Below, in pieces: positions 1-64,000 of a stretch of 64,000 bases of DNA. The DNA comes from Candidatus Blautia intestinigallinarum. Lineage in GTDB: Bacteria; Bacillota; Clostridia; Lachnospirales; Lachnospiraceae. The translations under genes were made by a program, and so were the position numbers. Location of the stretch: assembly GCA_019112635.1 (NCBI GenBank), contig DXIX01000012.1, forward strand, positions 1 to 64,000, read 5' to 3'. A model generated the notes under the pieces. It ran no database searches and was not told where the DNA came from. It saw only the letters and a list, made by a program, of their open reading frames with translations. Each line of letters starts with the position of its first letter. Position 1 is the stretch's first letter.

Positions 1-26
1 TGGAAGCCTCAGACACGGTAAGGAAC

Positions 27-67
27 AATAACTTCTGACGGAGAGAGGAATCCCTCCTTCAGTTATT
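27..67 (+). terminator. weak hairpin, possible end of an upstream transcript
   Basis: CTGACGGAG (35-43) pairs with CTCCTTCAG (54-62) with one mismatch. An outer AATAA/TTATT helix (27-31 with 63-67) extends it. There is no clear T-run, so a terminator role is only possible. Confidence 0.35.
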
Positions 68-92
68 CATTTAGACTTTGCAACTATTAACC

Positions 93-112
93 TGTAGTCA
101 TTATTGACTACA
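93..112. promoter_or_regulatory. 20-bp perfect inverted repeat upstream of HIT gene
   Basis: TGTAGTCA-TTAT-TGACTACA is a perfect 8+4+8 inverted repeat. It lies 17 bp after a TTGCAA (78-83) that could be a -35 box, so it would cover the -10/start area of the promoter of the HIT gene. This geometry fits a repressor operator. The protein that binds it is unknown. Confidence 0.45.
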
Positions 113-138
113 CCATTATTATACTAGGAGGTAAGGAT

Positions 139-540
139 ATGTCAGACTGTATTTTTTGCAAAATTGCTAACGGAGAGATTCCGTCAGCGACTCTATACGA
201 GGATGACGACTTCAGAGTTATCTTGGATTTAGGACCGGCCAGCAAGGGGCACGCTTTGATTTTACCGAAATCTCATGCCGCGAATATTTATGAACTGCCG
301 GAGGAGCTGGCGGGGAAGGCGATGATTCTTGCTAAGAAAATGGCCGGCAAAATGACAGAGGTATTAAAATGTGATGGTTTCAACATTGTTCAGAACAATG
401 GAGAGATTGCGGGACAGACGGTCTTCCATTTTCACATGCATTTGATTCCACGCTATGAGGGAGACCAGGTGAAGCTTGGATGGACTCCCGGAACACTCAC
501 GGATGAAGTGCGGGACGAATTATTGGAAAAATTGAAATAG
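139..540 (+). CDS. HIT family hydrolase (HinT-like)
   Basis: A 133-residue histidine-triad protein, the usual length of bacterial HinT, which hydrolyses purine nucleoside phosphoramidates and related adenylates in the cytoplasm. The triad HFHMHLIPR sits near residues 96-104 and is preceded by the conserved NNGEIAGQTV loop. The N-terminal CIFCKI pair with downstream His is the zinc site of this subgroup. The start is set by AGGAGGT at 126-132, 6 bases before ATG. The gene stands alone, followed after 28 bases by a sigma factor gene. An inverted repeat at 93-112 may control it. Family assignment is secure; the physiological substrate is not visible from sequence. Confidence 0.93.
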   Translation: MSDCIFCKIANGEIPSATLYEDDDFRVILDLGPASKGHALILPKSHAANIYELPEELAGKAMILAKKMAGKMTEVLKCDGFNIVQNNGEIAGQTVFHFHMHLIPRYEGDQVKLGWTPGTLTDEVRDELLEKLK

Positions 541-568
541 GTTTTTTAAGTTTTAGGTTATACAAGAG

Positions 569-1087
569 ATGAAAGTAGAAAAGTTTAATGAAATTTTTGA
601 GCTGTATTATAAATTGTCATTAAAAGTAGCCTACTCAGTAATCAATGATAAGATCTTGTCGGAGGATGTCGCTCAGGATGTGTTTCTGACGATGTTCTTC
701 AAATTGGATGAGATTGAGGAAGAATACGCGAAGGCTTGGGTTCTCTCCTACAGCCGGAGGATGGCAGTGGATTTTTGCAGAAAATCCTATAACCGCCATG
801 AGTTTGCAACGGATAAATGGCTGGAGAGCTCGGAGAGAAGCTGGGATCACAATCCGGAGGAAATGATGATCAGAAAAGAAGCCTGCAGAAGAAAACTGGA
901 CATTTTTATCCGTCTGAAACAAAAGAATGAAGTCTGGTTTGATCTGATTCGCAGAACAGTTGTAAATGAAGAAAATCCAGTGTCAGTGGCGAGTGACTAT
1001 GGTATAAGTGTCGCTTATATGCGCACACAGATCTCTCGTGCAAGACACTGGATGAGAAAAGAATTTGACAGTGAATGGGATGACTGA
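569..1087 (+). CDS. ECF-type RNA polymerase sigma factor
   Basis: A 172-residue protein with sigma-70 region 2 in the N-terminal third (YSVINDKILSEDVAQDVFL, then the WVLSYSRRMAVDFCR stretch typical of regions 2.3-2.4) and a region 4 helix-turn-helix near the end (PVSVASDYGISVAYMRTQIS then RAR). It should direct core RNA polymerase to a small regulon. No anti-sigma gene follows directly. The nearest candidate is the single-TM DUF4367 protein at 2285-3064, separated by the oppositely transcribed murG. The stop lies 4 bases from the murG stop (convergent pair, no terminator between). The ribosome site is weak (no clear AGGAGG), suggesting low expression. Confidence 0.85.
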   Translation: MKVEKFNEIFELYYKLSLKVAYSVINDKILSEDVAQDVFLTMFFKLDEIEEEYAKAWVLSYSRRMAVDFCRKSYNRHEFATDKWLESSERSWDHNPEEMMIRKEACRRKLDIFIRLKQKNEVWFDLIRRTVVNEENPVSVASDYGISVAYMRTQISRARHWMRKEFDSEWDD

Positions 1088-1091
1088 TGCT

Positions 1092-2168
1092 TTAGGAGGC
1101 AGCCGTCTTTGTCAGTTCTTCAAGTATATTTGTTATTTTGGTGATGGAATCCGTCTCTGTGTTTGCTTTCATGGCCTGAATGTAGGAGTCACGGTTTGCG
1201 TACAGTTCCTTGATGGAATTGTAGAGAGTTTTTTCTGTGATTTCCTCTTCTTCCAGGACCATGCTGAAGCCCTGGCGTTCAAAGGAGCGGGCATTCAGGA
1301 TTTGGTCACCACGGCTGGCTTTTGCAGAGAGTGGAATTAAAAGGTTCGGTTTGTTCAAGGCTTTGATCTCGCAGATAGCGTTGGCACCGGCTCTGGAGAT
1401 TACCACATCTGCCAGGGCGAATAAGTCAGCCAGTTCTTTACGAATGTATTCGTATTGGCGGTACCCTTCCAGATTTTGGAGAGATTCATCCAGCTTTCCG
1501 CTTCCGCACAGGTGGATTACCTGGAAATCTCTCAGAAGTTCTGGAAGGATTTTGCGGATGTTTTCATTGATGGAAGCAGCACCTTGACTTCCTCCGATGA
1601 TCATCAGCACGGGTTTGTCTTTGGTGAGGCCGGTAAATTCTCTGGCAGCTTGAGGATCCCCCTGCAGGAGTTCCTGACGGATGGGAGTTCCTGTGAGGAC
1701 GGCTTTGTCTGCGGGGAGTTGTTTTACTGTCTCCGGGAAATTGCAGCAGATTTTGGCCGCTGAAGGAATACAGAGTTTGTTGGCCAAACCCGGAGTCATG
1801 TCGGATTCGTGAATGACGGCCGGGATTTTCAGCCCTTTTGCGGCGATCACCACCGGTACGGTGACGAAACCGCCTTTGGAAAAGATGACATCCGGTTTTA
1901 ATTGTTTCAGAAGTTTTCTGGCCTGTGTGTATCCTTTTAATACTTTAAAAGGATCTGAGAAATTTTTTATGTCAAAATAACGTCTGAGTTTACCTGAGGA
2001 AATTCCGTAGTAGGGGATGTCAAAATCTTCGATCAGTTTTTTTTCGATGCCCTCGTAGGAGCCAATATAAGAAATCTGATAGCCCAGTTCCTTCAGACGG
2101 GGAAGCAGGGCGATATTGGGAGTGACGTGTCCGGCTGTGCCGCCGCCGGTAAGTACGATGTGTTTCAT
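1092..2168 (-). CDS. murG: UDP-GlcNAc:lipid I N-acetylglucosaminyltransferase MurG
   Basis: GT28 glycosyltransferase that adds GlcNAc to lipid I to make lipid II on the inner face of the membrane. The 358-residue product has the N-terminal glycine loop GGGTAGHVTPNIAL, the middle GGSQGAASINENI nucleotide-sugar motif, and the C-terminal SRAGANAICEI. The frame is open further upstream, but the start is placed at 2168 because CTTAGGAGG precedes that ATG and the MKHIVLTGGG start matches the family. A TTGACA box on the minus strand (2253-2258) with CATATT 17 bp on makes a plausible promoter. It stands apart from the usual dcw cluster. Confidence 0.95.
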   Translation of the reverse strand: MKHIVLTGGGTAGHVTPNIALLPRLKELGYQISYIGSYEGIEKKLIEDFDIPYYGISSGKLRRYFDIKNFSDPFKVLKGYTQARKLLKQLKPDVIFSKGGFVTVPVVIAAKGLKIPAVIHESDMTPGLANKLCIPSAAKICCNFPETVKQLPADKAVLTGTPIRQELLQGDPQAAREFTGLTKDKPVLMIIGGSQGAASINENIRKILPELLRDFQVIHLCGSGKLDESLQNLEGYRQYEYIRKELADLFALADVVISRAGANAICEIKALNKPNLLIPLSAKASRGDQILNARSFERQGFSMVLEEEEITEKTLYNSIKELYANRDSYIQAMKANTETDSITKITNILEELTKTAAS

Positions 2169-2229
2169 ATGAATCCTCCTAAGATGGTTGTATGGGTAAG
2201 CCGGAGCAGTCTCCGGTTCTCTACTCCAT

Positions 2230-2258
2230 AATATGAACCTCAGAGGGCAAATTGTCAA
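2230..2258 (-). promoter_or_regulatory. putative murG promoter
   Basis: On the minus strand TTGACA (2253-2258) is followed after 17 bp by CATATT (2230-2235). The -35 box is consensus, the -10 moderate. Confidence 0.45.
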
Positions 2259-2284
2259 GGTGAGATAGGAGAACAGCGTTTTCG

Positions 2285-3064
2285 ATGGACAAGAAAAGCG
2301 GGAAATCTGCGCAGAAAAATAAAAAGAGTCTTCCAGATTATCTGGAAGAGGCACGCGAGATTGATGCAGAATTGGACTCTATGGAAGACCCCTGGGCAGA
2401 TGACCCTGAGGTCGAAGAGCGTCTGCGGAAAAAGGTTTACCAGCGCATTATGGAGGAACAGCAGAAGATCATCAAGAAACAATCTCTGACCCACAAGATC
2501 GGAAAGTATACGGTTATGTTTGTGATCACCTGCATCGCACTCTTCGGGGTCAGCATGACCAGCCAGGCAAACCGGCAGAGGTTCATACGAAGTATTACTT
2601 ATATGGTCGGTGGGGAAGAAGCAATTGAGATCAGTAATGCGGATAATCTGGATGATTCAGATAGAGAGGAAGAAAGTGTACGGACTGAAGTTGAAGAAAA
2701 AATAGGGTGCAAATATCCGATTTTTATGTATCAACCTCAAAAGTTTACTCTAAGAACTTGTACAATTCAAAAGGAAAGTCAAAATGCTTTTATCGAATAT
2801 ACTTATCAAGATCAAACATTAATTTTGTATATTGCGAAGAGCGATGATGAGTTTATCGATAGTTTAAGACATCAAGGTGAAATAAGTGATAAATTTGAAG
2901 TAAACAATGATCAAATGACAATAGAAGTTACAAAACGTTTAGACAAAGGTGACGAAGAACCGGCTTATGTAGCACACTGGATTTATGATAATAGTTATTA
3001 CGATATTAGTGGGAAGATAGGAAAGGAGGAGTTTATAAAAATTTTAAAAAATATTCGATTTTGA
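2285..3064 (+). CDS. single-TM DUF4367-like protein, possible anti-sigma factor
   Basis: 259 residues with a charged cytoplasmic N-terminus rich in Asp/Glu/Lys (1-75), one membrane segment (about 78-95, IGKYTVMFVITCIALFGVSM) and an extracytoplasmic C-terminal domain (about 130-259) resembling DUF4367. This layout is common in Clostridial anti-sigma or signalling proteins paired with ECF sigma factors. A partnership with the sigma factor at 569-1087 is inferred from proximity only, because murG lies between them on the other strand. The start follows ATAGGAGA. From about 2640 onward the coding sequence is visibly more AT-rich than neighbouring genes, which hints at different ancestry or fast divergence of the outer domain. 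Confidence 0.6.
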   Translation: MDKKSGKSAQKNKKSLPDYLEEAREIDAELDSMEDPWADDPEVEERLRKKVYQRIMEEQQKIIKKQSLTHKIGKYTVMFVITCIALFGVSMTSQANRQRFIRSITYMVGGEEAIEISNADNLDDSDREEESVRTEVEEKIGCKYPIFMYQPQKFTLRTCTIQKESQNAFIEYTYQDQTLILYIAKSDDEFIDSLRHQGEISDKFEVNNDQMTIEVTKRLDKGDEEPAYVAHWIYDNSYYDISGKIGKEEFIKILKNIRF

Positions 3065-3141
3065 TGATATTTTTTCTAGGCTTTTACGTATTCTAAATGG
3101 ATGTGTGGAAAATACAAAAGAGGAAGGAGAGAGGCAGGTAT

Positions 3142-3639
3142 TTGAAAAATAAAATACTGAGAAAAAGCAGTATTGGTATGGCTATTGCCGCATGTATGCT
3201 GCTGGGTGCTTCAATTTATCCGGTTCAGGCGTCTAGCTTGATGGATCGAGTGGAGGCTATGACGGAGGAAGAGACGGACCAGGACTATTCTGAGGATACC
3301 AATGCACCGCGGACGCGTTCCAATCATTTGAATTTCGGAAATGTAGGGATTAAAAAAATCAGCAATAATGAGTGTTATGTAGAAGGGCGAACGCAGGCTT
3401 ATCATGACTGCGATAAGTTGTATTTAGATTTGTCCTTGGAGCAAAAGAGTAATGGAAGCTATAGCACTTATAAAAGTTGGAGTTATACGGGGCTAAATAA
3501 TTCTAATCTAAATAAAGCTTTTAATGTTTTAGTTCCCAAAAACCATTACTACCGTGTGCGCGGTTACCATGCGGCGCAGGACAGCGGTGTTAAGGAGTCG
3601 ACAACAACGCTGACAAAGGGAATTTGGATCGGAAATTGA
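3142..3639 (+). CDS. small secreted protein of unknown function
   Basis: About 165 residues. A basic N-terminus (KNKILRKSS) and hydrophobic stretch GMAIAACMLLGASIYP end in a signal peptidase-like VQASS, so the product is probably exported. After a short acidic linker there is a 100-residue domain rich in Asn, Tyr and Ser with two cysteines or fewer. It resembles small secreted Clostridial proteins of the DUF6147 kind, but this is from memory and uncertain. The start is taken as TTG at 3142 because AAGGAGAGAGG lies upstream; a longer frame opens at 3097. AT-rich like the preceding DUF4367 coding end; the two may form one unit. Confidence 0.55.
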   Translation: MKNKILRKSSIGMAIAACMLLGASIYPVQASSLMDRVEAMTEEETDQDYSEDTNAPRTRSNHLNFGNVGIKKISNNECYVEGRTQAYHDCDKLYLDLSLEQKSNGSYSTYKSWSYTGLNNSNLNKAFNVLVPKNHYYRVRGYHAAQDSGVKESTTTLTKGIWIGN

Positions 3640-3872
3640 GTGTAGTTGAAGTTCAAAAGAGAAATCATGGGCCAAGGAGATTTCAAAATTGAATAAGAGA
3701 AGACGGGCAGGGCTGTGGAGAAGAAACCTTACATCACACTACATACCACGGCAGAGATGTCCGAAGGAGAGAACAGAGAGGGTTGTACTGTTTTCTTATA
3801 TTATGATATGGAAGGAGGGGACCGATCTGTGTTCAGGTGGGTCCCTTTACTATGGAGAAAGGAATATCCAGG

Positions 3873-4769
3873 ATGAAGGCGAGATTTTTTAGAGTACGGT
3901 TTAGTGACAACGGAAAAGGTATCTATCACACACTGGCGTATCGGGATGAGATTGAGAAAACCTGTGTGCATTTATCTTATCTGAGTGAAGGCGGGGAGGA
4001 GCCATCAGCCACTTCTTATCCGATCGACATTTTAGTGGCAGCAGATCTGGGAGAAGATACTCTTGAGAAACTTGAGACAATGACAAAGTCACATTCCATT
4101 GGTATCTTGTATCTGCCGAAGACGGAGGAAGAGATTTCGGTTCTAAGGCGGATCCAAGACAAGGTGGGAGAGGTTCATCTGCTTGAAGAAGGTAAGACGA
4201 TTTCCTGGAAAGAAGGACTTTGGGAGTTCTGGCTTGGCAATCTGGGCGGCTGTCTGAGTCTGTACCATGGCTATGCGGGAACGAAAGAACTGAGCGAGGA
4301 CTGTGTCTATGTAGGGCGTATCTACGGACCGGAAGATTTTTGCTCCCCTTGCATACTGGAGAACGAGAGAGATCACTGTGGATTTGGATGCACACATCAC
4401 AGAGATTTTCATTTGCTGAAGGCCCACAACGATTCCAGATATGTGGGATTTCGCACGGGAACGCTTCTCCTTGGAAGAAGTGTTTTTCGGGGACAGCTGG
4501 AGAGGCTGCTTGGGGAGATTTCCCCAATGAGAGAGCAAATCCGTGTGATTCAGCTTCCCCACCATATAGAGGCTTGGGACAGAGAGCTTCTGAAGTTGGT
4601 CCCGGAAGAGGAGATTCAATATTATGTGGGACATACGGAACATGAAGTCAGAATTTCCGGTGGGATTGCATCCCATAATGGATATTGCCGATATGTACCG
4701 GTGAACAGGACGAGCGGCTTGTGTCTGTCCGGATATTTTATCCCTTTTCTGAGAGAAAAGAACTGTTAA
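3873..4769 (+). CDS. degenerate metallo-beta-lactamase-fold protein (inferred)
   Basis: Not a family I can name with certainty. The protein (about 298 residues from ATG 3873; alternative starts at 3837 and 3852) reads like a ComEC/Rec2-type beta-lactamase-fold domain. IDILVAADLGEDTLEKLE stands where the HxHxDH strand would be, LLLGRSVFRGQLERLL resembles the 'LLTGD' strand, and IRVIQLPHHIEAWDRELLKL the 'LKLPHHGS' strand. The HxHxDH metal ligands are absent. A Cys/His cluster (CSPC...HCGFGCTHH...H, middle of protein) could bind metal instead. The next gene encodes an intact beta-lactamase-fold nuclease. The start was chosen for AAAGGA 10 bases upstream. Confidence 0.5.
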   Translation: MKARFFRVRFSDNGKGIYHTLAYRDEIEKTCVHLSYLSEGGEEPSATSYPIDILVAADLGEDTLEKLETMTKSHSIGILYLPKTEEEISVLRRIQDKVGEVHLLEEGKTISWKEGLWEFWLGNLGGCLSLYHGYAGTKELSEDCVYVGRIYGPEDFCSPCILENERDHCGFGCTHHRDFHLLKAHNDSRYVGFRTGTLLLGRSVFRGQLERLLGEISPMREQIRVIQLPHHIEAWDRELLKLVPEEEIQYYVGHTEHEVRISGGIASHNGYCRYVPVNRTSGLCLSGYFIPFLREKNC

Positions 4770-4847
4770 TATTTCAAAATACTGTGTATAATAGAATTAA
4801 ATAGTGAGAAAATTCGGCTGAGGTCGGAGGATGAAAGGGGTAATTGG

Positions 4848-6452
4848 ATGAAAATAACATTTATCGGCGCTACACATGAAGTGACAGGCAGTTGTTACTA
4901 CCTGGAAGGAGCAGGTAAGAAATTCCTGGTGGACTGCGGGATGGAGCAGGGACCGGATTACTATGAGAATGCTCAGATTCCGGTAAATTTAAGGGATATT
5001 GATTTTGTCCTGCTGACCCACGCCCATATTGATCATTCCGGCAATCTGCCCGCGATTTATGCACAGGGATTTCAGGGACCTGTCTATGCCACGGATGCCA
5101 CCTGTGATTTATGCGATATTATGCTTCGTGACAGCGCACACATTCAGATGTTTGAGGCGGAATGGCGCAACCGTAAGGGACGCCGAAGCGGCAAACCGGA
5201 ATTTGTACCGGCTTATACCATGGAAGACGCAATGGGAGTCCTGAAGAATTTTGTAGGGTGTGAGTACGGGAAAATCATACCTCTTTCAGAAGGAATACAG
5301 GTTCGTTTTGTGGATGCTGGTCATCTGATGGGGTCGGCCAGTATTGAAATTTGGATAGAAGAAGATGGGAAAAAGGAAAAAATTGTATTTTCCGGAGATA
5401 TTGGAAATACAGATCAGCCTTTGATTAAAGATCCGGTTTATCTGGAGGAAGCAGATTATGTGGTGATGGAGTCCACTTACGGTGACAGAAGCCACGGAGA
5501 ACGTCCGGATTATGTGACAGCTCTGGCAGATGTGATTCAGAAGACTTTTGACCGGGGCGGAAATGTGGTAATTCCCTCTTTTGCTGTGGGAAGAACCCAG
5601 GAGATGCTGTATTTTATCCGGCAGATTAAGGCGGAACATCTGGTTCAGGGACATGATAATTTTCCTGTCTATGTGGACAGTCCGCTTGCCAATGAGGCGA
5701 CATCGATTTTTCTGGAACATGACTGGGATTGTTACGATGAGGAGGCAATGGAGCTGATTCAACAGGGAGTCAACCCGATTGGTTTTCCAGGACTGAAAGT
5801 ATCGATTACCAGTGACGATTCCAGAAATATCAATGTGGATGAAGAGTGTAAAGTGATTATTTCCGCCAGCGGAATGTGCGATGCGGGCAGGATCAAGCAC
5901 CACTTGAAGCATAATCTGTGGAACTGGAAGTCAACGATACTGTTTGTGGGATATCAGGCAGTGGGAACGCTGGGACGGAATCTGGTGGAAGGAGCCACAC
6001 GGGTGAAAATTTTCGGCGAGGATATTCAGGTAAACGCGCAGATCTGTGTTCTGCCGGGGATCAGCGGTCATGCAGACCAGGAAGGGTTGATGCGGTGGGC
6101 AGGATCTTTTCAGAAAAAGCCGAAGATGGTCTTTGTGACCCATGGGGAAGATAAGGTGACGGAGAGTTTCGCGCAGAAGCTTACCGATGAGCTGGGATAT
6201 CAGACAATGGCCCCCTACAGTGGAACGATTTATAATCTTGTGGATAATGTGTGCGAGTACAGGGCGGCGGGAATTCCAAAGAAAAAGGAAGAAACGGTCA
6301 GAAAGAGCGGAGGTTCTGCGGTATTCCAGAAGTTGCTTGGCCTTGGCCAGCGCCTGCTCATGGTGATTCGCAAAAACGAAGGCGGGGCGAACAAAGACCT
6401 GGAGAAATTTGCAAGAGAAGTGCAGTCACTCTGCGATAAGTGGGATCGATAG
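4848..6452 (+). CDS. metallo-beta-lactamase/beta-CASP RNA-processing nuclease family protein
   Basis: 534 residues. The beta-lactamase zinc motif THAHIDHSG is at about 57-65, followed by GHLMGSASIEI and FSGDIG, then a beta-CASP insertion and the C-terminal motif GISGHADQEGL and VTHGE. This is the CPSF73/YSH1-like branch found in many bacteria, expected to cleave RNA (endo- and/or 5' exonuclease) in the cytoplasm. The last 60 residues are a basic, unassigned tail. ATG follows AAAGGGG with good spacing; TATAAT lies about 60 bases upstream. It forms a tandem with the degenerate fold protein before it and ends in a bidirectional terminator. The exact RNA substrate is unknown. Confidence 0.88.
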   Translation: MKITFIGATHEVTGSCYYLEGAGKKFLVDCGMEQGPDYYENAQIPVNLRDIDFVLLTHAHIDHSGNLPAIYAQGFQGPVYATDATCDLCDIMLRDSAHIQMFEAEWRNRKGRRSGKPEFVPAYTMEDAMGVLKNFVGCEYGKIIPLSEGIQVRFVDAGHLMGSASIEIWIEEDGKKEKIVFSGDIGNTDQPLIKDPVYLEEADYVVMESTYGDRSHGERPDYVTALADVIQKTFDRGGNVVIPSFAVGRTQEMLYFIRQIKAEHLVQGHDNFPVYVDSPLANEATSIFLEHDWDCYDEEAMELIQQGVNPIGFPGLKVSITSDDSRNINVDEECKVIISASGMCDAGRIKHHLKHNLWNWKSTILFVGYQAVGTLGRNLVEGATRVKIFGEDIQVNAQICVLPGISGHADQEGLMRWAGSFQKKPKMVFVTHGEDKVTESFAQKLTDELGYQTMAPYSGTIYNLVDNVCEYRAAGIPKKKEETVRKSGGSAVFQKLLGLGQRLLMVIRKNEGGANKDLEKFAREVQSLCDKWDR

Positions 6453-6454
6453 AA

Positions 6455-6499
6455 AAAACGGGATGTTTTTGGTGTACCGCACCAAAGATATCCCGTTTT
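6455..6499. terminator. bidirectional intrinsic terminator
   Basis: AAAACGGGAT pairs with ATCCCGTTTT, with an inner TTTGGTG/CACCAAA helix. A-runs and T-runs flank it, so it can end both the + strand nuclease gene and the - strand TSCPD gene. Confidence 0.85.
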
Positions 6500-6509
6500 C
6501 TGTAACTTT

Positions 6510-6749
6510 TTATTGAACTGCCTCTTTCAGAGCATGTGCTAACTGATCCGGGCAGGAAGTAGGTTTGAAACCACAGCGGATTCCTTCCAGTCGTTTGATA
6601 ACTTCCTGAACCTCCATACCTTCAGCGAGTTTTGCCAATCCTTTTGTGTTGCCGTCACATCCGCCAACGAAGTGGATATCGTGAACTTTTCCGTCTGTGA
6701 TTTCAAATTCAATGGCCTGAGAGCAGACACCTTTTGTCTTATATATCAT
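6510..6749 (-). CDS. TSCPD domain protein (TIGR03905 family)
   Basis: A 79-residue protein consisting of one TSCPD domain, the zinc-binding module otherwise found at the C-terminus of class II ribonucleotide reductases and in small stand-alone proteins. The motif TSCPDQLAHAL ends the protein, and FVGGCDGN plus IRCGFK supply the other cysteines. The start at 6749 follows CAGGAGGAAT; a frame open further upstream has no ribosome site. Monocistronic. The stand-alone family has no established biochemical role. Confidence 0.85.
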   Translation of the reverse strand: MIYKTKGVCSQAIEFEITDGKVHDIHFVGGCDGNTKGLAKLAEGMEVQEVIKRLEGIRCGFKPTSCPDQLAHALKEAVQ

Positions 6750-7002
6750 TGTATATTCCTCCTGTGTGTATTTGATTCCATCCGATTTCCTGCCGAAAAC
6801 GGGTTCAAAGGCTAGTATAGCAGAAAATGAAGCCGGTGTACAGGAGAAGTCTTCGGCAGCAGGGGAATCAAGAAAAAGAAGGGAAAATCTCTTTGCGATC
6901 ACACCGGGGTCTGATATAATAGTTGCGAAAATGAGAGTTGAAGCAGGCGGAAAAGAAGGAGATTTGTATCCGCCGGATGAGCAGGAAAGTGAGGAAAACA
7001 AG

Positions 7003-7701
7003 ATGAATTGCATTGGTATTATAGGAGCGATGGAAGAAGAGGTCACAGCACTGAAAGAGCAGATGCAGCAGGTACAGGTGATCCGGAAGGCTTCCATGGA
7101 GTTTAATGAAGGAATGCTGGAAGGGAAAAAAGTGGTTGTGGTGCGTTCCGGCATTGGAAAGGTGAATGCGGCAGTGTGCACACAGATTTTGATTGATGAT
7201 TTTGCGGTTGAGGCGGTGATTAATACTGGAATTGCCGGATCACTGAAGAATGAGATCAATATCGGTGACATTGTGCTGTCCACAGACGTGGTTCACCACG
7301 ATATGGATGCAAGAGGTTTTGGATATGCCAAAGGTCAGATCCCGAGAATGGAAGTTCTTTCTTTCCCCGCGGATGAATCTTTAATTGCACTGGGAGAGCG
7401 GATGTGCAGGGAAGTAAATCCGGAAATTCAGGTGTTCACAGGTAGAGTGGCCAGTGGAGATCAGTTTATCTCTGACCAGAACGTGAAAGAACAGATCATC
7501 CAGGAGTTCCAGGGATATTGTACAGAAATGGAGGGGGCTGCCATTGGGCAGACGGCCTGGCTGAATCAGATTCCATTCTTGATCATCCGTGCAATCTCGG
7601 ACAAAGCAGATGACAGTGCCACCGTCGATTATCCGACATTTGAAAAACAGGCGATTGCTCATTGTGTCAAATTAACTCAAAATATGATTAAATATCTGTA
7701 A
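7003..7701 (+). CDS. mtnN: 5'-methylthioadenosine/S-adenosylhomocysteine nucleosidase
   Basis: 232 residues, normal for Pfs/MtnN, which cleaves MTA and SAH to adenine plus the thioribose product and so feeds methyl-cycle recycling. IGAMEEEV at the N-terminus, TGIAGSL in the ribose pocket, EMEGAAIGQ with the substrate Glu, and RAISDKADDSA with the catalytic Asp near 200 are all present. The frame is open from 6766, but the start is at 7003: TATAAT at 6915-6920 is an extended -10 (TGATATAAT) placing transcription start inside that frame, and GTGAGGA precedes this ATG. Confidence 0.95.
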   Translation: MNCIGIIGAMEEEVTALKEQMQQVQVIRKASMEFNEGMLEGKKVVVVRSGIGKVNAAVCTQILIDDFAVEAVINTGIAGSLKNEINIGDIVLSTDVVHHDMDARGFGYAKGQIPRMEVLSFPADESLIALGERMCREVNPEIQVFTGRVASGDQFISDQNVKEQIIQEFQGYCTEMEGAAIGQTAWLNQIPFLIIRAISDKADDSATVDYPTFEKQAIAHCVKLTQNMIKYL

Positions 7702-7798
7702 AAAAGCGGTTTTGAATATAATTTGACGAACGATTCATGTTTCTTTCCAGGGTGAGATCCGTTATAATGATTCTAATCAATCATACAAGGAGGATGTT

Positions 7799-8392
7799 AT
7801 GTTACACAAGCTCATGGACATGCACGTATTTTTCTACGGCATGATAGTATCGGGGGCTGTGGGCGCCCTGGAAATGTTCATCGTTCACCTTACTTACAGA
7901 AGAAGATTAAAAAATACCAGCCACTTGTCCAATCTGAGAGAGAAGTGGCTTACTTTATGGAAAAGCAGAGACCGCTTATCCAGGAAGATGAATCGCTGGG
8001 TATGGTACCCTTCTTTGTTCTGTGTCTTTTTCATGGGGGCACAGGTTTTTTTGGCGTCCAAGCTGTCCATGGAAGAGGGAGTATCGCTGGTGTACTTCTA
8101 CGTGGGTGCAGGAATTCCCCTGTGTCTTTTGCTGTTCCGTCAGTTCCTTGATTTTTCCTACAAAGAAGAACTGATGGTGGATACACTGGCAGATTATATT
8201 GATCAGGGACGGAAAAAGCAGGAACAGACTGCTGTGGTAGTGGAGGATCCGGCTATCCAGGATGTGATGGTGGATCAGATTGCCAGAAGCATCCGTGAGA
8301 CGGCGGCGGCCGGGAGCCGTTTCAGCAGATTGCTGACGCCGGAGGAAGAGGAACTGATGAGGGAGATTATCCGTGAGTTTATGGATCAATAA
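7799..8392 (+). CDS. membrane protein of unknown function
   Basis: 197 residues starting after AAGGAGG. Three hydrophobic segments are visible at about 8-30 (FFYGMIVSGAVGALEMFIVHL), 66-87 (WYPSLFCVFFMGAQVFLA) and 97-117 (LVYFYVGAGIPLCLLLF). A cytoplasmic-looking charged tail of about 75 residues ends in an acidic helix (LLTPEEEELMREIIREFM). I do not recognise the family. It lies between mtnN and pgi without an obvious functional link. No signal sequence or catalytic motif is seen. Confidence 0.7.
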   Translation: MLHKLMDMHVFFYGMIVSGAVGALEMFIVHLTYRRRLKNTSHLSNLREKWLTLWKSRDRLSRKMNRWVWYPSLFCVFFMGAQVFLASKLSMEEGVSLVYFYVGAGIPLCLLLFRQFLDFSYKEELMVDTLADYIDQGRKKQEQTAVVVEDPAIQDVMVDQIARSIRETAAAGSRFSRLLTPEEEELMREIIREFMDQ

Positions 8393-8441
8393 GAAAACCG
8401 ACAGAATCTCTTGCAAATAAGTGGCAATCTGCTATATACTT

Positions 8442-8461
8442 ATAGCGAAGTAATTCGCTAT
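8442..8461 (+). other. leader hairpin before pgi
   Basis: ATAGCGAA-GTAA-TTCGCTAT forms a perfect 8-bp hairpin in the presumed pgi leader, 32 bases before the start codon. It has no T-run and is not a terminator; it may stabilise the mRNA 5' end. Confidence 0.45.
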
Positions 8462-8493
8462 CTCATATTAAAAGTAAAAAGGAGCGACGTAAG

Positions 8494-9840
8494 ATGAGTA
8501 AAGTTACATTTGATTATTCGAAAGCAGGTTGTTTTATCGCGGATCACGAGATGGAATCCATGAAGACCCTTGCTCAGGCAGCAAAGGAGACTCTGATATC
8601 CAGAAGCGGTGCCGGAAATGATTTCCTGGGATGGATTGATCTTCCTGTAAACTATGACAAGGAAGAATTCTCAAGAATCAAGGCGGCAGCCAAGAGAATT
8701 CAGGAGGATTCCGAAGTTCTTCTGGTAATTGGAATCGGCGGTTCCTATCTGGGAGCGAGAGCAGCCATTGAATTTCTTAGACATAGTTTTTATAATAACC
8801 TTGATAAAGAAGCTCGTAAAACTCCTGAGATTTATTATGTGGGAAACAGCATCAGCAGCCGTTACATTAAAGGCCTGATGGATGTCATTGGAGATCGTGA
8901 TTTCTCCATCAATATTATCTCCAAATCCGGTACAACCACAGAGCCGGCAATCGCATTCCGTGTGTTCAAGGAGATTCTGGAGAAGAAATATGGAAAAGAA
9001 AATGCTGCTAAGAGAATCTATGCAACAACAGATAAAGCACGTGGCGCTCTGAAAACTGTGGCAGACGAGGAAGGTTATGAGACTTTCGTTGTGCCGGACG
9101 ATGTGGGTGGACGTTTCTCCGTCCTGACAGCAGTGGGACTTCTCCCGATCGCAGTCAGCGGTGCAGATATTGACAAATTGATGGAAGGTGCGGCAGCAGG
9201 CAGAGAGTTGGCTCTGAATGCTCCTTTTGAGGAGAATGATGCTGTGCAGTATGCGGCAGTCCGCAATATTCTTCTGCGCAAAGGAAAAATGGTGGAAGTT
9301 CTGGCGAACTATGAGCCAAGCCTTCACTATGTGAATGAGTGGTGGAAACAGCTCTACGGCGAGAGTGAGGGAAAAGATCAGAAAGGAATTTTCCCGGCAG
9401 CAGTGGATCTGACCACAGATCTTCATTCTATGGGACAGTTCATTCAGGACGGATCCAGAATTATGTTCGAGACCGTGCTCAATGTGGTGGAATCCTCTGA
9501 TAAGATTGTGATTAATGAGGAGCCAGTTGACCTGGATGGTCTGAACTATCTGGCAGGAAAAGATGTGGACTTCGTAAATAAAAGTGCGATGAATGGAACG
9601 ATTCTGGCACACACAGACGGACAGGTACCGAATCTGCGTGTGGATATTCCACAGCAGAATGAATACTATCTTGGAGAATTGTTTTATTTCTTCGAGTTTG
9701 CGTGCGGTGTCAGCGGATATCTGCTGGGTGTCAATCCATTTAACCAGCCAGGTGTGGAGAGCTATAAGAAAAACATGTTTGCTTTACTGGGTAAACCTGG
9801 CTATGAGGAAGAACGCGAGAAACTGTTGAAGAGATTATAA
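8494..9840 (+). CDS. pgi: glucose-6-phosphate isomerase
   Basis: Interconverts glucose 6-phosphate and fructose 6-phosphate. The 448-residue length is that of the short Firmicutes form. [17 protein letters not shown] (phosphate loop, about 76-92), [14 protein letters not shown] (about 147-160) and [14 protein letters not shown] near the C-terminus with the active-site Lys are family hallmarks. The start follows AAAAGGAGCG. It is monocistronic, preceded by a leader hairpin and followed by a terminator. Confidence 0.97.
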
Positions 9841-9860
9841 TATAATAAAGAAAAAGTTGA

Positions 9861-9890
9861 GGGACCGGTTCATCAGAATCGGTCCCTTTG
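9861..9890. terminator. intrinsic terminator between pgi and flavodoxin
   Basis: GGGACCG (9861-9867) pairs with CGGTCCC (9880-9886), followed by TTTG. The T-run is short. Placed between convergent genes it can serve both. Confidence 0.6.
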
Positions 9891-9921
9891 AGTATCTTGA
9901 CCTAGAAAGTGTTTAAAAAAT

Positions 9922-10344
9922 TTATGCCAGTGCTTTTCCAAGGGCCTCGCAGGCTGCAGCGGCTTCCTCATCCGGCTCTTCGTTGCAGATCACGGAATCG
10001 CATGCAAGAATGGCTCCGTCATTTCTGCAGGTATCTTCCCAGGTACGCATCCATTCACCATCGCCCCATCCGTAGGAACCAAACAGAGCAATTCTCTTAC
10101 CTTTCAGAGAAGGTTCGCAGGTGGAAAACATGGGTTCAAATTCAGTGTCTTCCAGCTCTTCATCTCCCATAGAAGGGCAGCCGAAAGCGATGGCGTCGAA
10201 ATCATTCATTTTGTCCGCAGAAAATTCTGCGGCTGTGAACAGAGTAACCTCGGCTCCGGCAGATTTTGCCCCGTCGGCTACTTTGTTGGCCATTGTCTCT
10301 GTGTTGCCTGTTCCACTCCAATAAACCACTGCGATTTTGTTCAT
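9922..10344 (-). CDS. flavodoxin
   Basis: A 140-residue short-chain flavodoxin, an FMN electron carrier that replaces ferredoxin under iron limitation. The FMN phosphate loop YWSGTGNTETMA is at about 8-19, followed by the FGCPSMGDEELE loop and the FGSYGWGDGEWM loop that packs on the isoalloxazine ring. It lies 38 bases downstream of the DUF3793 gene, in the same orientation and probably the same transcript. The shared promoter holds two inverted repeats of metal-regulator type, so iron control is the natural inference. Confidence 0.92.
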   Translation of the reverse strand: MNKIAVVYWSGTGNTETMANKVADGAKSAGAEVTLFTAAEFSADKMNDFDAIAFGCPSMGDEELEDTEFEPMFSTCEPSLKGKRIALFGSYGWGDGEWMRTWEDTCRNDGAILACDSVICNEEPDEEAAAACEALGKALA

Positions 10345-10382
10345 CTTATTTATACCTCACTTTTTTATTTTATGTCAGCAGT

Positions 10383-10934
10383 TCATGCCACGGTGAGCTG
10401 CAAAACATTTCGTTTTCCTTGAAGAAACAATCCCAGGTAGACATCTTTGCATTTTTTAAATTGAGCGAATAGCTTTAAGGTTTCACATTCGTTGCAGTAG
10501 ACTTTCCAGCATCCGCTGCATTTACTGTTCTTTCCGGCATTTTCAATAAAACCAGTCACATCTTCCAGGGGATAGCCCAGAAACAGGCCGATTTCATGGG
10601 GAAAGGATTCCTCTTCTGCGAATTTCTTCTTCAATTGTGCGATGCCATAATCGGCGTGAAATTCCTTGTATCCATACCTGGACAGAAATTCGGGGACTCC
10701 AGGCTTTTGAAGATCAGCATCCAGCCTGCTCTTACGGTAGACATAGAGAAGTGCTTTTGAAGCCCGATTCCGCAAAATAGCGATGGAAACACCTTTTTGC
10801 TGAAATTTTTGATTCCAGTCATGGATGTAATCTTCCAGCTCTTCGTCTGACTGGTAAGTAAATGTAAATAAATTTGCCGTCTTGATTGCGGCAAGAGTCG
10901 GGGAACAGTGTTCCACCAGATAACGTTCCAGCAT
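10383..10934 (-). CDS. DUF3793 family protein
   Basis: 183 residues. The N-terminal LERYLVEHCSPTLAAIKTANL and the later LGYPLEDVTGFI plus the cysteine-rich CSGCWKVYCNECE match the DUF3793 family of Clostridia, which is often found beside flavodoxin and ferrous iron uptake genes. Its function is not established; the CxxC...CxxC segment could bind metal or a cluster. Start: an in-frame GTG at 10943 exists, but ATG at 10934 has AGGCAGG at the right distance. First gene of the two-gene operon with flavodoxin. Confidence 0.82.
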   Translation of the reverse strand: MLERYLVEHCSPTLAAIKTANLFTFTYQSDEELEDYIHDWNQKFQQKGVSIAILRNRASKALLYVYRKSRLDADLQKPGVPEFLSRYGYKEFHADYGIAQLKKKFAEEESFPHEIGLFLGYPLEDVTGFIENAGKNSKCSGCWKVYCNECETLKLFAQFKKCKDVYLGLFLQGKRNVLQLTVA

Positions 10935-10976
10935 GAAAAACACCTGCCTTTTCGCTAAAAATGTCTTGAGGGGTGG

Positions 10977-11010
10977 GTTCCGTGCCTATAGTTGGAGGAA
11001 AGCACGGAAC
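10977..11010 (-). other. leader hairpin upstream of DUF3793
   Basis: GTTCCGTGC (10977-10985) and GCACGGAAC (11002-11010) form a perfect 9-bp stem with a 16-nt loop in the roughly 220-nt leader of the DUF3793-flavodoxin mRNA. A second palindrome (TGCGGCA-G-TGCCGCA, 11121-11135) lies nearer the promoter. No known riboswitch consensus was recognised. Confidence 0.45.
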
Positions 11011-11085
11011 ACCATTAAGGGGATAAGGGTTTCTAAAAATGTGTCCTGTGTGCGGTTTGGTCATGCACGGGAGGACTCATTGGAG

Positions 11086-11105
11086 AAGTTAGTAATTGCT
11101 AACTT
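11086..11105. promoter_or_regulatory. DtxR/IdeR-like operator, distal box
   Basis: AAGTTAGTAATTGCTAACTT has perfect 7-bp arms. It is the second of two similar boxes, centred 53 bp (about five helical turns) from the promoter-proximal box, so both face the same side of the DNA. Confidence 0.55.
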
Positions 11106-11139
11106 ATAAGGGATTTAAAATGCGGCAGTGCCGCAAATA

Positions 11140-11193
11140 AGTTAGTTAATACTAACTATATAAGAAAATAACACAAACAACTAAGAGTGTCAA
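11140..11193 (-). promoter_or_regulatory. regulated promoter of DUF3793-flavodoxin operon with proximal operator
   Basis: On the minus strand TTGACA (11188-11193) is followed after 17 bp by TATTTT (11165-11170). Immediately downstream, over the expected start site, lies AGTTAGTTAATACTAACT (11140-11157), a perfect 7+4+7 inverted repeat resembling TTAGGTTAACCTAA-like sites of DtxR/IdeR-family iron repressors. Repression by blocking promoter escape is the inference. Confidence 0.6.
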
Positions 11194-11212
11194 GAGAAAA
11201 AGAAAAAATTTT

Positions 11213-11479
11213 TCAGTCCTCTTCGATGACTTCGATTTCGAGAAAATCAAAGTCCAAATGTTCAATAAAATTGTCCTGGTTAAAGCGCGTTTTGCTGTGA
11301 CGCTTAAAGTCATCAATATTTTTGTCAAGCCAGATCGGTTTTTCAAGATCCAGTTCATAGCAGATATCTTCCAGACATTGAAACACTTTGTGTGTGCGGG
11401 TGTCGTCTGCGCCGCTGCAGGCTACGGTATCTTTGATTAATCGATTTGCGCGGAATATTTTTCCCCATAAACGAAACAT
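11213..11479 (-). CDS. conserved small protein of unknown function
   Basis: 88 residues, starting after a strong AAGGAGGA. The sequence begins MFRLWGKIF and has an acidic C-terminus (FDFLEIEVIEED). The middle part holds one Cys pair (CLEDICYELD) and the segment KPIWLDKNIDDFKRH. I recognise no domain of known function. Wording of this type recurs in Lachnospiraceae genomes from memory, so it is probably a real conserved gene. It is divergent from the hydratase at 11624. Confidence 0.7.
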   Translation of the reverse strand: MFRLWGKIFRANRLIKDTVACSGADDTRTHKVFQCLEDICYELDLEKPIWLDKNIDDFKRHSKTRFNQDNFIEHLDFDFLEIEVIEED

Positions 11480-11552
11480 GATGTACGGTCCTCCTTTGTT
11501 TTCAAGAATTATACAATATAGAAAAAGAATGTGCAATCTGAGGGAAATTTGT

Positions 11553-11581
11553 TTGAAACTTTCCAGGAAATCTACTATAAT
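11553..11581 (+). promoter_or_regulatory. promoter of the aconitase-like hydratase
   Basis: TTGAAA (11553-11558), 17 bp, TATAAT (11576-11581). A TTGTTAACAA palindrome (11596-11605) lies in the short leader, just before the ribosome site. Confidence 0.7.
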
Positions 11582-11623
11582 GGATGCGTGTATTGTTGTT
11601 AACAATTAAGGAGGACGAAGCAT

Positions 11624-13882
11624 ATGAAGTTATACGATAAAGGTGTTTATCTGGTGAATGGCCTGGACATCGTAGAGGAAGGACAGGGCCAGATCCCCAT
11701 CAGCAGGGAGGAAGCATCAGAAAATACCATTGCCTATGGGATTCTCAGAGATCATAATACTTCTGGTAATATGGAGAAGCTGCAGATTAAATTTGACAAG
11801 CTGACATCTCATGATATCACTTTTGTGGGAATTATTCAGACGGCCCGCGCGTCAGGGCTGGAGAGATTTCCGGTTCCTTATGTGCTGACGAACTGCCACA
11901 ATTCTCTCTGTGCAGTGGGCGGCACAATCAATGAAGATGACCATATGTTTGGTCTGACCTGTGCGAAAAAATATGGCGGCGTGTATGTTCCGCCTCATCA
12001 GGCCGTAATTCACCAGTATGCCCGGGAGATGCTTGCAGAGTGCGGCAAGATGATTCTGGGTTCTGACAGCCATACCCGCTACGGCGCGCTGGGAACTATG
12101 GCTATGGGAGAAGGTGGACCGGAGCTGGTAAAACAGCTGCTGTCTCAGACTTATGACATTAATATGCCCCAGGTGGTTGCCGTCTACCTGAAAGGAAGTC
12201 CAAGACCTGGCGTGGGCCCGCAGGACGTGGCTCTGGCAATCATTGGTGAAGTGTTTGCCAACGGCTATGTGAAGAATAAAGTAATGGAATTTGTGGGTCC
12301 TGGTGTGTCAAATCTGAGTGCGGATTTCAGAATCGGTATTGATGTTATGACGACAGAGACCACATGTCTGTCTTCCATCTGGCAGACTGATGATAAGATT
12401 GAAGAGTTCTACGCAATTCATGGAAGAAGCGAGTCTTACAAGGAATTGAAACCGGGACAGATTGCTTACTATGACGGTATGATTGAGATTGATCTGGATG
12501 AGATTAAACCGATGATTGCCATGCCGTTCCATCCGTCCAACACGTATACCATTGACGAACTGAAGGCTAATCTGATGGATATTTTGGACGATGTGGAGAA
12601 GAAAGCGCAGGTAAGTCTGGACGGTAAGATTGATTTCACTTTGAAAAATAAAGTGATTGACGGAAAGCTTTATGTGGATCAGGGAATTATTGCAGGATGT
12701 GCCGGCGGCGGATTTGAAAATATCTGTGCGGCAGCAGACATTCTGAAGGGCAAGAGCATCGGCTGCGATACCTTTACACTGAGTGTGTATCCTGCAAGTA
12801 CTCCGATTTATATGGAGCTGGCGAAGAACGGAACCCTTGCTTCTCTGTTGGAGACCGGAGCTGTGGTCAAGACTGCGTTTTGCGGACCTTGCTTTGGAGC
12901 CGGGGATACTCCTGCGAATAACGCGTTCAGTATTCGTCATACCACCAGAAACTTCCCGAACCGTGAGGGATCTAAGATTCAAAATGGCCAGATTTCTTCT
13001 GTGGCTCTTATGGACGCTCGTTCGATCGCAGCGACAGCTGCTAACCAGGGATTCCTGACTTCTGCGGAGGAGTACACAGGAACTTATACCAATCCGAAAT
13101 ATTATTTTGATAAAACAATCTATGAGAACCGTGTCTTTGACAGCAAGGGAGTGGCAGATCCTTCTGTTGAGATTCAGTTTGGACCGAATATCAAGGACTG
13201 GCCGAAGATGCCGGCACTGGCGGATAATCTGATTCTGAAAGTGGTATCCGAGATTCATGATCCAGTGACGACAACGGATGAGCTGATTCCATCCGGAGAG
13301 ACTTCCTCTTACCGCTCCAACCCACTGGGACTGGCAGAGTTCGCACTGTCAAGAAAGGATCCTGCTTACGTGGGACGTGCAAAGGAAGTACGGGCGGCGC
13401 AGGACGCAATCAATGAAGGAAAATGTCCGGTTGAGGCTCTTCCGGAATTAGAGAATGTGCTGGAAATAATTGCCAAGACTTTCCCGGAAGTCAAGGACGG
13501 AGCTTATGGCGTGGGCAGTACGATCTTTGCGGTGAAGCCAGGTGACGGCTCTGCCCGTGAACAGGCGGCTTCCTGCCAGAAAGTGTTAGGCGGATGGGCG
13601 AATATTGCCAATGAGTATGCGACCAAACGTTATCGCTCCAATCTGATTAACTGGGGAATGCTTCCATTTTTGATTGAAGAGGGAGATCTTCCGTTTAAGA
13701 ATGGGGATTACCTGTATGTTCCTCAGATTCGGAAAGCCGTGGAAGATAAAGCGAATGAGATCACAGCTTACACGGTATCCGGGGATGGATTGAAAAAATT
13801 CACAATGACCCTGGGTGAACTCACCGATGATGAGAGAGAGATTATCTTAAAGGGATGTCTGATTAACTACAACCGTAAATAG
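11624..13882 (+). CDS. aconitase-family hydratase (YbhJ-like)
   Basis: 752 residues, matching the length of the YbhJ-like branch of the aconitase superfamily rather than AcnA/AcnB (about 890/865) or LeuC. The order is swivel/cluster domains first, with [20 protein letters not shown] (about 143-162, close to the GTDSHT motif), a CAGGGFENI segment, and [20 protein letters not shown], which supplies two of the cluster cysteines. It probably carries a [4Fe-4S] cluster and hydrates or isomerises a hydroxy acid, but the substrate of this branch is not established. AAGGAGGA precedes ATG. Monocistronic with its own promoter and terminator; no citrate synthase or isocitrate dehydrogenase is near. Confidence 0.83.
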
Positions 13883-13889
13883 AATGTCA

Positions 13890-13936
13890 AATACCTCCGG
13901 CAGGTGTCAAGAAGCACTTGTGCGGAGGTATTTTTG
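13890..13936 (+). terminator. intrinsic terminator of hydratase gene
   Basis: AATACCTCCG (13890-13899) pairs with CGGAGGTATT (13923-13932), with an inner CAGGTG/CACTTG helix, followed by TTTTG. Confidence 0.85.
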
Positions 13937-14044
13937 AAAACAGAATAAATAATCTGAAAAATATAGAAAATATATAAAATTAATAGTTTTATGAAAAATA
14001 AATATTTAGAAAATAAAAAATAATAAAATTTATCAAAAAATGTA

Positions 14045-14073
14045 TTGACAAATAAAAAGGCGAGTGGTAGTAT
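14045..14073 (+). promoter_or_regulatory. consensus promoter of the large non-coding RNA
   Basis: TTGACA (14045-14050), exactly 17 bp, TAGTAT (14068-14073), preceded by about 90 bp of very AT-rich DNA like an UP element. The perfect palindrome TATGTACATA (14073-14082) covers the expected start site. Confidence 0.8.
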
Positions 14074-14079
14074 ATGTAC

Positions 14080-15148
14080 ATACAAACAAAGAAGCACAAA
14101 AAACAATCAAAAATCATTCAATTCATAGTATAAATTGCTAAGAAAAAGAGTGAGAGATAAGAAGGAGGTATCGTCCATTGGGAACATAGTTTAGAAAACG
14201 ATCAATATAAGAGTGGTGGACAGCAGTTCCTGCGAGAAAGACCGGATACATACAGTAACAAGGAAGATAGATCCTCTCATTTGATATAAATTAAAAAAGA
14301 GGAGAAAGTATCCAAGGTATTATAGAAGCTGATCCTTATATTGAATAATACCACAAAGCTGATATAAAGGTTTAAGAAGATGTGTAAAGAAACATTTCCT
14401 TAAAGAGTATAACTGCCTGACGCATAATCATACATTCGATAAAAGATAATTTGAGAAATTATCTTAAAAGTACTTCAGATAATAAGAATTGATATTAGAA
14501 AGATAATGATTGAATAAGGCAACGGTAATTTTCAAAAGAAGATGCTGTATGATCCCTAAAAATCGCTTCGGAATAATTATCAAAAAAGATCTTATTCTAA
14601 GAGTAGAAAACCAGTTTTACATATGATTCGAGAAGACGACAGGTAAGATATTTTGAAATCCATATAAAATCCTGATACATAGAACTTCGAAAGGACTATG
14701 ATTGAAAAGGATAGAATATGAATTGAAACTTTACATCAGATGGATAACGATAAACTGGCAACGTTATTCAAAAGCAGAGAATCAAAATAGAAGATACCTT
14801 AGGATGATACGAAAGAGATCAGTCTGGGATATACAAATTAAAAAAGATTCTCCATATAGATTTATAATCCGTAAATTATAAATCAAAACTCTATAGAACT
14901 TTCTAAGTAAATTGAATGATATTATCATTTCATTTATGAGCAGGAAATAAAAGAAAAGATTAAAAATAGAAAAATTAAATATGGAACATGAGAATTAAGC
15001 AGTTAATTTGATTGTAACCAAAGAAAAATTAATCTATAATTCTATCATTCGTATAGAGAGAAAGAAAGAGGACTAAAAAATTGAATAACGAGGAATTTTA
15101 AGACGGCCATCGTAATTGAAGAAAATTATGATGGTCGTCTTATTTTTG
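14080..15148 (+). ncRNA. candidate giant structured non-coding RNA (about 1.07 kb)
   Basis: No reading frame of useful length exists on either strand between 14107 and 15185, yet the stretch starts with a consensus promoter and ends in an 18-bp terminator. The + strand is strongly A-rich with A far above T, as in structured RNA loops. Perfect helices seen: GGATAC/GTATCC (14234-39, 14308-13), GGTATTAT/ATAATACC (14316-23, 14345-52), a 12-bp stem with one mismatch (14371-83, 14392-404), AAGATAATTT/AAATTATCTT (14443-52, 14456-65), a 9-bp enclosing helix (14502-11, 14572-81), ATAACG/CGTTAT (14744-49, 14762-67), GATTTATAAT/ATTATAAATC (14859-68, 14875-84) and AATTAA/TTAATT (14993-98, 15003-08). Some short pairings could be chance in AT-rich DNA. 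Size and style recall ROOL, GOLLD or OLE, but I cannot assign it to any. A decayed gene is the main alternative. Confidence 0.72.
15100..15148 (+). terminator. strong intrinsic terminator of the large non-coding RNA
   Basis: An uninterrupted 18-bp stem (15100-15117 with 15124-15141, two G-U pairs) with loop GAAGAA, followed by ATTTTTG. It lies 53 bases before the next start codon. Confidence 0.92.
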
Positions 15149-15200
15149 CTGTCCGATTGTGTTAAAATGAAAGTACTCGAAAAGCATGAGGGAGAAGATT

Positions 15201-15857
15201 ATGATCAAAGACTGGATTCTATATGAGGACAAGTATCTGATTGTGTGTGACAAACCGGCAGGGATGGCCGTGCAGAGTGCCCGGATTGGTCAGATGGATT
15301 TGGAAAGTGCGTTGAAAAATGAATTGGCATCGAGGGAAGCTGGGAAAATTCCTTTTCTGGGCGTGATACACAGACTGGATCAGCCAGTGGAGGGAGTAGT
15401 ACTGTTTGCCAAGGACAAGAAGACCGCTGCGGGTTTGAATGAACAGATGGCCAATGGAAAGATAGAAAAATATTATCTGGCGGTGACAGGAGGGACAGCC
15501 CTTTCACCAAGAGGCCGTCTGGAAGACTGGATCAAGAAGGAGAAGGGAAACTACTCGCAGATTGTGCCCCAGGGAACGAAGGGAAGTAAGAAGGCAGTTC
15601 TCGAATATGAGGTACAAAAACAGATGGGAGATAAAATGCTTGTGAAGATTCACCTGATGACGGGAAGACATCATCAGATCCGTGTGCAGATGGCCCATGC
15701 CGGAATGCCGCTCATCGGGGATCGTAAATACGGTCTTCCAGGGGAGGGGCTGGGACTGTGCGCATGCTGTCTGAGCTTTGTACATCCCGTGGGAGGAAAG
15801 CAGATGAATTTTGAGATTCGGCCCCACGGGAAGGTTTTTCAGAGCTTTTTTGAATAA
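15201..15857 (+). CDS. RluA-family pseudouridine synthase
   Basis: 218 residues, isomerising uridine to pseudouridine in rRNA or tRNA. It consists of the catalytic domain only, without the N-terminal S4 domain of RluC/RluD types. The catalytic Asp lies in HRLDQPVEGVVLFAK (about 53-67; the usual TSG after HRLD is VEG here), and TGRHHQIRVQMAHAG is the conserved C-terminal motif. ATG at 15201 was preferred over 15186 because GAGGGAGA lies just upstream. Its target RNA is unknown. It is the first gene after the large non-coding RNA, probably with its own promoter (TTAAAAT near 15164). Confidence 0.9.
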   Translation: MIKDWILYEDKYLIVCDKPAGMAVQSARIGQMDLESALKNELASREAGKIPFLGVIHRLDQPVEGVVLFAKDKKTAAGLNEQMANGKIEKYYLAVTGGTALSPRGRLEDWIKKEKGNYSQIVPQGTKGSKKAVLEYEVQKQMGDKMLVKIHLMTGRHHQIRVQMAHAGMPLIGDRKYGLPGEGLGLCACCLSFVHPVGGKQMNFEIRPHGKVFQSFFE

Positions 15858-15903
15858 GGAATTTGCGAAAATGCCATACTAAGCTGGAAAGTGTGGTGTG
15901 GAT

Positions 15904-16935
15904 ATGAGTCTGGAATTGAGAAGAAAGCTCTGTATTGCGGGAATTGTGATAGGAGTGTACCTGGGATTTCGATATCTGGTGCCTGTCGCAGTTCCTTTTT
16001 TCATTGGCTGGCTGCTGGCGGTCTGGATCTATCCCATGGGAGCATGGGCAGAGAGGAAAATACATTTGAAAAAGAACTGGGTTGGAACGGCAATTCTGTT
16101 GCTGCTTCTTGCTGTGTTTCTGTGGATTTTATGGATGTGCGGCAATTTGCTGTGGCAGCAGCTGCGACTGGCTTTTCAGAATATCCAAAAGATTTCAGAT
16201 TGGGCGTTGGAAGCGTTGGATCAGTGCTGTCAGGCTGCAGAGCGGATGACAGGGATTGAGAAAGAAGTCAGCAGAGGATTTGTTCTGGCACAGGCAGAAC
16301 GAATCCAGGAGCATGTGGCGGATTCTGTCACACCCAAGAATTTGTGGCGCCTTTTCTCCCAGGCGGGAAAAGTGATAGCCATCGGAACGGGAATGGTGAT
16401 TTCCTGGCTGTCGGGAATCCTGTTTTTACAGGAGATGGATCAGATCCGGCAGAAGGTAAGAGAATTTTCAGTTCTCAATGGAATTCGGCGCATCAGCAGA
16501 CGGCTCGGTCAGACGACTGCGGCATATCTGAGGGCTCAGCTGATGATTATGGCTGTGGTGGGGATCATCTGTACTCTGGGATTCTGGATGATGGGAAGTC
16601 CTTATTATCTGCTGTTTGGAATTGCTCTGGGAGTGTTGGATGCACTTCCAGTCATCGGCACAGGTACTTTTCTTTATCCGGCAGCTTTTTATTTCCTTCT
16701 TCAAAAGGAATTTACCATGGCAGCCGGGTGTGTGATTCTGGATTTGGTCACCAGTGTGGCGAGGGAATTTCTGGAACCGAAACTGATTGGGGGAAAGCTG
16801 GGAGTCTCCCCGGTGATTGTGCTGGCATCAGTCTATTTCGGATTCTATCTGTATGGCCCCTGGGGATTTCTGGCAGGACCTCTGTCACTGTCTGTGGCGT
16901 ATGAAATCGGAAAAGAATGGGATCTGTGGGATTAA
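15904..16935 (+). CDS. AI-2E transporter-family membrane protein (YtvI-like)
   Basis: 343 residues with about eight hydrophobic segments in the AI-2E/UPF0118 pattern: two N-terminal helices (IAGIVIGVYLGF; VPVAVPFFIGWLLAVWIYP), one near 60-80, a long amphipathic middle, and a C-terminal bundle with PYYLLFGIALGVLDALPVIG and the family-typical LEPKLIGGKLGVSPVIVLAS. Members export small molecules or work in sporulation (YtvI), but many have no defined substrate. A GTG at 15898 is an alternative start; neither has a strong ribosome site. It follows the synthase gene by 46 bases and may be cotranscribed. Confidence 0.85.
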   Translation: MSLELRRKLCIAGIVIGVYLGFRYLVPVAVPFFIGWLLAVWIYPMGAWAERKIHLKKNWVGTAILLLLLAVFLWILWMCGNLLWQQLRLAFQNIQKISDWALEALDQCCQAAERMTGIEKEVSRGFVLAQAERIQEHVADSVTPKNLWRLFSQAGKVIAIGTGMVISWLSGILFLQEMDQIRQKVREFSVLNGIRRISRRLGQTTAAYLRAQLMIMAVVGIICTLGFWMMGSPYYLLFGIALGVLDALPVIGTGTFLYPAAFYFLLQKEFTMAAGCVILDLVTSVAREFLEPKLIGGKLGVSPVIVLASVYFGFYLYGPWGFLAGPLSLSVAYEIGKEWDLWD

Positions 16936-17074
16936 ATTAAGGATTTTTCGTGAAAAAAATATAAAACCTCTGGACGAGAAAACGAAAAAGTGTATAATGA
17001 TTGAAGAATAATAAGGTAAAGTTTTTGTAAAGAGCACGAGTAGTTTGTGTAACATATATCTGGAGGGAGTTTCT

Positions 17075-18181
17075 ATGAGAAAAAGAATTGCGGCTGTGTG
17101 TTTGGCGGCTGTGATGGCTCTGACATATACGGGCTGTTCTCAGTCTGTCTCAGGGGAGACACATGAGGTGGTGTCGGAAGCTGTTCAGGAAGAGACAAAA
17201 GTGGGAGACGCGCAGGTGACAAATGTGCCTGAAAATACGGAAGAGACGGAGGCACCGAAGCTGGATCTGTCTATTCCGGTGGAAAAAGGAAGCAGGATTG
17301 CGGTTGTCGCAAAATCACTGAAAGGTGATTATTGGAAGAGAATCCGGGAAGGTATGCGTGACGCGGTGGATCAGATGAATGAGGCATATGGATATGAAGG
17401 GTCTGACCGGGTGACTTTGACGTTTGAAGGACCGGATAACGAGGCGGATGCGTCCGACCAGATCAACATTATCGATGCAGTTCTCGCAGAGAACCCGACT
17501 GTGTTGTGTCTTTCCGCTGTGGACGCGGATTCCTGTGCGGCACAGGTACAGACGGCCCATGAAAATGGCATACCGGTGATTATCTTTGACTCTGGGCTGA
17601 ATGATTCTAATGTGGACGGCGTGGTTGGCTCTGACAATACACAGATTGGCAAGACTGCGGCGGCGAAGATGGCGGAAGCATTGAATGATGAGGGCAAGGT
17701 TGCGGTTGTGGCACACAGTGAGATCGGAAAGTCCTCCCAGGAGCGTATTGATGGCTTTCAGAACAGTATGCAGAATATGCCAGGTATAGAAGTTCTGGAT
17801 CCTGTCTATGATAACAGCAATGAGGATTTGGCCGATCAGGTGGATCAGATTCTGGACAGCAACGAGGATTTGTCGGGAATTTTCTGTACCAACGGTGACG
17901 TTGTGGATACGGTGCTGGACTGTGTGAAAGCAGCCGGCAGAGAGAATCTTAAGATTGTGGGTGTGGATGGCACTTCCGGACAGCAGGAAGCAGTAGGTGA
18001 AGGATGGGAACTTGGATTTGTAGCCCAGAATCCTCATGAGATTGGATATCAGGCGGTACTGCAGGCTTTGTGTGCTGCTTTCGGAGATGAGAAAGAAGAT
18101 AATAACGAAAAATCAATTGAGGTTCAGTGGATTGACAGTGAGAATCTTTCAGATTTTGAAGGAACAGGATATCTGATGTAG
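17075..18181 (+). CDS. sugar-type ABC substrate-binding lipoprotein (Peripla_BP_4)
   Basis: 368 residues. The signal sequence MRKRIAAVCLAAVMALTYTG ends at a lipobox Cys (LTYTGC), so the protein is anchored outside the membrane. An acidic linker of about 45 residues precedes two Rossmann-like lobes of the ribose/galactose-binding type (GSRIAVVAKSLKGDYWKRI; VLCLSAVDADSC; IPVIIFDSGL; GKVAVVAHS; IVGVDGT). No permease or ATPase gene lies near, so it either serves a distant transporter or acts as a sensor partner. TGGAGGGAG precedes ATG and TATAAT lies near 17000. Confidence 0.88.
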   Translation: MRKRIAAVCLAAVMALTYTGCSQSVSGETHEVVSEAVQEETKVGDAQVTNVPENTEETEAPKLDLSIPVEKGSRIAVVAKSLKGDYWKRIREGMRDAVDQMNEAYGYEGSDRVTLTFEGPDNEADASDQINIIDAVLAENPTVLCLSAVDADSCAAQVQTAHENGIPVIIFDSGLNDSNVDGVVGSDNTQIGKTAAAKMAEALNDEGKVAVVAHSEIGKSSQERIDGFQNSMQNMPGIEVLDPVYDNSNEDLADQVDQILDSNEDLSGIFCTNGDVVDTVLDCVKAAGRENLKIVGVDGTSGQQEAVGEGWELGFVAQNPHEIGYQAVLQALCAAFGDEKEDNNEKSIEVQWIDSENLSDFEGTGYLM

Positions 18182-18256
18182 AAGGTATCTCAATGACAAA
18201 AGATAAAAATTTACCGGAAAGTTGTTAAAAAAATGACTTACTGGAGATAAAATATA

Positions 18257-18302
18257 AAAATGCAGGAAAACGTGTGATTATCAACATTTTCCTGCATTTT
18301 TG
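18257..18302 (+). terminator. intrinsic terminator after binding lipoprotein
   Basis: AAAATGCAGGAAAA (18257-18270) pairs fully with TTTTCCTGCATTTT (18287-18300). Confidence 0.85.
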
Positions 18303-18410
18303 TGTTATAAGTGCTGAAAAATGCGAGAAAAACAGAGAAGAGAGTATTGTTAAAATATATAAAAAATTTTGCGGAACCGAGTAAAATATGGAAAAAATGC
18401 CGGGAAAACA

Positions 18411-18439
18411 TTGCGTTATCGTGAAATTTATGATAATAT
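18411..18439 (+). promoter_or_regulatory. putative promoter of V-ATPase operon
   Basis: TTGCGT (18411-18416), 17 bp, TAATAT (18434-18439), about 30 bases before the first start codon. Confidence 0.55.
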
Positions 18440-18469
18440 TTTATCTATATGGATAAAGGTGGTGATCAG

Positions 18470-18778
18470 ATGATTCAGGAAACTATTAATGTTGTAAAAG
18501 AGACGGAGGAGAAAGCGGATAAAATTGTAAAAGAGGCACAGCAGAAAGCAGAATCTTTGCTGGCTGAGGCGCGGGAGGACGCGAAGCTTCTGAAAGAAGA
18601 ACAGCTGAAGAAATCCCGTGAGGAAGCAGAGCAGAAGATGGAGGCTGCAAGAAAGGAAGTCAGAGCAGCTACTGAGGAAACGGAAAAGAAACTTCAAAAA
18701 GAGATTACTGCGTTGAAAGAAAATGCGGCGTCAAAGGAAAAACAGGCCATCGAGGCTGTGCTGGCAAATTTGTACTAG
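18470..18778 (+). CDS. ntpH: V-type ATPase subunit G/H (peripheral stalk)
   Basis: 102 residues, almost wholly coiled coil (alternating Glu/Lys/Ala heptads from ETEEKADKIVKEAQQKAE onward). This is typical of the G/H subunit that pairs with subunit E in the peripheral stalk. The assignment rests on the coiled coil and on its position as first gene of the V-ATPase operon. ATG at 18470 follows AAGGTGG; an in-frame ATG at 18449 lacks a ribosome site. A gap of 124 bases with a CATAACCA/TGGTTATG hairpin separates it from subunit I, which may set the ratio of the two products. Confidence 0.78.
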   Translation: MIQETINVVKETEEKADKIVKEAQQKAESLLAEAREDAKLLKEEQLKKSREEAEQKMEAARKEVRAATEETEKKLQKEITALKENAASKEKQAIEAVLANLY

Positions 18779-18902
18779 CCGGCATTCAACAAAGACAACT
18801 ATGAGGGCGGAAAGCCTGATCTATATCATAACCAGAGAAGGGTAAAAGACATTGGTTATGGGGGTAGTTGTGAGTAACATTATGTAAAGGAGGTATGTAG
18901 GT

Positions 18903-21394
<2,492 letters not shown>

Positions 21395-21439
21395 AAACGG
21401 CGGCAGAGTGACAAAAAATAGAAAGAAGGAGTGCGGAGA

Positions 21440-22033
21440 ATGACTGGATTAGATAAGATGATTAACCAGATTCTGGATGAGGCGAATAGTTCCGCCAGTC
21501 AGATCCTGGAAGATGCCAGAGCTTCCGCAGAGAAGATCATGAGTGAAGCGCGGGAGGCAGCGAACAGCCTGCAGAAGGACTGGGAGAAGAAATCCGATGC
21601 AGATGTTCAGAATTATAAAGAGAGAGTTGCCTCTTCCGTGGATTTGAAGAGAAGAACTTCGATTTTGGAGGCAAAACAGGAGATTATTTCCTCCATTGTG
21701 GAGAAGGCATACACAGCGTTCACACAGAAATCAGGAGAAGAATATTTCCAGGTGATCCGGGAAATGCTGAAAAAGTTTGTGCTTCCGCAGGATGGAGAAA
21801 TCTTTTTTTCCAAGAAAGATCTCGATCAGATGCCTGGGGGATTTGAAAAAGAGATTCAGGAGATCGCAGCTTCCGCTGGCGGTTCACTGAAATTATCCCG
21901 GGAACCGAAAAATCTGGACGGCGGTTTTGTTCTGGTGTACGGCGGGGTGGAAGAGAACTGTTCTTTCAAGGCGCTGTTCGCATCCAGAAAGGATGAATTA
22001 CAAGATCAGGTACAAAAAGTATTATTTTCATAA
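21440..22033 (+). CDS. ntpE: V-type ATPase subunit E (peripheral stalk)
   Basis: 197 residues. The N-terminal half is a long Ala/Glu/Lys-rich helix (SASQILEDARASAEKIMSEA) for the stalk coiled coil with G/H. The C-terminal half is a globular head that binds the A3B3 cap (LDGGFVLVYGGVEENCSFKAL). ATG at 21440 is chosen over GTG 21431 because AGAAGGA ends immediately before the GTG. Fourth gene of the operon. Confidence 0.9.
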   Translation: MTGLDKMINQILDEANSSASQILEDARASAEKIMSEAREAANSLQKDWEKKSDADVQNYKERVASSVDLKRRTSILEAKQEIISSIVEKAYTAFTQKSGEEYFQVIREMLKKFVLPQDGEIFFSKKDLDQMPGGFEKEIQEIAASAGGSLKLSREPKNLDGGFVLVYGGVEENCSFKALFASRKDELQDQVQKVLFS

Positions 22034-22066
22034 AAGCGCAGATCCGCGAGAAGGAGGTATACACCT

Positions 22067-23038
22067 ATGTATGACGAACAATACACCTACGCGGTAGCGC
22101 GAATTCGTGCAAAGGAGACGTCACTCTTTTCCCAGGCTACCATCGATCAGCTGATGGCCTGCAAGGATGAGAAGCAGTGTCTGCAGTTTCTGGTGGACAA
22201 AGGCTGGGGAGATATGGACACTCCTGTGAATGCAGAAGCAATTTTGACCCGTGAACGGGAAAAAACCTGGGAACTGATGAGAGAATTGGCGGATGACATG
22301 TCAGTGTTTGACGTGCTTACCTACTCGAATCTGTTCCACAATCTGAAGGCGGCAATCAAGGCAGTGGCTACAGGGGAGAAACATCCGAATGTCTTCTTTC
22401 GTGACTGTGCCATCAGCGGCGAGGAGATGATGGAGATTATCTCTGAGAAAAATTTCTCCAGGCTGCCGGAAAGCATGGTTCAGGTGGCCCAGGAGGCCTA
22501 TGAGACGTTTCTGCATACCGGAGACGGTCAGCTGTGTGACATTATGGTGGACAAGGCAGCGTTGGATGCGATCTATGATGCCGGTAAAAAGGCAAAGGAT
22601 GATATTATCCGTGATTACGCAGAGTCCACTGTGGCAGTTGCTGACATCAAGATTGCAGTGCGTTCACAAAAAACCGCGAAATCAATGGAATTTATGAAAA
22701 GGGCAATGGCAGAATGCGATTCCCTGAATGTGGATCAGTTGTCCCGTGCAGCGCTTAGCGGTATGGACGCCATTCAGGAATATCTGAGCGGCACTGTATA
22801 CGCGGAGGGAGCACAGGCACTGGCAGAATCTGCATCTGCTTTTGAGAGATGGTGTGACAATCGGATTATTCAGACGATTCATCCCCAGCTCTACAATCCT
22901 TTTACAATCGGTCCCCTGGTGGCTTATGTGCTTGCCCGGGAGAACGAGATTAAGACAGTACGGATTATTCTGACTGGCAAGGCCAATCAATTATCGGATG
23001 AATTTATCCGGGAAAGGGTAAGGGAGATGTATGTATAA
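22067..23038 (+). CDS. ntpC: V-type ATPase subunit C (d subunit, rotor socket)
   Basis: 323 residues, all-helical, the funnel linking the central stalk to the K ring. The start MYDEQYTYAVARIRAKE and the end NPFTIGPLVAYVLARENEIK (about 285-304) with following TVRIILTGK are conserved in the family. GAAGGAGGT precedes ATG. Its 3' end overlaps the start of subunit F by 8 bases. Confidence 0.93.
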   Translation: MYDEQYTYAVARIRAKETSLFSQATIDQLMACKDEKQCLQFLVDKGWGDMDTPVNAEAILTREREKTWELMRELADDMSVFDVLTYSNLFHNLKAAIKAVATGEKHPNVFFRDCAISGEEMMEIISEKNFSRLPESMVQVAQEAYETFLHTGDGQLCDIMVDKAALDAIYDAGKKAKDDIIRDYAESTVAVADIKIAVRSQKTAKSMEFMKRAMAECDSLNVDQLSRAALSGMDAIQEYLSGTVYAEGAQALAESASAFERWCDNRIIQTIHPQLYNPFTIGPLVAYVLARENEIKTVRIILTGKANQLSDEFIRERVREMYV

Positions 23039-23354
23039 GATTGCAGTAATCGGCGAGTATGACAGCATTTATGGATTCGCTGCGCTGGGTCTGGATACGT
23101 TTCCAGTATCTGATCCGGAGGAGGCAAAGACGAAGCTGCAGGAGCTGGCAGAAGGCTCTTATGCGGTGATTTACATCACAGAAGCCCTGGCGGCTCTGTT
23201 GAAGAAGGAGATAGAGAAATATCGGGAGATGCTTCTCCCGGCAATTATTCAGATTCCGGGTGTGTCAGGAAACACCGGTGCCGGTGTGGCCGGAGTCAAG
23301 AAGTCGGTGGAGCAGGCAGTTGGCTCGGATATTCTCTTTGGACAGGAAAATTAG
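23031..23354 (+). CDS. ntpG: V-type ATPase subunit F (central stalk)
   Basis: 107 residues, a small alpha/beta subunit of the central stalk with subunit D. KIAVIGEYDSIYGFAALGLD at the start and VIQ-like IIQIPGVSG towards the end fit the family. The start lies inside the end of subunit C, suggesting coupled translation. Confidence 0.9.
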   Translation: MYKIAVIGEYDSIYGFAALGLDTFPVSDPEEAKTKLQELAEGSYAVIYITEALAALLKKEIEKYREMLLPAIIQIPGVSGNTGAGVAGVKKSVEQAVGSDILFGQEN

Positions 23355-23375
23355 GAAAGTGGGTGATTTGTTCAA

Positions 23376-25145
23376 ATGAGCAAAGGAACGATAAAAAAGG
23401 TGGCCGGTCCCCTGGTTATCGCTGAGGGCATGAGAGATGCCAATATGTACGATGTGGTCCGTGTAAGTAATCAGCGATTAATCGGAGAGATCATCGAGAT
23501 GCACGGTGATCAGGCTTCCATCCAGGTATATGAGGAGACCTCAGGCCTGGGTCCGGGAGAGCCGGTAGAATCCATGGAAGTGCCGCTGTCTGTGGAACTG
23601 GGACCTGGACTGATCTCCAGTATCTACGACGGAATTCAGCGTCCTTTGGACGATATTATGAAAGTGACAGGAAGCAACAGTCTGAAACGAGGCGTCGAGG
23701 TTGCGTCCCTGAAACGTGATAAAAAATGGAATTTTGTTCCGGTTGCAAAACCGGGAGATGAGGTGTCTGGCGGAGATGTGCTGGGAACAGTTCAGGAGAC
23801 CGTTCTGGTACAGCAAAAGATCATGGTGCCTCCGAATATGAAAGGTAAAGTCAAAGATATCAAGGCTGGAGAGTTCACCGTTGACGAGGTGGTTGTAGTA
23901 CTTGAGACAGAGGATGGGGACAAAGAGCTGACGATGGTTCAGAAATGGCCTGTGCGTGTAGGACGTCCTTATCAGAAGAAACTGGCTCCGAAGATTCCGC
24001 TTGTGACCGGCCAGCGTGTTATCGACACCATGTTCCCCATTGCCAAAGGCGGTGTGGCAGCCGTTCCGGGACCGTTCGGAAGCGGCAAAACAGTGATTCA
24101 GCACCAGCTGGCAAAATGGGCGGAGGCAGATATCGTGGTTTATATCGGCTGCGGCGAGCGTGGAAATGAGATGACCGACGTATTGAATGAGTTCCCGGAA
24201 CTGAAAGACCCGAAGACCGGACAGCCTTTGATGGAGCGTACCGTTTTGATTGCCAACACTTCGGATATGCCTGTGGCAGCCCGTGAGGCATCTATCTATA
24301 CAGGAATTACCATTGCAGAGTATTTCCGTGATATGGGATATTCTGTGGCATTGATGGCAGACTCCACATCCCGTTGGGCAGAGGCACTTCGAGAGATGTC
24401 AGGACGTCTGGAGGAGATGCCCGGTGAGGAAGGTTACCCGGCATATCTGGGAAGCCGTCTGGCTCAGTTCTACGAGAGAGCCGGACATGTGATCTGTCTG
24501 GGAAGCGACAACCGGGAAGGTGCTCTGACTGCGATTGGTGCCGTGTCTCCGCCTGGCGGTGATACCTCCGAGCCGGTATCTCAGGCAACCTTGCGTATTG
24601 TAAAAGTGTTCTGGGGACTGGATTCCGCTCTGGCATACAAACGTCATTTCCCGGCTATCAACTGGCTGACCAGTTATTCCCTGTATCTGGATGATGTGGG
24701 ACCATGGTTTGACAAGAATGTGTCTGACGACTGGATGAGCCTGAGACAGAAGATGATGACACTGCTTCAGGAAGAGGCTGAGCTGGATGAGATCGTGCAG
24801 ATGGTAGGTATGGATGCACTGTCTCCGGGAGACCGTCTGAAGATGGAGGCGGCAAGATCTATCCGTGAGGACTTCCTGCATCAGAACTCTTTCCATGAGG
24901 TAGATACTTATACCTCTCTGGAAAAACAGCACTATATGATGAAGTTGGTGCTGGCATTCTATGAGGAGGGGGCAGCTGCCCTGAAAGAAGGCGTGCAGAT
25001 CAATGATCTGGTGAAACTGCCTGTCCGTGAGAAAATCGGACGTTATAAATATACACTGGAAGACAACCTTACCGGCGAATATGAAGCAGTAGACAAAGAA
25101 CTGACGGCAGAGATTGCCGGCTTGGTAGGAAAGGAGGACCAGTAA
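23376..25145 (+). CDS. ntpA: V-type ATPase catalytic subunit A
   Basis: 589 residues. ATP hydrolysing subunit with P-loop GPFGSGKT at about 231-238, the A-specific non-homologous region at about 110-190 ([20 protein letters not shown]), the catalytic Glu in GCGERGNEM, and [20 protein letters not shown]. Start after AAGTGGGTGATT. Followed after one base by subunit B. Confidence 0.97.
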
Positions 25146-25146
25146 A

Positions 25147-26517
25147 ATGCCAAAAGAGTATAGAACCATACAGGAAGTTGCAGGTCCTTTGATGCTGGTA
25201 GAGGGCGTAGAGAATGTTACTTACGATGAACTCGGTGAGATCGAGCTGGCCAATGGAGATATCCGCCGCTGCAAGGTGCTTGAGATTGATGGAAGCAATG
25301 CATTGGTTCAGTTGTTCGAGAGTTCTACCGGTATTAACCTGTCAAACAGCAAAGTCCGTTTCCTGGGCCGAAGCATGGAGCTTGGCGTGTCAGAGGATAT
25401 GCTGGGCCGTGTATTTGACGGTCTGGGCCGTCCCATTGATGATGGGCCGGAGATCCTTCCGGATGAGAGAAGAGATGTCAACGGTCTGCCGATGAATCCG
25501 GCGGCCCGTGTATACCCGGAGGAGTTTATTCAGACAGGAATCTCTGCCATTGATGGATTGAACACCCTGGTTCGTGGACAGAAGCTGCCGATCTTCTCAG
25601 CTTCCGGTCTGCCCCACGCGCAGCTGGCAGCACAGATTGCCAGACAGGCAAAAGTACGTGGAACTTCGGAACCTTTCGCCGTAGTATTTGCGGCAATGGG
25701 TATCACATTTGAGGAATCGAACTTCTTCATTGAGAGTTTCCGGGAGAGCGGAGCGATTGACCGTACCGTTTTGTTCATCAACCTGGCCAATGACCCGGCT
25801 GTAGAGCGTATCTCCACACCGAAGATGGCTCTGACTGCTGCGGAGTATCTGGCGTTTGAGAAGAACATGCATGTGCTGGTTATCCTGACAGATATCACCA
25901 ACTATGCAGATGCGCTTCGAGAAGTCTCCGCGGCACGTAAAGAGGTTCCGGGACGCCGTGGATATCCGGGCTACATGTACACAGACCTGGCTACTATCTA
26001 CGAGCGTGCAGGACGTCAGAAAGGCAAGAACGGAAGTATCACCATGATTCCGATTCTGACCATGCCTGAGGATGATAAGACTCACCCGATCCCTGACTTG
26101 ACCGGATACATCACAGAGGGACAGATTATTCTGAGTCGTGATTTGTACCGAAAAGGTATTGCGCCGCCAATCGATGTTCTGCCTTCCCTGTCCCGTCTGA
26201 AAGATAAAGGTATCGGCGAGGGCAAGACCCGTGCAGATCACTCCAATACGATGAACCAGCTGTTTGCTGCATACTCCCGTGGAAAAGACGCCAAAGAGTT
26301 GATGACAATTCTGGGTGAAGCGGCATTGTCTGACATCGATTTGATCTATGCGAAATTTGCGGATGCGTTTGAAGAAGAATATGTATCCCAGGGATACAAT
26401 GCAAACCGTGATATTGAGGAGACACTGGAGATTGGATGGAAATTGCTTTCGATTCTGCCTAGAAGCGAGCTGAAACGTATTGATGAGAAATACCTGGATA
26501 TGTACTATGGCAAATAA
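25147..26517 (+). CDS. ntpB: V-type ATPase regulatory subunit B
   Basis: 456 residues, homologous to A but without a P-loop ([18 protein letters not shown] occupies that place), so it is the non-catalytic nucleotide-site partner. [20 protein letters not shown] (about 239-258) and the end [18 protein letters not shown] are typical. GGAGGACC in the end of ntpA serves as ribosome site. Confidence 0.97.
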
Positions 26518-26577
26518 GTGCGTAGAGGTTTCGTCAAGACAACAGATCTCGTCATAGAAGAAAGAAGGTGAAGGAAT

Positions 26578-27249
26578 TTGGCATCTACCCAGGTGAACCC
26601 GACCCGAATGGAGTTAACCAAACAGAAGAAGAAATTAGTGACAGCAGTGAGGGGACATAAGCTTCTGAAGGATAAACGTGATGAGCTGATGCGTCAATTT
26701 CTGGATCTGGCACGTGAGAATATGGCACTTCGATTGAAAGTGGAAGAGGGGATCCGCTCGGCTAATGTGAACTTTGTCATCGCCAAAGCAGGAATGTCAG
26801 AGGAAACTCTGAATACAGCGCTGATGGCGCCGAAGCAGGAGGTCTATCTGGAGACGGACAAGAAGAATGTCATGAGTGTAAATATTCCCACATTTTCATA
26901 TAAGACCAGGACGGCAGATGCGAATGATATCTATTCCTATGGTTTTGCCTTTACCTCCAGCGATTTGGACGGAGCGGTGAAATCTCTGGCGGATATTCTT
27001 CCGGATATGCTGAAACTGGCAGAGTGTGAGAAAGCCTGTCAGTTGATGTCAGCGGAGATCGAGAAGACCAGACGTCGGGTAAATGCTCTGGAGCATGTGA
27101 TCATCCCCAGGGCACAGGAAAATATCAAATACATTACCATGAAACTGGATGAAAATGAGAGAAGTACACAGATCCGTCTGATGAAAGTGAAAGACATGGT
27201 TCTGGAAGACGCTCACAAATACAGTGAACGTCCGGTTCGGGAAATGTAA
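26578..27249 (+). CDS. ntpD: V-type ATPase subunit D (central rotor shaft)
   Basis: 223 residues. Long N- and C-terminal helices form the antiparallel coiled-coil axle. PTRMELTKQKKKLVTAVRGHKLLKDK at the start of the axle and the C-terminal RRVNALEHVIIPRAQENIKY are family signatures. The start codon is TTG at 26578, preceded by GAAGGTGAAGG. Last gene of the operon, ended by a terminator. Confidence 0.95.
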   Translation: MASTQVNPTRMELTKQKKKLVTAVRGHKLLKDKRDELMRQFLDLARENMALRLKVEEGIRSANVNFVIAKAGMSEETLNTALMAPKQEVYLETDKKNVMSVNIPTFSYKTRTADANDIYSYGFAFTSSDLDGAVKSLADILPDMLKLAECEKACQLMSAEIEKTRRRVNALEHVIIPRAQENIKYITMKLDENERSTQIRLMKVKDMVLEDAHKYSERPVREM

Positions 27250-27266
27250 AATATCAGAAAATTGAG

Positions 27267-27308
27267 AGCTGCTGTGAGTAAAATTCAAACTTACAGCAGC
27301 TTTTGTTT
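27267..27308 (+). terminator. terminator of V-ATPase operon
   Basis: AGCTGCTGTGAGT (27267-27279) pairs with ACTTACAGCAGCT (27289-27301), one G-T pair, followed by TTTGTTTTG. Confidence 0.9.
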
Positions 27309-27423
27309 TGGGTTCTGAGGATGAAAAATTAAGAAATATTTAAGAAAAACTAGTATTTATTACTGAAAAAGGGAAAGAAAAAAAGGTAAAAACGTAGAAA
27401 ATGCAAAAAAAGAAATATAATAA

Positions 27424-27475
27424 TTGACTTTTTTATAGGAGAAAGTTACAATAAAACCATAGGATCGTGCACGAT
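27424..27475 (+). promoter_or_regulatory. ptb-iorAB-buk promoter with palindromic operator
   Basis: TTGACT (27424-27429), 17 bp, TACAAT (27447-27452). Starting 11 bp after the -10 is the perfect 12-bp palindrome ATCGTGCACGAT (27464-27475). The rest of the 330-bp gap before ptb is AT-rich, holds a roughly 180-nt leader and shows no coding frame. Confidence 0.7.
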
Positions 27476-27639
27476 TTGAAAATAAAACAAAAAGAGCAAA
27501 AACTAATGGGGGTTTCCTGAAAATGGATATACAAAATCCGGTTTTTGGGAGAAAGTTCGTGAAAAGAAGCGTAGAAAAAGAGGCTGTAAAGTCTGAAACA
27601 AGGAGTGTTTTCTGAATAATTCGAAGGAGGGCGACCAAA

Positions 27640-28545
27640 ATGGTTATAGAAAACTTTGAACAGCTGCGGGATAAAGTGCAGTCTGCGGGAAAATGCAAGG
27701 TTGTGGTAATTGCGGCACATGATGCGCATACACTGGAAGCTGTCTTGAAGACAAAGGATGAAGGTATTCTGGACTATGTTCTTGTGGGAAAAGAAAAAGA
27801 AATTCTCGAGATCGGAAAATCCCTGGGACATGAAATTGACCCGGCAGATGTGATTGACAGTCCAACAGACGAAGATGCAGTGGAGAAGGGGATCCAGTTA
27901 ATTCGTGAAGGAAAAGCTGATTTTATTCAGAAAGGACTTCTGCAGACTTCCACTCTGTTAAAAGGGGTAGTGGATAAAGAAAAAGGAATCAGAACCGGAA
28001 AGGCAATGTCTCATGTGGCTCTTCTGGATATTCCAACATACCACAAAGTCGTTGGGGTGACGGACGGTGGAATGATGTTATATCCGGATCTGGCAAAGAA
28101 AAAAGACATCGCTAACAATGCGGTTGAAATGTTCCGGGGCTTTGGCTATGAGAGACCGAAGATGGCAGCGCTGTGTGCAGTGGAAGTGCTGAATCCCAAG
28201 ATGCAGGCCACAGTGGATGCGGCTGAACTGCAGAAGATGGCGGATGCAGGAGAGATTCCGAACTGCGATTTTGCAGGTCCGATTTCCATGGACCTGGCAG
28301 TGAGCAAGGAGTCCGCACAGATTAAAGGATTTGACAGTCCGGTGACCGGAGAGGTGGATATTTTCCTGGTTCCCAATATTGATGTTGGAAACATTATGGT
28401 GAAATCTCTGCTGATGTTTGGAAACGCGCGGATGGCCGGCTGTGTAGTGGGAGCGAAGTGTCCGATCGCATTGAACTCCAGAAGTGCAACATTTGAGGAA
28501 AAATATTATTCACTTTTGGCTTGTGCTTGTATGGTGAAGAAGTAA
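27640..28545 (+). CDS. ptb: phosphate butyryltransferase-type phosphate acyltransferase
   Basis: 301 residues, converting acyl-CoA and phosphate to acyl-phosphate and CoA. The PTA/PTB fold is indicated by KADFIQKGLLQTSTLLKGV, VVGVTDGGMMLYPDL, and the C-terminal LVPNIDVGNIMVKSLLMFG near 247-265. GAAGGAGGG precedes ATG. It opens an operon with iorA, iorB and buk, so its natural substrate may be aryl- or branched-chain acyl-CoA rather than butyryl-CoA; no butyryl-CoA pathway genes (thl, crt, bcd) are nearby. Confidence 0.9.
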   Translation: MVIENFEQLRDKVQSAGKCKVVVIAAHDAHTLEAVLKTKDEGILDYVLVGKEKEILEIGKSLGHEIDPADVIDSPTDEDAVEKGIQLIREGKADFIQKGLLQTSTLLKGVVDKEKGIRTGKAMSHVALLDIPTYHKVVGVTDGGMMLYPDLAKKKDIANNAVEMFRGFGYERPKMAALCAVEVLNPKMQATVDAAELQKMADAGEIPNCDFAGPISMDLAVSKESAQIKGFDSPVTGEVDIFLVPNIDVGNIMVKSLLMFGNARMAGCVVGAKCPIALNSRSATFEEKYYSLLACACMVKK

Positions 28546-28576
28546 ACCACAGCGAATGAAGGAGGTAAAGCAGGAA

Positions 28577-30355
28577 ATGAAAAAATTAATGACAGGCGAT
28601 GAGGCAATCGCTAGAGGTGCTTATGAGGCGGGTGTACGTTTTGCGTCAGCTTATCCCGGCACACCAAGTACGGAAATTTTGGAAAATATTGCTACTTACG
28701 ATGAAATCACAGCAGAGTGGGCTCCCAACGAGAAGGTTGCCATGGAGTCTGCAATCGGCGCGGCAATCGGCGGAGTGAGAAGTATCGTATCTATGAAGCA
28801 TGTGGGTGTGAATGTGGCTGCGGATCCTCTGTTTACCTGGGCATATATGGGTGTGAATGCAGGAAACGTGATCGTAACTGCGGATGAGCCAGGAATGTAT
28901 TCTTCTCAGAATGAGCAGGATAACCGTAACTACGCAAGATCAGCAAAACTGGCTATGCTGGAGCCTTCCAACAGCCAGGAATGTCTGGATATGGTGAAAG
29001 CCGCTTACGAACTGGGCGAGAAATATGACACACCGTTTATGATCCGTATGACCACACGTGTATGTCATTCCAAATCCGTTGTTGAGATTCATGACCGTGT
29101 GGAAGTTCCGATCAAAAACTGGGAGAAGAACCCGGCAAAATATGTCTGTCTGCCGGCAAACGCGAGACCAATGCGTGTGAAACTGGAAGAGAGACTGAAA
29201 ACTCTGGCTGAGTACAGTGAGACTTCTCCGTTTAACCGCGTGGAGATGGGAGATACCTCCGTGGGCGTTATCGCTTCCGGAATCTGCTATTACTATGCGA
29301 AAGAAGTATGGGGAGACAAAGCTTCTTACCTGAAACTGGGATTCACGAATCCGCTGCCTGCAAAACTGATCAAAGATTTCTGCAGCAAGGTGGATAAAGT
29401 TTATATTCTCGAGGAAAATGATCCTTACATTGAAGACTTCGTAAAGATGATCGGATGCGAGTGCATCGGAAAAGATATCTTCCCGAAATGGGGCGAGATG
29501 ACTCCGGATGTTGTGCGCGAGGCAGTTGGCGGAGAGAAACCGAAGATGATCGAATTTGATCACAGCAAGCTGATTAACCGTGCTCCTACATTCTGTGCAG
29601 GATGTCCGCACCGTGGACTCTTCTACCGCCTTGGCAAGAGGAAAGACATCATGATCAGCGGTGACATTGGATGTTATACTCTGGCAGCAGGAGCTCCGTA
29701 TAAAGCAATGGATTCCACCGTATGTATGGGTGCCAGCATCAGTTTGGGACATGGAGCCCAGAAAGCTTTCAATATGGGAGATACCGGACGCCGCGTAGTG
29801 ACTGTATTGGGTGACTCCACATTCTTCCACACAGGTGTGAACTCTCTGATCAATACCGTATATAACAACAGCAATACGATTAATATCATCCTTGATAACC
29901 GTATCACTGGTATGACAGGACATCAGCAGAACCCAGGTACCGGATTTAATGCCAAAGGGGAACCGGCGAACATGATTATTCTGGAGGATCTGGTAAAAGC
30001 AATCGGCATCAAACATGTCTTTGTAATCAATCCGAATAATCTGAAAGAGGTTGACGAGGCGATCGATAAATGCCTGGCAATCAAAGATGAACCGTCTGTA
30101 ATCATCACCAGATGGCCATGTGTACTGAAGAAATTCTCTCAGGCTGACCTGGATGAGTTTGACAATCTGTTCAAGACCAAGAACAAGATTGATCCGGATA
30201 AGTGTATCGGATGTAAAGCTTGTCTGAAGACAGGATGCCCGGCTCTGAACTATGATAAGGTAAACAAGAAAGTACATATTAACCGTGCACAGTGCGTAGG
30301 ATGTGACGTTTGTACACAGGTCTGCAAGAAGGACGCCATTTCGAAGGAGGATTAA
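28577..30355 (+). CDS. iorA: indolepyruvate:ferredoxin oxidoreductase alpha subunit
   Basis: 592 residues. Oxidatively decarboxylates aryl (or branched) 2-keto acids to acyl-CoA with reduction of ferredoxin. The N-terminal pyrimidine domain starts MTGDEAIARGAYEAG; the thiamine diphosphate domain holds GDIGCYTLAA, MGASISLGHG and GDSTFFHTG with NNSNTINIILDN. The C-terminus carries two [4Fe-4S] motifs (CIGCKACLKTGCP; CVGCDVCTQVCKK). ATG at 28577 is preferred over 28556 because AAGGAGGT lies between them. Beta subunit follows after five bases. Confidence 0.95.
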   Translation: MKKLMTGDEAIARGAYEAGVRFASAYPGTPSTEILENIATYDEITAEWAPNEKVAMESAIGAAIGGVRSIVSMKHVGVNVAADPLFTWAYMGVNAGNVIVTADEPGMYSSQNEQDNRNYARSAKLAMLEPSNSQECLDMVKAAYELGEKYDTPFMIRMTTRVCHSKSVVEIHDRVEVPIKNWEKNPAKYVCLPANARPMRVKLEERLKTLAEYSETSPFNRVEMGDTSVGVIASGICYYYAKEVWGDKASYLKLGFTNPLPAKLIKDFCSKVDKVYILEENDPYIEDFVKMIGCECIGKDIFPKWGEMTPDVVREAVGGEKPKMIEFDHSKLINRAPTFCAGCPHRGLFYRLGKRKDIMISGDIGCYTLAAGAPYKAMDSTVCMGASISLGHGAQKAFNMGDTGRRVVTVLGDSTFFHTGVNSLINTVYNNSNTINIILDNRITGMTGHQQNPGTGFNAKGEPANMIILEDLVKAIGIKHVFVINPNNLKEVDEAIDKCLAIKDEPSVIITRWPCVLKKFSQADLDEFDNLFKTKNKIDPDKCIGCKACLKTGCPALNYDKVNKKVHINRAQCVGCDVCTQVCKKDAISKED

Positions 30356-30360
30356 GGACG

Positions 30361-30930
30361 ATGACAAAGAGTATCTTATTAGTTGGTGTAGGTGGACAGG
30401 GAACGATCCTTGCCAGTAAAATACTGACTTTAGGCTTAATGGAAGCTGGTTATGATGTGAAAATGAGTGAGATCCATGGAATGTCTCAGCGTGGTGGAAG
30501 CGTATCCTCACAGGTGCGCTACGGTGATGAAGTGTATTCACCGGTAATCGAAAAAGGAACGGCTGATATCATCGTTTCCTTCGAAAAAATGGAAGCACTG
30601 AGAGCCCTGGATTATCTGAAAGAAGGCGGTGTGCTGGTTGTCAATAACGAACAGATCGATTCTATGTCTGTCATCACCGGACAGGAAGAGTATCCGGATG
30701 ATGTACTGGACATTATCGAGGCACATGCGAAAGCAACTGTAATCAACGCGACAGAGCTGGCAAGAGATCTCGGAAACGAGAAAGCGGCCAATATCATTCT
30801 GTTGGGTACCATTATTAAGTCAATGGGTCTGGAACAGATTGACTGGGAAAGCATTTTGAGAGCAAATATCAAACCTCAGTTTGTGGATCTGAACCTGAAG
30901 GCTATTAAAGTGGGAATGGAGGCAGTATAA
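30361..30930 (+). CDS. iorB: indolepyruvate:ferredoxin oxidoreductase beta subunit
   Basis: 189 residues, the gamma-domain subunit of the 2-oxoacid oxidoreductase, binding CoA. GVGGQGTILASKIL near the N-terminus and SEIHGMSQRGGSVSSQVRYG (about 43-62) are the family motifs. AGGAGG lies within the iorA end at the right distance. It forms the complex with IorA. Confidence 0.95.
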   Translation: MTKSILLVGVGGQGTILASKILTLGLMEAGYDVKMSEIHGMSQRGGSVSSQVRYGDEVYSPVIEKGTADIIVSFEKMEALRALDYLKEGGVLVVNNEQIDSMSVITGQEEYPDDVLDIIEAHAKATVINATELARDLGNEKAANIILLGTIIKSMGLEQIDWESILRANIKPQFVDLNLKAIKVGMEAV

Positions 30931-31021
30931 CCGATTATAGTATTCTGATGGTAGCGGGTAGTTCTTTTGCTGACTGGCAGAAAGATTTATTCTAAACCTC
31001 AGTTTTACGGAGGTGTAGACA

Positions 31022-32137
31022 ATGACATACAAGTTGTTGATAATTAATCCTGGATCTACCAGCACAAAGCTGGCAATTTATGAGAATGAAAATAAGGTTG
31101 TGCAGGAGAATATCGAGCATGACGCGGCGGAGCTGGGGAAATATGATCAGATTCCGGATCAGATTCCTTTCCGCATGAAGATCATCCAGGAATTTATGAA
31201 AAAAAACGGGGTGAAGATGGAAGAGCTGTCCGCAATCGTGGGACGTGGAGGCCTGGTTCCAGGACTCCATGCCGGCGGATATACGGTAAATGATGAACTG
31301 TTTTATGCTCTGGAGAGTGATATCAGTTCTCCCCATGCTTCAAACCTTGGCGGTATGTTGGCAAAGCTATGTGCAGAACCCCTCGGGATCCCTGCTTATA
31401 TCTATGACGCAGTGACCGGAGGTGAGTTGACCCCAGTCGCACAGGTAACTGGTATCCCTGAGATTACCAGACAGAGCTTCTGTCACCTGCTGAACAGCCA
31501 TGCGATGGCTTTGAAATATGCAAAGTCCATTGGCAAGGATTATAAAGATTTAAATCTGATTGTTGCCCATCTGGGCGGAGGCGTATCAATCAGTGTACAT
31601 TCCAAGGGAAAGATCGTGGATTCACTGGGAGATGACGATGGACAGTTCTCGCCTGAGAGAGCGGGAAGTGTGCCGGGGCTGCAGTTGGTGGAACTGTGCT
31701 TCTCCGGCAATTACACCAGGGCTGAGATGAAGAAAAAGGTTCGTGGAAAAGGCGGTATGTATGCTCATCTGGGAACCAGTGACTGCAGAGTCATCGAGAA
31801 GATGATCAAAGACGGCGATGAGCATGCGGCATTGATTTTCCGTGCGCAGGCGTATCAGATCGCAAAGGGAATTGGCTTGTTGAGCGTGGCTCAGAGAGGC
31901 AATACGGATGCCGTTATTTTGACGGGAGGTGTTGCACATTCCAAGATGTTAACCGCAATGGTGGAGGAATATGCAGGTTTTATCGCACCGATCGTGGTCC
32001 TTCCAGGTGAAAATGAAATGGAAGCGCTGGCATTTGGAGGACTCAGACTGCTGAGAGGTGAGGAAGAACCTCATGTTTATCACCTGCCAAGTGTCCGAAA
32101 CAAACATAAAAGCTATCGTCACTGGCGTCCATCATAA
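31022..32137 (+). CDS. buk: butyrate kinase-type acyl kinase
   Basis: 371 residues, transferring phosphate from acyl-phosphate to ADP. ASKHA-fold motifs: INPGSTSTKLAIYEN at the N-terminus, VGRGGLVPG, VAHLGGGVSISVHSKGK, and ILTGGVAHSKML. About 15 residues longer than typical Buk because of a basic tail (VRNKHKSYRHWRPS), which may be neutral. With Ptb it turns acyl-CoA made by IorAB into free acid plus ATP. Ribosome site ACGGAGGTG. Confidence 0.93.
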   Translation: MTYKLLIINPGSTSTKLAIYENENKVVQENIEHDAAELGKYDQIPDQIPFRMKIIQEFMKKNGVKMEELSAIVGRGGLVPGLHAGGYTVNDELFYALESDISSPHASNLGGMLAKLCAEPLGIPAYIYDAVTGGELTPVAQVTGIPEITRQSFCHLLNSHAMALKYAKSIGKDYKDLNLIVAHLGGGVSISVHSKGKIVDSLGDDDGQFSPERAGSVPGLQLVELCFSGNYTRAEMKKKVRGKGGMYAHLGTSDCRVIEKMIKDGDEHAALIFRAQAYQIAKGIGLLSVAQRGNTDAVILTGGVAHSKMLTAMVEEYAGFIAPIVVLPGENEMEALAFGGLRLLRGEEEPHVYHLPSVRNKHKSYRHWRPS

Positions 32138-32145
32138 ACTGCAAA

Positions 32146-32193
32146 GAGAGGACACGGAAAATCAGGTACGCCCTCCGGGTTTTCCGGTCTCTC
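32146..32193 (+). terminator. imperfect hairpin after buk
   Basis: GAGAGGACACGGAAAA (32146-32161) pairs with TTTTCCGGTCTCTC (32180-32193) with two bulges. It lacks a T-run; the strong terminator follows. Confidence 0.45.
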
Positions 32194-32214
32194 TGTATTA
32201 TATAATATTTTTTC

Positions 32215-32265
32215 AACACACAAAGAGGCGAACTCCTCAGATGGGAGTTCGCCTCTTTGTGTGTT
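32215..32265. terminator. 22-bp bidirectional terminator between buk and adhE
   Basis: A perfect 22-bp stem (32215-32236 with 32244-32265) with a 7-nt loop, between convergent genes, preceded by TTTTTTTC and followed by ATGTAA. The T-run is on the minus side, so it mainly terminates adhE. Confidence 0.85.
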
Positions 32266-32284
32266 ATGTAAACTGTGATGCTGC

Positions 32285-34891
32285 TTATTTTCCGTAGTAA
32301 CACTTGGTGTAGATTTCTTTCATCTCAGGCATCAGCGGATATCTCGGGTTTGCGCCGGTACACTGATCGTTGAAGGCCTGTTCTGTCATAGCATCCAGGG
32401 TGTCGAAGAAGTATTTCTCATCCACACCGTATGCCTGAATGCTTGGCTTGATCTCGATAGCTTTTTTCAGATCTTCCAGTTTTGCGATCAGTTTATCGAA
32501 TACTTCCTGATCATCTTTGCCGGTCAGGCCGACATAACGTCCGATTTCCGCATAGCGGGCAAGTGCGTGGGGATATTCATACTGTGGGAAGGTTCCCATT
32601 CTGGTAGGAACTTCCGCCGCATTGTATTTCATCACATCGGTCAGAATCACTGCATTTGCGATACCGTGTGGGAGATGATGGAAGGCTCCCAGTTTGTGAG
32701 CCATGGAGTGATTCAGTCCCAGGAAGGCATTGGCGAAGGCCATACCTGCCAGACAGGAAGCATTTGCCATGTGATCTCTGGCTTCCACGTCGGTTCCATC
32801 TTTGTAGGCTCTTGGCAGGTAATCAAATACCAATTTGATTGCCTTCAGAGATAAGCCCTGTGTGAAATCGCTGGCCATAATGGATACATAAGACTCGATG
32901 GCATGAGTCATAACATCGATACCGGAAGCACAGGTCAGCCCTTTTGGCTGGCTCATCATGTTATCTGTGTCTACAATTGCCATGTTCGGCATCAGCTGAT
33001 AGTCTGCCAGCGGCCATTTCACACCGGTGTCCTGATCGGTGATGATGGCGAAAGGAGTCACCTCAGAGCCTGTTCCTGATGAAGTGGGAATTGCCACGAA
33101 ATAAGCTTTCTCACCCATCTTCGGGAAGGTGTAGACTCTCTTACGGATATCCATGAAATCCATTGCCATATCATCGAAGTTGGCATCCGGATGCTCATAG
33201 AGTACCCACATGACTTTGCCGGCATCCATTGCGGAACCGCCGCCGAGGGCAATGATGCAATCCGGCTCAAACGCACGCATGGCAGCCGCGCCGGCTTTTG
33301 CACTGGCAAGTGTGGGATCGGGAGCTACATCGTAGAAACAGGTATGAACGATTCCCATGGAATCCAGTTTGTCTTCGATCTTTTTGGTATATCCGTTCTT
33401 GTAAAGGAAAGTATCGGTCACAATGAAAGCTCTCTTCTTGTGCATAATTGTGCCAAGCTCATCCAGAGCAACCGGGGTACATCCTTTCTTAAAGTATACT
33501 TTTTGAGGAGCACGGAACCAAAGCATATTTTCTCTCCTTTCAGCTACGGTCTTGATGTTGAGCAGATGTTTGACACCCACATTTTCGGATACGGAGTTGC
33601 CGCCCCAGGAACCACAGCCAAGGGTGAGAGAAGGCTCCAGTTTGAAGTTGTACAGATCACCGATACCGCCCTGGGATGATGGCGTATTGATGAGAATACG
33701 GCAGGTCTTCATGGCAGCTGCATGTTTTGCCATTTTTTCTTTCTCGTTGACATTCACATAGAGGGAAGAAGTATGGCCGTAACCGCCGTCCGCGACAAGC
33801 TGAGCAGCTTTGTTCAGTGCGTCATCGAAGTCTTTTGCTTTGTACATTGCCAGAACCGGAGAAAGTTTTTCATGGGCAAAAGGTTCCGAGATGTCCACGG
33901 ATTCCACTTCGCCGATGAGAATCTTGGTATTTTCCGGCACGTTCACACCTGCCATGGAGGCAATTACCGGGGCCGGCTGGCCGACGATTTTTGCATTCAG
34001 GGCACCGTTGATTAAAATGGTGGAACGGACTTTGTCCAGTTCGTCTGGCTTCAGGAAATAGCAGCCTCTTCTGAGAAATTCAGCTTTTGCTGCTTCGTAT
34101 ACAGATTCCAGCACAGTGACGGACTGCTCGGATGCACAGATCATACCATAATCAAAGGTCTTTGAGTGAATAATGGAGTTGACCGCCATACGGATGTCAG
34201 CGGATTCATCGATGATGGCGGGTGTGTTTCCAGGTCCTACACCGATTGCCGGTTTGCCGGAGGAGTAAGCCGCCTTCACCATTCCCGGACCGCCGGTCGC
34301 AAGAATCAGATCAGAATCCTGCATAACTTTATTGGTGAGTTCCAGAGAGGGAACATCAATCCATCCGATGATCTCTTCGGGAGCGCCGGCTTCTACAGCT
34401 GCATTCAGAACAATTTTGGCAGCCTCAGCGGTACATTTCTTGGCGCGCGGGTGAGGACTGATGATAATTGCGTTTCTGGTTTTCAGAGCGATCAAAGTCT
34501 TGAAAATTGCTGTGGATGTAGGGTTCGTGGTAGGGATTACAGCTGCAATCAGTCCTACAGGTTCCGCAATTTTCTTGATCCCGTATACAGGATCTTCGGA
34601 GATTACGCCGCAGGTCTTTGTGAATTTGTAAGCGTTATAAACATATTCAGCAGCATAGTGATTCTTGATGACTTTGTCTTCTACCAGACCCATTCCCGTT
34701 TCCTCTACTGCCATTTTGGCCAGTGGGATACGTGCTTTGTTGGCAGCTGTGGCAGCAGCTAAGAAAATCTTATCTACCTGCTCCTGTGTGTAGGTTGAGA
34801 AAATTTTCTGAGCTTCTCTCATTTTTGCCATTTTGTCGGACAGAGCTTCCACAGAGTCGATGACAGGTACGAGGTTTTCTTTCTTTGGCAT
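32285..34891 (-). CDS. adhE: bifunctional aldehyde-alcohol dehydrogenase
   Basis: 868 residues, reducing acetyl-CoA to acetaldehyde and on to ethanol, regenerating NAD+. The N-terminal half is a CoA-acylating aldehyde dehydrogenase (GVGPGNTPAIIDE; catalytic Cys in YGMICASEQSV). A linker leads to the iron-dependent alcohol dehydrogenase half (from about 455), with GGGSAMDAGKVMW and the metal-binding HSMAHKLGAFHHLPHG. AdhE normally forms spirosomes. AGGAGGATAA precedes ATG. Monocistronic, under a near-perfect promoter in an AT-rich region. Confidence 0.98.
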   Translation of the reverse strand: MPKKENLVPVIDSVEALSDKMAKMREAQKIFSTYTQEQVDKIFLAAATAANKARIPLAKMAVEETGMGLVEDKVIKNHYAAEYVYNAYKFTKTCGVISEDPVYGIKKIAEPVGLIAAVIPTTNPTSTAIFKTLIALKTRNAIIISPHPRAKKCTAEAAKIVLNAAVEAGAPEEIIGWIDVPSLELTNKVMQDSDLILATGGPGMVKAAYSSGKPAIGVGPGNTPAIIDESADIRMAVNSIIHSKTFDYGMICASEQSVTVLESVYEAAKAEFLRRGCYFLKPDELDKVRSTILINGALNAKIVGQPAPVIASMAGVNVPENTKILIGEVESVDISEPFAHEKLSPVLAMYKAKDFDDALNKAAQLVADGGYGHTSSLYVNVNEKEKMAKHAAAMKTCRILINTPSSQGGIGDLYNFKLEPSLTLGCGSWGGNSVSENVGVKHLLNIKTVAERRENMLWFRAPQKVYFKKGCTPVALDELGTIMHKKRAFIVTDTFLYKNGYTKKIEDKLDSMGIVHTCFYDVAPDPTLASAKAGAAAMRAFEPDCIIALGGGSAMDAGKVMWVLYEHPDANFDDMAMDFMDIRKRVYTFPKMGEKAYFVAIPTSSGTGSEVTPFAIITDQDTGVKWPLADYQLMPNMAIVDTDNMMSQPKGLTCASGIDVMTHAIESYVSIMASDFTQGLSLKAIKLVFDYLPRAYKDGTDVEARDHMANASCLAGMAFANAFLGLNHSMAHKLGAFHHLPHGIANAVILTDVMKYNAAEVPTRMGTFPQYEYPHALARYAEIGRYVGLTGKDDQEVFDKLIAKLEDLKKAIEIKPSIQAYGVDEKYFFDTLDAMTEQAFNDQCTGANPRYPLMPEMKEIYTKCYYGK

Positions 34892-34951
34892 AACTTATCC
34901 TCCTAATAATGTTAAAAAAATATCTAGCTGGTTGCTCGTTTACTATGCTTT

Positions 34952-34981
34952 ATTATATACATATCTTTAGAAAAATGTCAA
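34952..34981 (-). promoter_or_regulatory. adhE promoter
   Basis: On the minus strand TTGACA (34976-34981), 18 bp, TATAAT (34952-34957), 60 bases before adhE. The gap 34892-35122 is extremely AT-rich and holds no gene. AATTAACGT (35066-35074) and ACGTTAATT (35091-35099) form a perfect inverted repeat about 85 bp upstream of the -35 box. Confidence 0.75.
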
Positions 34982-35122
34982 TAACAAATCAAATATATGA
35001 AATTAAAAGAAAAATTTAACATAATTAAATGAAAATTAATTATATTGCGTAATAAATTCTGATAAAATTAACGTAATTGATAATAATATAACGTTAATTA
35101 AATATCAATAACGAAGAAAAAT

Positions 35123-35168
35123 AAACAATCCATCCCGGTGAAAAAAGGAAAATGGGGATGGATTGTTT
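35123..35168 (-). terminator. terminator of typA
   Basis: AAACAATCCATCCC (35123-35136) pairs with GGGATGGATTGTTT (35155-35168); on the minus strand it is followed by ATTTTTC. Confidence 0.88.
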
Positions 35169-35217
35169 AGGATCATTTTAAAGTTTTAATAAAATAAAGT
35201 TTTACAGACGTGATAGT

Positions 35218-37047
35218 TTATTTTTTCATGTTTGCACGCTTCCGTTCCCGTGGGTCCAGAATTCGTTTACGGATTCTGAGACTGGAAGGAGTGACCTCCA
35301 GCAATTCATCAGAGTCGATAAACTCCAGTGCCTGTTCCAGGCTTAAAATTTTTGGAGGTGTCAGCTTCAGTGCCTCATCCGCAGAGGAAGAACGGGTGTT
35401 GGTCAGATGCTTGGTTTTGCACACGTTCAGCTCAATATCTTCGGCTTTTCCGTTCTGACCGATGACCATACCGGAGTATACTTTGGTGCCTGGTCCGATG
35501 AACAGAGTTCCTCTGTCCTGGGCAGAGAACAGGCCGTAGGCAACGGCTTCACCCGCCTCAAAGGCGATCAGAGAGCCTTGTTTGCGGTACTGAAGGTCAC
35601 CTTTATATGGGGCATAACCGTCATAGATGGTGTTCAGCACACCGGTTCCTTTGGTGATGGTCAGGAACTCGTTGCGGAATCCGATTAATCCGCGGGCAGG
35701 AATGGCGAATTCCAGACGACAGGTACCGTCACTTAACTGACTCATACCATGAAGTTCCCCTTTGCGCTCGCTAAGTTTCTGGATGACAGATCCGGAGAAT
35801 TCTTCAGGAACATCGATGTAGGCGATCTCCATAGGCTCCAGTTTACGGCCGCGCTCGTCTTCATGGTAGAGGACTTCTGCTTTGCTGACCGCGAATTCAT
35901 AACCTTCCCGGCGCATATTTTCAATCAGGACAGACAGATGAAGTTCTCCACGTCCAGATACTTTAAAGCACTCGGTCGTGTCAGTCTCTTCCACACGGAG
36001 ACTGACGTCTGTGTTCAATTCCCGCATCAGACGGTCCCGGATGTGGCGGGAGGTCACGTATTTTCCTTCCTGTCCGGCCAGGGGACTGTCATTTACCATG
36101 AAATTCATGGAGATTGTAGGCTCGGAGATCTTCTGGAAGGGGATCGGATCTGCATGTTCCGGATCGCAGATGGTGTCTCCGATATGCAGGTTTGCGATAC
36201 CTGAGATTGCAACGATGGAACCGATCTGGGCTTCACGCTCTTCCACCTTGTTCAGTCCGTCGAACTCATAAAGCTTACTGATTTTGACACGATTCCGTTT
36301 TTCCGGATCGTGCTCATTGACGATGATGACATCCTGGTTGACACGGATGGTTCCACGCTCTACTTTTCCCACACCGATACGTCCCACGTACTCATTGTAA
36401 TCGATGGTGCTGATCAGTACCTGGGTGGGGGCCTCCGGGTCACCTTCCGGCGCCGGAATATAGTTCAGAATGGTCTCAAAAAGAGGAACCATATTGTCGG
36501 AAGGCTCATTTAGATCTGCCATGGCACAGCCTGTCTTGGCGGAGGCATAGAGGAATGGACATTCCAGCTGCTCATCCGATGCATCCAGATCCATCAGCAG
36601 CTCCAGTACCTCATCTTCAACTTCTTCCGGACGAGCCTCCGGGCGGTCGATTTTGTTGATACATACGATAACTTTCAGATTGAGTTCCAGAGCTTTTTTC
36701 AGAACAAATTTTGTCTGCGGCATAGGTCCCTCGAAGGCGTCCACTAACAGAATGACGCCATCGACCATCTTCAGAACACGTTCTACCTCGCCGCCGAAAT
36801 CAGCGTGTCCCGGAGTGTCGACGATATTGATTTTTGTATTTTTGTAATAGACAGCCGTATTTTTGGAGAGAATTGTAATACCACGTTCTCTCTCCAGATC
36901 GTTGGAATCCATGACTCTCTCACGGACTTCCTGATTTTCCCGGAATACACCGCTTTGTTTTAATAATTCATCTACCAAAGTTGTCTTGCCATGATCAACG
37001 TGGGCGATAATCGCCACGTTGCGTACATCATCGCGCTTGATTTTCAT
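35218..37047 (-). CDS. typA: ribosome-associated GTPase TypA/BipA
   Basis: 609 residues, a translational GTPase related to EF-G and LepA that assists ribosome assembly and stress adaptation. G1 AHVDHGKTTLVDELL at about 15-29, G3 DTPGHADFGGEVERVL, G4 NKIDRPEARP, then domain II and the BipA-specific C-terminus (LTNTRSSSADEALKLTPP near 553-570). Start at 37047; ribosome site AGGACTG is modest. Monocistronic, terminator 35123-35168. Confidence 0.97.
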   Translation of the reverse strand: MKIKRDDVRNVAIIAHVDHGKTTLVDELLKQSGVFRENQEVRERVMDSNDLERERGITILSKNTAVYYKNTKINIVDTPGHADFGGEVERVLKMVDGVILLVDAFEGPMPQTKFVLKKALELNLKVIVCINKIDRPEARPEEVEDEVLELLMDLDASDEQLECPFLYASAKTGCAMADLNEPSDNMVPLFETILNYIPAPEGDPEAPTQVLISTIDYNEYVGRIGVGKVERGTIRVNQDVIIVNEHDPEKRNRVKISKLYEFDGLNKVEEREAQIGSIVAISGIANLHIGDTICDPEHADPIPFQKISEPTISMNFMVNDSPLAGQEGKYVTSRHIRDRLMRELNTDVSLRVEETDTTECFKVSGRGELHLSVLIENMRREGYEFAVSKAEVLYHEDERGRKLEPMEIAYIDVPEEFSGSVIQKLSERKGELHGMSQLSDGTCRLEFAIPARGLIGFRNEFLTITKGTGVLNTIYDGYAPYKGDLQYRKQGSLIAFEAGEAVAYGLFSAQDRGTLFIGPGTKVYSGMVIGQNGKAEDIELNVCKTKHLTNTRSSSADEALKLTPPKILSLEQALEFIDSDELLEVTPSSLRIRKRILDPRERKRANMKK

Positions 37048-37301
37048 AGGTTAACAGTCCTTTCTATTTCTGATATCCCGTTTTGATCATAAAATTTTCT
37101 ACATATTAAATGGAGTCAACCTCTCAAGTGTATCATATTTTCGGAAGATTACAAGGTCAAACAAAAAAATTTTATTTTTGGTTCTAAAAAGGCGAGGGGG
37201 ATAATACAAATATATAGAAAACCGTAACGGCGAAGGCAACATCTTTGGATGGGACTGTTGAGAGCGTATGGTACAACTAAGAGGAAGGGGAACTATCAAT
37301 C

Positions 37302-37928
37302 ATGGCAGATAAGATTATTGAAAACAATCAGGTATCTATTATGGGAAAAATCGCGACGGACTTTACGTTCAGCCATCAGGTCTTCGGGGAAGGATTCTAT
37401 ACGATGGAACTTCTTGTGAAGAGGCTGAGTGACTCGGAAGACAGGATTCCGCTTATGGTTTCAGAGCGGCTGGTGGACGTGACGCAGGATTATGTGGGCG
37501 AGTATATCCAGGTGCACGGACAATTCCGTTCCTACAATCGGCATGAGGAGAAACGGAATCGACTGGTTTTGTCTGTATTTGTGAGAGAGTTGAGCTTTGT
37601 GGAGGAAGAAGACGATTCTCTTGCGGTAAACCAGATTTTTCTGGATGGCTACATCTGCAAGCCGCCAGTGTACCGCAAGACACCTCTGGGGAGGGAGATC
37701 GCGGATCTTCTGCTGGCTGTGAACCGCCCATACGGGAAGTCAGACTACATACCTTGCATCTGCTGGGGAAGAAATGCGCGTTATGCCTCAGCTTTTGAGG
37801 TGGGAGGACATGTCTTGCTCTGGGGAAGAATTCAGAGCAGGGATTATATGAAAAAAATTGGTGAAAATGAGATGGAAAAGAGAACTGCCTATGAGGTATC
37901 TGTCAGCAAACTGGAATATTTGGAGTGA
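37302..37928 (+). CDS. SSB-like protein with two OB-fold domains
   Basis: 208 residues. Two consecutive regions each read like a single-strand DNA-binding OB fold: about 8-100 (QVSIMGKIATDFTFSHQVFG ... EYIQVHGQFRSY) and about 108-208 (NQIFLDGYICKPPVYRKTPL ... PCICWGRNARYASAF, VLLWGRIQSRDY). The second is closer to canonical Ssb (GR...DY). The acidic C-terminal tip of canonical Ssb (DDIPF) is missing, the protein ending KLEYLE. It is therefore probably not the replicative Ssb but a paralogue. Stands alone between typA and cobO. Confidence 0.72.
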   Translation: MADKIIENNQVSIMGKIATDFTFSHQVFGEGFYTMELLVKRLSDSEDRIPLMVSERLVDVTQDYVGEYIQVHGQFRSYNRHEEKRNRLVLSVFVRELSFVEEEDDSLAVNQIFLDGYICKPPVYRKTPLGREIADLLLAVNRPYGKSDYIPCICWGRNARYASAFEVGGHVLLWGRIQSRDYMKKIGENEMEKRTAYEVSVSKLEYLE

Positions 37929-37943
37929 TAAAAGGGCCAAAGC

Positions 37944-37972
37944 TTGCAATTTCGGGCATTTTGCTGTAATAT
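37944..37972 (+). promoter_or_regulatory. putative cobO promoter
   Basis: TTGCAA (37944-37949), 17 bp, TAATAT (37967-37972), about 90 bases before cobO. Confidence 0.55.
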
Positions 37973-38060
37973 ATACCTAATTTATGGTATCAGAAGAAAT
38001 TTATTCCGCCGGCAATGCTCCGGGGAGAAGCCACATATGAGTTTTTAAGAAGGAAGCAAT

Positions 38061-38570
38061 ATGAAAAAAGGACTTGTAGAAGTGTACTGCGGTACCGGGA
38101 AGGGAAAATCAACTCTGGCTCTGGGACAGAGTGTCCGCGAGTGTGCGCGGGGAAAGAGTGTAATCATCATTCAGTTTCTGAAAGGTAAGGAGAGCGATGA
38201 GCTGGAATTTATTGAGGGATTAAAGGAGCTGGACTTGAAAATGTTCCGGTTTGAGAAGTCGAAATCCTGTTATGAGAATCTGAATGACCAGGAAAAATCC
38301 GAGGAGATCAATAACATCCGGAACGGATTGAATTTTGCCAAGAAGGTGATTGCCACAGAGGAATGTGATATGTTGGTTCTCGATGAGATCTTCGGAGTTG
38401 TGGATCACGGAATCATGGCTGTGGAAGACTTGAAACGGCTGCTGGAAATGGTGGATACCATGCATGTCGTGTTGACAGGAGACCGCTGCCCGGAGGAGAT
38501 CAAGCCCGTGGCAGACTGTATCACGGTTCTGGAGTCGATGGCACCTGGAACAGAAGAGTCTTGCAAATAA
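38061..38570 (+). CDS. cobO: corrinoid adenosyltransferase (CobO/BtuR type)
   Basis: 169 residues. Transfers the adenosyl group of ATP to cob(I)alamin or cob(I)yrinate diamide to give adenosylcobalamin forms. P-loop GTGKGKST at about 11-18, FLKGKESDELEF, MLVLDEIFG and VLTGDRCPEEI are family motifs. Length is at the short end of the CobA/CobO family. AAGGAAG lies upstream. No other cobalamin genes are near and no cobalamin riboswitch was recognised. Confidence 0.92.
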   Translation: MKKGLVEVYCGTGKGKSTLALGQSVRECARGKSVIIIQFLKGKESDELEFIEGLKELDLKMFRFEKSKSCYENLNDQEKSEEINNIRNGLNFAKKVIATEECDMLVLDEIFGVVDHGIMAVEDLKRLLEMVDTMHVVLTGDRCPEEIKPVADCITVLESMAPGTEESCK

Positions 38571-38575
38571 ATACA

Positions 38576-38604
38576 TTGACATTTAGAAAGAATCATGCTA
38601 TAGT
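38576..38604 (+). promoter_or_regulatory. promoter of the lysine-riboswitch-dapAB transcript
   Basis: TTGACA (38576-38581), 17 bp, TATAGT (38599-38604), about 20 bases before the riboswitch. Confidence 0.8.
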
Positions 38605-38625
38605 TACAGCAATTATAGGTATGGG

Positions 38626-38841
38626 AGATAGAGGTTGCGTTTTTCATCAGTATGCTGTCGGATGCGGCAGGCGCAGAGGAAGGCAGATGAAAGGGGAAAA
38701 CGCCGAAAGAACAGATTTCCTGGCAGATTTGTTCTTGGGCGCACAGTTAAGAACTGTGTGACTGTCATCGTAAGATGGTGCGCTATCTAAAGAGACAATA
38801 TCAGATTCTTTAGAGGCGGACGTGGGTCGGCCTCTTTTTTC
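38626..38841 (+). promoter_or_regulatory. lysine riboswitch (L box) with terminator
   Basis: P1 is AGATAG (38626-38631) with CTATCT (38783-38788). Inside it are the conserved AGAGGTTGCG, AAGGGGAAAACGCCGAA and GACTGTCATCG...GATGG blocks of the L box. The expression platform is visible: antiterminator TCTAAAGA/TCTTTAGA (38786-38793 with 38807-38814) overlaps both P1 and the terminator AGAGGCGGAC/GTCGGCCTCT (38812-38835, then T6). Lysine binding should favour termination and switch off dapAB. Confidence 0.92.
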
Positions 38842-38895
38842 GTCAGCAATAGGGTGTTTTATTGTTCTATTTATCTTTTTAAGGAGGAAAACGAT

Positions 38896-39786
38896 ATGGC
38901 AATTTTCAAAGGTGCAGGTGTAGCGATTGTGACCCCAATGCTTCCAAATGGAGAGATTAATTATGATAAACTTGCGGAATTGATTGAATTTCAGATTTCG
39001 AACGGTACAGATGCGATTATTATCTGCGGAACGACCGGTGAGTCTTCCACTTTAACACATGAAGAGCATATGGCTGCGATTAAATTCACCATTGAGAGAG
39101 TGGCAAAAAGGGTGCCGGTAATCGCCGGAACAGGATCCAACGATACGAACACAGCAATTATTATGTCAAAAGAGGCAGAGTCCTATGGCGCGGATGCTCT
39201 TTTGATTGTGACGCCATACTATAATAAGGCGACACAGAAGGGCCTGATTGCTCATTATACAGCGATTTCCGAGGCAGTTTCCACACCGATTATTATGTAC
39301 AATGTGCCCAGCCGTACTGGATGTAATATTCAGCCGGCCACCGCTGTGACAATTGTAAAAAATACCAAGAATGTGGTGGGTATTAAAGAGGCATCCGGAG
39401 ATATCTCCCAGATCGCGAAGCTGATGGCACTGGCGGATGGATGTATAGAACTGTATTCCGGTAATGACGATCAGGTCGTGCCGATTATGTCCCTCGGAGG
39501 CAACGGTGTAATCTCTGTTCTGTCCAATGTGGCGCCGAAGGAAACTCATGATATGGTTATGAAGTATCTGGAGGGCGATGTGAAGGGAAGCTGTGAGATT
39601 CAGCTTAAGGCAATGGATCTGGTGGAAGCATTGTTCTGTGAAGTGAATCCGATTCCTGTCAAAACTGCTTTGAATCTGATGGGAATGGAAGTTGGACCGC
39701 TTCGTCTTCCGATGACAGAGATGGAACCTGCAAACTTGGAGAGACTGAAAAAGGCTATGGTTGAGTTCGGAATCAAGCTGGCTTAG
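38896..39786 (+). CDS. dapA: 4-hydroxy-tetrahydrodipicolinate synthase
   Basis: 296 residues, condensing pyruvate with aspartate semialdehyde in lysine and diaminopimelate synthesis. [14 protein letters not shown] (about 44-57), Tyr in [10 protein letters not shown] (about 136-145) and the Schiff-base Lys in VGIKEASGD (about 164) are all present. Start at 38896 after AAGGAGGAAAACGAT; an upstream in-frame extension is inside the leader. Controlled by the lysine riboswitch; dapB follows after 15 bases. Confidence 0.98.
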
Positions 39787-39801
39787 TGAGGAGAGAGTGA
39801 A

Positions 39802-40560
39802 ATGACAAGGATTATCATGCATGGCTGTAATGGCCATATGGGTCAGGTGATCAGCGGACTGGCAGCCCAGGATCCGCAGACAGAGATTGTGGCAGGAATT
39901 GATGTGGCGGATAATCGGGAGAATGCATATCCAGTCTTTACGACGTTGGATGCCTGCCAGGTTGAGGCGGATGCGATTATTGATTTCTCCAATGCGAGCG
40001 CAGTGGATGCACTGATGGATTACAGTGCTGCCCGTCAGATTCCTCTGGTGCTGTGCACCACAGGTTTGAGTGAGGAACAGCTGGCGAAGGTGGAGGAGAC
40101 CAGCAAAAAAGTGGCTGTCCTCCGGTCAGCGAATATGTCTCTGGGAATCAATACTTTATTCAAATTGATTCAGGAGGCAGCGAAGGTTTTGGCAGCAGCA
40201 GGTTTTGATATGGAGATTGTGGAGAGACATCACCATCTGAAAGTGGATGCTCCCAGCGGAACGGCGCTGGCTCTGGCCGACAGCCTGAACGATGCCATGG
40301 GCGGTCAATATCACTATGTATATGACCGCAGTCAGGTGAGACAGAAACGGGATGACAAGGAGATCGGCATCAGTGCAGTCCGGGGCGGAACAATTGTGGG
40401 AGAACATGAGATTATCTTCGCAGGACCGGATGAGGTGATTGAGTTTAAACACACTGCCTACTCAAAAGCGGTCTTTGGAAAAGGAGCCTTGGAGGCAGCG
40501 AAATTCCTGGCAGGAAAGCCAGCAGGCAAATATGATATGAAAGACGTCATTAATGGATGA
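39802..40560 (+). CDS. dapB: 4-hydroxy-tetrahydrodipicolinate reductase
   Basis: 252 residues, reducing the DapA product with NAD(P)H. GCNGHMGQVI forms the nucleotide loop at the N-terminus, and ERHHHLKVDAPSGTALALAD (about 134-153) holds the catalytic His and Lys. Second gene of the lysine-regulated operon, GTGAGGAGAG ribosome site, followed by a terminator. Confidence 0.97.
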   Translation: MTRIIMHGCNGHMGQVISGLAAQDPQTEIVAGIDVADNRENAYPVFTTLDACQVEADAIIDFSNASAVDALMDYSAARQIPLVLCTTGLSEEQLAKVEETSKKVAVLRSANMSLGINTLFKLIQEAAKVLAAAGFDMEIVERHHHLKVDAPSGTALALADSLNDAMGGQYHYVYDRSQVRQKRDDKEIGISAVRGGTIVGEHEIIFAGPDEVIEFKHTAYSKAVFGKGALEAAKFLAGKPAGKYDMKDVING

Positions 40561-40576
40561 TACATTATATATAGAA

Positions 40577-40608
40577 GAAACTGGATTCGGCGGCGGATCC
40601 AGTTTTTG
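40577..40608 (+). terminator. terminator of dapAB
   Basis: AAACTGGAT (40578-40586) pairs with ATCCAGTTT (40597-40605), followed by TTG. GC-rich loop with inner CG pairs. Confidence 0.85.
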
Positions 40609-40694
40609 TTTTAAATTGAAAAAGTGCATAAGAAAAGATTCTTTGGAACATACTACTTCTATCGAAAGTACAATTTGGAAAAGGAGATCTGAGT

Positions 40695-41078
40695 ATGAGA
40701 AAAATGAGAAAGCTTTTATTGTGCAGCAGTATGGTTCTGGCATTGGCAATGGCGGCAGGCTGCGGGGATCCGTCTGAGACGGATTCCAAAGATCAGGAGA
40801 CCACCGAGGATGCCACGGGAACGGATGATTCTGTCGATGAAAATGATAAACAGGAAAATGACAGCACCACGGAAGATACCGACCGGGATACGACGGATAA
40901 TCCGGCGGAGGATCTGGGAGATGGCGTGAAAGATCTGGGAGACGGTGTTGGTGATGCTGTGGAAGACGTCGGCGATGCCGTGGAGGACACCTTTGACGGA
41001 GATGATACGAATAACGGAGAATCTGGGAATGGCCAGGAAAATACCAGCGGAACAGCCGATGATTCCAGCTCCAGGTGA
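40695..41078 (+). CDS. small acidic lipoprotein
   Basis: 127 residues. A signal peptide (MRKMRKLLLCSSMVLALAMA) ends in lipobox AAGC, so the mature protein is membrane-anchored from Cys24. The rest is low complexity, very rich in Asp, Glu, Thr, Ser and Asn, with a five-fold degenerate repeat of the type (E/K)D-x-G-D-x-V in EDLGDGVKDLGDGVGDAVED. No enzyme motif. AAAAGGAGATC precedes ATG. Function unknown; it may be a spacer or cation-binding surface protein. Confidence 0.72.
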   Translation: MRKMRKLLLCSSMVLALAMAAGCGDPSETDSKDQETTEDATGTDDSVDENDKQENDSTTEDTDRDTTDNPAEDLGDGVKDLGDGVGDAVEDVGDAVEDTFDGDDTNNGESGNGQENTSGTADDSSSR

Positions 41079-41143
41079 CCATAAAGGATGACTTGCGCAC
41101 TCTGAATGTGCATGGTATTATCAATGCATGAGAGGATGTGAAA

Positions 41144-41926
41144 ATGATGAAATTTCGACCATGCATTGATATACATAATGGAAAGGTGAAACAGATTGTG
41201 GGAGGAAGTCTGAGAGATGAAGGAGATCAGGCGGCGGAAAACTTTGTCTCCCAGCAGGATGGAGCTTATTTTGCCAGACTTTATCAGGATTATGGCCTTT
41301 TGGGAGGACATGTGATTATGCTTAATCCTGCCAGCTCTGCCTACTATCCGGAGACAAAGAGACAGGCCCTTCTGGCATTGGAAAATTTTCCAGGAGGCCT
41401 TCAGGTGGGAGGCGGCATCCATGCCGGGAACGCCCAGGAATTTTTGGATGCTGGGGCCAGCCATGTGATTGTGACTTCCTATGTGTTTTCCGATGGAAAG
41501 ATTTCCTATGAAAATCTGGAAAAAATCAGCCGGGTCACAGGGCCAGAGCATCTGGTTCTCGATCTCAGCTGCCGGAGAAAAGGGGATGACTATTATATTG
41601 TGACGGACCGCTGGCAGAAGTTTACAGAGGTGCCCTTTACAGTGGAAACTCTGCGAGAACTGGGGCGGTACTGTGATGAATATCTGATTCATGCAGTGGA
41701 TGTGGAAGGAAAGGCCAGAGGAATTGAGGAAGAAGTGGTGAGACGGCTGGCGCAGTATACAGAACATCCTGTGACTTACGCAGGGGGTGTGGGAAGCATG
41801 GATAATCTGAGAAAACTGGAATCCCTTGGCTGCGGCCATGTGGATGTGACTGTGGGAAGTGCGTTGGATTTATTTGGAGGATCGCTGCCGTTTACAGAAA
41901 TTTTAGCTTTTTGTAACGGAAAGTGA
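41144..41926 (+). CDS. hisA: eukaryote-type HisA (ProFAR isomerase)
   Basis: 260 residues, predicted phosphoribosylformimino-AICAR ribotide isomerase of histidine synthesis. The sequence follows the fungal HIS6 pattern rather than bacterial HisA: CIDIHNGKVKQIVGGSL at the start, NFVSQQ, LQVGGGIH, HVIVTSYVF, LDLSCRR, FLIHA-like YLIHAVDVEG and VTVGSALDLFGG at the end (TIGR02129 type). No other his gene is nearby, so a role outside a his operon is apparent. Start at 41144 after AGAGGA; ATG 41147 is also possible. Confidence 0.85.
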   Translation: MMKFRPCIDIHNGKVKQIVGGSLRDEGDQAAENFVSQQDGAYFARLYQDYGLLGGHVIMLNPASSAYYPETKRQALLALENFPGGLQVGGGIHAGNAQEFLDAGASHVIVTSYVFSDGKISYENLEKISRVTGPEHLVLDLSCRRKGDDYYIVTDRWQKFTEVPFTVETLRELGRYCDEYLIHAVDVEGKARGIEEEVVRRLAQYTEHPVTYAGGVGSMDNLRKLESLGCGHVDVTVGSALDLFGGSLPFTEILAFCNGK

Positions 41927-42076
41927 TGTTAATTGTACAGAATTGTGGTATAATATAGACAGCCTGATGAGAGTAATTTTACTTTGGCGGAGTGAGATCT
42001 GGGAGTGAACCTGCCAGGGAGAATGAAGAGAACAGATAGAAATCTCAGGTGAATAAACAGTAAAGGGGCTGGACAT

Positions 42077-42604
42077 ATGAATTTTATTATAAGCGGAAAG
42101 AATCTGACAGTTACCGATGGACTGAGGACAGCAGTGGAGGACAAGCTTGGAAAACTGGAGCGTTATTTTACCCCGGATACGGAAATTATTGTGACATTGA
42201 GTGTGGAAAAAAACAGACAGAAGATTGAGGTAACGATTCCTGTGAAAGGAAACATCATTCGTTCGGAACAAGTAAGCAATGATATGTACGTATCCATTGA
42301 TCTGGTGGAAGAAGTAATTGAGAGACAATTAAGAAAATACAAGACGAAGATTGTAAACAAAGAAAAAGGTGGTTCCCATTTCCAGAAAGCATTCCTGGAG
42401 AAGGATTATGAGGAAGACGATGATGTTAAAATCGTGAGGACAAAGAAATTTGACATCAAGCCCATGTATCCGGAAGATGCCTGCGTTCAGATGGAGCTGC
42501 TGGGCCATAATTTCTTCGTATTCTGCAATGCGGAGACGGATCAAGTGAACGTGGTATATAAGAGAAAGGGCAATACCTACGGACTGATCGAGCCGGAATA
42601 TTGA
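42077..42604 (+). CDS. hpf: long-form ribosome hibernation promoting factor
   Basis: 175 residues. The N-terminal domain (1-100; FIISGKNLTVTDGLRTAVEDK) binds the decoding region of the 30S subunit, and the C-terminal domain (about 118-175; KKFDIKPMYPEDACVQMELL ... VVYKRKGNTYGLIEPEY) dimerises to give 100S ribosomes. Both are complete. TATAAT (41949-41954) gives a start site and a leader of about 110 nt. The position before secA is common in Firmicutes. Confidence 0.95.
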   Translation: MNFIISGKNLTVTDGLRTAVEDKLGKLERYFTPDTEIIVTLSVEKNRQKIEVTIPVKGNIIRSEQVSNDMYVSIDLVEEVIERQLRKYKTKIVNKEKGGSHFQKAFLEKDYEEDDDVKIVRTKKFDIKPMYPEDACVQMELLGHNFFVFCNAETDQVNVVYKRKGNTYGLIEPEY

Positions 42605-42656
42605 CAGAAGGTGTTGAAAGGACCGCCTCTTAGTTAAAGTGTACAAAGTTTTTTAT

Positions 42657-42690
42657 AAAAGCTGTTGCAATTTCCTGCAACAGCTTTTAT
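42657..42690 (+). terminator. terminator of hpf
   Basis: AAAAGCTGTTGCA (42657-42669) pairs perfectly with TGCAACAGCTTTT (42676-42688). Confidence 0.9.
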
Positions 42691-42765
42691 TATGATAGGA
42701 ATGAGAGCAATAAAGAAAAGGGGACCTTTGATGAACGAAGTTACAGTTTGTTCAATATTTATTTA

Positions 42766-42794
42766 TTGTTTTCATAAGTGGAAAGTGATAGAAT
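42766..42794 (+). promoter_or_regulatory. putative secA promoter
   Basis: TTGTTT (42766-42771), 17 bp, TAGAAT (42789-42794), about 40 bases before the start codon. Confidence 0.5.
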
Positions 42795-42837
42795 GTAGAT
42801 AGTTTTTGTAAATAACTAGGAAGGTGCGTTTATTTAA

Positions 42838-45405
42838 ATGAGTGTAATTTCGAAAGTTTTTGGTACAAGAAGTGAGAGAGAAGTTAAGAGAATATCCAAA
42901 CTTGTTGATAAAATCGAAGCACTTCGTCCGGACATGCAGAAGCTGAGCGATGAAGAACTGAAGGGTAAAACCAGAGAATATAAAAACCGGCTGGCAGAGG
43001 GAGAGACCTTGGATGATCTTCTTCCGGAGGCCTATGCCACTGTGCGTGAGGCAGCTAAGAGAGTTCTGGGCATGGAACATTATCGTGTGCAGTTGATCGG
43101 TGGAATTATTCTCCATCAGGGACGTATCGCAGAGATGAAGACCGGTGAAGGTAAGACCCTGGTGTCCACACTGCCTGCTTATCTGAATGCTCTGGAAGGT
43201 GAAGGCGTTCACATCGTAACGGTTAATGATTACCTGGCTCACCGTGATGCGGAGTGGATGGGCAAAGTCCATGAATTTCTGGGACTGACAGTAGGCTGTG
43301 TGCTCAACAGCATGAAAAGCGATGAGAGAAGAGAGGCCTACGCCTGCGATATCACTTATGTGACCAACAACGAGCTGGGATTTGATTATCTGAGAGACAA
43401 CATGGTAATCTACAAGGAGCAGCTGGTACAGCGCTCCCTGCACTATGCGATTATCGATGAGGTCGACTCTGTTCTGATTGATGAGGCGCGTACTCCGCTG
43501 ATTATCTCCGGACAGAGCGGAAAATCCACCAAGCTCTACGAAGTCTGTGACATTCTGGCCAGACAGCTGGAGAGAGGCGAAGCCAGCGGAGAGATGACCA
43601 AGATGGCAGCCATCATGGGCGAGGAGATTGAAGAGACCGGAGATTTCGTTGTAAATGAGAAAGATAAGATTGTAAACCTGACAGAGGAAGGTGTGAAGAA
43701 GGTAGAGAAATTCTTCCACATTGAGAACTTGGCGGATCCGGAGAATCTGGAGATTCAGCACAATGTCAATCTGGCTCTTCGGGCTCACAATCTGATGTTC
43801 CGTGATAAAGATTATGTGGTAAAAGATGATGAGATTCTGATTGTAGATGAGTTTACCGGACGTATTATGCCGGGACGCCGTTATTCAGACGGTCTTCATC
43901 AGGCAATCGAGGCAAAAGAGCATGTGAAAGTAAAAAGAGAGAGCCGTACTCTGGCGACCATTACTTTCCAGAATTTCTTCAATAAGTATAAGAAGAGAGC
44001 AGGTATGACCGGTACCGCTCTGACAGAGGAGAAGGAGTTCCGTGATATTTACGGCATGGATGTGGTTGAGATTCCGACCAACAGACCGGTACAGCGTATT
44101 GATCTGGACGATGCGGTATATATGACCAAGAAGGAAAAATACCACGCTGTGATCGAAGCGATCAAAGAGGCTCATGCAAAACAGCAGCCGGTTCTGGTGG
44201 GTACGATCACCATTGAGACTTCTGAGCTTCTCAGCCGAATGCTGAAGAAAGAGGGAATTCCCCACAATGTGCTGAATGCCAAGTTCCATGAACTTGAGGC
44301 AGAGATTGTCGCTCAGGCCGGACAGGCAGGGGCAGTGACCATAGCCACCAACATGGCTGGCCGTGGTACGGATATCAAATTGGATGATGTGTCCAGAGAA
44401 GCTGGCGGACTGAAGATTATCGGTACCGAGCGCCATGAATCCAGACGTATTGACAATCAGCTCCGTGGACGTTCCGGCCGTCAGGGAGACCCGGGTGAAT
44501 CTAAATTCTATATCTCTTTGGAAGACGACCTGATGAGATTGTTCGGTTCAGAACGTCTGATGAAAGTATTCACTTCTCTGGGAGTGGCTGAGAATGAACA
44601 GATTGAGCATAAGATGCTTTCCAGTGCCATCGAGAAGGCACAGAAGAAGATCGAGGGCAACAACTTCGGAATTCGTAAGAATTTGCTGGATTATGACCAG
44701 GTGAACAATGAACAGAGAGAGATTATCTACAAAGAGAGAAGAAAAGTTCTCGACGGCGATAATATGAGAGATTCCATTTTCCATATGATTACGGATATAG
44801 TGGACAACACGGTAGATATGTGCTGTTCTGATGATGTGGACCCGGAAGAATGGGATTTGAATGAGCTGAATTCCGTTCTTCTGCCGATCATTCCGCTGGA
44901 GCCTCTCACAAAAGAGAGACTGCATGTCAAGAAGAAAAATGAGATGAAGCATCAGTTGAAAGAGGAAGCTGTGAAGCTTTACGAGATGAAAGAGGCAGAG
45001 TTCCCGGAGGCTGAGCAGATCCGTGAGCTGGAGCGAGTGATTCTTCTGAAAGTGATCGATAACAAGTGGATGGCTCATATCGATGATATGGAGCAGCTCC
45101 GTCAGGGTATCGGACTGCAGGCTTATGGACAGAGAGACCCGGTTGTGGAGTATAAGATGAGTGCCTATGAGATGTTCAACGCCATGACAAACGGTATCCA
45201 GGAAGACACGGTACGTCTGCTGTATCATGTTCATGTGGAGCAGAAGATTGAGAGAGAGCAAGTAGCTCAGGTGACAGGTACAAACAAAGATGACAGCAGT
45301 GCCAAGAAACCGGTACAGCGCGCTGCCGACAAAGTGTATCCGAATGATCCCTGTCCCTGCGGAAGCGGTAAGAAATACAAACAATGCTGTGGACGGAAAA
45401 AATAA
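42838..45405 (+). CDS. secA: preprotein translocase ATPase SecA
   Basis: 855 residues. Motor of the Sec translocon at the membrane. Walker A MKTGEGKT at about 101-108, DEAD-type [18 protein letters not shown] at about 207-224, GRGTDIKLD and the [13 protein letters not shown] motif VI, and the C-terminal SEC-C zinc motif [17 protein letters not shown]. Ribosome site AGGAAGGTG. Monocistronic, terminator shared with the convergent DnaJ-like gene. Confidence 0.98.
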
Positions 45406-45419
45406 TAAATTTTAAAAGT

Positions 45420-45460
45420 AACAGGACCAGTGCGGGAATGCATTGGTCCTGTTATTTTTT
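45420..45460. terminator. bidirectional terminator secA/DnaJ-like
   Basis: AACAGGACCA (45420-45429) pairs with TGGTCCTGTT (45444-45453), inner TGC/GCA, then ATTTTTT. Confidence 0.88.
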
Positions 45461-45465
45461 GGAGA

Positions 45466-46530
45466 CTACCTCATATTCATGGCATTGCGGAAAGCTTCCA
45501 GGGTGAATTTCTGCAGATCATTGAGATTCTGGGGAATCTGGATATGAAGATTTACATACTGGTCTCCCCGACCGCCCATCTTCGTGGGACGTATGAGTCC
45601 GTGATTGACCAGACGGATTTTCATATTCTGCAGTCCCGCGGGAAGGTCGTACAGAAGAGTGCCCTCTATGGTGGGAATCGGGATGGTACCGCCCAGAACA
45701 AGAGTCGGAAAATCAATATCCAAATCCGTGTACAGATGAAATCCCTGCCGGCGGAATCCCTTTTTCTCTTTCAGAAGAACCACAACGACATAGAGACGGG
45801 AAGGGTCTTTTTGCCGGTGAGTTTCTATGAAATCAGATTCATTGACCATGATGTCTTCCAGGAAGAAATACTGCCGCTCATAGGTACCGGATGGAAGACG
45901 GATCTGAAAGTGCCAGGTCTTTTCTATGTATCCGAGATTATTGCAAAGAGAGCAGTGACTGGAAGGTATCTTTCCCGTTCCTTTGCAGCGGTTGCAGAAA
46001 GTTCTTGTGGGACTTTTCTCTCCCCAGCGGGTCTGGTATTGTATTTTCCGTCCGGTCCCTTGGCAGTCGGGACATTCCATGGAAGGAATGTTCGGCTGTT
46101 CTCCCCGGCATTGAGGACAAGGGATTCGTTCAGTGTAAGTGACGGTCTTTGTACACGGGGTGAGGGTTTCCTCCAGATCCAGCCAGACGGCAATCCGGAT
46201 ACTCTTTTCAGGCGGCCCTTCTTCCTCTGGTTTCTGTCCCTGGGCACAGGCCCCGCAGTGGCCGTCCTTTGTGCCGGAGCTGGTGTCTGTGTAAGACGTA
46301 CGGTAATGGGTTTTGTATGCGGAATGTCCCATGTAGTCATATTGCTTTCTCTTTTTTTCATCTGAGAGAACGGAGTAAGCTTCAGATATTTCATGAAATT
46401 TCTTTGTGATTTCTTCAGATTCGGACGCAGAGTCGGGGTGATATTTTTTGGCCAGTTTTCGGTAAGCTTTCTTGATTTCTTTCAAAGTGGCGTCAGGAGA
46501 GACACCTAAGATTTCGTAGTATGTCTGCAT
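45466..46530 (-). CDS. DnaJ-like co-chaperone
   Basis: 354 residues. J domain at 1-70 with HPD in [10 protein letters not shown], four CxxC pairs (CPQC, CPDC, CNRC, CSLC at about 137-195) forming a DnaJ-type zinc domain, then the substrate-binding domains ([34 protein letters not shown]). It lacks a Gly/Phe-rich linker, and the first and last zinc repeats miss the usual CxGxG glycines. The C-terminal dimer domain is short. It therefore looks like a second DnaJ homologue, not the one of the hrcA-grpE-dnaK-dnaJ operon. AAGGAGG precedes the start. Confidence 0.85.
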
Positions 46531-46628
46531 GTCCGGCCTCCTTTTTAAAATGCAGTATTTTTGTCAAGATTCAATTTTATTGTAACCGAAATAATTGGGA
46601 AATACAAGAGGAAAGAAGAAAATCTTCG

Positions 46629-46657
46629 TTGACCCATTCCCTGGAAAGACGTATAAT
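46629..46657 (+). promoter_or_regulatory. prfB promoter
   Basis: TTGACC (46629-46634), 17 bp, TATAAT (46652-46657). Confidence 0.8.
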
Positions 46658-46704
46658 AAAACGGTGAAGCTTTTAGCTGAAAAAAAGAGAAAGAAGGTGA
46701 AGCT

Positions 46705-47830
46705 GTGGTTGAGTTAGATCAGTTCAAAACGATTTTGAATTCTTACACAGAACCATTAGTGGAAGTGAGGGATTCACTTTGACTTGGCTAACAAGGAGAA
46801 GCGAATCGAGGAATTAGAAAGGGAGATGGAAGCTCCCGATTTCTGGGACAATGCAGAGGAATCCCAGAAGAAAATGAAAGAACTTAAGTATATGAAAGAT
46901 GACCTGCAGACCTACAAAGATCTGGAAAGCCAGATGGAAGACATGGAGACCATGATCGAGATGGGGTATGAGGAGAATGATCCGGATCTGATTCCGGAGA
47001 TTCAGGAAATGCTGGATGAATTCGAGAAGAGTTTTGAGGCAATTCGTGTCAAGACGCTTCTGGCCGGAGAATATGACAGCAATGATGCCATCGTGACACT
47101 TCATGCCGGAGCCGGCGGAACAGAATCCTGTGACTGGGCGAGCATGCTGTACCGTATGTATACGCGCTGGGCAGAGAAAAAAGGGTTTGCGGTGGAAGTA
47201 CTGGATTATCTGGATGGTGAGGAGGCGGGTATCAAGTCAGTGACTTTTGAGGTCCGGGGAGAGAATGCCTATGGCTATCTGAAGTCAGAGAAAGGGGTAC
47301 ACCGTCTGGTTCGTATCTCGCCTTTTAACGCTGCGGGAAAGAGACAGACTTCTTTTGTCTCCTGCGATGTGATGCCGGACATCGAGGAGGATGTGGATAT
47401 TGAAGTCCGGGATGAAGATCTTAGGATTGATACCTACCGTTCCAGCGGTGCGGGTGGACAGCATATCAATAAGACTTCTTCGGCCATACGAATCACACAT
47501 CTGCCCACAGGAATTGTGGTGCAGTGCCAGAATGAACGATCCCAGCACATGAATAAAGACAAGGCGATGCAGATGCTGAAAGCAAAGCTGTATCTGCTCA
47601 AGCAGCAGGAGAATGAGGAGAAACTCTCCGGCATACGAGGTGAGGTGAAAGAGATCGGGTGGGGCAATCAGATCCGTTCCTATGTTCTTCAGCCGTATAC
47701 CATGGTAAAGGACCACAGAACCAACGAGGAGAGTGGAAATGTGGACGCAGTGCTGGATGGAAACATCGATCCGTTCATCAATGCGTATCTGAAATGGTCG
47801 GCTCTGTCGAAAAAGGACTTGCAGAATTAG
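46705..47830 (+). CDS. prfB: peptide chain release factor 2 with programmed +1 frameshift
   Basis: Recognises UGA and UAA stop codons. The 25-codon first part starts at GTG 46705 (VVELDQFKTILNSYTEPLVE...) and reaches an in-frame TGA at 46780-46782 in CTT-TGA-C, preceded by GAGGG as internal Shine-Dalgarno-like element. A +1 shift skipping T46780 joins it to the long frame LANKEKRIEELEREMEAPDF. The whole is 374 residues. It contains the tripeptide SPF (RISPFNAAGK) for stop recognition and GGQ (SSGAGGQHINKTSS) for hydrolysis. RF2 level thus autoregulates, as established for this gene elsewhere. Confidence 0.96.
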
Positions 47831-47896
47831 AGATTCTGTGCTACTATCTTCCTAGTGTAAACATTTGTTTTTAACAGACAAACAAAGGAAGATTAT

Positions 47897-48349
47897 ATGG
47901 GAAAAGCGACAGAGAAGAAGAAATATTATGTGGTAAAGGAAAGAGCGGTGCCGGAAGTACTGATTAAGGTAGTGGAGGCACAGAGACTGCTGGACACAGG
48001 GAAGGCCGCCACTGTACAGGAGGCGACTGAGCAGGTGGGGATCAGCAGAAGCTCTTTTTACAAATATAAAGATGATATCTTTCCCTTTCATGAAGAGACG
48101 AAGGGAAAGACACTCACCTTTATCATTCAGATGGATGATGAGCCGGGACTTTTGTCCAACGTTTTGCAGATTATTGCATATTTTCATGGCAATATCCTGA
48201 CGATTCATCAGAGTATCCCGATCAATGGAGTCGCCACTTTAACTCTGAGTGTGAGGATTCTTCCCACCGAGGGAGATGCCCAGGCGATGGTGGAGAAAAT
48301 CGATGCTCAGGAAGGGATTCATTATTTAAAAATTTTAGGCAGAGATTAA
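47897..48349 (+). CDS. ACT domain protein (PheB-like)
   Basis: 150 residues. An N-terminal helix-turn-helix-like part (about 40-60; ATVQEATEQVGISRSSFYKY) and a C-terminal ACT domain (about 74-150; LTFIIQMDDEPGLLSNVLQI) that normally binds an amino acid. The architecture is that of PheB and related proteins encoded beside homoserine dehydrogenase. Here hom follows in 100 bases, so a regulatory role in aspartate-family synthesis is likely. Ribosome site AAAGGAAG. Confidence 0.85.
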   Translation: MGKATEKKKYYVVKERAVPEVLIKVVEAQRLLDTGKAATVQEATEQVGISRSSFYKYKDDIFPFHEETKGKTLTFIIQMDDEPGLLSNVLQIIAYFHGNILTIHQSIPINGVATLTLSVRILPTEGDAQAMVEKIDAQEGIHYLKILGRD

Positions 48350-48351
48350 AG

Positions 48352-48377
48352 GTGAAAGGACGAAAAAGTCCTTTCAC
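48352..48377 (+). other. 10-bp hairpin between ACT gene and hom
   Basis: GTGAAAGGAC-GAAAAA-GTCCTTTCAC is a perfect stem two bases after the ACT stop codon. It has no T-run, so it is more likely an mRNA-processing or attenuating element than a full terminator. Confidence 0.5.
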
Positions 48378-48452
48378 TTGCTATATGCCGAAAATAAATA
48401 TTTATAAAAGATAAAACATGCGGGTGAAGAAGCACATGGAATGGAGGAAAAT

Positions 48453-49658
48453 ATGGTTCAGGTTGCAATCTTAGGTTACGGTACAGTGGGAAGCGGAGTT
48501 TATGAGGTACTCAAAACCAACCGTGACAGCATTAAGGAGAAAGCAGGCGATGAGATCTGTGTGAAATATGTGCTGGATCTCAGAGATTTCCCGGGAGACC
48601 CGGTGGAAGAGGTTCTGGTACATGACTATGAAGTGATTGTCAATGATCCGGAAGTGGATATTGTAGTGGAAGTGATGGGTGGAATCGAGCCTGCCCATAC
48701 GTTTGCGAAGCGCGCTCTGGAAGCAGGTAAATCTGTTGCCACATCCAACAAGGCCATGGTGGCTCAGTGTGGCCAGGAACTGTGCAAAATTGCCAGAGAG
48801 AAAAATATCAATTTCCTGTTCGAGGCAAGCTGCGGCGGTGGTATTCCGATTATCCGGCCCCTGTATCATGCATTGACGGCTGAGGTGATCGATGAGATTA
48901 CAGGAATCTTAAATGGAACTACGAATTATATGCTTTATAAAATGAGCACAGAAGGCAGCGATTTCGACGAGGTACTCAAAGAAGCACAGGCAAAGGGATA
49001 CGCGGAGGCAGATCCCACTGCAGACATTGAAGGTCATGACGTATGCCGTAAGATTGCAATTTTATCCTCTATCGCTTATGGAAAATTTATCAATTATGAG
49101 GATATTCCGACAGAAGGAATTACCAAGATTACCGCTGTGGATATGAAATACGCGAAAGAGCTGGGAATGGCTATAAAACTTCTGGGAACCAGCCGCCGGG
49201 AAGGAGATCAGGTGTACGCACTTGTGGCGCCTTATCTGGTGGGACCATCCAGTCAGCTGTACAGTGTCAATGATGTGTTCAATGGAATTTTTGTACATGG
49301 CAATATGCTGGGAGACGCGATGTTCTATGGAAGCGGTGCCGGAAAACTTCCGACAGCCAGCGCAGTGACAGCGGACATCATCGAGGAGGCCAAGAATCTT
49401 CACAAAAATGTGACTTATGGTCTGAGTGAAGAGAATATGCAGCTGATGAGTGTGGACAATGTGGTGGGTCGTTATTTCGTCAGATTCCAGGGAACGGAAG
49501 CTGAGGCTGAAAGTGTATTCGGACCGCTGGATCATGTGATGGATCAGATCGAAGAAGGGGAAATTGGTTTTGTCACTGGACAGATGAGCTTCGGAGAATA
49601 TCAGAAAAAAGCAGAAGAACTGGGCAGAATTGTACAAATGATCCGCGTAAAAGATTGA
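48453..49658 (+). CDS. hom: homoserine dehydrogenase
   Basis: 401 residues, reducing aspartate semialdehyde to homoserine. NAD(P) loop GYGTVGSG, catalytic region GILNGTTNYML (about 150-160) and ADPTADIEGHDVCRK (about 185-199). The C-terminal 50-60 residues after the catalytic domain are shorter and lack a clear full ACT domain, unlike B. subtilis-type Hom with about 430 residues; the separate ACT protein upstream may compensate (inference). ATG 48453 follows TGGAGGA. Confidence 0.95.
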   Translation: MVQVAILGYGTVGSGVYEVLKTNRDSIKEKAGDEICVKYVLDLRDFPGDPVEEVLVHDYEVIVNDPEVDIVVEVMGGIEPAHTFAKRALEAGKSVATSNKAMVAQCGQELCKIAREKNINFLFEASCGGGIPIIRPLYHALTAEVIDEITGILNGTTNYMLYKMSTEGSDFDEVLKEAQAKGYAEADPTADIEGHDVCRKIAILSSIAYGKFINYEDIPTEGITKITAVDMKYAKELGMAIKLLGTSRREGDQVYALVAPYLVGPSSQLYSVNDVFNGIFVHGNMLGDAMFYGSGAGKLPTASAVTADIIEEAKNLHKNVTYGLSEENMQLMSVDNVVGRYFVRFQGTEAEAESVFGPLDHVMDQIEEGEIGFVTGQMSFGEYQKKAEELGRIVQMIRVKD

Positions 49659-49669
49659 GGTGATATACA

Positions 49670-50869
49670 ATGAAATATGTGGTTGTGTTGGGAGATGGGA
49701 TGGCAGACTATCCCATCGATGAACTGAATGGGAAGACTCCACTGGAGGCGGCCAGCACTCCTATGATGGATGAACTGGCAAAAATGTCAGAAATCGGTAT
49801 GGTAAAGACCATTCCTGATGGGATGAGTCCTGGAAGTGACACGGCAAACTTATCTGTACTGGGCTATGACCCGCGGAAATATTACACAGGACGTTCTCCG
49901 CTGGAAGCGCTCAGTATCGGTGTGGATATGAAAGATACCGATGTGGTTTACCGGTGCAATATTGTCACGCTGACTGAGGAAGATCTGCCCTACGAGGAAC
50001 AGAAAATTATCGATCACAGTTCCGATGAGATCAGTACGGAGGAAGCGAGAATTCTGATGGAAGCAGTCTGCCGGGAGCTGGAGAACGAGACCTATCAGTT
50101 CTATGTGGGAACCAGTTATCGGCACTGTATGGTCTGGAAGGAAGGACAGGTTCTGGACCTGGTACCTCCCCATGATGTTCTCACCCAGGTGATTGGGCCC
50201 CACCTTCCGCAGGATGAAATTCTGCTTCAAATGCAGAAGAGAAGCTATGAGATCCTGAAAAATCATCCCATTAATCTGGAGAGAAAGGCAAAAGGCCTGA
50301 ATCCGGCCAACAGCTTCTGGTTCTGGGGTGCGGGAACCCGCCCGGCACTGGATTCCTTTGAGAAACTGTATCACAAAAAAGGAGTTATGATTTCTGCGGT
50401 GGACCTGTTGAAGGGAATTGCCGTGGGAGCAGAGATGGACAGAAAGATTGTGGAAGGCGCCAACGGAGGCTTGAACACGAATTACGAGGGAAAAGCCCAG
50501 GCAGCAGTGGACGCTCTGACCAAAGAAGGATATGACTTCGCTTACATTCATGTGGAGGCTCCGGATGAGATGGGACATCAGGGCAGCATTGAGCGGAAAA
50601 TCCAGGCGATTGAAAATCTGGATCAAAGAGTGATCAAGATTGTGAAAGAGGGCCTGGATGCCAGCAATGAGGCATATAAAATGCTGATTATGCCGGATCA
50701 TCCGACACCGATCAGTCTGAGAACCCATGTGTCTGATCCGGTTCCTTATATGATCTACGACAGTACTGCGCCCAGGAATGAGACCTGGCATTACAACGAG
50801 AGAGAGGCACAGGAGAACGGCATCAGAAAAGAACACGGGTGGGACATGATGAGTTACCTGCTGTCATAG
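49670..50869 (+). CDS. ApgM-like phosphoglycerate mutase family protein, probable homoserine kinase
   Basis: 399 residues of the alkaline-phosphatase fold with metal ligands in VVVLGDGMADYP at the start, the nucleophile Ser in SPGSDTANLSVLGYDP (about 52-67), and EAPDEMGHQGS and MPDHPTP later. The archaeal-type independent PGM family also contains the subgroup described as proposed homoserine kinase (TIGR02535), which occurs beside threonine genes in genomes without ThrB. Here it sits between hom and lysC, 11 bases after hom, so the homoserine kinase role is the better inference than glycolysis. No ThrB is in the window. Confidence 0.85.
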   Translation: MKYVVVLGDGMADYPIDELNGKTPLEAASTPMMDELAKMSEIGMVKTIPDGMSPGSDTANLSVLGYDPRKYYTGRSPLEALSIGVDMKDTDVVYRCNIVTLTEEDLPYEEQKIIDHSSDEISTEEARILMEAVCRELENETYQFYVGTSYRHCMVWKEGQVLDLVPPHDVLTQVIGPHLPQDEILLQMQKRSYEILKNHPINLERKAKGLNPANSFWFWGAGTRPALDSFEKLYHKKGVMISAVDLLKGIAVGAEMDRKIVEGANGGLNTNYEGKAQAAVDALTKEGYDFAYIHVEAPDEMGHQGSIERKIQAIENLDQRVIKIVKEGLDASNEAYKMLIMPDHPTPISLRTHVSDPVPYMIYDSTAPRNETWHYNEREAQENGIRKEHGWDMMSYLLS

Positions 50870-50891
50870 AGCTGAGATGGAGGAGAGAGAG

Positions 50892-52103
50892 ATGCTGATT
50901 GTTAAGAAATTCGGCGGCACCTCTGTGGCGGATAAACAGAGAATTTACAATGTGGCAAAGCGGTGTGCGCAGGAATATAAAAAGGGAAATGATGTGGTGG
51001 TAGTGCTCTCTGCCATGGGAAAGACTACAGATGATCTGGTGGATCTGGCAAGAGATGTCAATCCCCGTCCCCCCAAGAGAGAGATGGATATGCTGTATAC
51101 AGTGGGAGAACAGATTTCAGTTGCTCTCATGGCGATGGCACTGGACAATATGGGAATTCCAGCTGTCTCACTGAACGCGTTCCAGGTAGCTATGCACACA
51201 ACAAGTGCCCATGGAAATGCCCGTCTTAAGAGAATTGACACAGAGAGAATTATCACAGAGCTTGAGAGAAGAAGAATCGTACTTGTGACAGGATTTCAGG
51301 GGATTAATCAGTTTAACGATTACACCACGCTGGGACGTGGCGGTTCCGACACAACGGCAGTTGCTCTGGCGGCTGCTCTGCATGCGGACGCCTGTGAGAT
51401 TTATACAGATGTGGACGGCGTCTATACCGCAGATCCGAGAAAAGTTCCGACTGCGAGAAAATTAAAAGAGATTACCTATGATGAAATGCTGGATCTGGCC
51501 ACTTCCGGTGCAGGTGTTCTGCATAACCGTTCAGTGGAGATGGCGAAAAAGTACGGAGTGACGTTGGTGGTGCGCTCCAGCCTGAATGATTCAGAAGGAA
51601 CTGTGGTAAAGGAGGAAGTGTCTGTGGAGAGAATGTTGATTACGGGTGTGGCCTTAGATAAAAATGCTGTGCGGGTCACTGTCCAGGGTGTAAAAGATGA
51701 GCCGGGAATCGCTTTCAAAGTGTTTAACTGCCTGGCACAGAAAAATGTGAATGTGGATATTATTCTTCAGTCTGTCAGCCATGGAGATACACAGGATATC
51801 TCATTTACAGTGGATCATGATAATCTGGATGAGGCAGTTGAGGTACTGCGGGAGAACCAGAAACGTCTTACTTTTCACAGCATTCAGGCAGATACTGAGA
51901 TTGCGAAGCTTTCAGTGGTCGGTGCGGGAATGGTAAGCAACCCTGGTGTCGCTGCGAAGCTGTTTGAGGCTTTGTATAATGAGAATATTAACGTGGAGAT
52001 GATCTCCACGTCCGAGATCCGAATCACGGTAATTGTGGCCGCGAAGGACGGAGAACGTGCGATGAATGCGGTACATGAGGCATTTTATCGCCCGAATGAG
52101 TAA
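50892..52103 (+). CDS. lysC: aspartate kinase
   Basis: 403 residues, phosphorylating aspartate in the first step to lysine, threonine and methionine. KKFGGTSVAD at the N-terminus, TLGRGGSDTTAVALAAAL (about 144-161) and two C-terminal ACT domains (VQGVKDEPGIAFKVF; LSVVGAGMVSNPGVAAKLF) for feedback control. Length is that of the monofunctional single-chain type. ATG 50892 follows GGAGGAGAG; an in-frame ATG at 50877 is less likely. End of the hom cluster, perfect terminator follows. Confidence 0.96.
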   Translation: MLIVKKFGGTSVADKQRIYNVAKRCAQEYKKGNDVVVVLSAMGKTTDDLVDLARDVNPRPPKREMDMLYTVGEQISVALMAMALDNMGIPAVSLNAFQVAMHTTSAHGNARLKRIDTERIITELERRRIVLVTGFQGINQFNDYTTLGRGGSDTTAVALAAALHADACEIYTDVDGVYTADPRKVPTARKLKEITYDEMLDLATSGAGVLHNRSVEMAKKYGVTLVVRSSLNDSEGTVVKEEVSVERMLITGVALDKNAVRVTVQGVKDEPGIAFKVFNCLAQKNVNVDIILQSVSHGDTQDISFTVDHDNLDEAVEVLRENQKRLTFHSIQADTEIAKLSVVGAGMVSNPGVAAKLFEALYNENINVEMISTSEIRITVIVAAKDGERAMNAVHEAFYRPNE

Positions 52104-52113
52104 AGAATAGGAC

Positions 52114-52153
52114 AAATATAAAAATTCCCGGAATTCCGGGAATTTTTATATTT
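52114..52153. terminator. 40-bp perfect palindrome, bidirectional terminator
   Basis: The whole 40-bp stretch is self-complementary around ATTCCCGG-AATT-CCGGGAAT and is bounded by ATAAAAA and TTTTTAT, so it terminates lysC and the minus-strand DUF975 gene. It overlaps the stop codon of the latter. Confidence 0.9.
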
Positions 52154-52967
52154 AAGCTTCTGAATTGTAATCATTATATTCCTGCGGATTGGGAATCTGC
52201 CCGGAGAAGGGAGAATTCGCGGAAAAGTGATCCGTGTCCAGATCACCGGCCAGCTCCCGGTATAGAAAAATTTCCGTGATTCCCTGGTAGGGAACAACCC
52301 AGAGCAGGGCAATATAACAGGTAAAAGCTGACAGGACATACAGAGGGAAAAAGCTGATCAACAGTTTCAGGTATCTCCAGTAATTACCTTTCATGAGATG
52401 AATGCTCATTTTCATAGCTTCTTTTGCGGTCAGTTCCGGCCGGTCAATCAGCAGCGCGTAAGAAAAGGTAAGGGGCAGTGTAACAATCGTATACACAGCG
52501 AGTGTCACAAGGAGAACCAGCAGTGTCGTGTAAAGGTATTGAAGTGCGGCGGTTAGGTCTCCGTTCATCACATCATCTGTATACAGAAAACGGTTTGCCA
52601 GAACAGATGGGATCGAGATGATGGCGTTGATCAGAGCCAGCACGAATCCGACGATCAGAATCCGGTCCGGATTGTTTGAAAACAGATAAATCAAGTCAGA
52701 AAAACTGTAAGGACGTCTGCGTGAGATGTTCAGATACATATAAATCAAACCTGCGGTGAACAGGGAAAAGATAACTGTGATAATAAATGAAAAGAGCTGG
52801 CTCAGTACAGAGGACATTCCAGAGGTTGTGGGAAACAGGGTGGATGTCATTGAACCTGCGGCCGCGCTCAAAACGTTTATAATGATGTTAGCCAGGATGG
52901 GCAGGGTATAGTTGCCTCGAAGCACATTTTTTGCCATAAATTTTAACTGTCTGTTCGTTCTTCTCAT
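52152..52967 (-). CDS. DUF975 family integral membrane protein
   Basis: 271 residues with about five to six hydrophobic segments (YTLPILANIIINVLSAAAGS; LFSFIITVIFSLFTAGLIYM; ILIVGFVLALINAIISIPS; LLVLLVTLAVYTIVTLPLTF; LLISFFPLYVLSAFTCYIAL). The N-terminal RRTNRQLKFMAKNVLRGNY and the LTAKEAMKMSIHLMKGNYWR loop are typical of DUF975, a Clostridial family without a known role. Start at 52967 (MRRTN) because GGAGT lies 8 bases upstream. Divergent from tex. Confidence 0.82.
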   Translation of the reverse strand: MRRTNRQLKFMAKNVLRGNYTLPILANIIINVLSAAAGSMTSTLFPTTSGMSSVLSQLFSFIITVIFSLFTAGLIYMYLNISRRRPYSFSDLIYLFSNNPDRILIVGFVLALINAIISIPSVLANRFLYTDDVMNGDLTAALQYLYTTLLVLLVTLAVYTIVTLPLTFSYALLIDRPELTAKEAMKMSIHLMKGNYWRYLKLLISFFPLYVLSAFTCYIALLWVVPYQGITEIFLYRELAGDLDTDHFSANSPFSGQIPNPQEYNDYNSEA

Positions 52968-53065
52968 AAATCGATACTCCATTTCTAATATTGAGTCCCA
53001 AAACGTTACTGCCATTGTAGCATGTTCTGCCTGGACTGACAAGGGATTGCACTCGGATTTGGGTG

Positions 53066-53094
53066 TTGACAAAACCACTGGTCATTGCTATTGT
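53066..53094 (+). promoter_or_regulatory. tex promoter
   Basis: TTGACA (53066-53071), 17 bp, TATTGT (53089-53094). Confidence 0.65.
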
Positions 53095-53199
53095 ACAGTA
53101 AGAGAAATCAGCTGCCGTATATGGAAACTGATAAATGAGGGAAATCGGACAGTCATTCCCTCATATTGCGGCGGCCGGAAAGAAGAGGAAAGAAATATT

Positions 53200-55356
53200 A
53201 TGGATATTATTCAGGTAATTACCCAGGAATTAAACGTGGAACGGTGGCAGGTGGAGGCTGCTGTGAAACTGATCGATGAGGGAAATACAATTCCCTTTAT
53301 TTCGCGATACAGAAAAGAAATGACAGGGGCATTGAATGATGAGCAGCTTCGAAAGCTTTCTGAGAGACTGGTCTATCTGCGTAATCTGGAGGACAAGAAG
53401 CAGCAGGTAATCTCCAGTATTGAAGATCAGGGAAAGATGACAGAGGAGCTGAAAGCACAGATTCAGGCGGCACAGACTCTGGTGGTTGTGGAGGATTTGT
53501 ACCGTCCTTACCGGCCGAAGAGAAGAACTAGAGCAATCATTGCCAAGGAGAAGGGACTGGAGCCTCTGGCAAATCTGATCCGCCTTCAGATGACTGACAG
53601 ACCGCTGGAAGAAGAGGCCCAGGCATTTTTGTCAGAGGAGAAAGAAGTGAGCACACCGGCGGAGGCCATTGCCGGGGCGAAGGACATTATAGCGGAAGCT
53701 GTGTCAGATGAGGCAGATTACCGGATGCATATTCGAAATGTGACTGCCAAAAAAGGAAAAATTCTCTCTGCGGCAAAGGATCCGCAGGCTGCGTCTGTCT
53801 ATGAGTCTTATTATGAATACGAAGAACCGATTTCCAAAATTGCGGGACACAGAGTTCTGGCTTTGAACCGCGGGGAAAAAGAAAAATTCCTGACCGTGAA
53901 GATTGAGGCCCCGGAAGAAGAGATTCTCCGTTATCTGAAGAAGAAAGTGATTCTAAGAGACAATCCTTTCACCTCTCCTGTTCTGGAAGCAGTTGTGGAA
54001 GATGCCTATAAACGTCTGATTGCTCCGGCAATTGAGAGGGAGATACGTAATGAGCTGACAGAGAAGGCAGAAGATGCCTCAATTCTTGTATTTGGAAAGA
54101 ATCTGAAGCAGCTGTTGATGCAGCCGCCGATTGTGGGACAGGTGGTTCTCGGATGGGATCCGGCTTTTCGTACCGGATGTAAACTTGCGGTGGTTGATGC
54201 CACAGGCAAAGTGCTGGACACCACAGTGGTCTATCCCACAGCGCCCACGAATGAGAAGAAAATCAGGGCGGCAAAAGATAAGGTGGAAGAATGGATTGAC
54301 CAATATGGAATTACGCTGATCTCCATCGGAAACGGGACAGCTTCCAGAGAATCTGAACAGGTTGTGGTGGATATGTTAAAAGAGATCCCCCAGAAGAAAG
54401 TGCAGTATGTGATTACCAATGAGGCAGGTGCTTCTGTGTATTCCGCGAGCAAACTGGCTACGGAAGAGTTTCCGAATTTCGACGTGGGACAGAGAAGTGC
54501 TGCGTCCATCGCGAGACGTGTACAGGATCCTCTGGCAGAGCTTGTGAAGATTGATCCGAAGTCCATTGGCGTGGGACAGTACCAGCACGATATGGATCAG
54601 AAGAAACTGGGAGAAGCCCTGGGCGGCGTGGTGGAAGACTGCGTGAATAAAGTAGGAGTGGATCTGAATACCGCCTCAGCTCCCCTTCTGGAATATATTT
54701 CCGGTATCTCCAAGGCAATTGCGAAGAACATTGTGGCATATCGGGAAGAACACGGAAGCTTTTCCAACCGGAGAGAACTGCTGAAAGTATCAAAACTGGG
54801 ACCAAAAGCCTTTGAACAGTGTGCAGGATTCACACGGATCACCGGAGGAGAGAATCCCTTGGATGCCACCAGTGTACATCCGGAGAGTTATGAAGCTGCC
54901 ACGAAGCTGTTGGAGAAGCTTGGCTATACGGCGCAGGATATTGCCAAAGGAAGTTTGGATGGAATTTCCAGACAGATTAAAAATAAGAAGGCAATGGCAG
55001 AAGAACTGGGAATCGGAGAGATTACTCTGGAAGATATAGTGAAAGAGCTGGAAAAACCTGCCCGGGATCCCCGCGAAGAGATGCCGAAACCAATCTTAAG
55101 GACAGATGTCTTGGAGATGGAAGATCTGAAGGAAGGCATGATCCTGAAGGGAACTGTGCGAAATGTGATTGACTTCGGAGCATTTGTGGACATCGGTGTC
55201 CACCAGGACGGATTGGTGCATATCTCTAAGATGACGAAACGTTACACCAAACATCCTCTGGAGGCAGTCAGTGTGGGAGATATTGTGGAAGTGAAAGTGA
55301 TCTCTGTGGATCTGAAGAAGAAACGGATCGGTCTGAGCATGATCCTGGATGATTAA
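53200..55356 (+). CDS. tex: Tex family RNA-binding transcription accessory protein
   Basis: 718 residues, normal for Tex. Order: Tex N-terminal helical region (LNVERWQVEAAVKLIDEGNT), YqgF-type RNase H fold (about 320-440; GWDPAFRTGCKLAVVDATGK), helix-hairpin-helix (about 495-560; VGVDLNTASAPLLEYISGIS), and C-terminal S1 domain (GTVRNVIDFGAFVDIGVHQD). Tex binds nucleic acids and works with the transcription machinery; its precise role is unsettled. The frame is open to 52912, but ATG 53200 with AGAGGAAAG matches the family start. Confidence 0.96.
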   Translation: MDIIQVITQELNVERWQVEAAVKLIDEGNTIPFISRYRKEMTGALNDEQLRKLSERLVYLRNLEDKKQQVISSIEDQGKMTEELKAQIQAAQTLVVVEDLYRPYRPKRRTRAIIAKEKGLEPLANLIRLQMTDRPLEEEAQAFLSEEKEVSTPAEAIAGAKDIIAEAVSDEADYRMHIRNVTAKKGKILSAAKDPQAASVYESYYEYEEPISKIAGHRVLALNRGEKEKFLTVKIEAPEEEILRYLKKKVILRDNPFTSPVLEAVVEDAYKRLIAPAIEREIRNELTEKAEDASILVFGKNLKQLLMQPPIVGQVVLGWDPAFRTGCKLAVVDATGKVLDTTVVYPTAPTNEKKIRAAKDKVEEWIDQYGITLISIGNGTASRESEQVVVDMLKEIPQKKVQYVITNEAGASVYSASKLATEEFPNFDVGQRSAASIARRVQDPLAELVKIDPKSIGVGQYQHDMDQKKLGEALGGVVEDCVNKVGVDLNTASAPLLEYISGISKAIAKNIVAYREEHGSFSNRRELLKVSKLGPKAFEQCAGFTRITGGENPLDATSVHPESYEAATKLLEKLGYTAQDIAKGSLDGISRQIKNKKAMAEELGIGEITLEDIVKELEKPARDPREEMPKPILRTDVLEMEDLKEGMILKGTVRNVIDFGAFVDIGVHQDGLVHISKMTKRYTKHPLEAVSVGDIVEVKVISVDLKKKRIGLSMILDD

Positions 55357-55373
55357 AAAATATAAAACCAAAA

Positions 55374-55413
55374 AAACGGGTGCAGACTCATTGGGGAAAG
55401 TCTGCACCCGTTT
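55374..55413. terminator. bidirectional terminator tex/enolase-like
   Basis: A perfect 15-bp stem (55374-55388 with 55399-55413), sequence core GGGTGCAGACT, with A- and T-runs on both sides. Confidence 0.9.
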
Positions 55414-55418
55414 GTTAT

Positions 55419-56693
55419 CTAAAATTTCAGAAGAGATGAGATATCTGCCAGCTGACAGCCTGGATTCAGATCGCATGCGCGCATCAGGAAATTCAGTTTG
55501 TCAATTCTCTCTCCGGAGCGGGGAGCACCGTTTTTGATGAAAGGAATGCCAAGACCCACAGCAAGATCCATCACCACATCGCCGACGACACCGCCGGAGC
55601 GCCCGGAAGGGGTGGCAAAGAGCTGATGTTCTTTCGCGAACCGGAAGGTATCTAAAGCTTCCGAGATGGTTCCCACCTGATTTGGCTTGAGAATAAATCC
55701 ATCAATGGCCTGAAGCTCATAGGCGCGTTTCAGCCTTTCAATGTTTGTGACAATGAAATCGTCTCCCAGCAGAACTGTGCGGGTGATGGCTTTATGAGCC
55801 TTTGGATAGGAGTCCCAGTCCTCTTCGTCCAGGAGGTCTTCAATGAAGACAAAAGGATAATTTTCTGTCAGGGATTTTGCGTAATCAATCAGCTCTTCAG
55901 CGGCCACACGTTTTCCCTTTAACAGATAAGTGTTGCTGTCTTTATCATACATCTCGCTGGAAGCACAGTCGAAGGCGAATCCGATTTTGCCAGTGTAACC
56001 GCAAGCATCGATTGCCTGGGCGATTAATTTGAGATTCTCTTCCGGATCTTCGGAAGGCGATACATAACCATAGGAGGGGGCAACAGATGGTTTGTGGCCA
56101 AGATATCGGGTGATAACTTTCTCCAGTTCCTGGAAGGTACGGATTCCCATTTCCACAGCTTCGTAGATGGTGGATGCGCCGTAGGGCATAATGATAAATT
56201 CATTGAAAGGCTGTGTCAGGTTTTCATAGTGGCCGCCGTTGATAATGTTAAAGCTGGGAACCGGGACAGTCTTTATGGGCCCATTGGCGAGATAATTATA
56301 CAGAGGAAGGTTTTCTGCTTTTGCCGCAGCCCGCAGAACGGCGATGGAAGTGGAATAGATGGCATTGCCGCCAAGTTTTCTCTTATCGCTGGTTCCATCC
56401 AGATCAATCATAATCTGGTCAATTTCTTTTTGATTATGCACATCCTTTCCGATCAAAGCGGGAGCGATGATTTGATTGACGTTGTCGACGGCATGGTGGA
56501 CACTCAGTCCGTTATATTCTGCCGGGTTGTTGTCTCGAAGTACAAAAGACTCAAATTTGCCCACAGAAGATCCGGTGGGGGCACATCCCCGTCCCAGTGC
56601 GCCGTCTTCTGTGACAACATCGACTTCTACCATAGGACGGCATTTACAGTCTACAATCTGGCGTGCGTGTATGGATTTAATTTTTGAACTCAT
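55419..56693 (-). CDS. enolase paralogue with altered active site
   Basis: 424 residues aligned over the full length to enolase. Kept: substrate-loop Ser (PTGSSVG), His in INGGHYEN, Glu in NEFIIMP, metal ligands in FAFDCASSE, FIEDLLDE and LLGDDFIVTN, and the two lysines in LKPNQVGT and FIKNGAP. Lost: the GDEGG loop with the acid Glu reads APSYGYVSP, and the catalytic His of SHRSGETED is replaced (PSGRSGGVVGD). Proton abstraction from a carboxylate thus looks possible, but normal 2-phosphoglycerate dehydration is doubtful. Cotranscribed with the glycerate kinase five bases upstream. A housekeeping enolase must lie elsewhere. Confidence 0.83.
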   Translation of the reverse strand: MSSKIKSIHARQIVDCKCRPMVEVDVVTEDGALGRGCAPTGSSVGKFESFVLRDNNPAEYNGLSVHHAVDNVNQIIAPALIGKDVHNQKEIDQIMIDLDGTSDKRKLGGNAIYSTSIAVLRAAAKAENLPLYNYLANGPIKTVPVPSFNIINGGHYENLTQPFNEFIIMPYGASTIYEAVEMGIRTFQELEKVITRYLGHKPSVAPSYGYVSPSEDPEENLKLIAQAIDACGYTGKIGFAFDCASSEMYDKDSNTYLLKGKRVAAEELIDYAKSLTENYPFVFIEDLLDEEDWDSYPKAHKAITRTVLLGDDFIVTNIERLKRAYELQAIDGFILKPNQVGTISEALDTFRFAKEHQLFATPSGRSGGVVGDVVMDLAVGLGIPFIKNGAPRSGERIDKLNFLMRACDLNPGCQLADISSLLKF

Positions 56694-56698
56694 AATCT

Positions 56699-58102
56699 TT
56701 ACTCCTCCGTTTCAGGAACATATAAAATATTAAAATCACAGAGATTGGTTCCGGTATTTCCCGTAAATACAGTATCTCCAATGGCCTGGAGAGCTTCGTA
56801 GCAGGCATGGCCCCGCAGCGAGGCATGGACATCAATGCCTTTTTCAAGAGCAGTCTGATAACTGGTGGAATCACAGATTCCGCCGGCCACAGGAGTCGTG
56901 CCGTCTGTTCCCTCCGAGTCTATGGAGAACATGCAGGCACCTTTGGTCTTGGCAGCAGCTATGGCAAAGCTTAAGGTCAGTTCCTGGCCAGGGCCGCCAT
57001 GACCGGTGATCAGACGGTTATCCAAAATCTGTGTGGTGGTTTCCCCGGAGCTGAGAATTACACAGGGAGGCTTGATGGGATTTCCATAGGCTTGAATCTC
57101 TCGCGCAATTGAGGCGAAGATGGTGCCGGCGTCTTTGCTCTCGCCTTCCAGGAAGGAGGAGAGGATGATAGCGGGAATCCCCATCTCTTCTGCGATTTCC
57201 TTTGCGTAGATGCAGGAGTCGGGCAGAGTATTCAGAAGATAATAGGTATTATCGGGGAAAGCTTTCGGGGTTTCACATTCCGGTCCTGCATTCATCAGAT
57301 AATCCACCACACTCTTGGGGAGACGGTCAGCCACATCATAATCACGGATGACTCTGCGGGCATCGTCGAGAGTTGTCTGGTCAGGACCCATGGGAGTACT
57401 TTTATAATTTTTGTAAGGAACTCCAATATCTCCTGTGGGGGGAGTTCCCACAGCATCGCTGATGCCGAAACCAATCAGTTCAGCACCTACATTTTGAATA
57501 CGTTTTGCCAGCATACCTCCGTTCATGGCAGAGATATGGCGACGGATGGCATTGATCTCATAGATGCCTGCACCGGACTTGAGCATGACGTCAGTGGTCT
57601 TGATTTCATCTTCCAATGTGATTCCTTCGATCGGACAACTCATCAGGGCAGAACTTCCGCCGCTGATGACTACGATAAACAGGTCATCTGGCCCGGCATG
57701 ATCCACAAGGTCAAGAATCTTCAGGCAGGCTTCGTATCCAGCCTGGTTGGGGAGAGGATGGCCGCCCACATAGACTTCTGTATTTTGGAAATGATCGGTC
57801 GGTTCAGCCACTTTGACGATGGCGATTCCTCTGGTGAGGCGGTTACCTAGGATTTCATCCACAGCCATGGCCATGTGATTGCAGGCTTTGCCGGCGCCCA
57901 GCAGATAGACATGGCGTTTTTTGGAAAGATCCCATGACTTGCAATCTATATGCAATATATCGCCTTCGAGACGCATAATACTTTTGATGCGTGAATAGGA
58001 ATCCAGGCGGTTTAGGGTCTGTTCCGCTATATTCAATACAATTTCCCGTGATTTGCTGCATCCATGGGAAGTCAAATCTTCATAATTTCTGATTTTGTTC
58101 AT
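56699..58102 (-). CDS. glycerate 2-kinase-type protein (MOFRL family)
   Basis: 467 residues, DUF4147 N-terminal kinase domain plus MOFRL C-terminal domain, the GckA/TtuD type that phosphorylates D-glycerate at C2. LLGAGKACNHMA (about 65), GGHPLPNQAGYEA, VVISGGSSALM (about 142-152), GHGGPGQELTLSFA and the MOFRL signature GTDGTTPVAGG are seen. ATG 58102 has GGAGA upstream. First gene of the operon with the enolase paralogue, divergent from the cyclodeaminase-like gene. Whether glycerate itself is the substrate depends on the odd partner enzymes. Confidence 0.88.
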   Translation of the reverse strand: MNKIRNYEDLTSHGCSKSREIVLNIAEQTLNRLDSYSRIKSIMRLEGDILHIDCKSWDLSKKRHVYLLGAGKACNHMAMAVDEILGNRLTRGIAIVKVAEPTDHFQNTEVYVGGHPLPNQAGYEACLKILDLVDHAGPDDLFIVVISGGSSALMSCPIEGITLEDEIKTTDVMLKSGAGIYEINAIRRHISAMNGGMLAKRIQNVGAELIGFGISDAVGTPPTGDIGVPYKNYKSTPMGPDQTTLDDARRVIRDYDVADRLPKSVVDYLMNAGPECETPKAFPDNTYYLLNTLPDSCIYAKEIAEEMGIPAIILSSFLEGESKDAGTIFASIAREIQAYGNPIKPPCVILSSGETTTQILDNRLITGHGGPGQELTLSFAIAAAKTKGACMFSIDSEGTDGTTPVAGGICDSTSYQTALEKGIDVHASLRGHACYEALQAIGDTVFTGNTGTNLCDFNILYVPETEE

Positions 58103-58187
58103 AAAGAATCTCCATTTCAAATTAGATATAGAAGCGATTTGGTGAAACAGATGGGGAGGAATCTTTTGTTACTGTTAATATGATCTA

Positions 58188-58216
58188 ATCGTAATCCAAT
58201 ATATCGCATATGTCAA
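58188..58216 (-). promoter_or_regulatory. promoter of glycerate kinase operon with shared operator
   Basis: Minus strand: TTGACA (58211-58216), 17 bp, TACGAT (58188-58193). The -35 box is part of TTGACATATGCGATATATT (58198-58216), which matches the element of the divergent promoter at 18 of 19 positions. Confidence 0.65.
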
Positions 58217-58305
58217 ATAAAATAATGAATTTCGTGAAAAGAAACAAAATAAAAAGGGATAATTTGTGTAATATACGAAATTATCAAAAAATTACGTCAG
58301 AAAAG

Positions 58306-58334
58306 TTGACATATGCAATATATTTCTGTATATT
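58306..58334 (+). promoter_or_regulatory. promoter of cyclodeaminase-like gene with shared operator
   Basis: TTGACA (58306-58311), 17 bp, TATATT (58329-58334). TTGACATATGCAATATATT (58306-58324) is the second copy of the operator-like element. Confidence 0.7.
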
Positions 58335-58403
58335 ATGGCGTAAGCGAGAACGGATGAAGGAATCAGCTAGAAAAATTTTCACAGGTGAAAGGAGATATGA
58401 AAA

Positions 58404-59771
58404 ATGAGTCACAAAACAGAATTTCTTTATTTATCAGAACAGGATACTATTCAGGCAGGTGTGCTGGATGAAGTGAAGTGCATTGACAATGCAGAGGAAG
58501 TATTTCGTCTCTTAAGTAAGGGAGATTATCTGATGGGAGGAAGCAACCACAATAGCCATGGCCTGGGTCTGGTATTTCCTAAAGAGACTCCCTTCCCTAA
58601 TATGCCGGTAGCTGGACCGGATCGGAGATTCGTGGCAATGCCTGCTTATCTGGGCGGAAGATTTGATGTGTGCGGCAATAAGTGGTATGGCTCCAATGCA
58701 GAGAACCCGAAAAAGGGACTGCCAAGATCTGTACTGACAGTGACTTTGAACGATAAAGATACAGGAGAACCATTGGCATTCATGTCTGCGAATCTTCTGA
58801 GCGCGGCAAGAACAGGGGCTGTCCCGGGAGTTGCGGCACGGCATCTGGCAAGAAAAGATTCCAAAGTAGTGGCAGTGTTAGGTTGTGGACAGATCAATCG
58901 TTCCTGTTTAAGAAATATTCTGTCTCAGCTGCCAGAGGCAAAGACAATTGTATGTTATGACATTCTTGAGGCAGCTGCTCAGAAATTCCTGGATTGGGCT
59001 AAAGAAGAGCTGAAAGTGGAAGGACGTATTACCTCAGATGTGCAGGATGCATTGAAAGATGCGGATGTGGTGACGGTTGCAGCTTCCCGTCTGAAACCAT
59101 TGTATGTGAAAGATGAATGGCTCAAAGAGGGCGTGACCGTATTAATCACCGGACCGATGCAGACCGATGACTCCTTCTGGATGGATACGAAACTGATCTA
59201 TGACAATATTCATCTCCATGAGGCTTATGTGCAGGAGGCAATCGAATCAGGTGACAAGGATGCTTATTACAGCGGCGTGATCGGGGGACCGATTTATACT
59301 TTGATTGACGCAGGAAAAATGCCGGCTCTTAAAGATTCCACCAGCATAGGAGATGTGATTGAGGGAACGAAACCTGGCAGAACCAATGACAAGGAACGGG
59401 TTACCTTTGTAGCCTGCGGCATGGCAACTTTTGATGTATGGCTGGCTTTATATTATCTGGACAACGATCTGGCTGCCCTATTGCGCACACACGATCGCGA
59501 AATATGTTCGCCTTTATCTGCCGGGAGTGAATGTCTATGTTATTGCGGTGATCGCCCTTTTGATTTTCGGATGTATTCACTCATTTGGATTCGGCGCAGC
59601 GGCAAAATTCCAGAATATTATCGTAGTAATACTTATGGCAGCAATGCTGGTATTTATCGTCATGGGAATTTCCCACGTCGAGGTAGAAAATCTGACACCT
59701 ATGTTTCCGGAAGGAAGCGCACCTGTGATTGGAGAGATTATTCCTGCGTATTTCGGATTTGTGGGAATTAA
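58404..59771 (+). CDS. ornithine cyclodeaminase/AlaDH-like protein with foreign C-terminal tail
   Basis: The first about 345 residues are an ornithine cyclodeaminase/mu-crystallin-type NAD(P)-dependent protein (SANLLSAARTGAVPGVAARH; Rossmann loop VLGCGQINRSCLRNIL at about 152-167; VTVAASR). Members deaminate or reduce amino acids or imines; the substrate is not evident. After GMATFDV (59438) the frame enters DNA that codes for a permease in another frame, so the last about 110 residues (LALYYLDNDLAALLRTHDRE on) are out-of-frame read-through. The native C-terminus of about 20-30 residues is lost. GAAAGGAGA precedes ATG. Activity is uncertain. Confidence 0.75.
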   Translation: MSHKTEFLYLSEQDTIQAGVLDEVKCIDNAEEVFRLLSKGDYLMGGSNHNSHGLGLVFPKETPFPNMPVAGPDRRFVAMPAYLGGRFDVCGNKWYGSNAENPKKGLPRSVLTVTLNDKDTGEPLAFMSANLLSAARTGAVPGVAARHLARKDSKVVAVLGCGQINRSCLRNILSQLPEAKTIVCYDILEAAAQKFLDWAKEELKVEGRITSDVQDALKDADVVTVAASRLKPLYVKDEWLKEGVTVLITGPMQTDDSFWMDTKLIYDNIHLHEAYVQEAIESGDKDAYYSGVIGGPIYTLIDAGKMPALKDSTSIGDVIEGTKPGRTNDKERVTFVACGMATFDVWLALYYLDNDLAALLRTHDREICSPLSAGSECLCYCGDRPFDFRMYSLIWIRRSGKIPEYYRSNTYGSNAGIYRHGNFPRRGRKSDTYVSGRKRTCDWRDYSCVFRICGN

Positions 59772-60480
59772 TACCATGACCGAGTGGGCGGGAAATGTGA
59801 AAAATCCGCAGAAAAATCTGCCAAGAGCCATGTTCCTGTGTATGCTTGTGGTGACACTTTTATACTGTGGAATGACTGCGGTTCTGTGTGGAATGATTCC
59901 TTATACGGAGCTGGGTAATGATACACCCGTCAGCATTGCGTCCATGCAGTTTGGAATGCCTCTGGTAACAGCGTTTATTACTCTTGGCGCATTATTTGCA
60001 ACTATTTCAACCTTGAATGGAATGTATGTCAGTCTGACCAATGAGCTGCACAATATGTCCAAGGAACGCAATCTTCCGGGAATCTTCTCCAGGACTTCAG
60101 GCAGCCGGAACGTGCCGATTGTAGCTGTGTGGTTCGCTGTGGTGGTTGCAATTGCTCTGAGCTTTTTGAGCGAATCTATCATGGAATATATCGATATGGC
60201 TACCGCGTTTGTCATGGTGAGCTTGATACATTCAGCTTATGCGTCCATCCGCATCAAGAAGTGTCTGCCGAAGGAATATGAGCAGGCAGCTTTTAAAATG
60301 AAAGGTGCTGCTTACTATGTCTGGCCGATCCTGGAGATTTTGTCCTGCGGATTTATCTTACTGATCACACTGATGGATGAACCGAAACTGATTCTGCCGA
60401 TGATTGTCATCATTGCTGTTGGAGTTGCTGTCTATTATCTGTATGCAAAGGGGCGGACAGCTTCTGCAGAACAGGCTTAA
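59431..60480 (+). pseudogene. APC-family amino acid permease, N-terminally truncated
   Basis: 349 residues with nine or so hydrophobic segments of an APC superfamily transporter (YGWLYIIWTTIWLPYCAHTI; AVIALLIFGCIHSFGFG; NIIVVILMAAMLVFIVMGIS; IPAYFGFVGINTMTEWAGNV; further five). Full members have about 440-480 residues; the first about 100 with the substrate-binding first helices are missing. There is no ribosome site before the first possible start (TTG 59431), and the frame is continuous back only to the junction with the cyclodeaminase-like gene. Very likely inactive. Upstream partner and regulator suggest it once imported the substrate of the locus. Confidence 0.78.
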
Positions 60481-60567
60481 TATTTAATTCCTGTAGGTTT
60501 TCTGCTTTTAGGGGTGGCATGAAGGATGAAATTCTGCTATTATTTGAGAGGAAAGAAGGGATGACTT

Positions 60568-61236
60568 ATGCCACTGCCGACAGGAGATTTGTCTTTTGAC
60601 AGAAGATCAGCAAAGCAGAAAGTATACGAGACAGTCAAAGACTGGATTATAGAAGGTCAGTTTAAGCCGGGAGAGAAAGTCTCGGATGTGGAGATCGCGG
60701 AATATTTTAATGTGAGCCGCACTCCGGTCCGGGAGGCTCTGCAGCTTTTGGAGGCACAGAAATTGGTGAAATCTTATCCGGGAAGAGCTACGATCGTCAC
60801 GGAATTGGAGATTGAACATATAGAAAAATGGTATCTGCCGATGATTGCGCTGCAGAAACTGGCGATTGAGCTGGCCGTGAAAAATGTGACACCGGAATTT
60901 CTTGAAATTCTAAGACGCCGAAACCGGGAATTTTGTGACAGTGTGGAGAGGAAGGAAAGTCCTATGGATATTTTCCGGGCAGACAAAGCCTTTCACAACT
61001 GTATTCTTGAGGCTGCCGGCAATGAATATGTGGCGGATTTCTGCAATATTCTGTGGATCCATATTCAACGGCTGGAATATAAATTCTTTCGGGATGCTTC
61101 CATGAGTACCTCCATTGAGGAGCATGAAAAAATGATTGAGGCCCTAGAAAACCGGGATGAGGCAAAGGTATCGGAGCTGGCGAAGGTGCACTGGGAGCGG
61201 TCAGAAGAGATGGTAAGAAAGCTGGAAACTGAATAA
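60568..61236 (+). CDS. GntR family regulator, FCD subgroup
   Basis: 222 residues. Winged helix-turn-helix at about 10-75 (WIIEGQFKPGEKVSDVEIAE; YFNVSRTPVREALQLLE) and a helical FCD ligand domain (FHNCILEAAGNEYVADFCN; histidine pattern for a metal or acid ligand with H...H...H in the last third). Such proteins are usually local repressors answering to an organic acid. It is placed directly after the permease remnant, so the paired 19-bp elements at 58198-58324 are its likely targets (inference). GAAAGAAGGG precedes ATG 60568. Confidence 0.9.
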   Translation: MPLPTGDLSFDRRSAKQKVYETVKDWIIEGQFKPGEKVSDVEIAEYFNVSRTPVREALQLLEAQKLVKSYPGRATIVTELEIEHIEKWYLPMIALQKLAIELAVKNVTPEFLEILRRRNREFCDSVERKESPMDIFRADKAFHNCILEAAGNEYVADFCNILWIHIQRLEYKFFRDASMSTSIEEHEKMIEALENRDEAKVSELAKVHWERSEEMVRKLETE

Positions 61237-61241
61237 GAATG

Positions 61242-61287
61242 AAAAAATGCCACGAATCCGGATTTTTCGGAAGCGTGGCATTTTTTG
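61242..61287. terminator. bidirectional terminator GntR/DUF47
   Basis: AAAAAATGCCACG (61242-61254) pairs with CGTGGCATTTTTT (61274-61286), inner TCCG/CGGA. Confidence 0.92.
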
Positions 61288-61305
61288 TTTCTGGAATATG
61301 CGGCA

Positions 61306-61932
61306 TTAAGAATTTTTCATCACAACACTTTCCACCAGATCAGCTACATGTTCACAGGCATCGGAACACTTCTCGAGATACTCGTAGATCTCCCGCCAAG
61401 CGATAATGTGCAGTGGATTTTTGTCCGCATTCGCATGGAGCTTGTGCATACTGGAGATAAACAGCTGGTCGGCTTCTTCCTCCAGTGCATTGATGCGGAT
61501 AATATGATCTTTGAGAGTCTTGGAATGTTTGAAGTCTGCGAAATCTTCCAGAAGAGTCCGCACTTCTTCACAGCATTTCAGAACAACTTCCATCAGGGAG
61601 ATCGCGTCAGGCTGAATTTCTTCAATATGATTAATGTAGATGCGGATCAGCACATCTTCGATCTTATCGGTGATGTCGTCAATATTCTGGCTGAGTGCGA
61701 CGATATCTTCTCTCTCGATGGGTGCAATGAAAGCTTTGGCCAATTTATCCACAATCAGGTGTTTTTTCTCGTCCGCACCGTGTTCGATCTGGTGAATCTC
61801 TGAGATTCTGTCAGAAATTTTTTCAATATGAAAATCATTCAGAGTCTTTTTCAAAAGCTTGGCTGCGCTGCAGGCAGCCTCTGCACACTCTATAAAGTTC
61901 TGGAAATAAAAAGCATCTTGTTTTTTGGACAT
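61306..61932 (-). CDS. DUF47 (PhoU-like) protein, Pit accessory
   Basis: 208 residues, all-helical, of the DUF47/PhoU-like family (ISEIHQIEHGADEKKHLIVD; FIAPIEREDIVALSQNIDDI with acidic metal-binding pattern E-x3-D). Such proteins are encoded with Pit phosphate transporters and modulate them. Here it follows pit by 30 bases in the same operon. Start after GAAAGGAACG. Confidence 0.9.
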   Translation of the reverse strand: MSKKQDAFYFQNFIECAEAACSAAKLLKKTLNDFHIEKISDRISEIHQIEHGADEKKHLIVDKLAKAFIAPIEREDIVALSQNIDDITDKIEDVLIRIYINHIEEIQPDAISLMEVVLKCCEEVRTLLEDFADFKHSKTLKDHIIRINALEEEADQLFISSMHKLHANADKNPLHIIAWREIYEYLEKCSDACEHVADLVESVVMKNS

Positions 61933-61962
61933 AGAATCAAGTCGTTCCTTTCTTTAACTAAA

Positions 61963-63015
61963 TTAAAAGATATTCATAAAAATCTTGGCCATGATGAAGC
62001 TGATCAGGCCACAGCCTGGAAAAGTGAATACCCATGTGAGCATCATGTCTTTTACAATATTAAAATTGATGGCGGACAGACGCTTCACCGCACCCACACC
62101 CATGATAGCACTGGTCTTCGTGTGGGTGGTGGATACGGGGATTCCAAAAACGCTGGAGTAGAGCAGACACAGAGCACCGGCCAGGTCGGCTGAAAATCCC
62201 TGATATTTTTCAAGTTTTACCATATCCATGCCGACAGACTTGATGATTTTTTCTCCTCCCACGCTGGTGCCGGATCCCATCACAAAACTGCAGAGCAGCA
62301 TCAGCCAGATGGGAATCACCATTCCGGTCACATTATTCTGGCCGTTGGAAAAAGCTATGGCCAGAAAGAGCACACCGATAAATTTCTGTCCGTCCTGGGC
62401 GCCGTGCATGAAGCTCATGGCAGCAGCTCCAAAGATCTGAGCGTTTTTGAAAAAGAAATTTGTCTTTCTCCGGTCCATTCCCTGACAGATCAGGGTGATA
62501 ATTTTACACACGGCCCATCCGGTGAGAAAACCGAGAATCAGGCTCAGTACAAGTCCATAGAGTACTTTCACCCACTCGTCCATATTTACGCCGTCGATTC
62601 CGCCTTGGATTGCGATGGCGGATCCGGTGAGACCTGCGATCAGACTGTGGCTCTCACTGGTGGGAATTCCAAAAACGGATGCGGTTACGCTGTAGATGAC
62701 AATGGAAAACAGTGCCGCGCACAGGGCGATCAGTGCGCTTCGGGTATCTGTTCCGAAGTCTACCATATTACTGATGGTGGAGGCTACGGAACTGTTAATC
62801 TGTGTCATAATGAAGACACCCAGAAAGTTAAAGACTGCGCTCATCCAGATGGCTTTTTTAACGCCCAGACATCTGGTGGAGACACAGGTGGCAATTGCAT
62901 TCGGAGCATCGGTCCATCCATTGACAAAGATGACTCCCAGAGTCAGTAGAATAGTGACGAACAATGCCGGATTAGAGAGCAATTGCTGCCAGAAATAGGA
63001 AAATGAGATTTCCAT
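61963..63015 (-). CDS. pit: Pit-type inorganic phosphate transporter
   Basis: 350 residues, cation-coupled phosphate uptake. The two inverted signature repeats are clear: GWTDAPNAIATCVSTR near 33-48 and the C-terminal VSTTHTKTSAIMGVGAVKRL. About ten hydrophobic segments. GGAGAAAA precedes ATG. Upstream by 17 bases is trkA in the same direction, so phosphate and potassium genes may form one transcript. Confidence 0.95.
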   Translation of the reverse strand: MEISFSYFWQQLLSNPALFVTILLTLGVIFVNGWTDAPNAIATCVSTRCLGVKKAIWMSAVFNFLGVFIMTQINSSVASTISNMVDFGTDTRSALIALCAALFSIVIYSVTASVFGIPTSESHSLIAGLTGSAIAIQGGIDGVNMDEWVKVLYGLVLSLILGFLTGWAVCKIITLICQGMDRRKTNFFFKNAQIFGAAAMSFMHGAQDGQKFIGVLFLAIAFSNGQNNVTGMVIPIWLMLLCSFVMGSGTSVGGEKIIKSVGMDMVKLEKYQGFSADLAGALCLLYSSVFGIPVSTTHTKTSAIMGVGAVKRLSAINFNIVKDMMLTWVFTFPGCGLISFIMAKIFMNIF

Positions 63016-63032
63016 AAATTTTCTCCTTCAGT

Positions 63033-63731
63033 TTATAAATTTTGTTCAAAGCGATCAATGTTGTTGATCTTTCCGATGACAACGATCACATCCCCTTCGC
63101 TGAAGCGGTACTGGGGAGATACCTCGATATTTGTGTGGCCGTTGCTCTCGATGGCGATGATATTCAGGTTATATTTGGGACGGATCTGCAGTTCTTCAAT
63201 GCTGGCGTTCACACAGCGGTCTGTCACTTTGATCTGACGGATTTCGATACTGTTGTCCAGGGAGACGTAATCCAGGAAGTTTCTGGATACCAGACGTTTC
63301 CCAAGACGCAGCGCCATATCCCTTTCCGGATATACCACATCCGCGCCCAGCTTCTTCAATACGGCTCCGTGTTCCAGACTGATTGCTTTTGAGATGACTT
63401 TTGGGACACCAAGTTCTACGACACGCATGGTGGTCAGGATGCTGGCATCAATTTTTTCGCCGATACAGACCACTACCACATCGCAGTTCTGGATGCCGGT
63501 CTCAGTCAGTGTCTCTGTTGTCAGATCGTCACAGATAAAAGCATACTCTGTGTACTGACGAGCTTCTTTTACTTTATTCTCATGACTGTCAATGACAATC
63601 ACTTCTTTTCCGGCTTCTGCCAGTGTCATGGCCAAAGCGCTGCCAAAACGTCCAAGTCCGATGATTCCGAAGGAAGTAGCTTCCTTGGGAGCAGTATTTT
63701 TTTCTTTGCGATTAATTCCAAATGAATACAT
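63033..63731 (-). CDS. TrkA/KtrA-type potassium uptake regulatory subunit
   Basis: 232 residues. An extra N-terminal 20 residues, then the RCK NAD(H)/nucleotide domain (FGIIGLGRFGSALAMTLAEA at about 21-40; VVCIGEKIDASIL) and a TrkA-C domain (about 150-232; IEIRQIKVTDRCVNASIEEL ... GDVIVVIGKINNIDRF). A single RCK unit, as in KtrA/KtrC, gating the adjacent membrane subunit. 24 bases separate it from the trkH end. Confidence 0.93.
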   Translation of the reverse strand: MYSFGINRKEKNTAPKEATSFGIIGLGRFGSALAMTLAEAGKEVIVIDSHENKVKEARQYTEYAFICDDLTTETLTETGIQNCDVVVVCIGEKIDASILTTMRVVELGVPKVISKAISLEHGAVLKKLGADVVYPERDMALRLGKRLVSRNFLDYVSLDNSIEIRQIKVTDRCVNASIEELQIRPKYNLNIIAIESNGHTNIEVSPQYRFSEGDVIVVIGKINNIDRFEQNL

Positions 63732-63755
63732 ATGAGTTCCTTTCTGGTTCTGTAA

Positions 63756-64000
63756 TTAACCAATTGAGATTGATTCCTGTGAATAACGGATGTTTGGTTC
63801 CGGATGATCGATCCACATAGACAGCAGAGTAAAAGCACCCAGCCGTCCGATAAACATGATGACAATAATCACCAGCTTGCCTGCGACACTCAGTGTGGGA
63901 GTGATTCCTGTGGAAAGTCCTACTGTGCCGAAAGCCGAGACAACTTCAAACATGAGCTGTATGAAAGTACAGTCAGGCTCCAGTACGCACATCAGAAAAG
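63756..64000 (-). CDS. TrkH/KtrB-type potassium transporter, C-terminal part (runs off window)
   Basis: About 81 C-terminal residues only. The last selectivity-filter region (SAFGTVGLSTGITP) and the following helix IIVIMFIGRLGAFTLLSMW are typical of KtrB/TrkH. The gene continues beyond 64000. Together with the downstream RCK subunit it makes a K+ uptake system. Confidence 0.88.
   Translation of the reverse strand, partial: FLMCVLEPDCTFIQLMFEVVSAFGTVGLSTGITPTLSVAGKLVIIVIMFIGRLGAFTLLSMWIDHPEPNIRYSQESISIG

What the first reader, a model, noticed from the sequence alone, without database searches (positions are those of the whole stretch)
14045..15148. Candidate giant structured non-coding RNA of about 1.07 kb
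A consensus promoter (TTGACA-N17-TAGTAT) opens and an 18-bp terminator closes a stretch with no coding frame on either strand. The + strand is strongly A-rich with many perfect helices of 6-12 bp (listed in the feature). Size exceeds ROOL (about 0.6 kb) and GOLLD (about 0.8 kb) as I recall them, so it may be a variant of a known ornate RNA or a new class. It has its own promoter and terminator between an aconitase-like hydratase and a pseudouridine synthase.
Basis: partly seen in the sequence, partly recalled or inferred. Interest (0 to 1): 0.92.

Follow-up and report, generated by a model that had tools for sequence, protein, structure and literature searches.

The report
Giant bacterial RNA with tiny ORFs
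A one-kilobase stretch that looked empty is very probably a real RNA gene, kept by many bacteria of the family Lachnospiraceae, folded through a pseudoknot and carrying miniature reading frames on which ribosomes may start; it matches no catalogued RNA family we could search and its job is unknown.

Summary
Window 14045-15148 has a promoter, a long structured stretch and a terminator; 57 of 63 other genomes of the genus match it, mostly between the same two genes. Covariation supports the structure: 29 of 134 consensus pairs, two crossing helices paired in 98.6% of cells in 56 diverse sequences, one hairpin with 9 of 9 pairs compensated. Rfam 15 has no match. A covariance model finds it in 69 of 333 Lachnospiraceae genera sampled, with only weak hits elsewhere. 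'Non-coding' is only partly right: 94 of 97 homologues show a start codon beside the pseudoknot (A, G or T first, never C). Its frame is about 3 codons in the window's genus, mostly 15-18 in a second group and mostly 25-33 in a third. In the first two groups a second frame, usually six codons, ends at the foot of the terminator. Away from RNA-paired positions the first peptide shows no constraint. Best reading: a trans-acting structured RNA whose folding is coupled to translation. Transcription, translation and mechanism are inferred. New class; function open.

The parts
14045..14073 (+). Promoter: -35 TTGACA 14045-14050, -10 TAGTAT 14068-14073, with TG just upstream
   Evidence: same arrangement in the 56 rows of the genus
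14080..15148 (+). Inferred transcript, about 1.07 kb (start inferred from the -10 box, end from the terminator)
   Evidence: no transcript data
14162..14168 (+). Shine-Dalgarno-like AAGGAGG upstream of mini-ORF 1
   Evidence: sequence; duplex energy with the 16S tail against shuffles
14178..14189 (+). Mini-ORF 1: TTG GGA ACA TAG (three codons and stop)
14202..14211 (+). Helix H1, 5' strand (pairs with 14335-14344)
14213..14218 (+). Helix H2, 5' strand (pairs with 14349-14354); crosses H1 and so makes a pseudoknot
14227..14233 (+). 5' arm TTCCTGC of a proposed long-range helix (partner 14940-14946)
   Evidence: supported in the long-frame group only
14241..14318 (+). Hairpin with variable tip: 14241-14249 with 14308-14318
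   Evidence: genus; weaker in diverse sequences (56-78% paired at 14245-14249/14308-14312)
14321..14326 (+). 5' arm of a possible long-range helix with 14890-14895
   Evidence: standard pairs in 85-100% of rows, nominal p down to 3e-4, not significant in the all-pairs test
14335..14344 (+). Helix H1, 3' strand
14349..14354 (+). Helix H2, 3' strand
14359..14369 (+). 5' strand of the helix that closes the central domain (partner 14729-14739)
   Evidence: paired in 98-100% of sequences; no single pair significant
14372..14403 (+). Hairpin with the loop GTAAAGAAAC
   Evidence: a matching motif in 20 of 32 long-frame sites
14657..14724 (+). Covarying hairpin 14657-14666 with 14715-14724
14729..14739 (+). 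3' strand of the central-domain helix
14859..14884 (+). Hairpin; in the alignment of 52 sequences 9 of 9 pairs show compensated changes
14940..14946 (+). 3' arm GCAGGAA of the proposed long-range helix
15081..15101 (+). Mini-ORF 2: TTG AAT AAC GAG GAA TTT TAA (six codons and stop), stop codon at the foot of the terminator
15099..15147 (+). Intrinsic terminator, stem 15099-15142 and T run

Best explanation
It is an independent chromosomal RNA gene, one copy in most genomes where it was found, of a class seen so far only in Lachnospiraceae apart from weak matches. The RNA folds around a pseudoknot (H1/H2), probably with long-range helices that tie its first and last thirds together, and most likely acts in trans. 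A ribosome is drawn to a start site just upstream of the pseudoknot and begins a short frame. In genera with a 15-36-codon frame the frame runs through the 5' strands of H1 and H2, so translation would hold the fold open; in the window's genus the frame stops after about three codons, so the ribosome would only sit beside the pseudoknot. I propose that ribosome loading sets the fold, making the RNA a reporter or dock of translation state, and that the act of starting translation is what is kept rather than the peptide. Shown by computation: conserved gene, structure, start site and frames. Inferred: transcription, translation, trans action, coupling. What the RNA acts on is unknown.
For: Matches in 57 of 63 other genomes of the genus and in 69 of 333 genera of the family, the window's included. 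Covariation. Long-range arm: of 38 long-frame sequences, 19 hold the complement of their own arm against 4.1 for swapped arms. Start: in the 94 of 97 sequences where it was located the first letter is A 32, G 23, T 39, C 0, with at least 20 changes on the tree. Early stop in the genus: 49 of 54 in frame, 8 and 11 in the other frames. Pairing of the upstream stretch to the 16S tail is stronger than in shuffles (means -9.45 against -5.34 kcal/mol in the genus). In the long-frame group the frame stays open while amino acids outside the RNA-paired core vary about equally at all three codon positions. The next gene is convergent at 10 of 62 sites outside the genus and its kind differs between genera, against a cis role.
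Against: No transcript, ribosome-profiling or probing data. The Shine-Dalgarno region is predicted neither more nor less open than the rest of the RNA (65 sequences, folds without pseudoknots), so no switch shows in the fold. The start-site patterns asked for a purine-rich stretch, and for at least 5 of 6 matches to AGGAGG, so presence of a Shine-Dalgarno is partly built in; in the genus only 17 of 54 beat the 5% shuffle quantile. The long-range arm is not supported in the second group (5 of 40 own, 3.3 swapped) and hardly tested in the genus (49 of 56 own, 37.4 swapped). The next gene lies on the same strand at 52 of 62 sites outside the genus and 52 of 54 inside, so a cis role is not excluded everywhere.
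Confidence: 0.45

Rival explanations
1. A conventional dual-function RNA or small mRNA: the 25-36 aa peptide is the product in many genera, the structure is regulatory untranslated RNA, and the window's genus has the RNA without the peptide.
For: An open frame of 15-36 codons at 32 of 44 long-frame sites, with a shared Q-Y-x-x-G core; strong Shine-Dalgarno there, though the selection asked for it.
Against: The Q-Y-x-x-G core coincides with the 5' strands of H1 and H2; elsewhere variation is alike at the three codon positions. No Pfam or NCBIfam match for four peptides. The frame has only 2-5 codons in most of the window's genus, 2-4 in 11 of 54 sequences and 2-3 at 6 of 41 sites, while the RNA persists.
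Confidence: 0.25
2. A giant RNA assembly of the ROOL/GOLLD sort: a self-assembling RNA particle, with the start sites incidental or used only to stabilise the RNA.
For: Size, pseudoknot and many covarying helices.
Against: No Rfam match; no match of a 251-base query in phage or plasmid records; no tRNA in the window; start letter and early stop look constrained. None of this excludes assembly as such.
Confidence: 0.15
3. A cis-acting leader: ribosomes finishing mini-ORF 2 at the foot of the terminator prevent termination and let transcription run into the next gene.
For: In 94 of 97 sequences a frame of at most 9 codons ends -2 to +5 bases from the terminator stem; the next gene is on the same strand at most sites.
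Against: The next gene is convergent at 10 of 62 sites outside the genus and its kind differs (crude ORF calls); most of the 13 long-frame loci read by eye lack the TTG; Shine-Dalgarno pairing before mini-ORF 2 is weak (4 of 56 and 0 of 41 beat the 5% quantile).
Confidence: 0.1
4. A ribosome or tRNA sink: miniature frames on an abundant RNA tie up ribosomes or release peptidyl-tRNA early, as minigenes can (listing only).
For: Two frames of about 3 and 6 codons on one RNA.
Against: It does not explain the elaborate conserved fold, nor the 25-36-codon frames elsewhere.
Confidence: 0.05

Closest known systems
ROOL and GOLLD RNAs
   Same: Large, ornate, pseudoknotted bacterial RNAs of unknown function
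   Different: No Rfam match in the window or in 37 homologous loci. Those are described from phages and prophages, often near tRNAs (passages of PMC12286853); a 251-base query from this RNA matched none of 50,697 phage records. Recurring start codons and short frames here
OLE RNA
   Same: Large structured RNA of Gram-positive bacteria; ribosomal protein bS21 is reported as a component of its complex (title and start of abstract of PMC12054373 in a listing)
   Different: About 600 nt in print (listing); no Rfam match here; OLE partner proteins were not searched for
Dual-function RNAs: RNAIII, SR1, VcdRP
   Same: A regulatory RNA that also holds a short translated frame (starts of abstracts in listings; that RNAIII's frame is delta-hemolysin is recalled)
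   Different: For SR1 and VcdRP the listings name a small protein as product; here the peptide is about three residues in the window's genus and shows no constraint elsewhere outside RNA-paired positions; the RNA is larger and heavily structured
tmRNA
   Same: Structured RNA with pseudoknots and a very short frame (recalled)
   Different: The window's genome has a tmRNA on another contig (C37); ARAGORN finds none in the window

Membership tests
ROOL (Rfam) | Match to the family's covariance model | tested here: not met
   cmscan of 12000-17500 to E = 10 and of 37 homologous loci to E = 1: no ROOL match
ROOL (Rfam) | Phage or prophage setting, often near tRNAs (passages of PMC12286853) | tested here: not met
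   251-base query: no match in phage or plasmid records; strict pattern: none in viral contigs; no tRNA in the window; aconitase and pseudouridine synthase genes on either side
GOLLD (Rfam) | Match to the family's covariance model | tested here: not met
OLE (Rfam) | Match to the family's covariance model | tested here: not met
ROOL, GOLLD, OLE | RNA-only homo-oligomer in cryo-EM | not testable with these tools
   Needs purified RNA
raiA motif RNA | Match to the Rfam model | tested here: not met
   (that Rfam 15 holds raiA, ROOL, GOLLD and OLE models is recalled)
tmRNA | Match to RF00023 or ARAGORN | tested here: not met
   None in the window; the genome's tmRNA lies on another contig
Dual-function regulatory RNA | Conserved start site and short open frame | tested here: met
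   (computed, not shown to be translated)
Dual-function regulatory RNA | Peptide conserved as a peptide | tested here: inconclusive
   Core residues coincide with paired RNA; elsewhere no codon-position bias
Dual-function regulatory RNA | RNA acts by itself on other targets | not testable with these tools
   Needs deletion and complementation
Cis-acting leader or riboswitch | Same-strand downstream gene of a consistent kind | tested here: not met
   Kinds differ (pseudouridine synthase, TPR protein, others); 10 of 62 sites outside the genus are convergent

The most novel reading that the evidence does not exclude
A new kind of RNA device in which starting translation, not the peptide, is the conserved function: ribosomes loading on a miniature frame hold open or release a pseudoknotted kilobase RNA that then acts in trans. 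The frame differs in length between lineages, from 2 to 36 codons, while start site and fold stay (which way it changed was not tested).
Probability: 0.33. Interest if true: 0.95.

Novelty: new variant of a known kind. Interest (0 to 1): 0.85.

Why it matters
Large structured bacterial RNAs are few and their functions mostly unknown. This adds a class that many Lachnospiraceae keep in their chromosomes, including cultured strains such as Blautia hansenii MSK.15.26 and Lactonifactor longoviformis DSM 17459, in which it could be probed. Its recurring start sites tie such an RNA to the ribosome and give concrete mutations to test. A frame whose length differs so much between genera while the RNA around it stays also bears on how coding and non-coding RNA pass into one another.

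Tried and rejected
Decayed gene or empty spacer: rejected (covariation, similar ends, synteny). Known Rfam family: rejected; the best sub-threshold matches in the first 20 homologous loci were Clostridiales-1 on the minus strand of L021 (E 0.047) and sR1 (E 0.61). Phage-borne RNA: no match of 14150-14400 in phages or plasmids, none in viral contigs with one strict pattern; a second pattern matched one viral contig near the start of the fetched stretch, which I read as a prophage that ends in host DNA. A helix closing the 5' end on the 3' end (14116-14123 with 15079-15086) is paired in most rows of the genus but does not covary and was not found by eye in other genera; not claimed. RNAalifold's pairing of the -35 box (counted among the 134 pairs) looks like an artefact of forbidding the pseudoknot. 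Shine-Dalgarno sequestration: not seen. A distal CCTCCGA that could pair with an internal TCGGAG or with the Shine-Dalgarno site occurs at 24 of the 32 sites with at least 20 codons; covariation not tested.

Weak points of my own tests. The covariation test is my own script, an imitation of R-scape with a parsimony null, not R-scape; the tested structure was predicted from the same alignment. The frame control for mini-ORF 2 is uninformative: frame +2 has a stop in 95 of 97 because of the conserved TTGAATAA. Its support is that the first in-frame stop falls at the terminator foot as TAG 39, TAA 33 or TGA 22 (94 of 97, at least 24 changes) and that lengths of 5 to 8 codons keep frame. The three other rows: L056 has no stop at the foot; L073 and L086 were anchored on a CTG, and by eye each has a TTG frame that ends at the foot. 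In one search, of 32 sites with at least 20 codons the Q-Y motif is in frame at 27, out of frame at 3 (at L259 and L281 an earlier chance CAATAT was scored) and missing at 2. One search allowed only A, G or T as first letter and asked for an in-frame Q-Y and at least 5 of 6 Shine-Dalgarno matches, so its 32 of 44 and 36 of 52 are a selected set; the '29 of 29' is drawn from it and is circular. Exceptions to the short frame in the genus: L056, L065, L074 and L087 have 10 to 28 codons. At E <= 0.001 one search also matched 10 of 81 genomes outside the genus, most of them probably by chance; R1 and R2 confirm G073. G053, a weak match in the genus, was not fetched. Rows dropped: L079 and L080 (one RNA split over two contigs), L088 (no terminator found, run of N), and 14 of 55 distinct sequences without promoter or terminator. 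The family, order and class searches are samples run with stricter filters and can miss weak members. The window's genus is not named by the tools.

Full report
Observation. Between an aconitase gene (Pfam Aconitase, E 8.5e-94) and a pseudouridine synthase gene (PseudoU_synth_2, E 3.3e-32) lies an A-rich stretch with a promoter at 14045-14073 and a terminator at 15099-15142. On the window alone these are no more than chance gives. 14080-15075 folds better than 20 of 20 dinucleotide shuffles (z = -3.72). Rfam matches up to E = 10 in 12000-17500 are four, all far below their gathering scores.

Homologues. A DNA search of 145 genomes, the own one included, matched 68 at E <= 0.001: the own, 57 of 63 others of the genus, and 10 of 81 outside it. 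The last are mostly E 2e-4 to 9e-4 and probably chance, except G073, which both covariance models confirm. I fetched 57 loci from 56 of the 57 genomes of the genus; 55 gave a full promoter-to-terminator sequence and one genome has the RNA split over two contigs. With the window these 56 rows run from 645 to 1172 bases. Of the 55 loci, the next gene downstream belongs to the pseudouridine synthase cluster in 46 and the next upstream to the aconitase cluster in 38 (crude ORF calls, some contigs end early). A covariance model of the 5' part (R1) found 28 of 348 genomes of the family (25 of 333 genera). A second, from 56 diverse sequences (R2), found 73 of 348 (69 of 333 genera, the window's included). 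Elsewhere only weak matches came up: one in a class search of 391 with R1 (G673, E 1.4e-3) and four in an order search of 392 with R2 (E 7e-4 to 8e-3); both samples also hold members of the family. Named carriers come from one pattern scan of genome contigs with 45 matches: Blautia hansenii, Blautia parvula, Lactonifactor longoviformis, Anaerosacchariphilus polymeriproducens, Candidatus Scatomonas species and others.

Structure. In the genus an all-pairs test gave 6 column pairs of 442,106 with E < 1, standard in 85-100% of cells; 29 of 134 pairs of the RNAalifold consensus passed E < 0.05. With 97 sequences (56 of the genus, 41 others) 22 of 80 consensus pairs passed, and the 6 pairs with E < 0.5 in the all-pairs test were 87-100% standard. 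Helices H1 (14202-14211 with 14335-14344) and H2 (14213-14218 with 14349-14354) cross and so form a pseudoknot. In 56 diverse sequences they are paired in 98.6% of 880 cells and 12 of 16 pairs have changes on both sides; 0 of 500 shuffles reach this and the six slid versions are 25-46% paired. The hairpin at 14859-14884 has compensated changes in 9 of 9 pairs in 52 sequences. A long-range helix is proposed between TTCCTGC (14227-14233) and GCAGGAA (14940-14946). In the genus it hardly varies: 49 of 56 hold their own complement, but swapped arms give 37.4. In 38 long-frame sequences (of 45; no arm was found in 7) with 21 different arms, 19 hold the complement of their own arm, swapped arms 4.1 on average and at most 10 in 500 trials. 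In 40 of the second group it is 5 against 3.3, no support. A second possible long-range helix, 14321-14326 with 14890-14895, has nominal p values down to 3e-4 but is not significant among all pairs.

Mini-ORF 1. In 94 of 97 sequences a pattern that asked for a purine-rich stretch and NTG found a start codon upstream of the pseudoknot. Its first letter is A 32, G 23, T 39, C 0, with at least 20 changes on the tree. In the genus a stop falls within codons 2-6 in 49 of 54 sequences, against 8 and 11 in the other two frames; the window reads TTG GGA ACA TAG. In a second group, 36 of 52 sequences have an in-frame Q-Y core and 15-31 codons, mostly 15-18, most of them with Q-Y-E-S-G near the end; in a third, 32 of 44 have 15-36 codons, mostly 25-33, often with Q-Y-V-S-G (selection rules under Tried and rejected). 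Some members of both groups have 2-4 codons instead (11 of 54; 6 of 41 sites). Pairing of the upstream 18 bases to the 16S tail averages -9.45, -11.34 and -12.82 kcal/mol in the three groups against about -5.3 in shuffles; 17 of 54, 33 of 40 and 29 of 29 beat the 5% quantile (probe recalled; the last set had been chosen for its Shine-Dalgarno). The Q-Y-x-x-G core lies on the 5' strands of H1 and H2. Around it, variation is about equal at the three codon positions. So the frame is open but the peptide, apart from residues tied to RNA pairing, looks free. Pfam and NCBIfam have no match for four examples.

Mini-ORF 2. In the genus and the second group, 94 of 97 sequences have a frame of at most 9 codons, usually TTG AAT AAn GAA GAn nnn stop, that ends -2 to +5 bases from the terminator stem. 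The stop is TAG 39, TAA 33, TGA 22, with at least 24 changes, and lengths of 5, 6, 7 and 8 codons keep frame. Against it: weak Shine-Dalgarno pairing, and a stop in frame +2 in 95 of 97, so the frame control says nothing. Most of the 13 third-group loci read by eye lack the TTG.

How it may work. The gene has its own promoter and terminator, sits beside different genes in different genera, and is followed by a convergent gene at 10 of 62 sites outside the genus, so it most likely acts in trans. The constant features are the fold and the place where a ribosome would start; length and letters of the peptide are not constant. I therefore propose that loading of a ribosome sets the fold of the pseudoknot region. 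In long-frame genera the ribosome would run through the 5' strands of H1 and H2 and often the long-range arm; in the window's genus it would halt just before them. Every step after 'a recurring start site beside a conserved pseudoknot' is inference. Predicted folds neither hide nor expose the Shine-Dalgarno site more than average (65 sequences).

Known classes. ROOL and GOLLD are nearest in size and complexity, but are described from phages and prophages, often near tRNAs (passages of PMC12286853). No Rfam scan matched, a 251-base query found nothing in phage and plasmid records, and the window has no tRNA. tmRNA is present elsewhere in the genome. Dual-function RNAs such as RNAIII, SR1 and VcdRP (starts of abstracts in listings) share the idea of a frame on a regulatory RNA. 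The 50-genome ncRNA screen (PMC11109978, term search of its main text) does not mention Lachnospiraceae, Blautia, Roseburia or Butyrivibrio. That this RNA is not in print rests on eight searches of the open-access library, none of which targeted its sequence, and on Rfam 15; most subscription papers, preprint servers and supplementary tables were not searched.

Noticed in passing
window 38621-38793 (+): Lysine riboswitch above the Rfam gathering score (116.5 bits); the only such match in the window.
   Followed up: no
A prophage may sit beside the RNA gene, whose 3' end might serve as an integration site; integrase and att sites were not searched for.
   Followed up: partly
L034 and L076, upstream of the RNA: A second, inverted copy of about the last 50 bases before the terminator (query 1016-1067); the R2 model finds no second 5' module there.
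   Followed up: partly
   Followed up: no
sites outside the window's genus, e.g. L261: One protein family is the next gene downstream at 22 of the 62 sites with a downstream gene; a fragment from L261 that fits this family has tetratricopeptide repeats.
   Followed up: partly
long-frame loci such as L259, L261, L276: An internal TCGGAG and a distal CCTCCGA that could pair with it or with the Shine-Dalgarno site of mini-ORF 1: a possible switch.
   Followed up: partly
window 14372-14403 and relatives: Hairpin loop GTAAAGAAAC; a matching motif in 20 of 32 long-frame sites, possibly a binding site.
   Followed up: no
L279 275-548: T-box-like match below the gathering score (61.1 bits against 93, E 7e-11), away from the RNA.
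   Followed up: no
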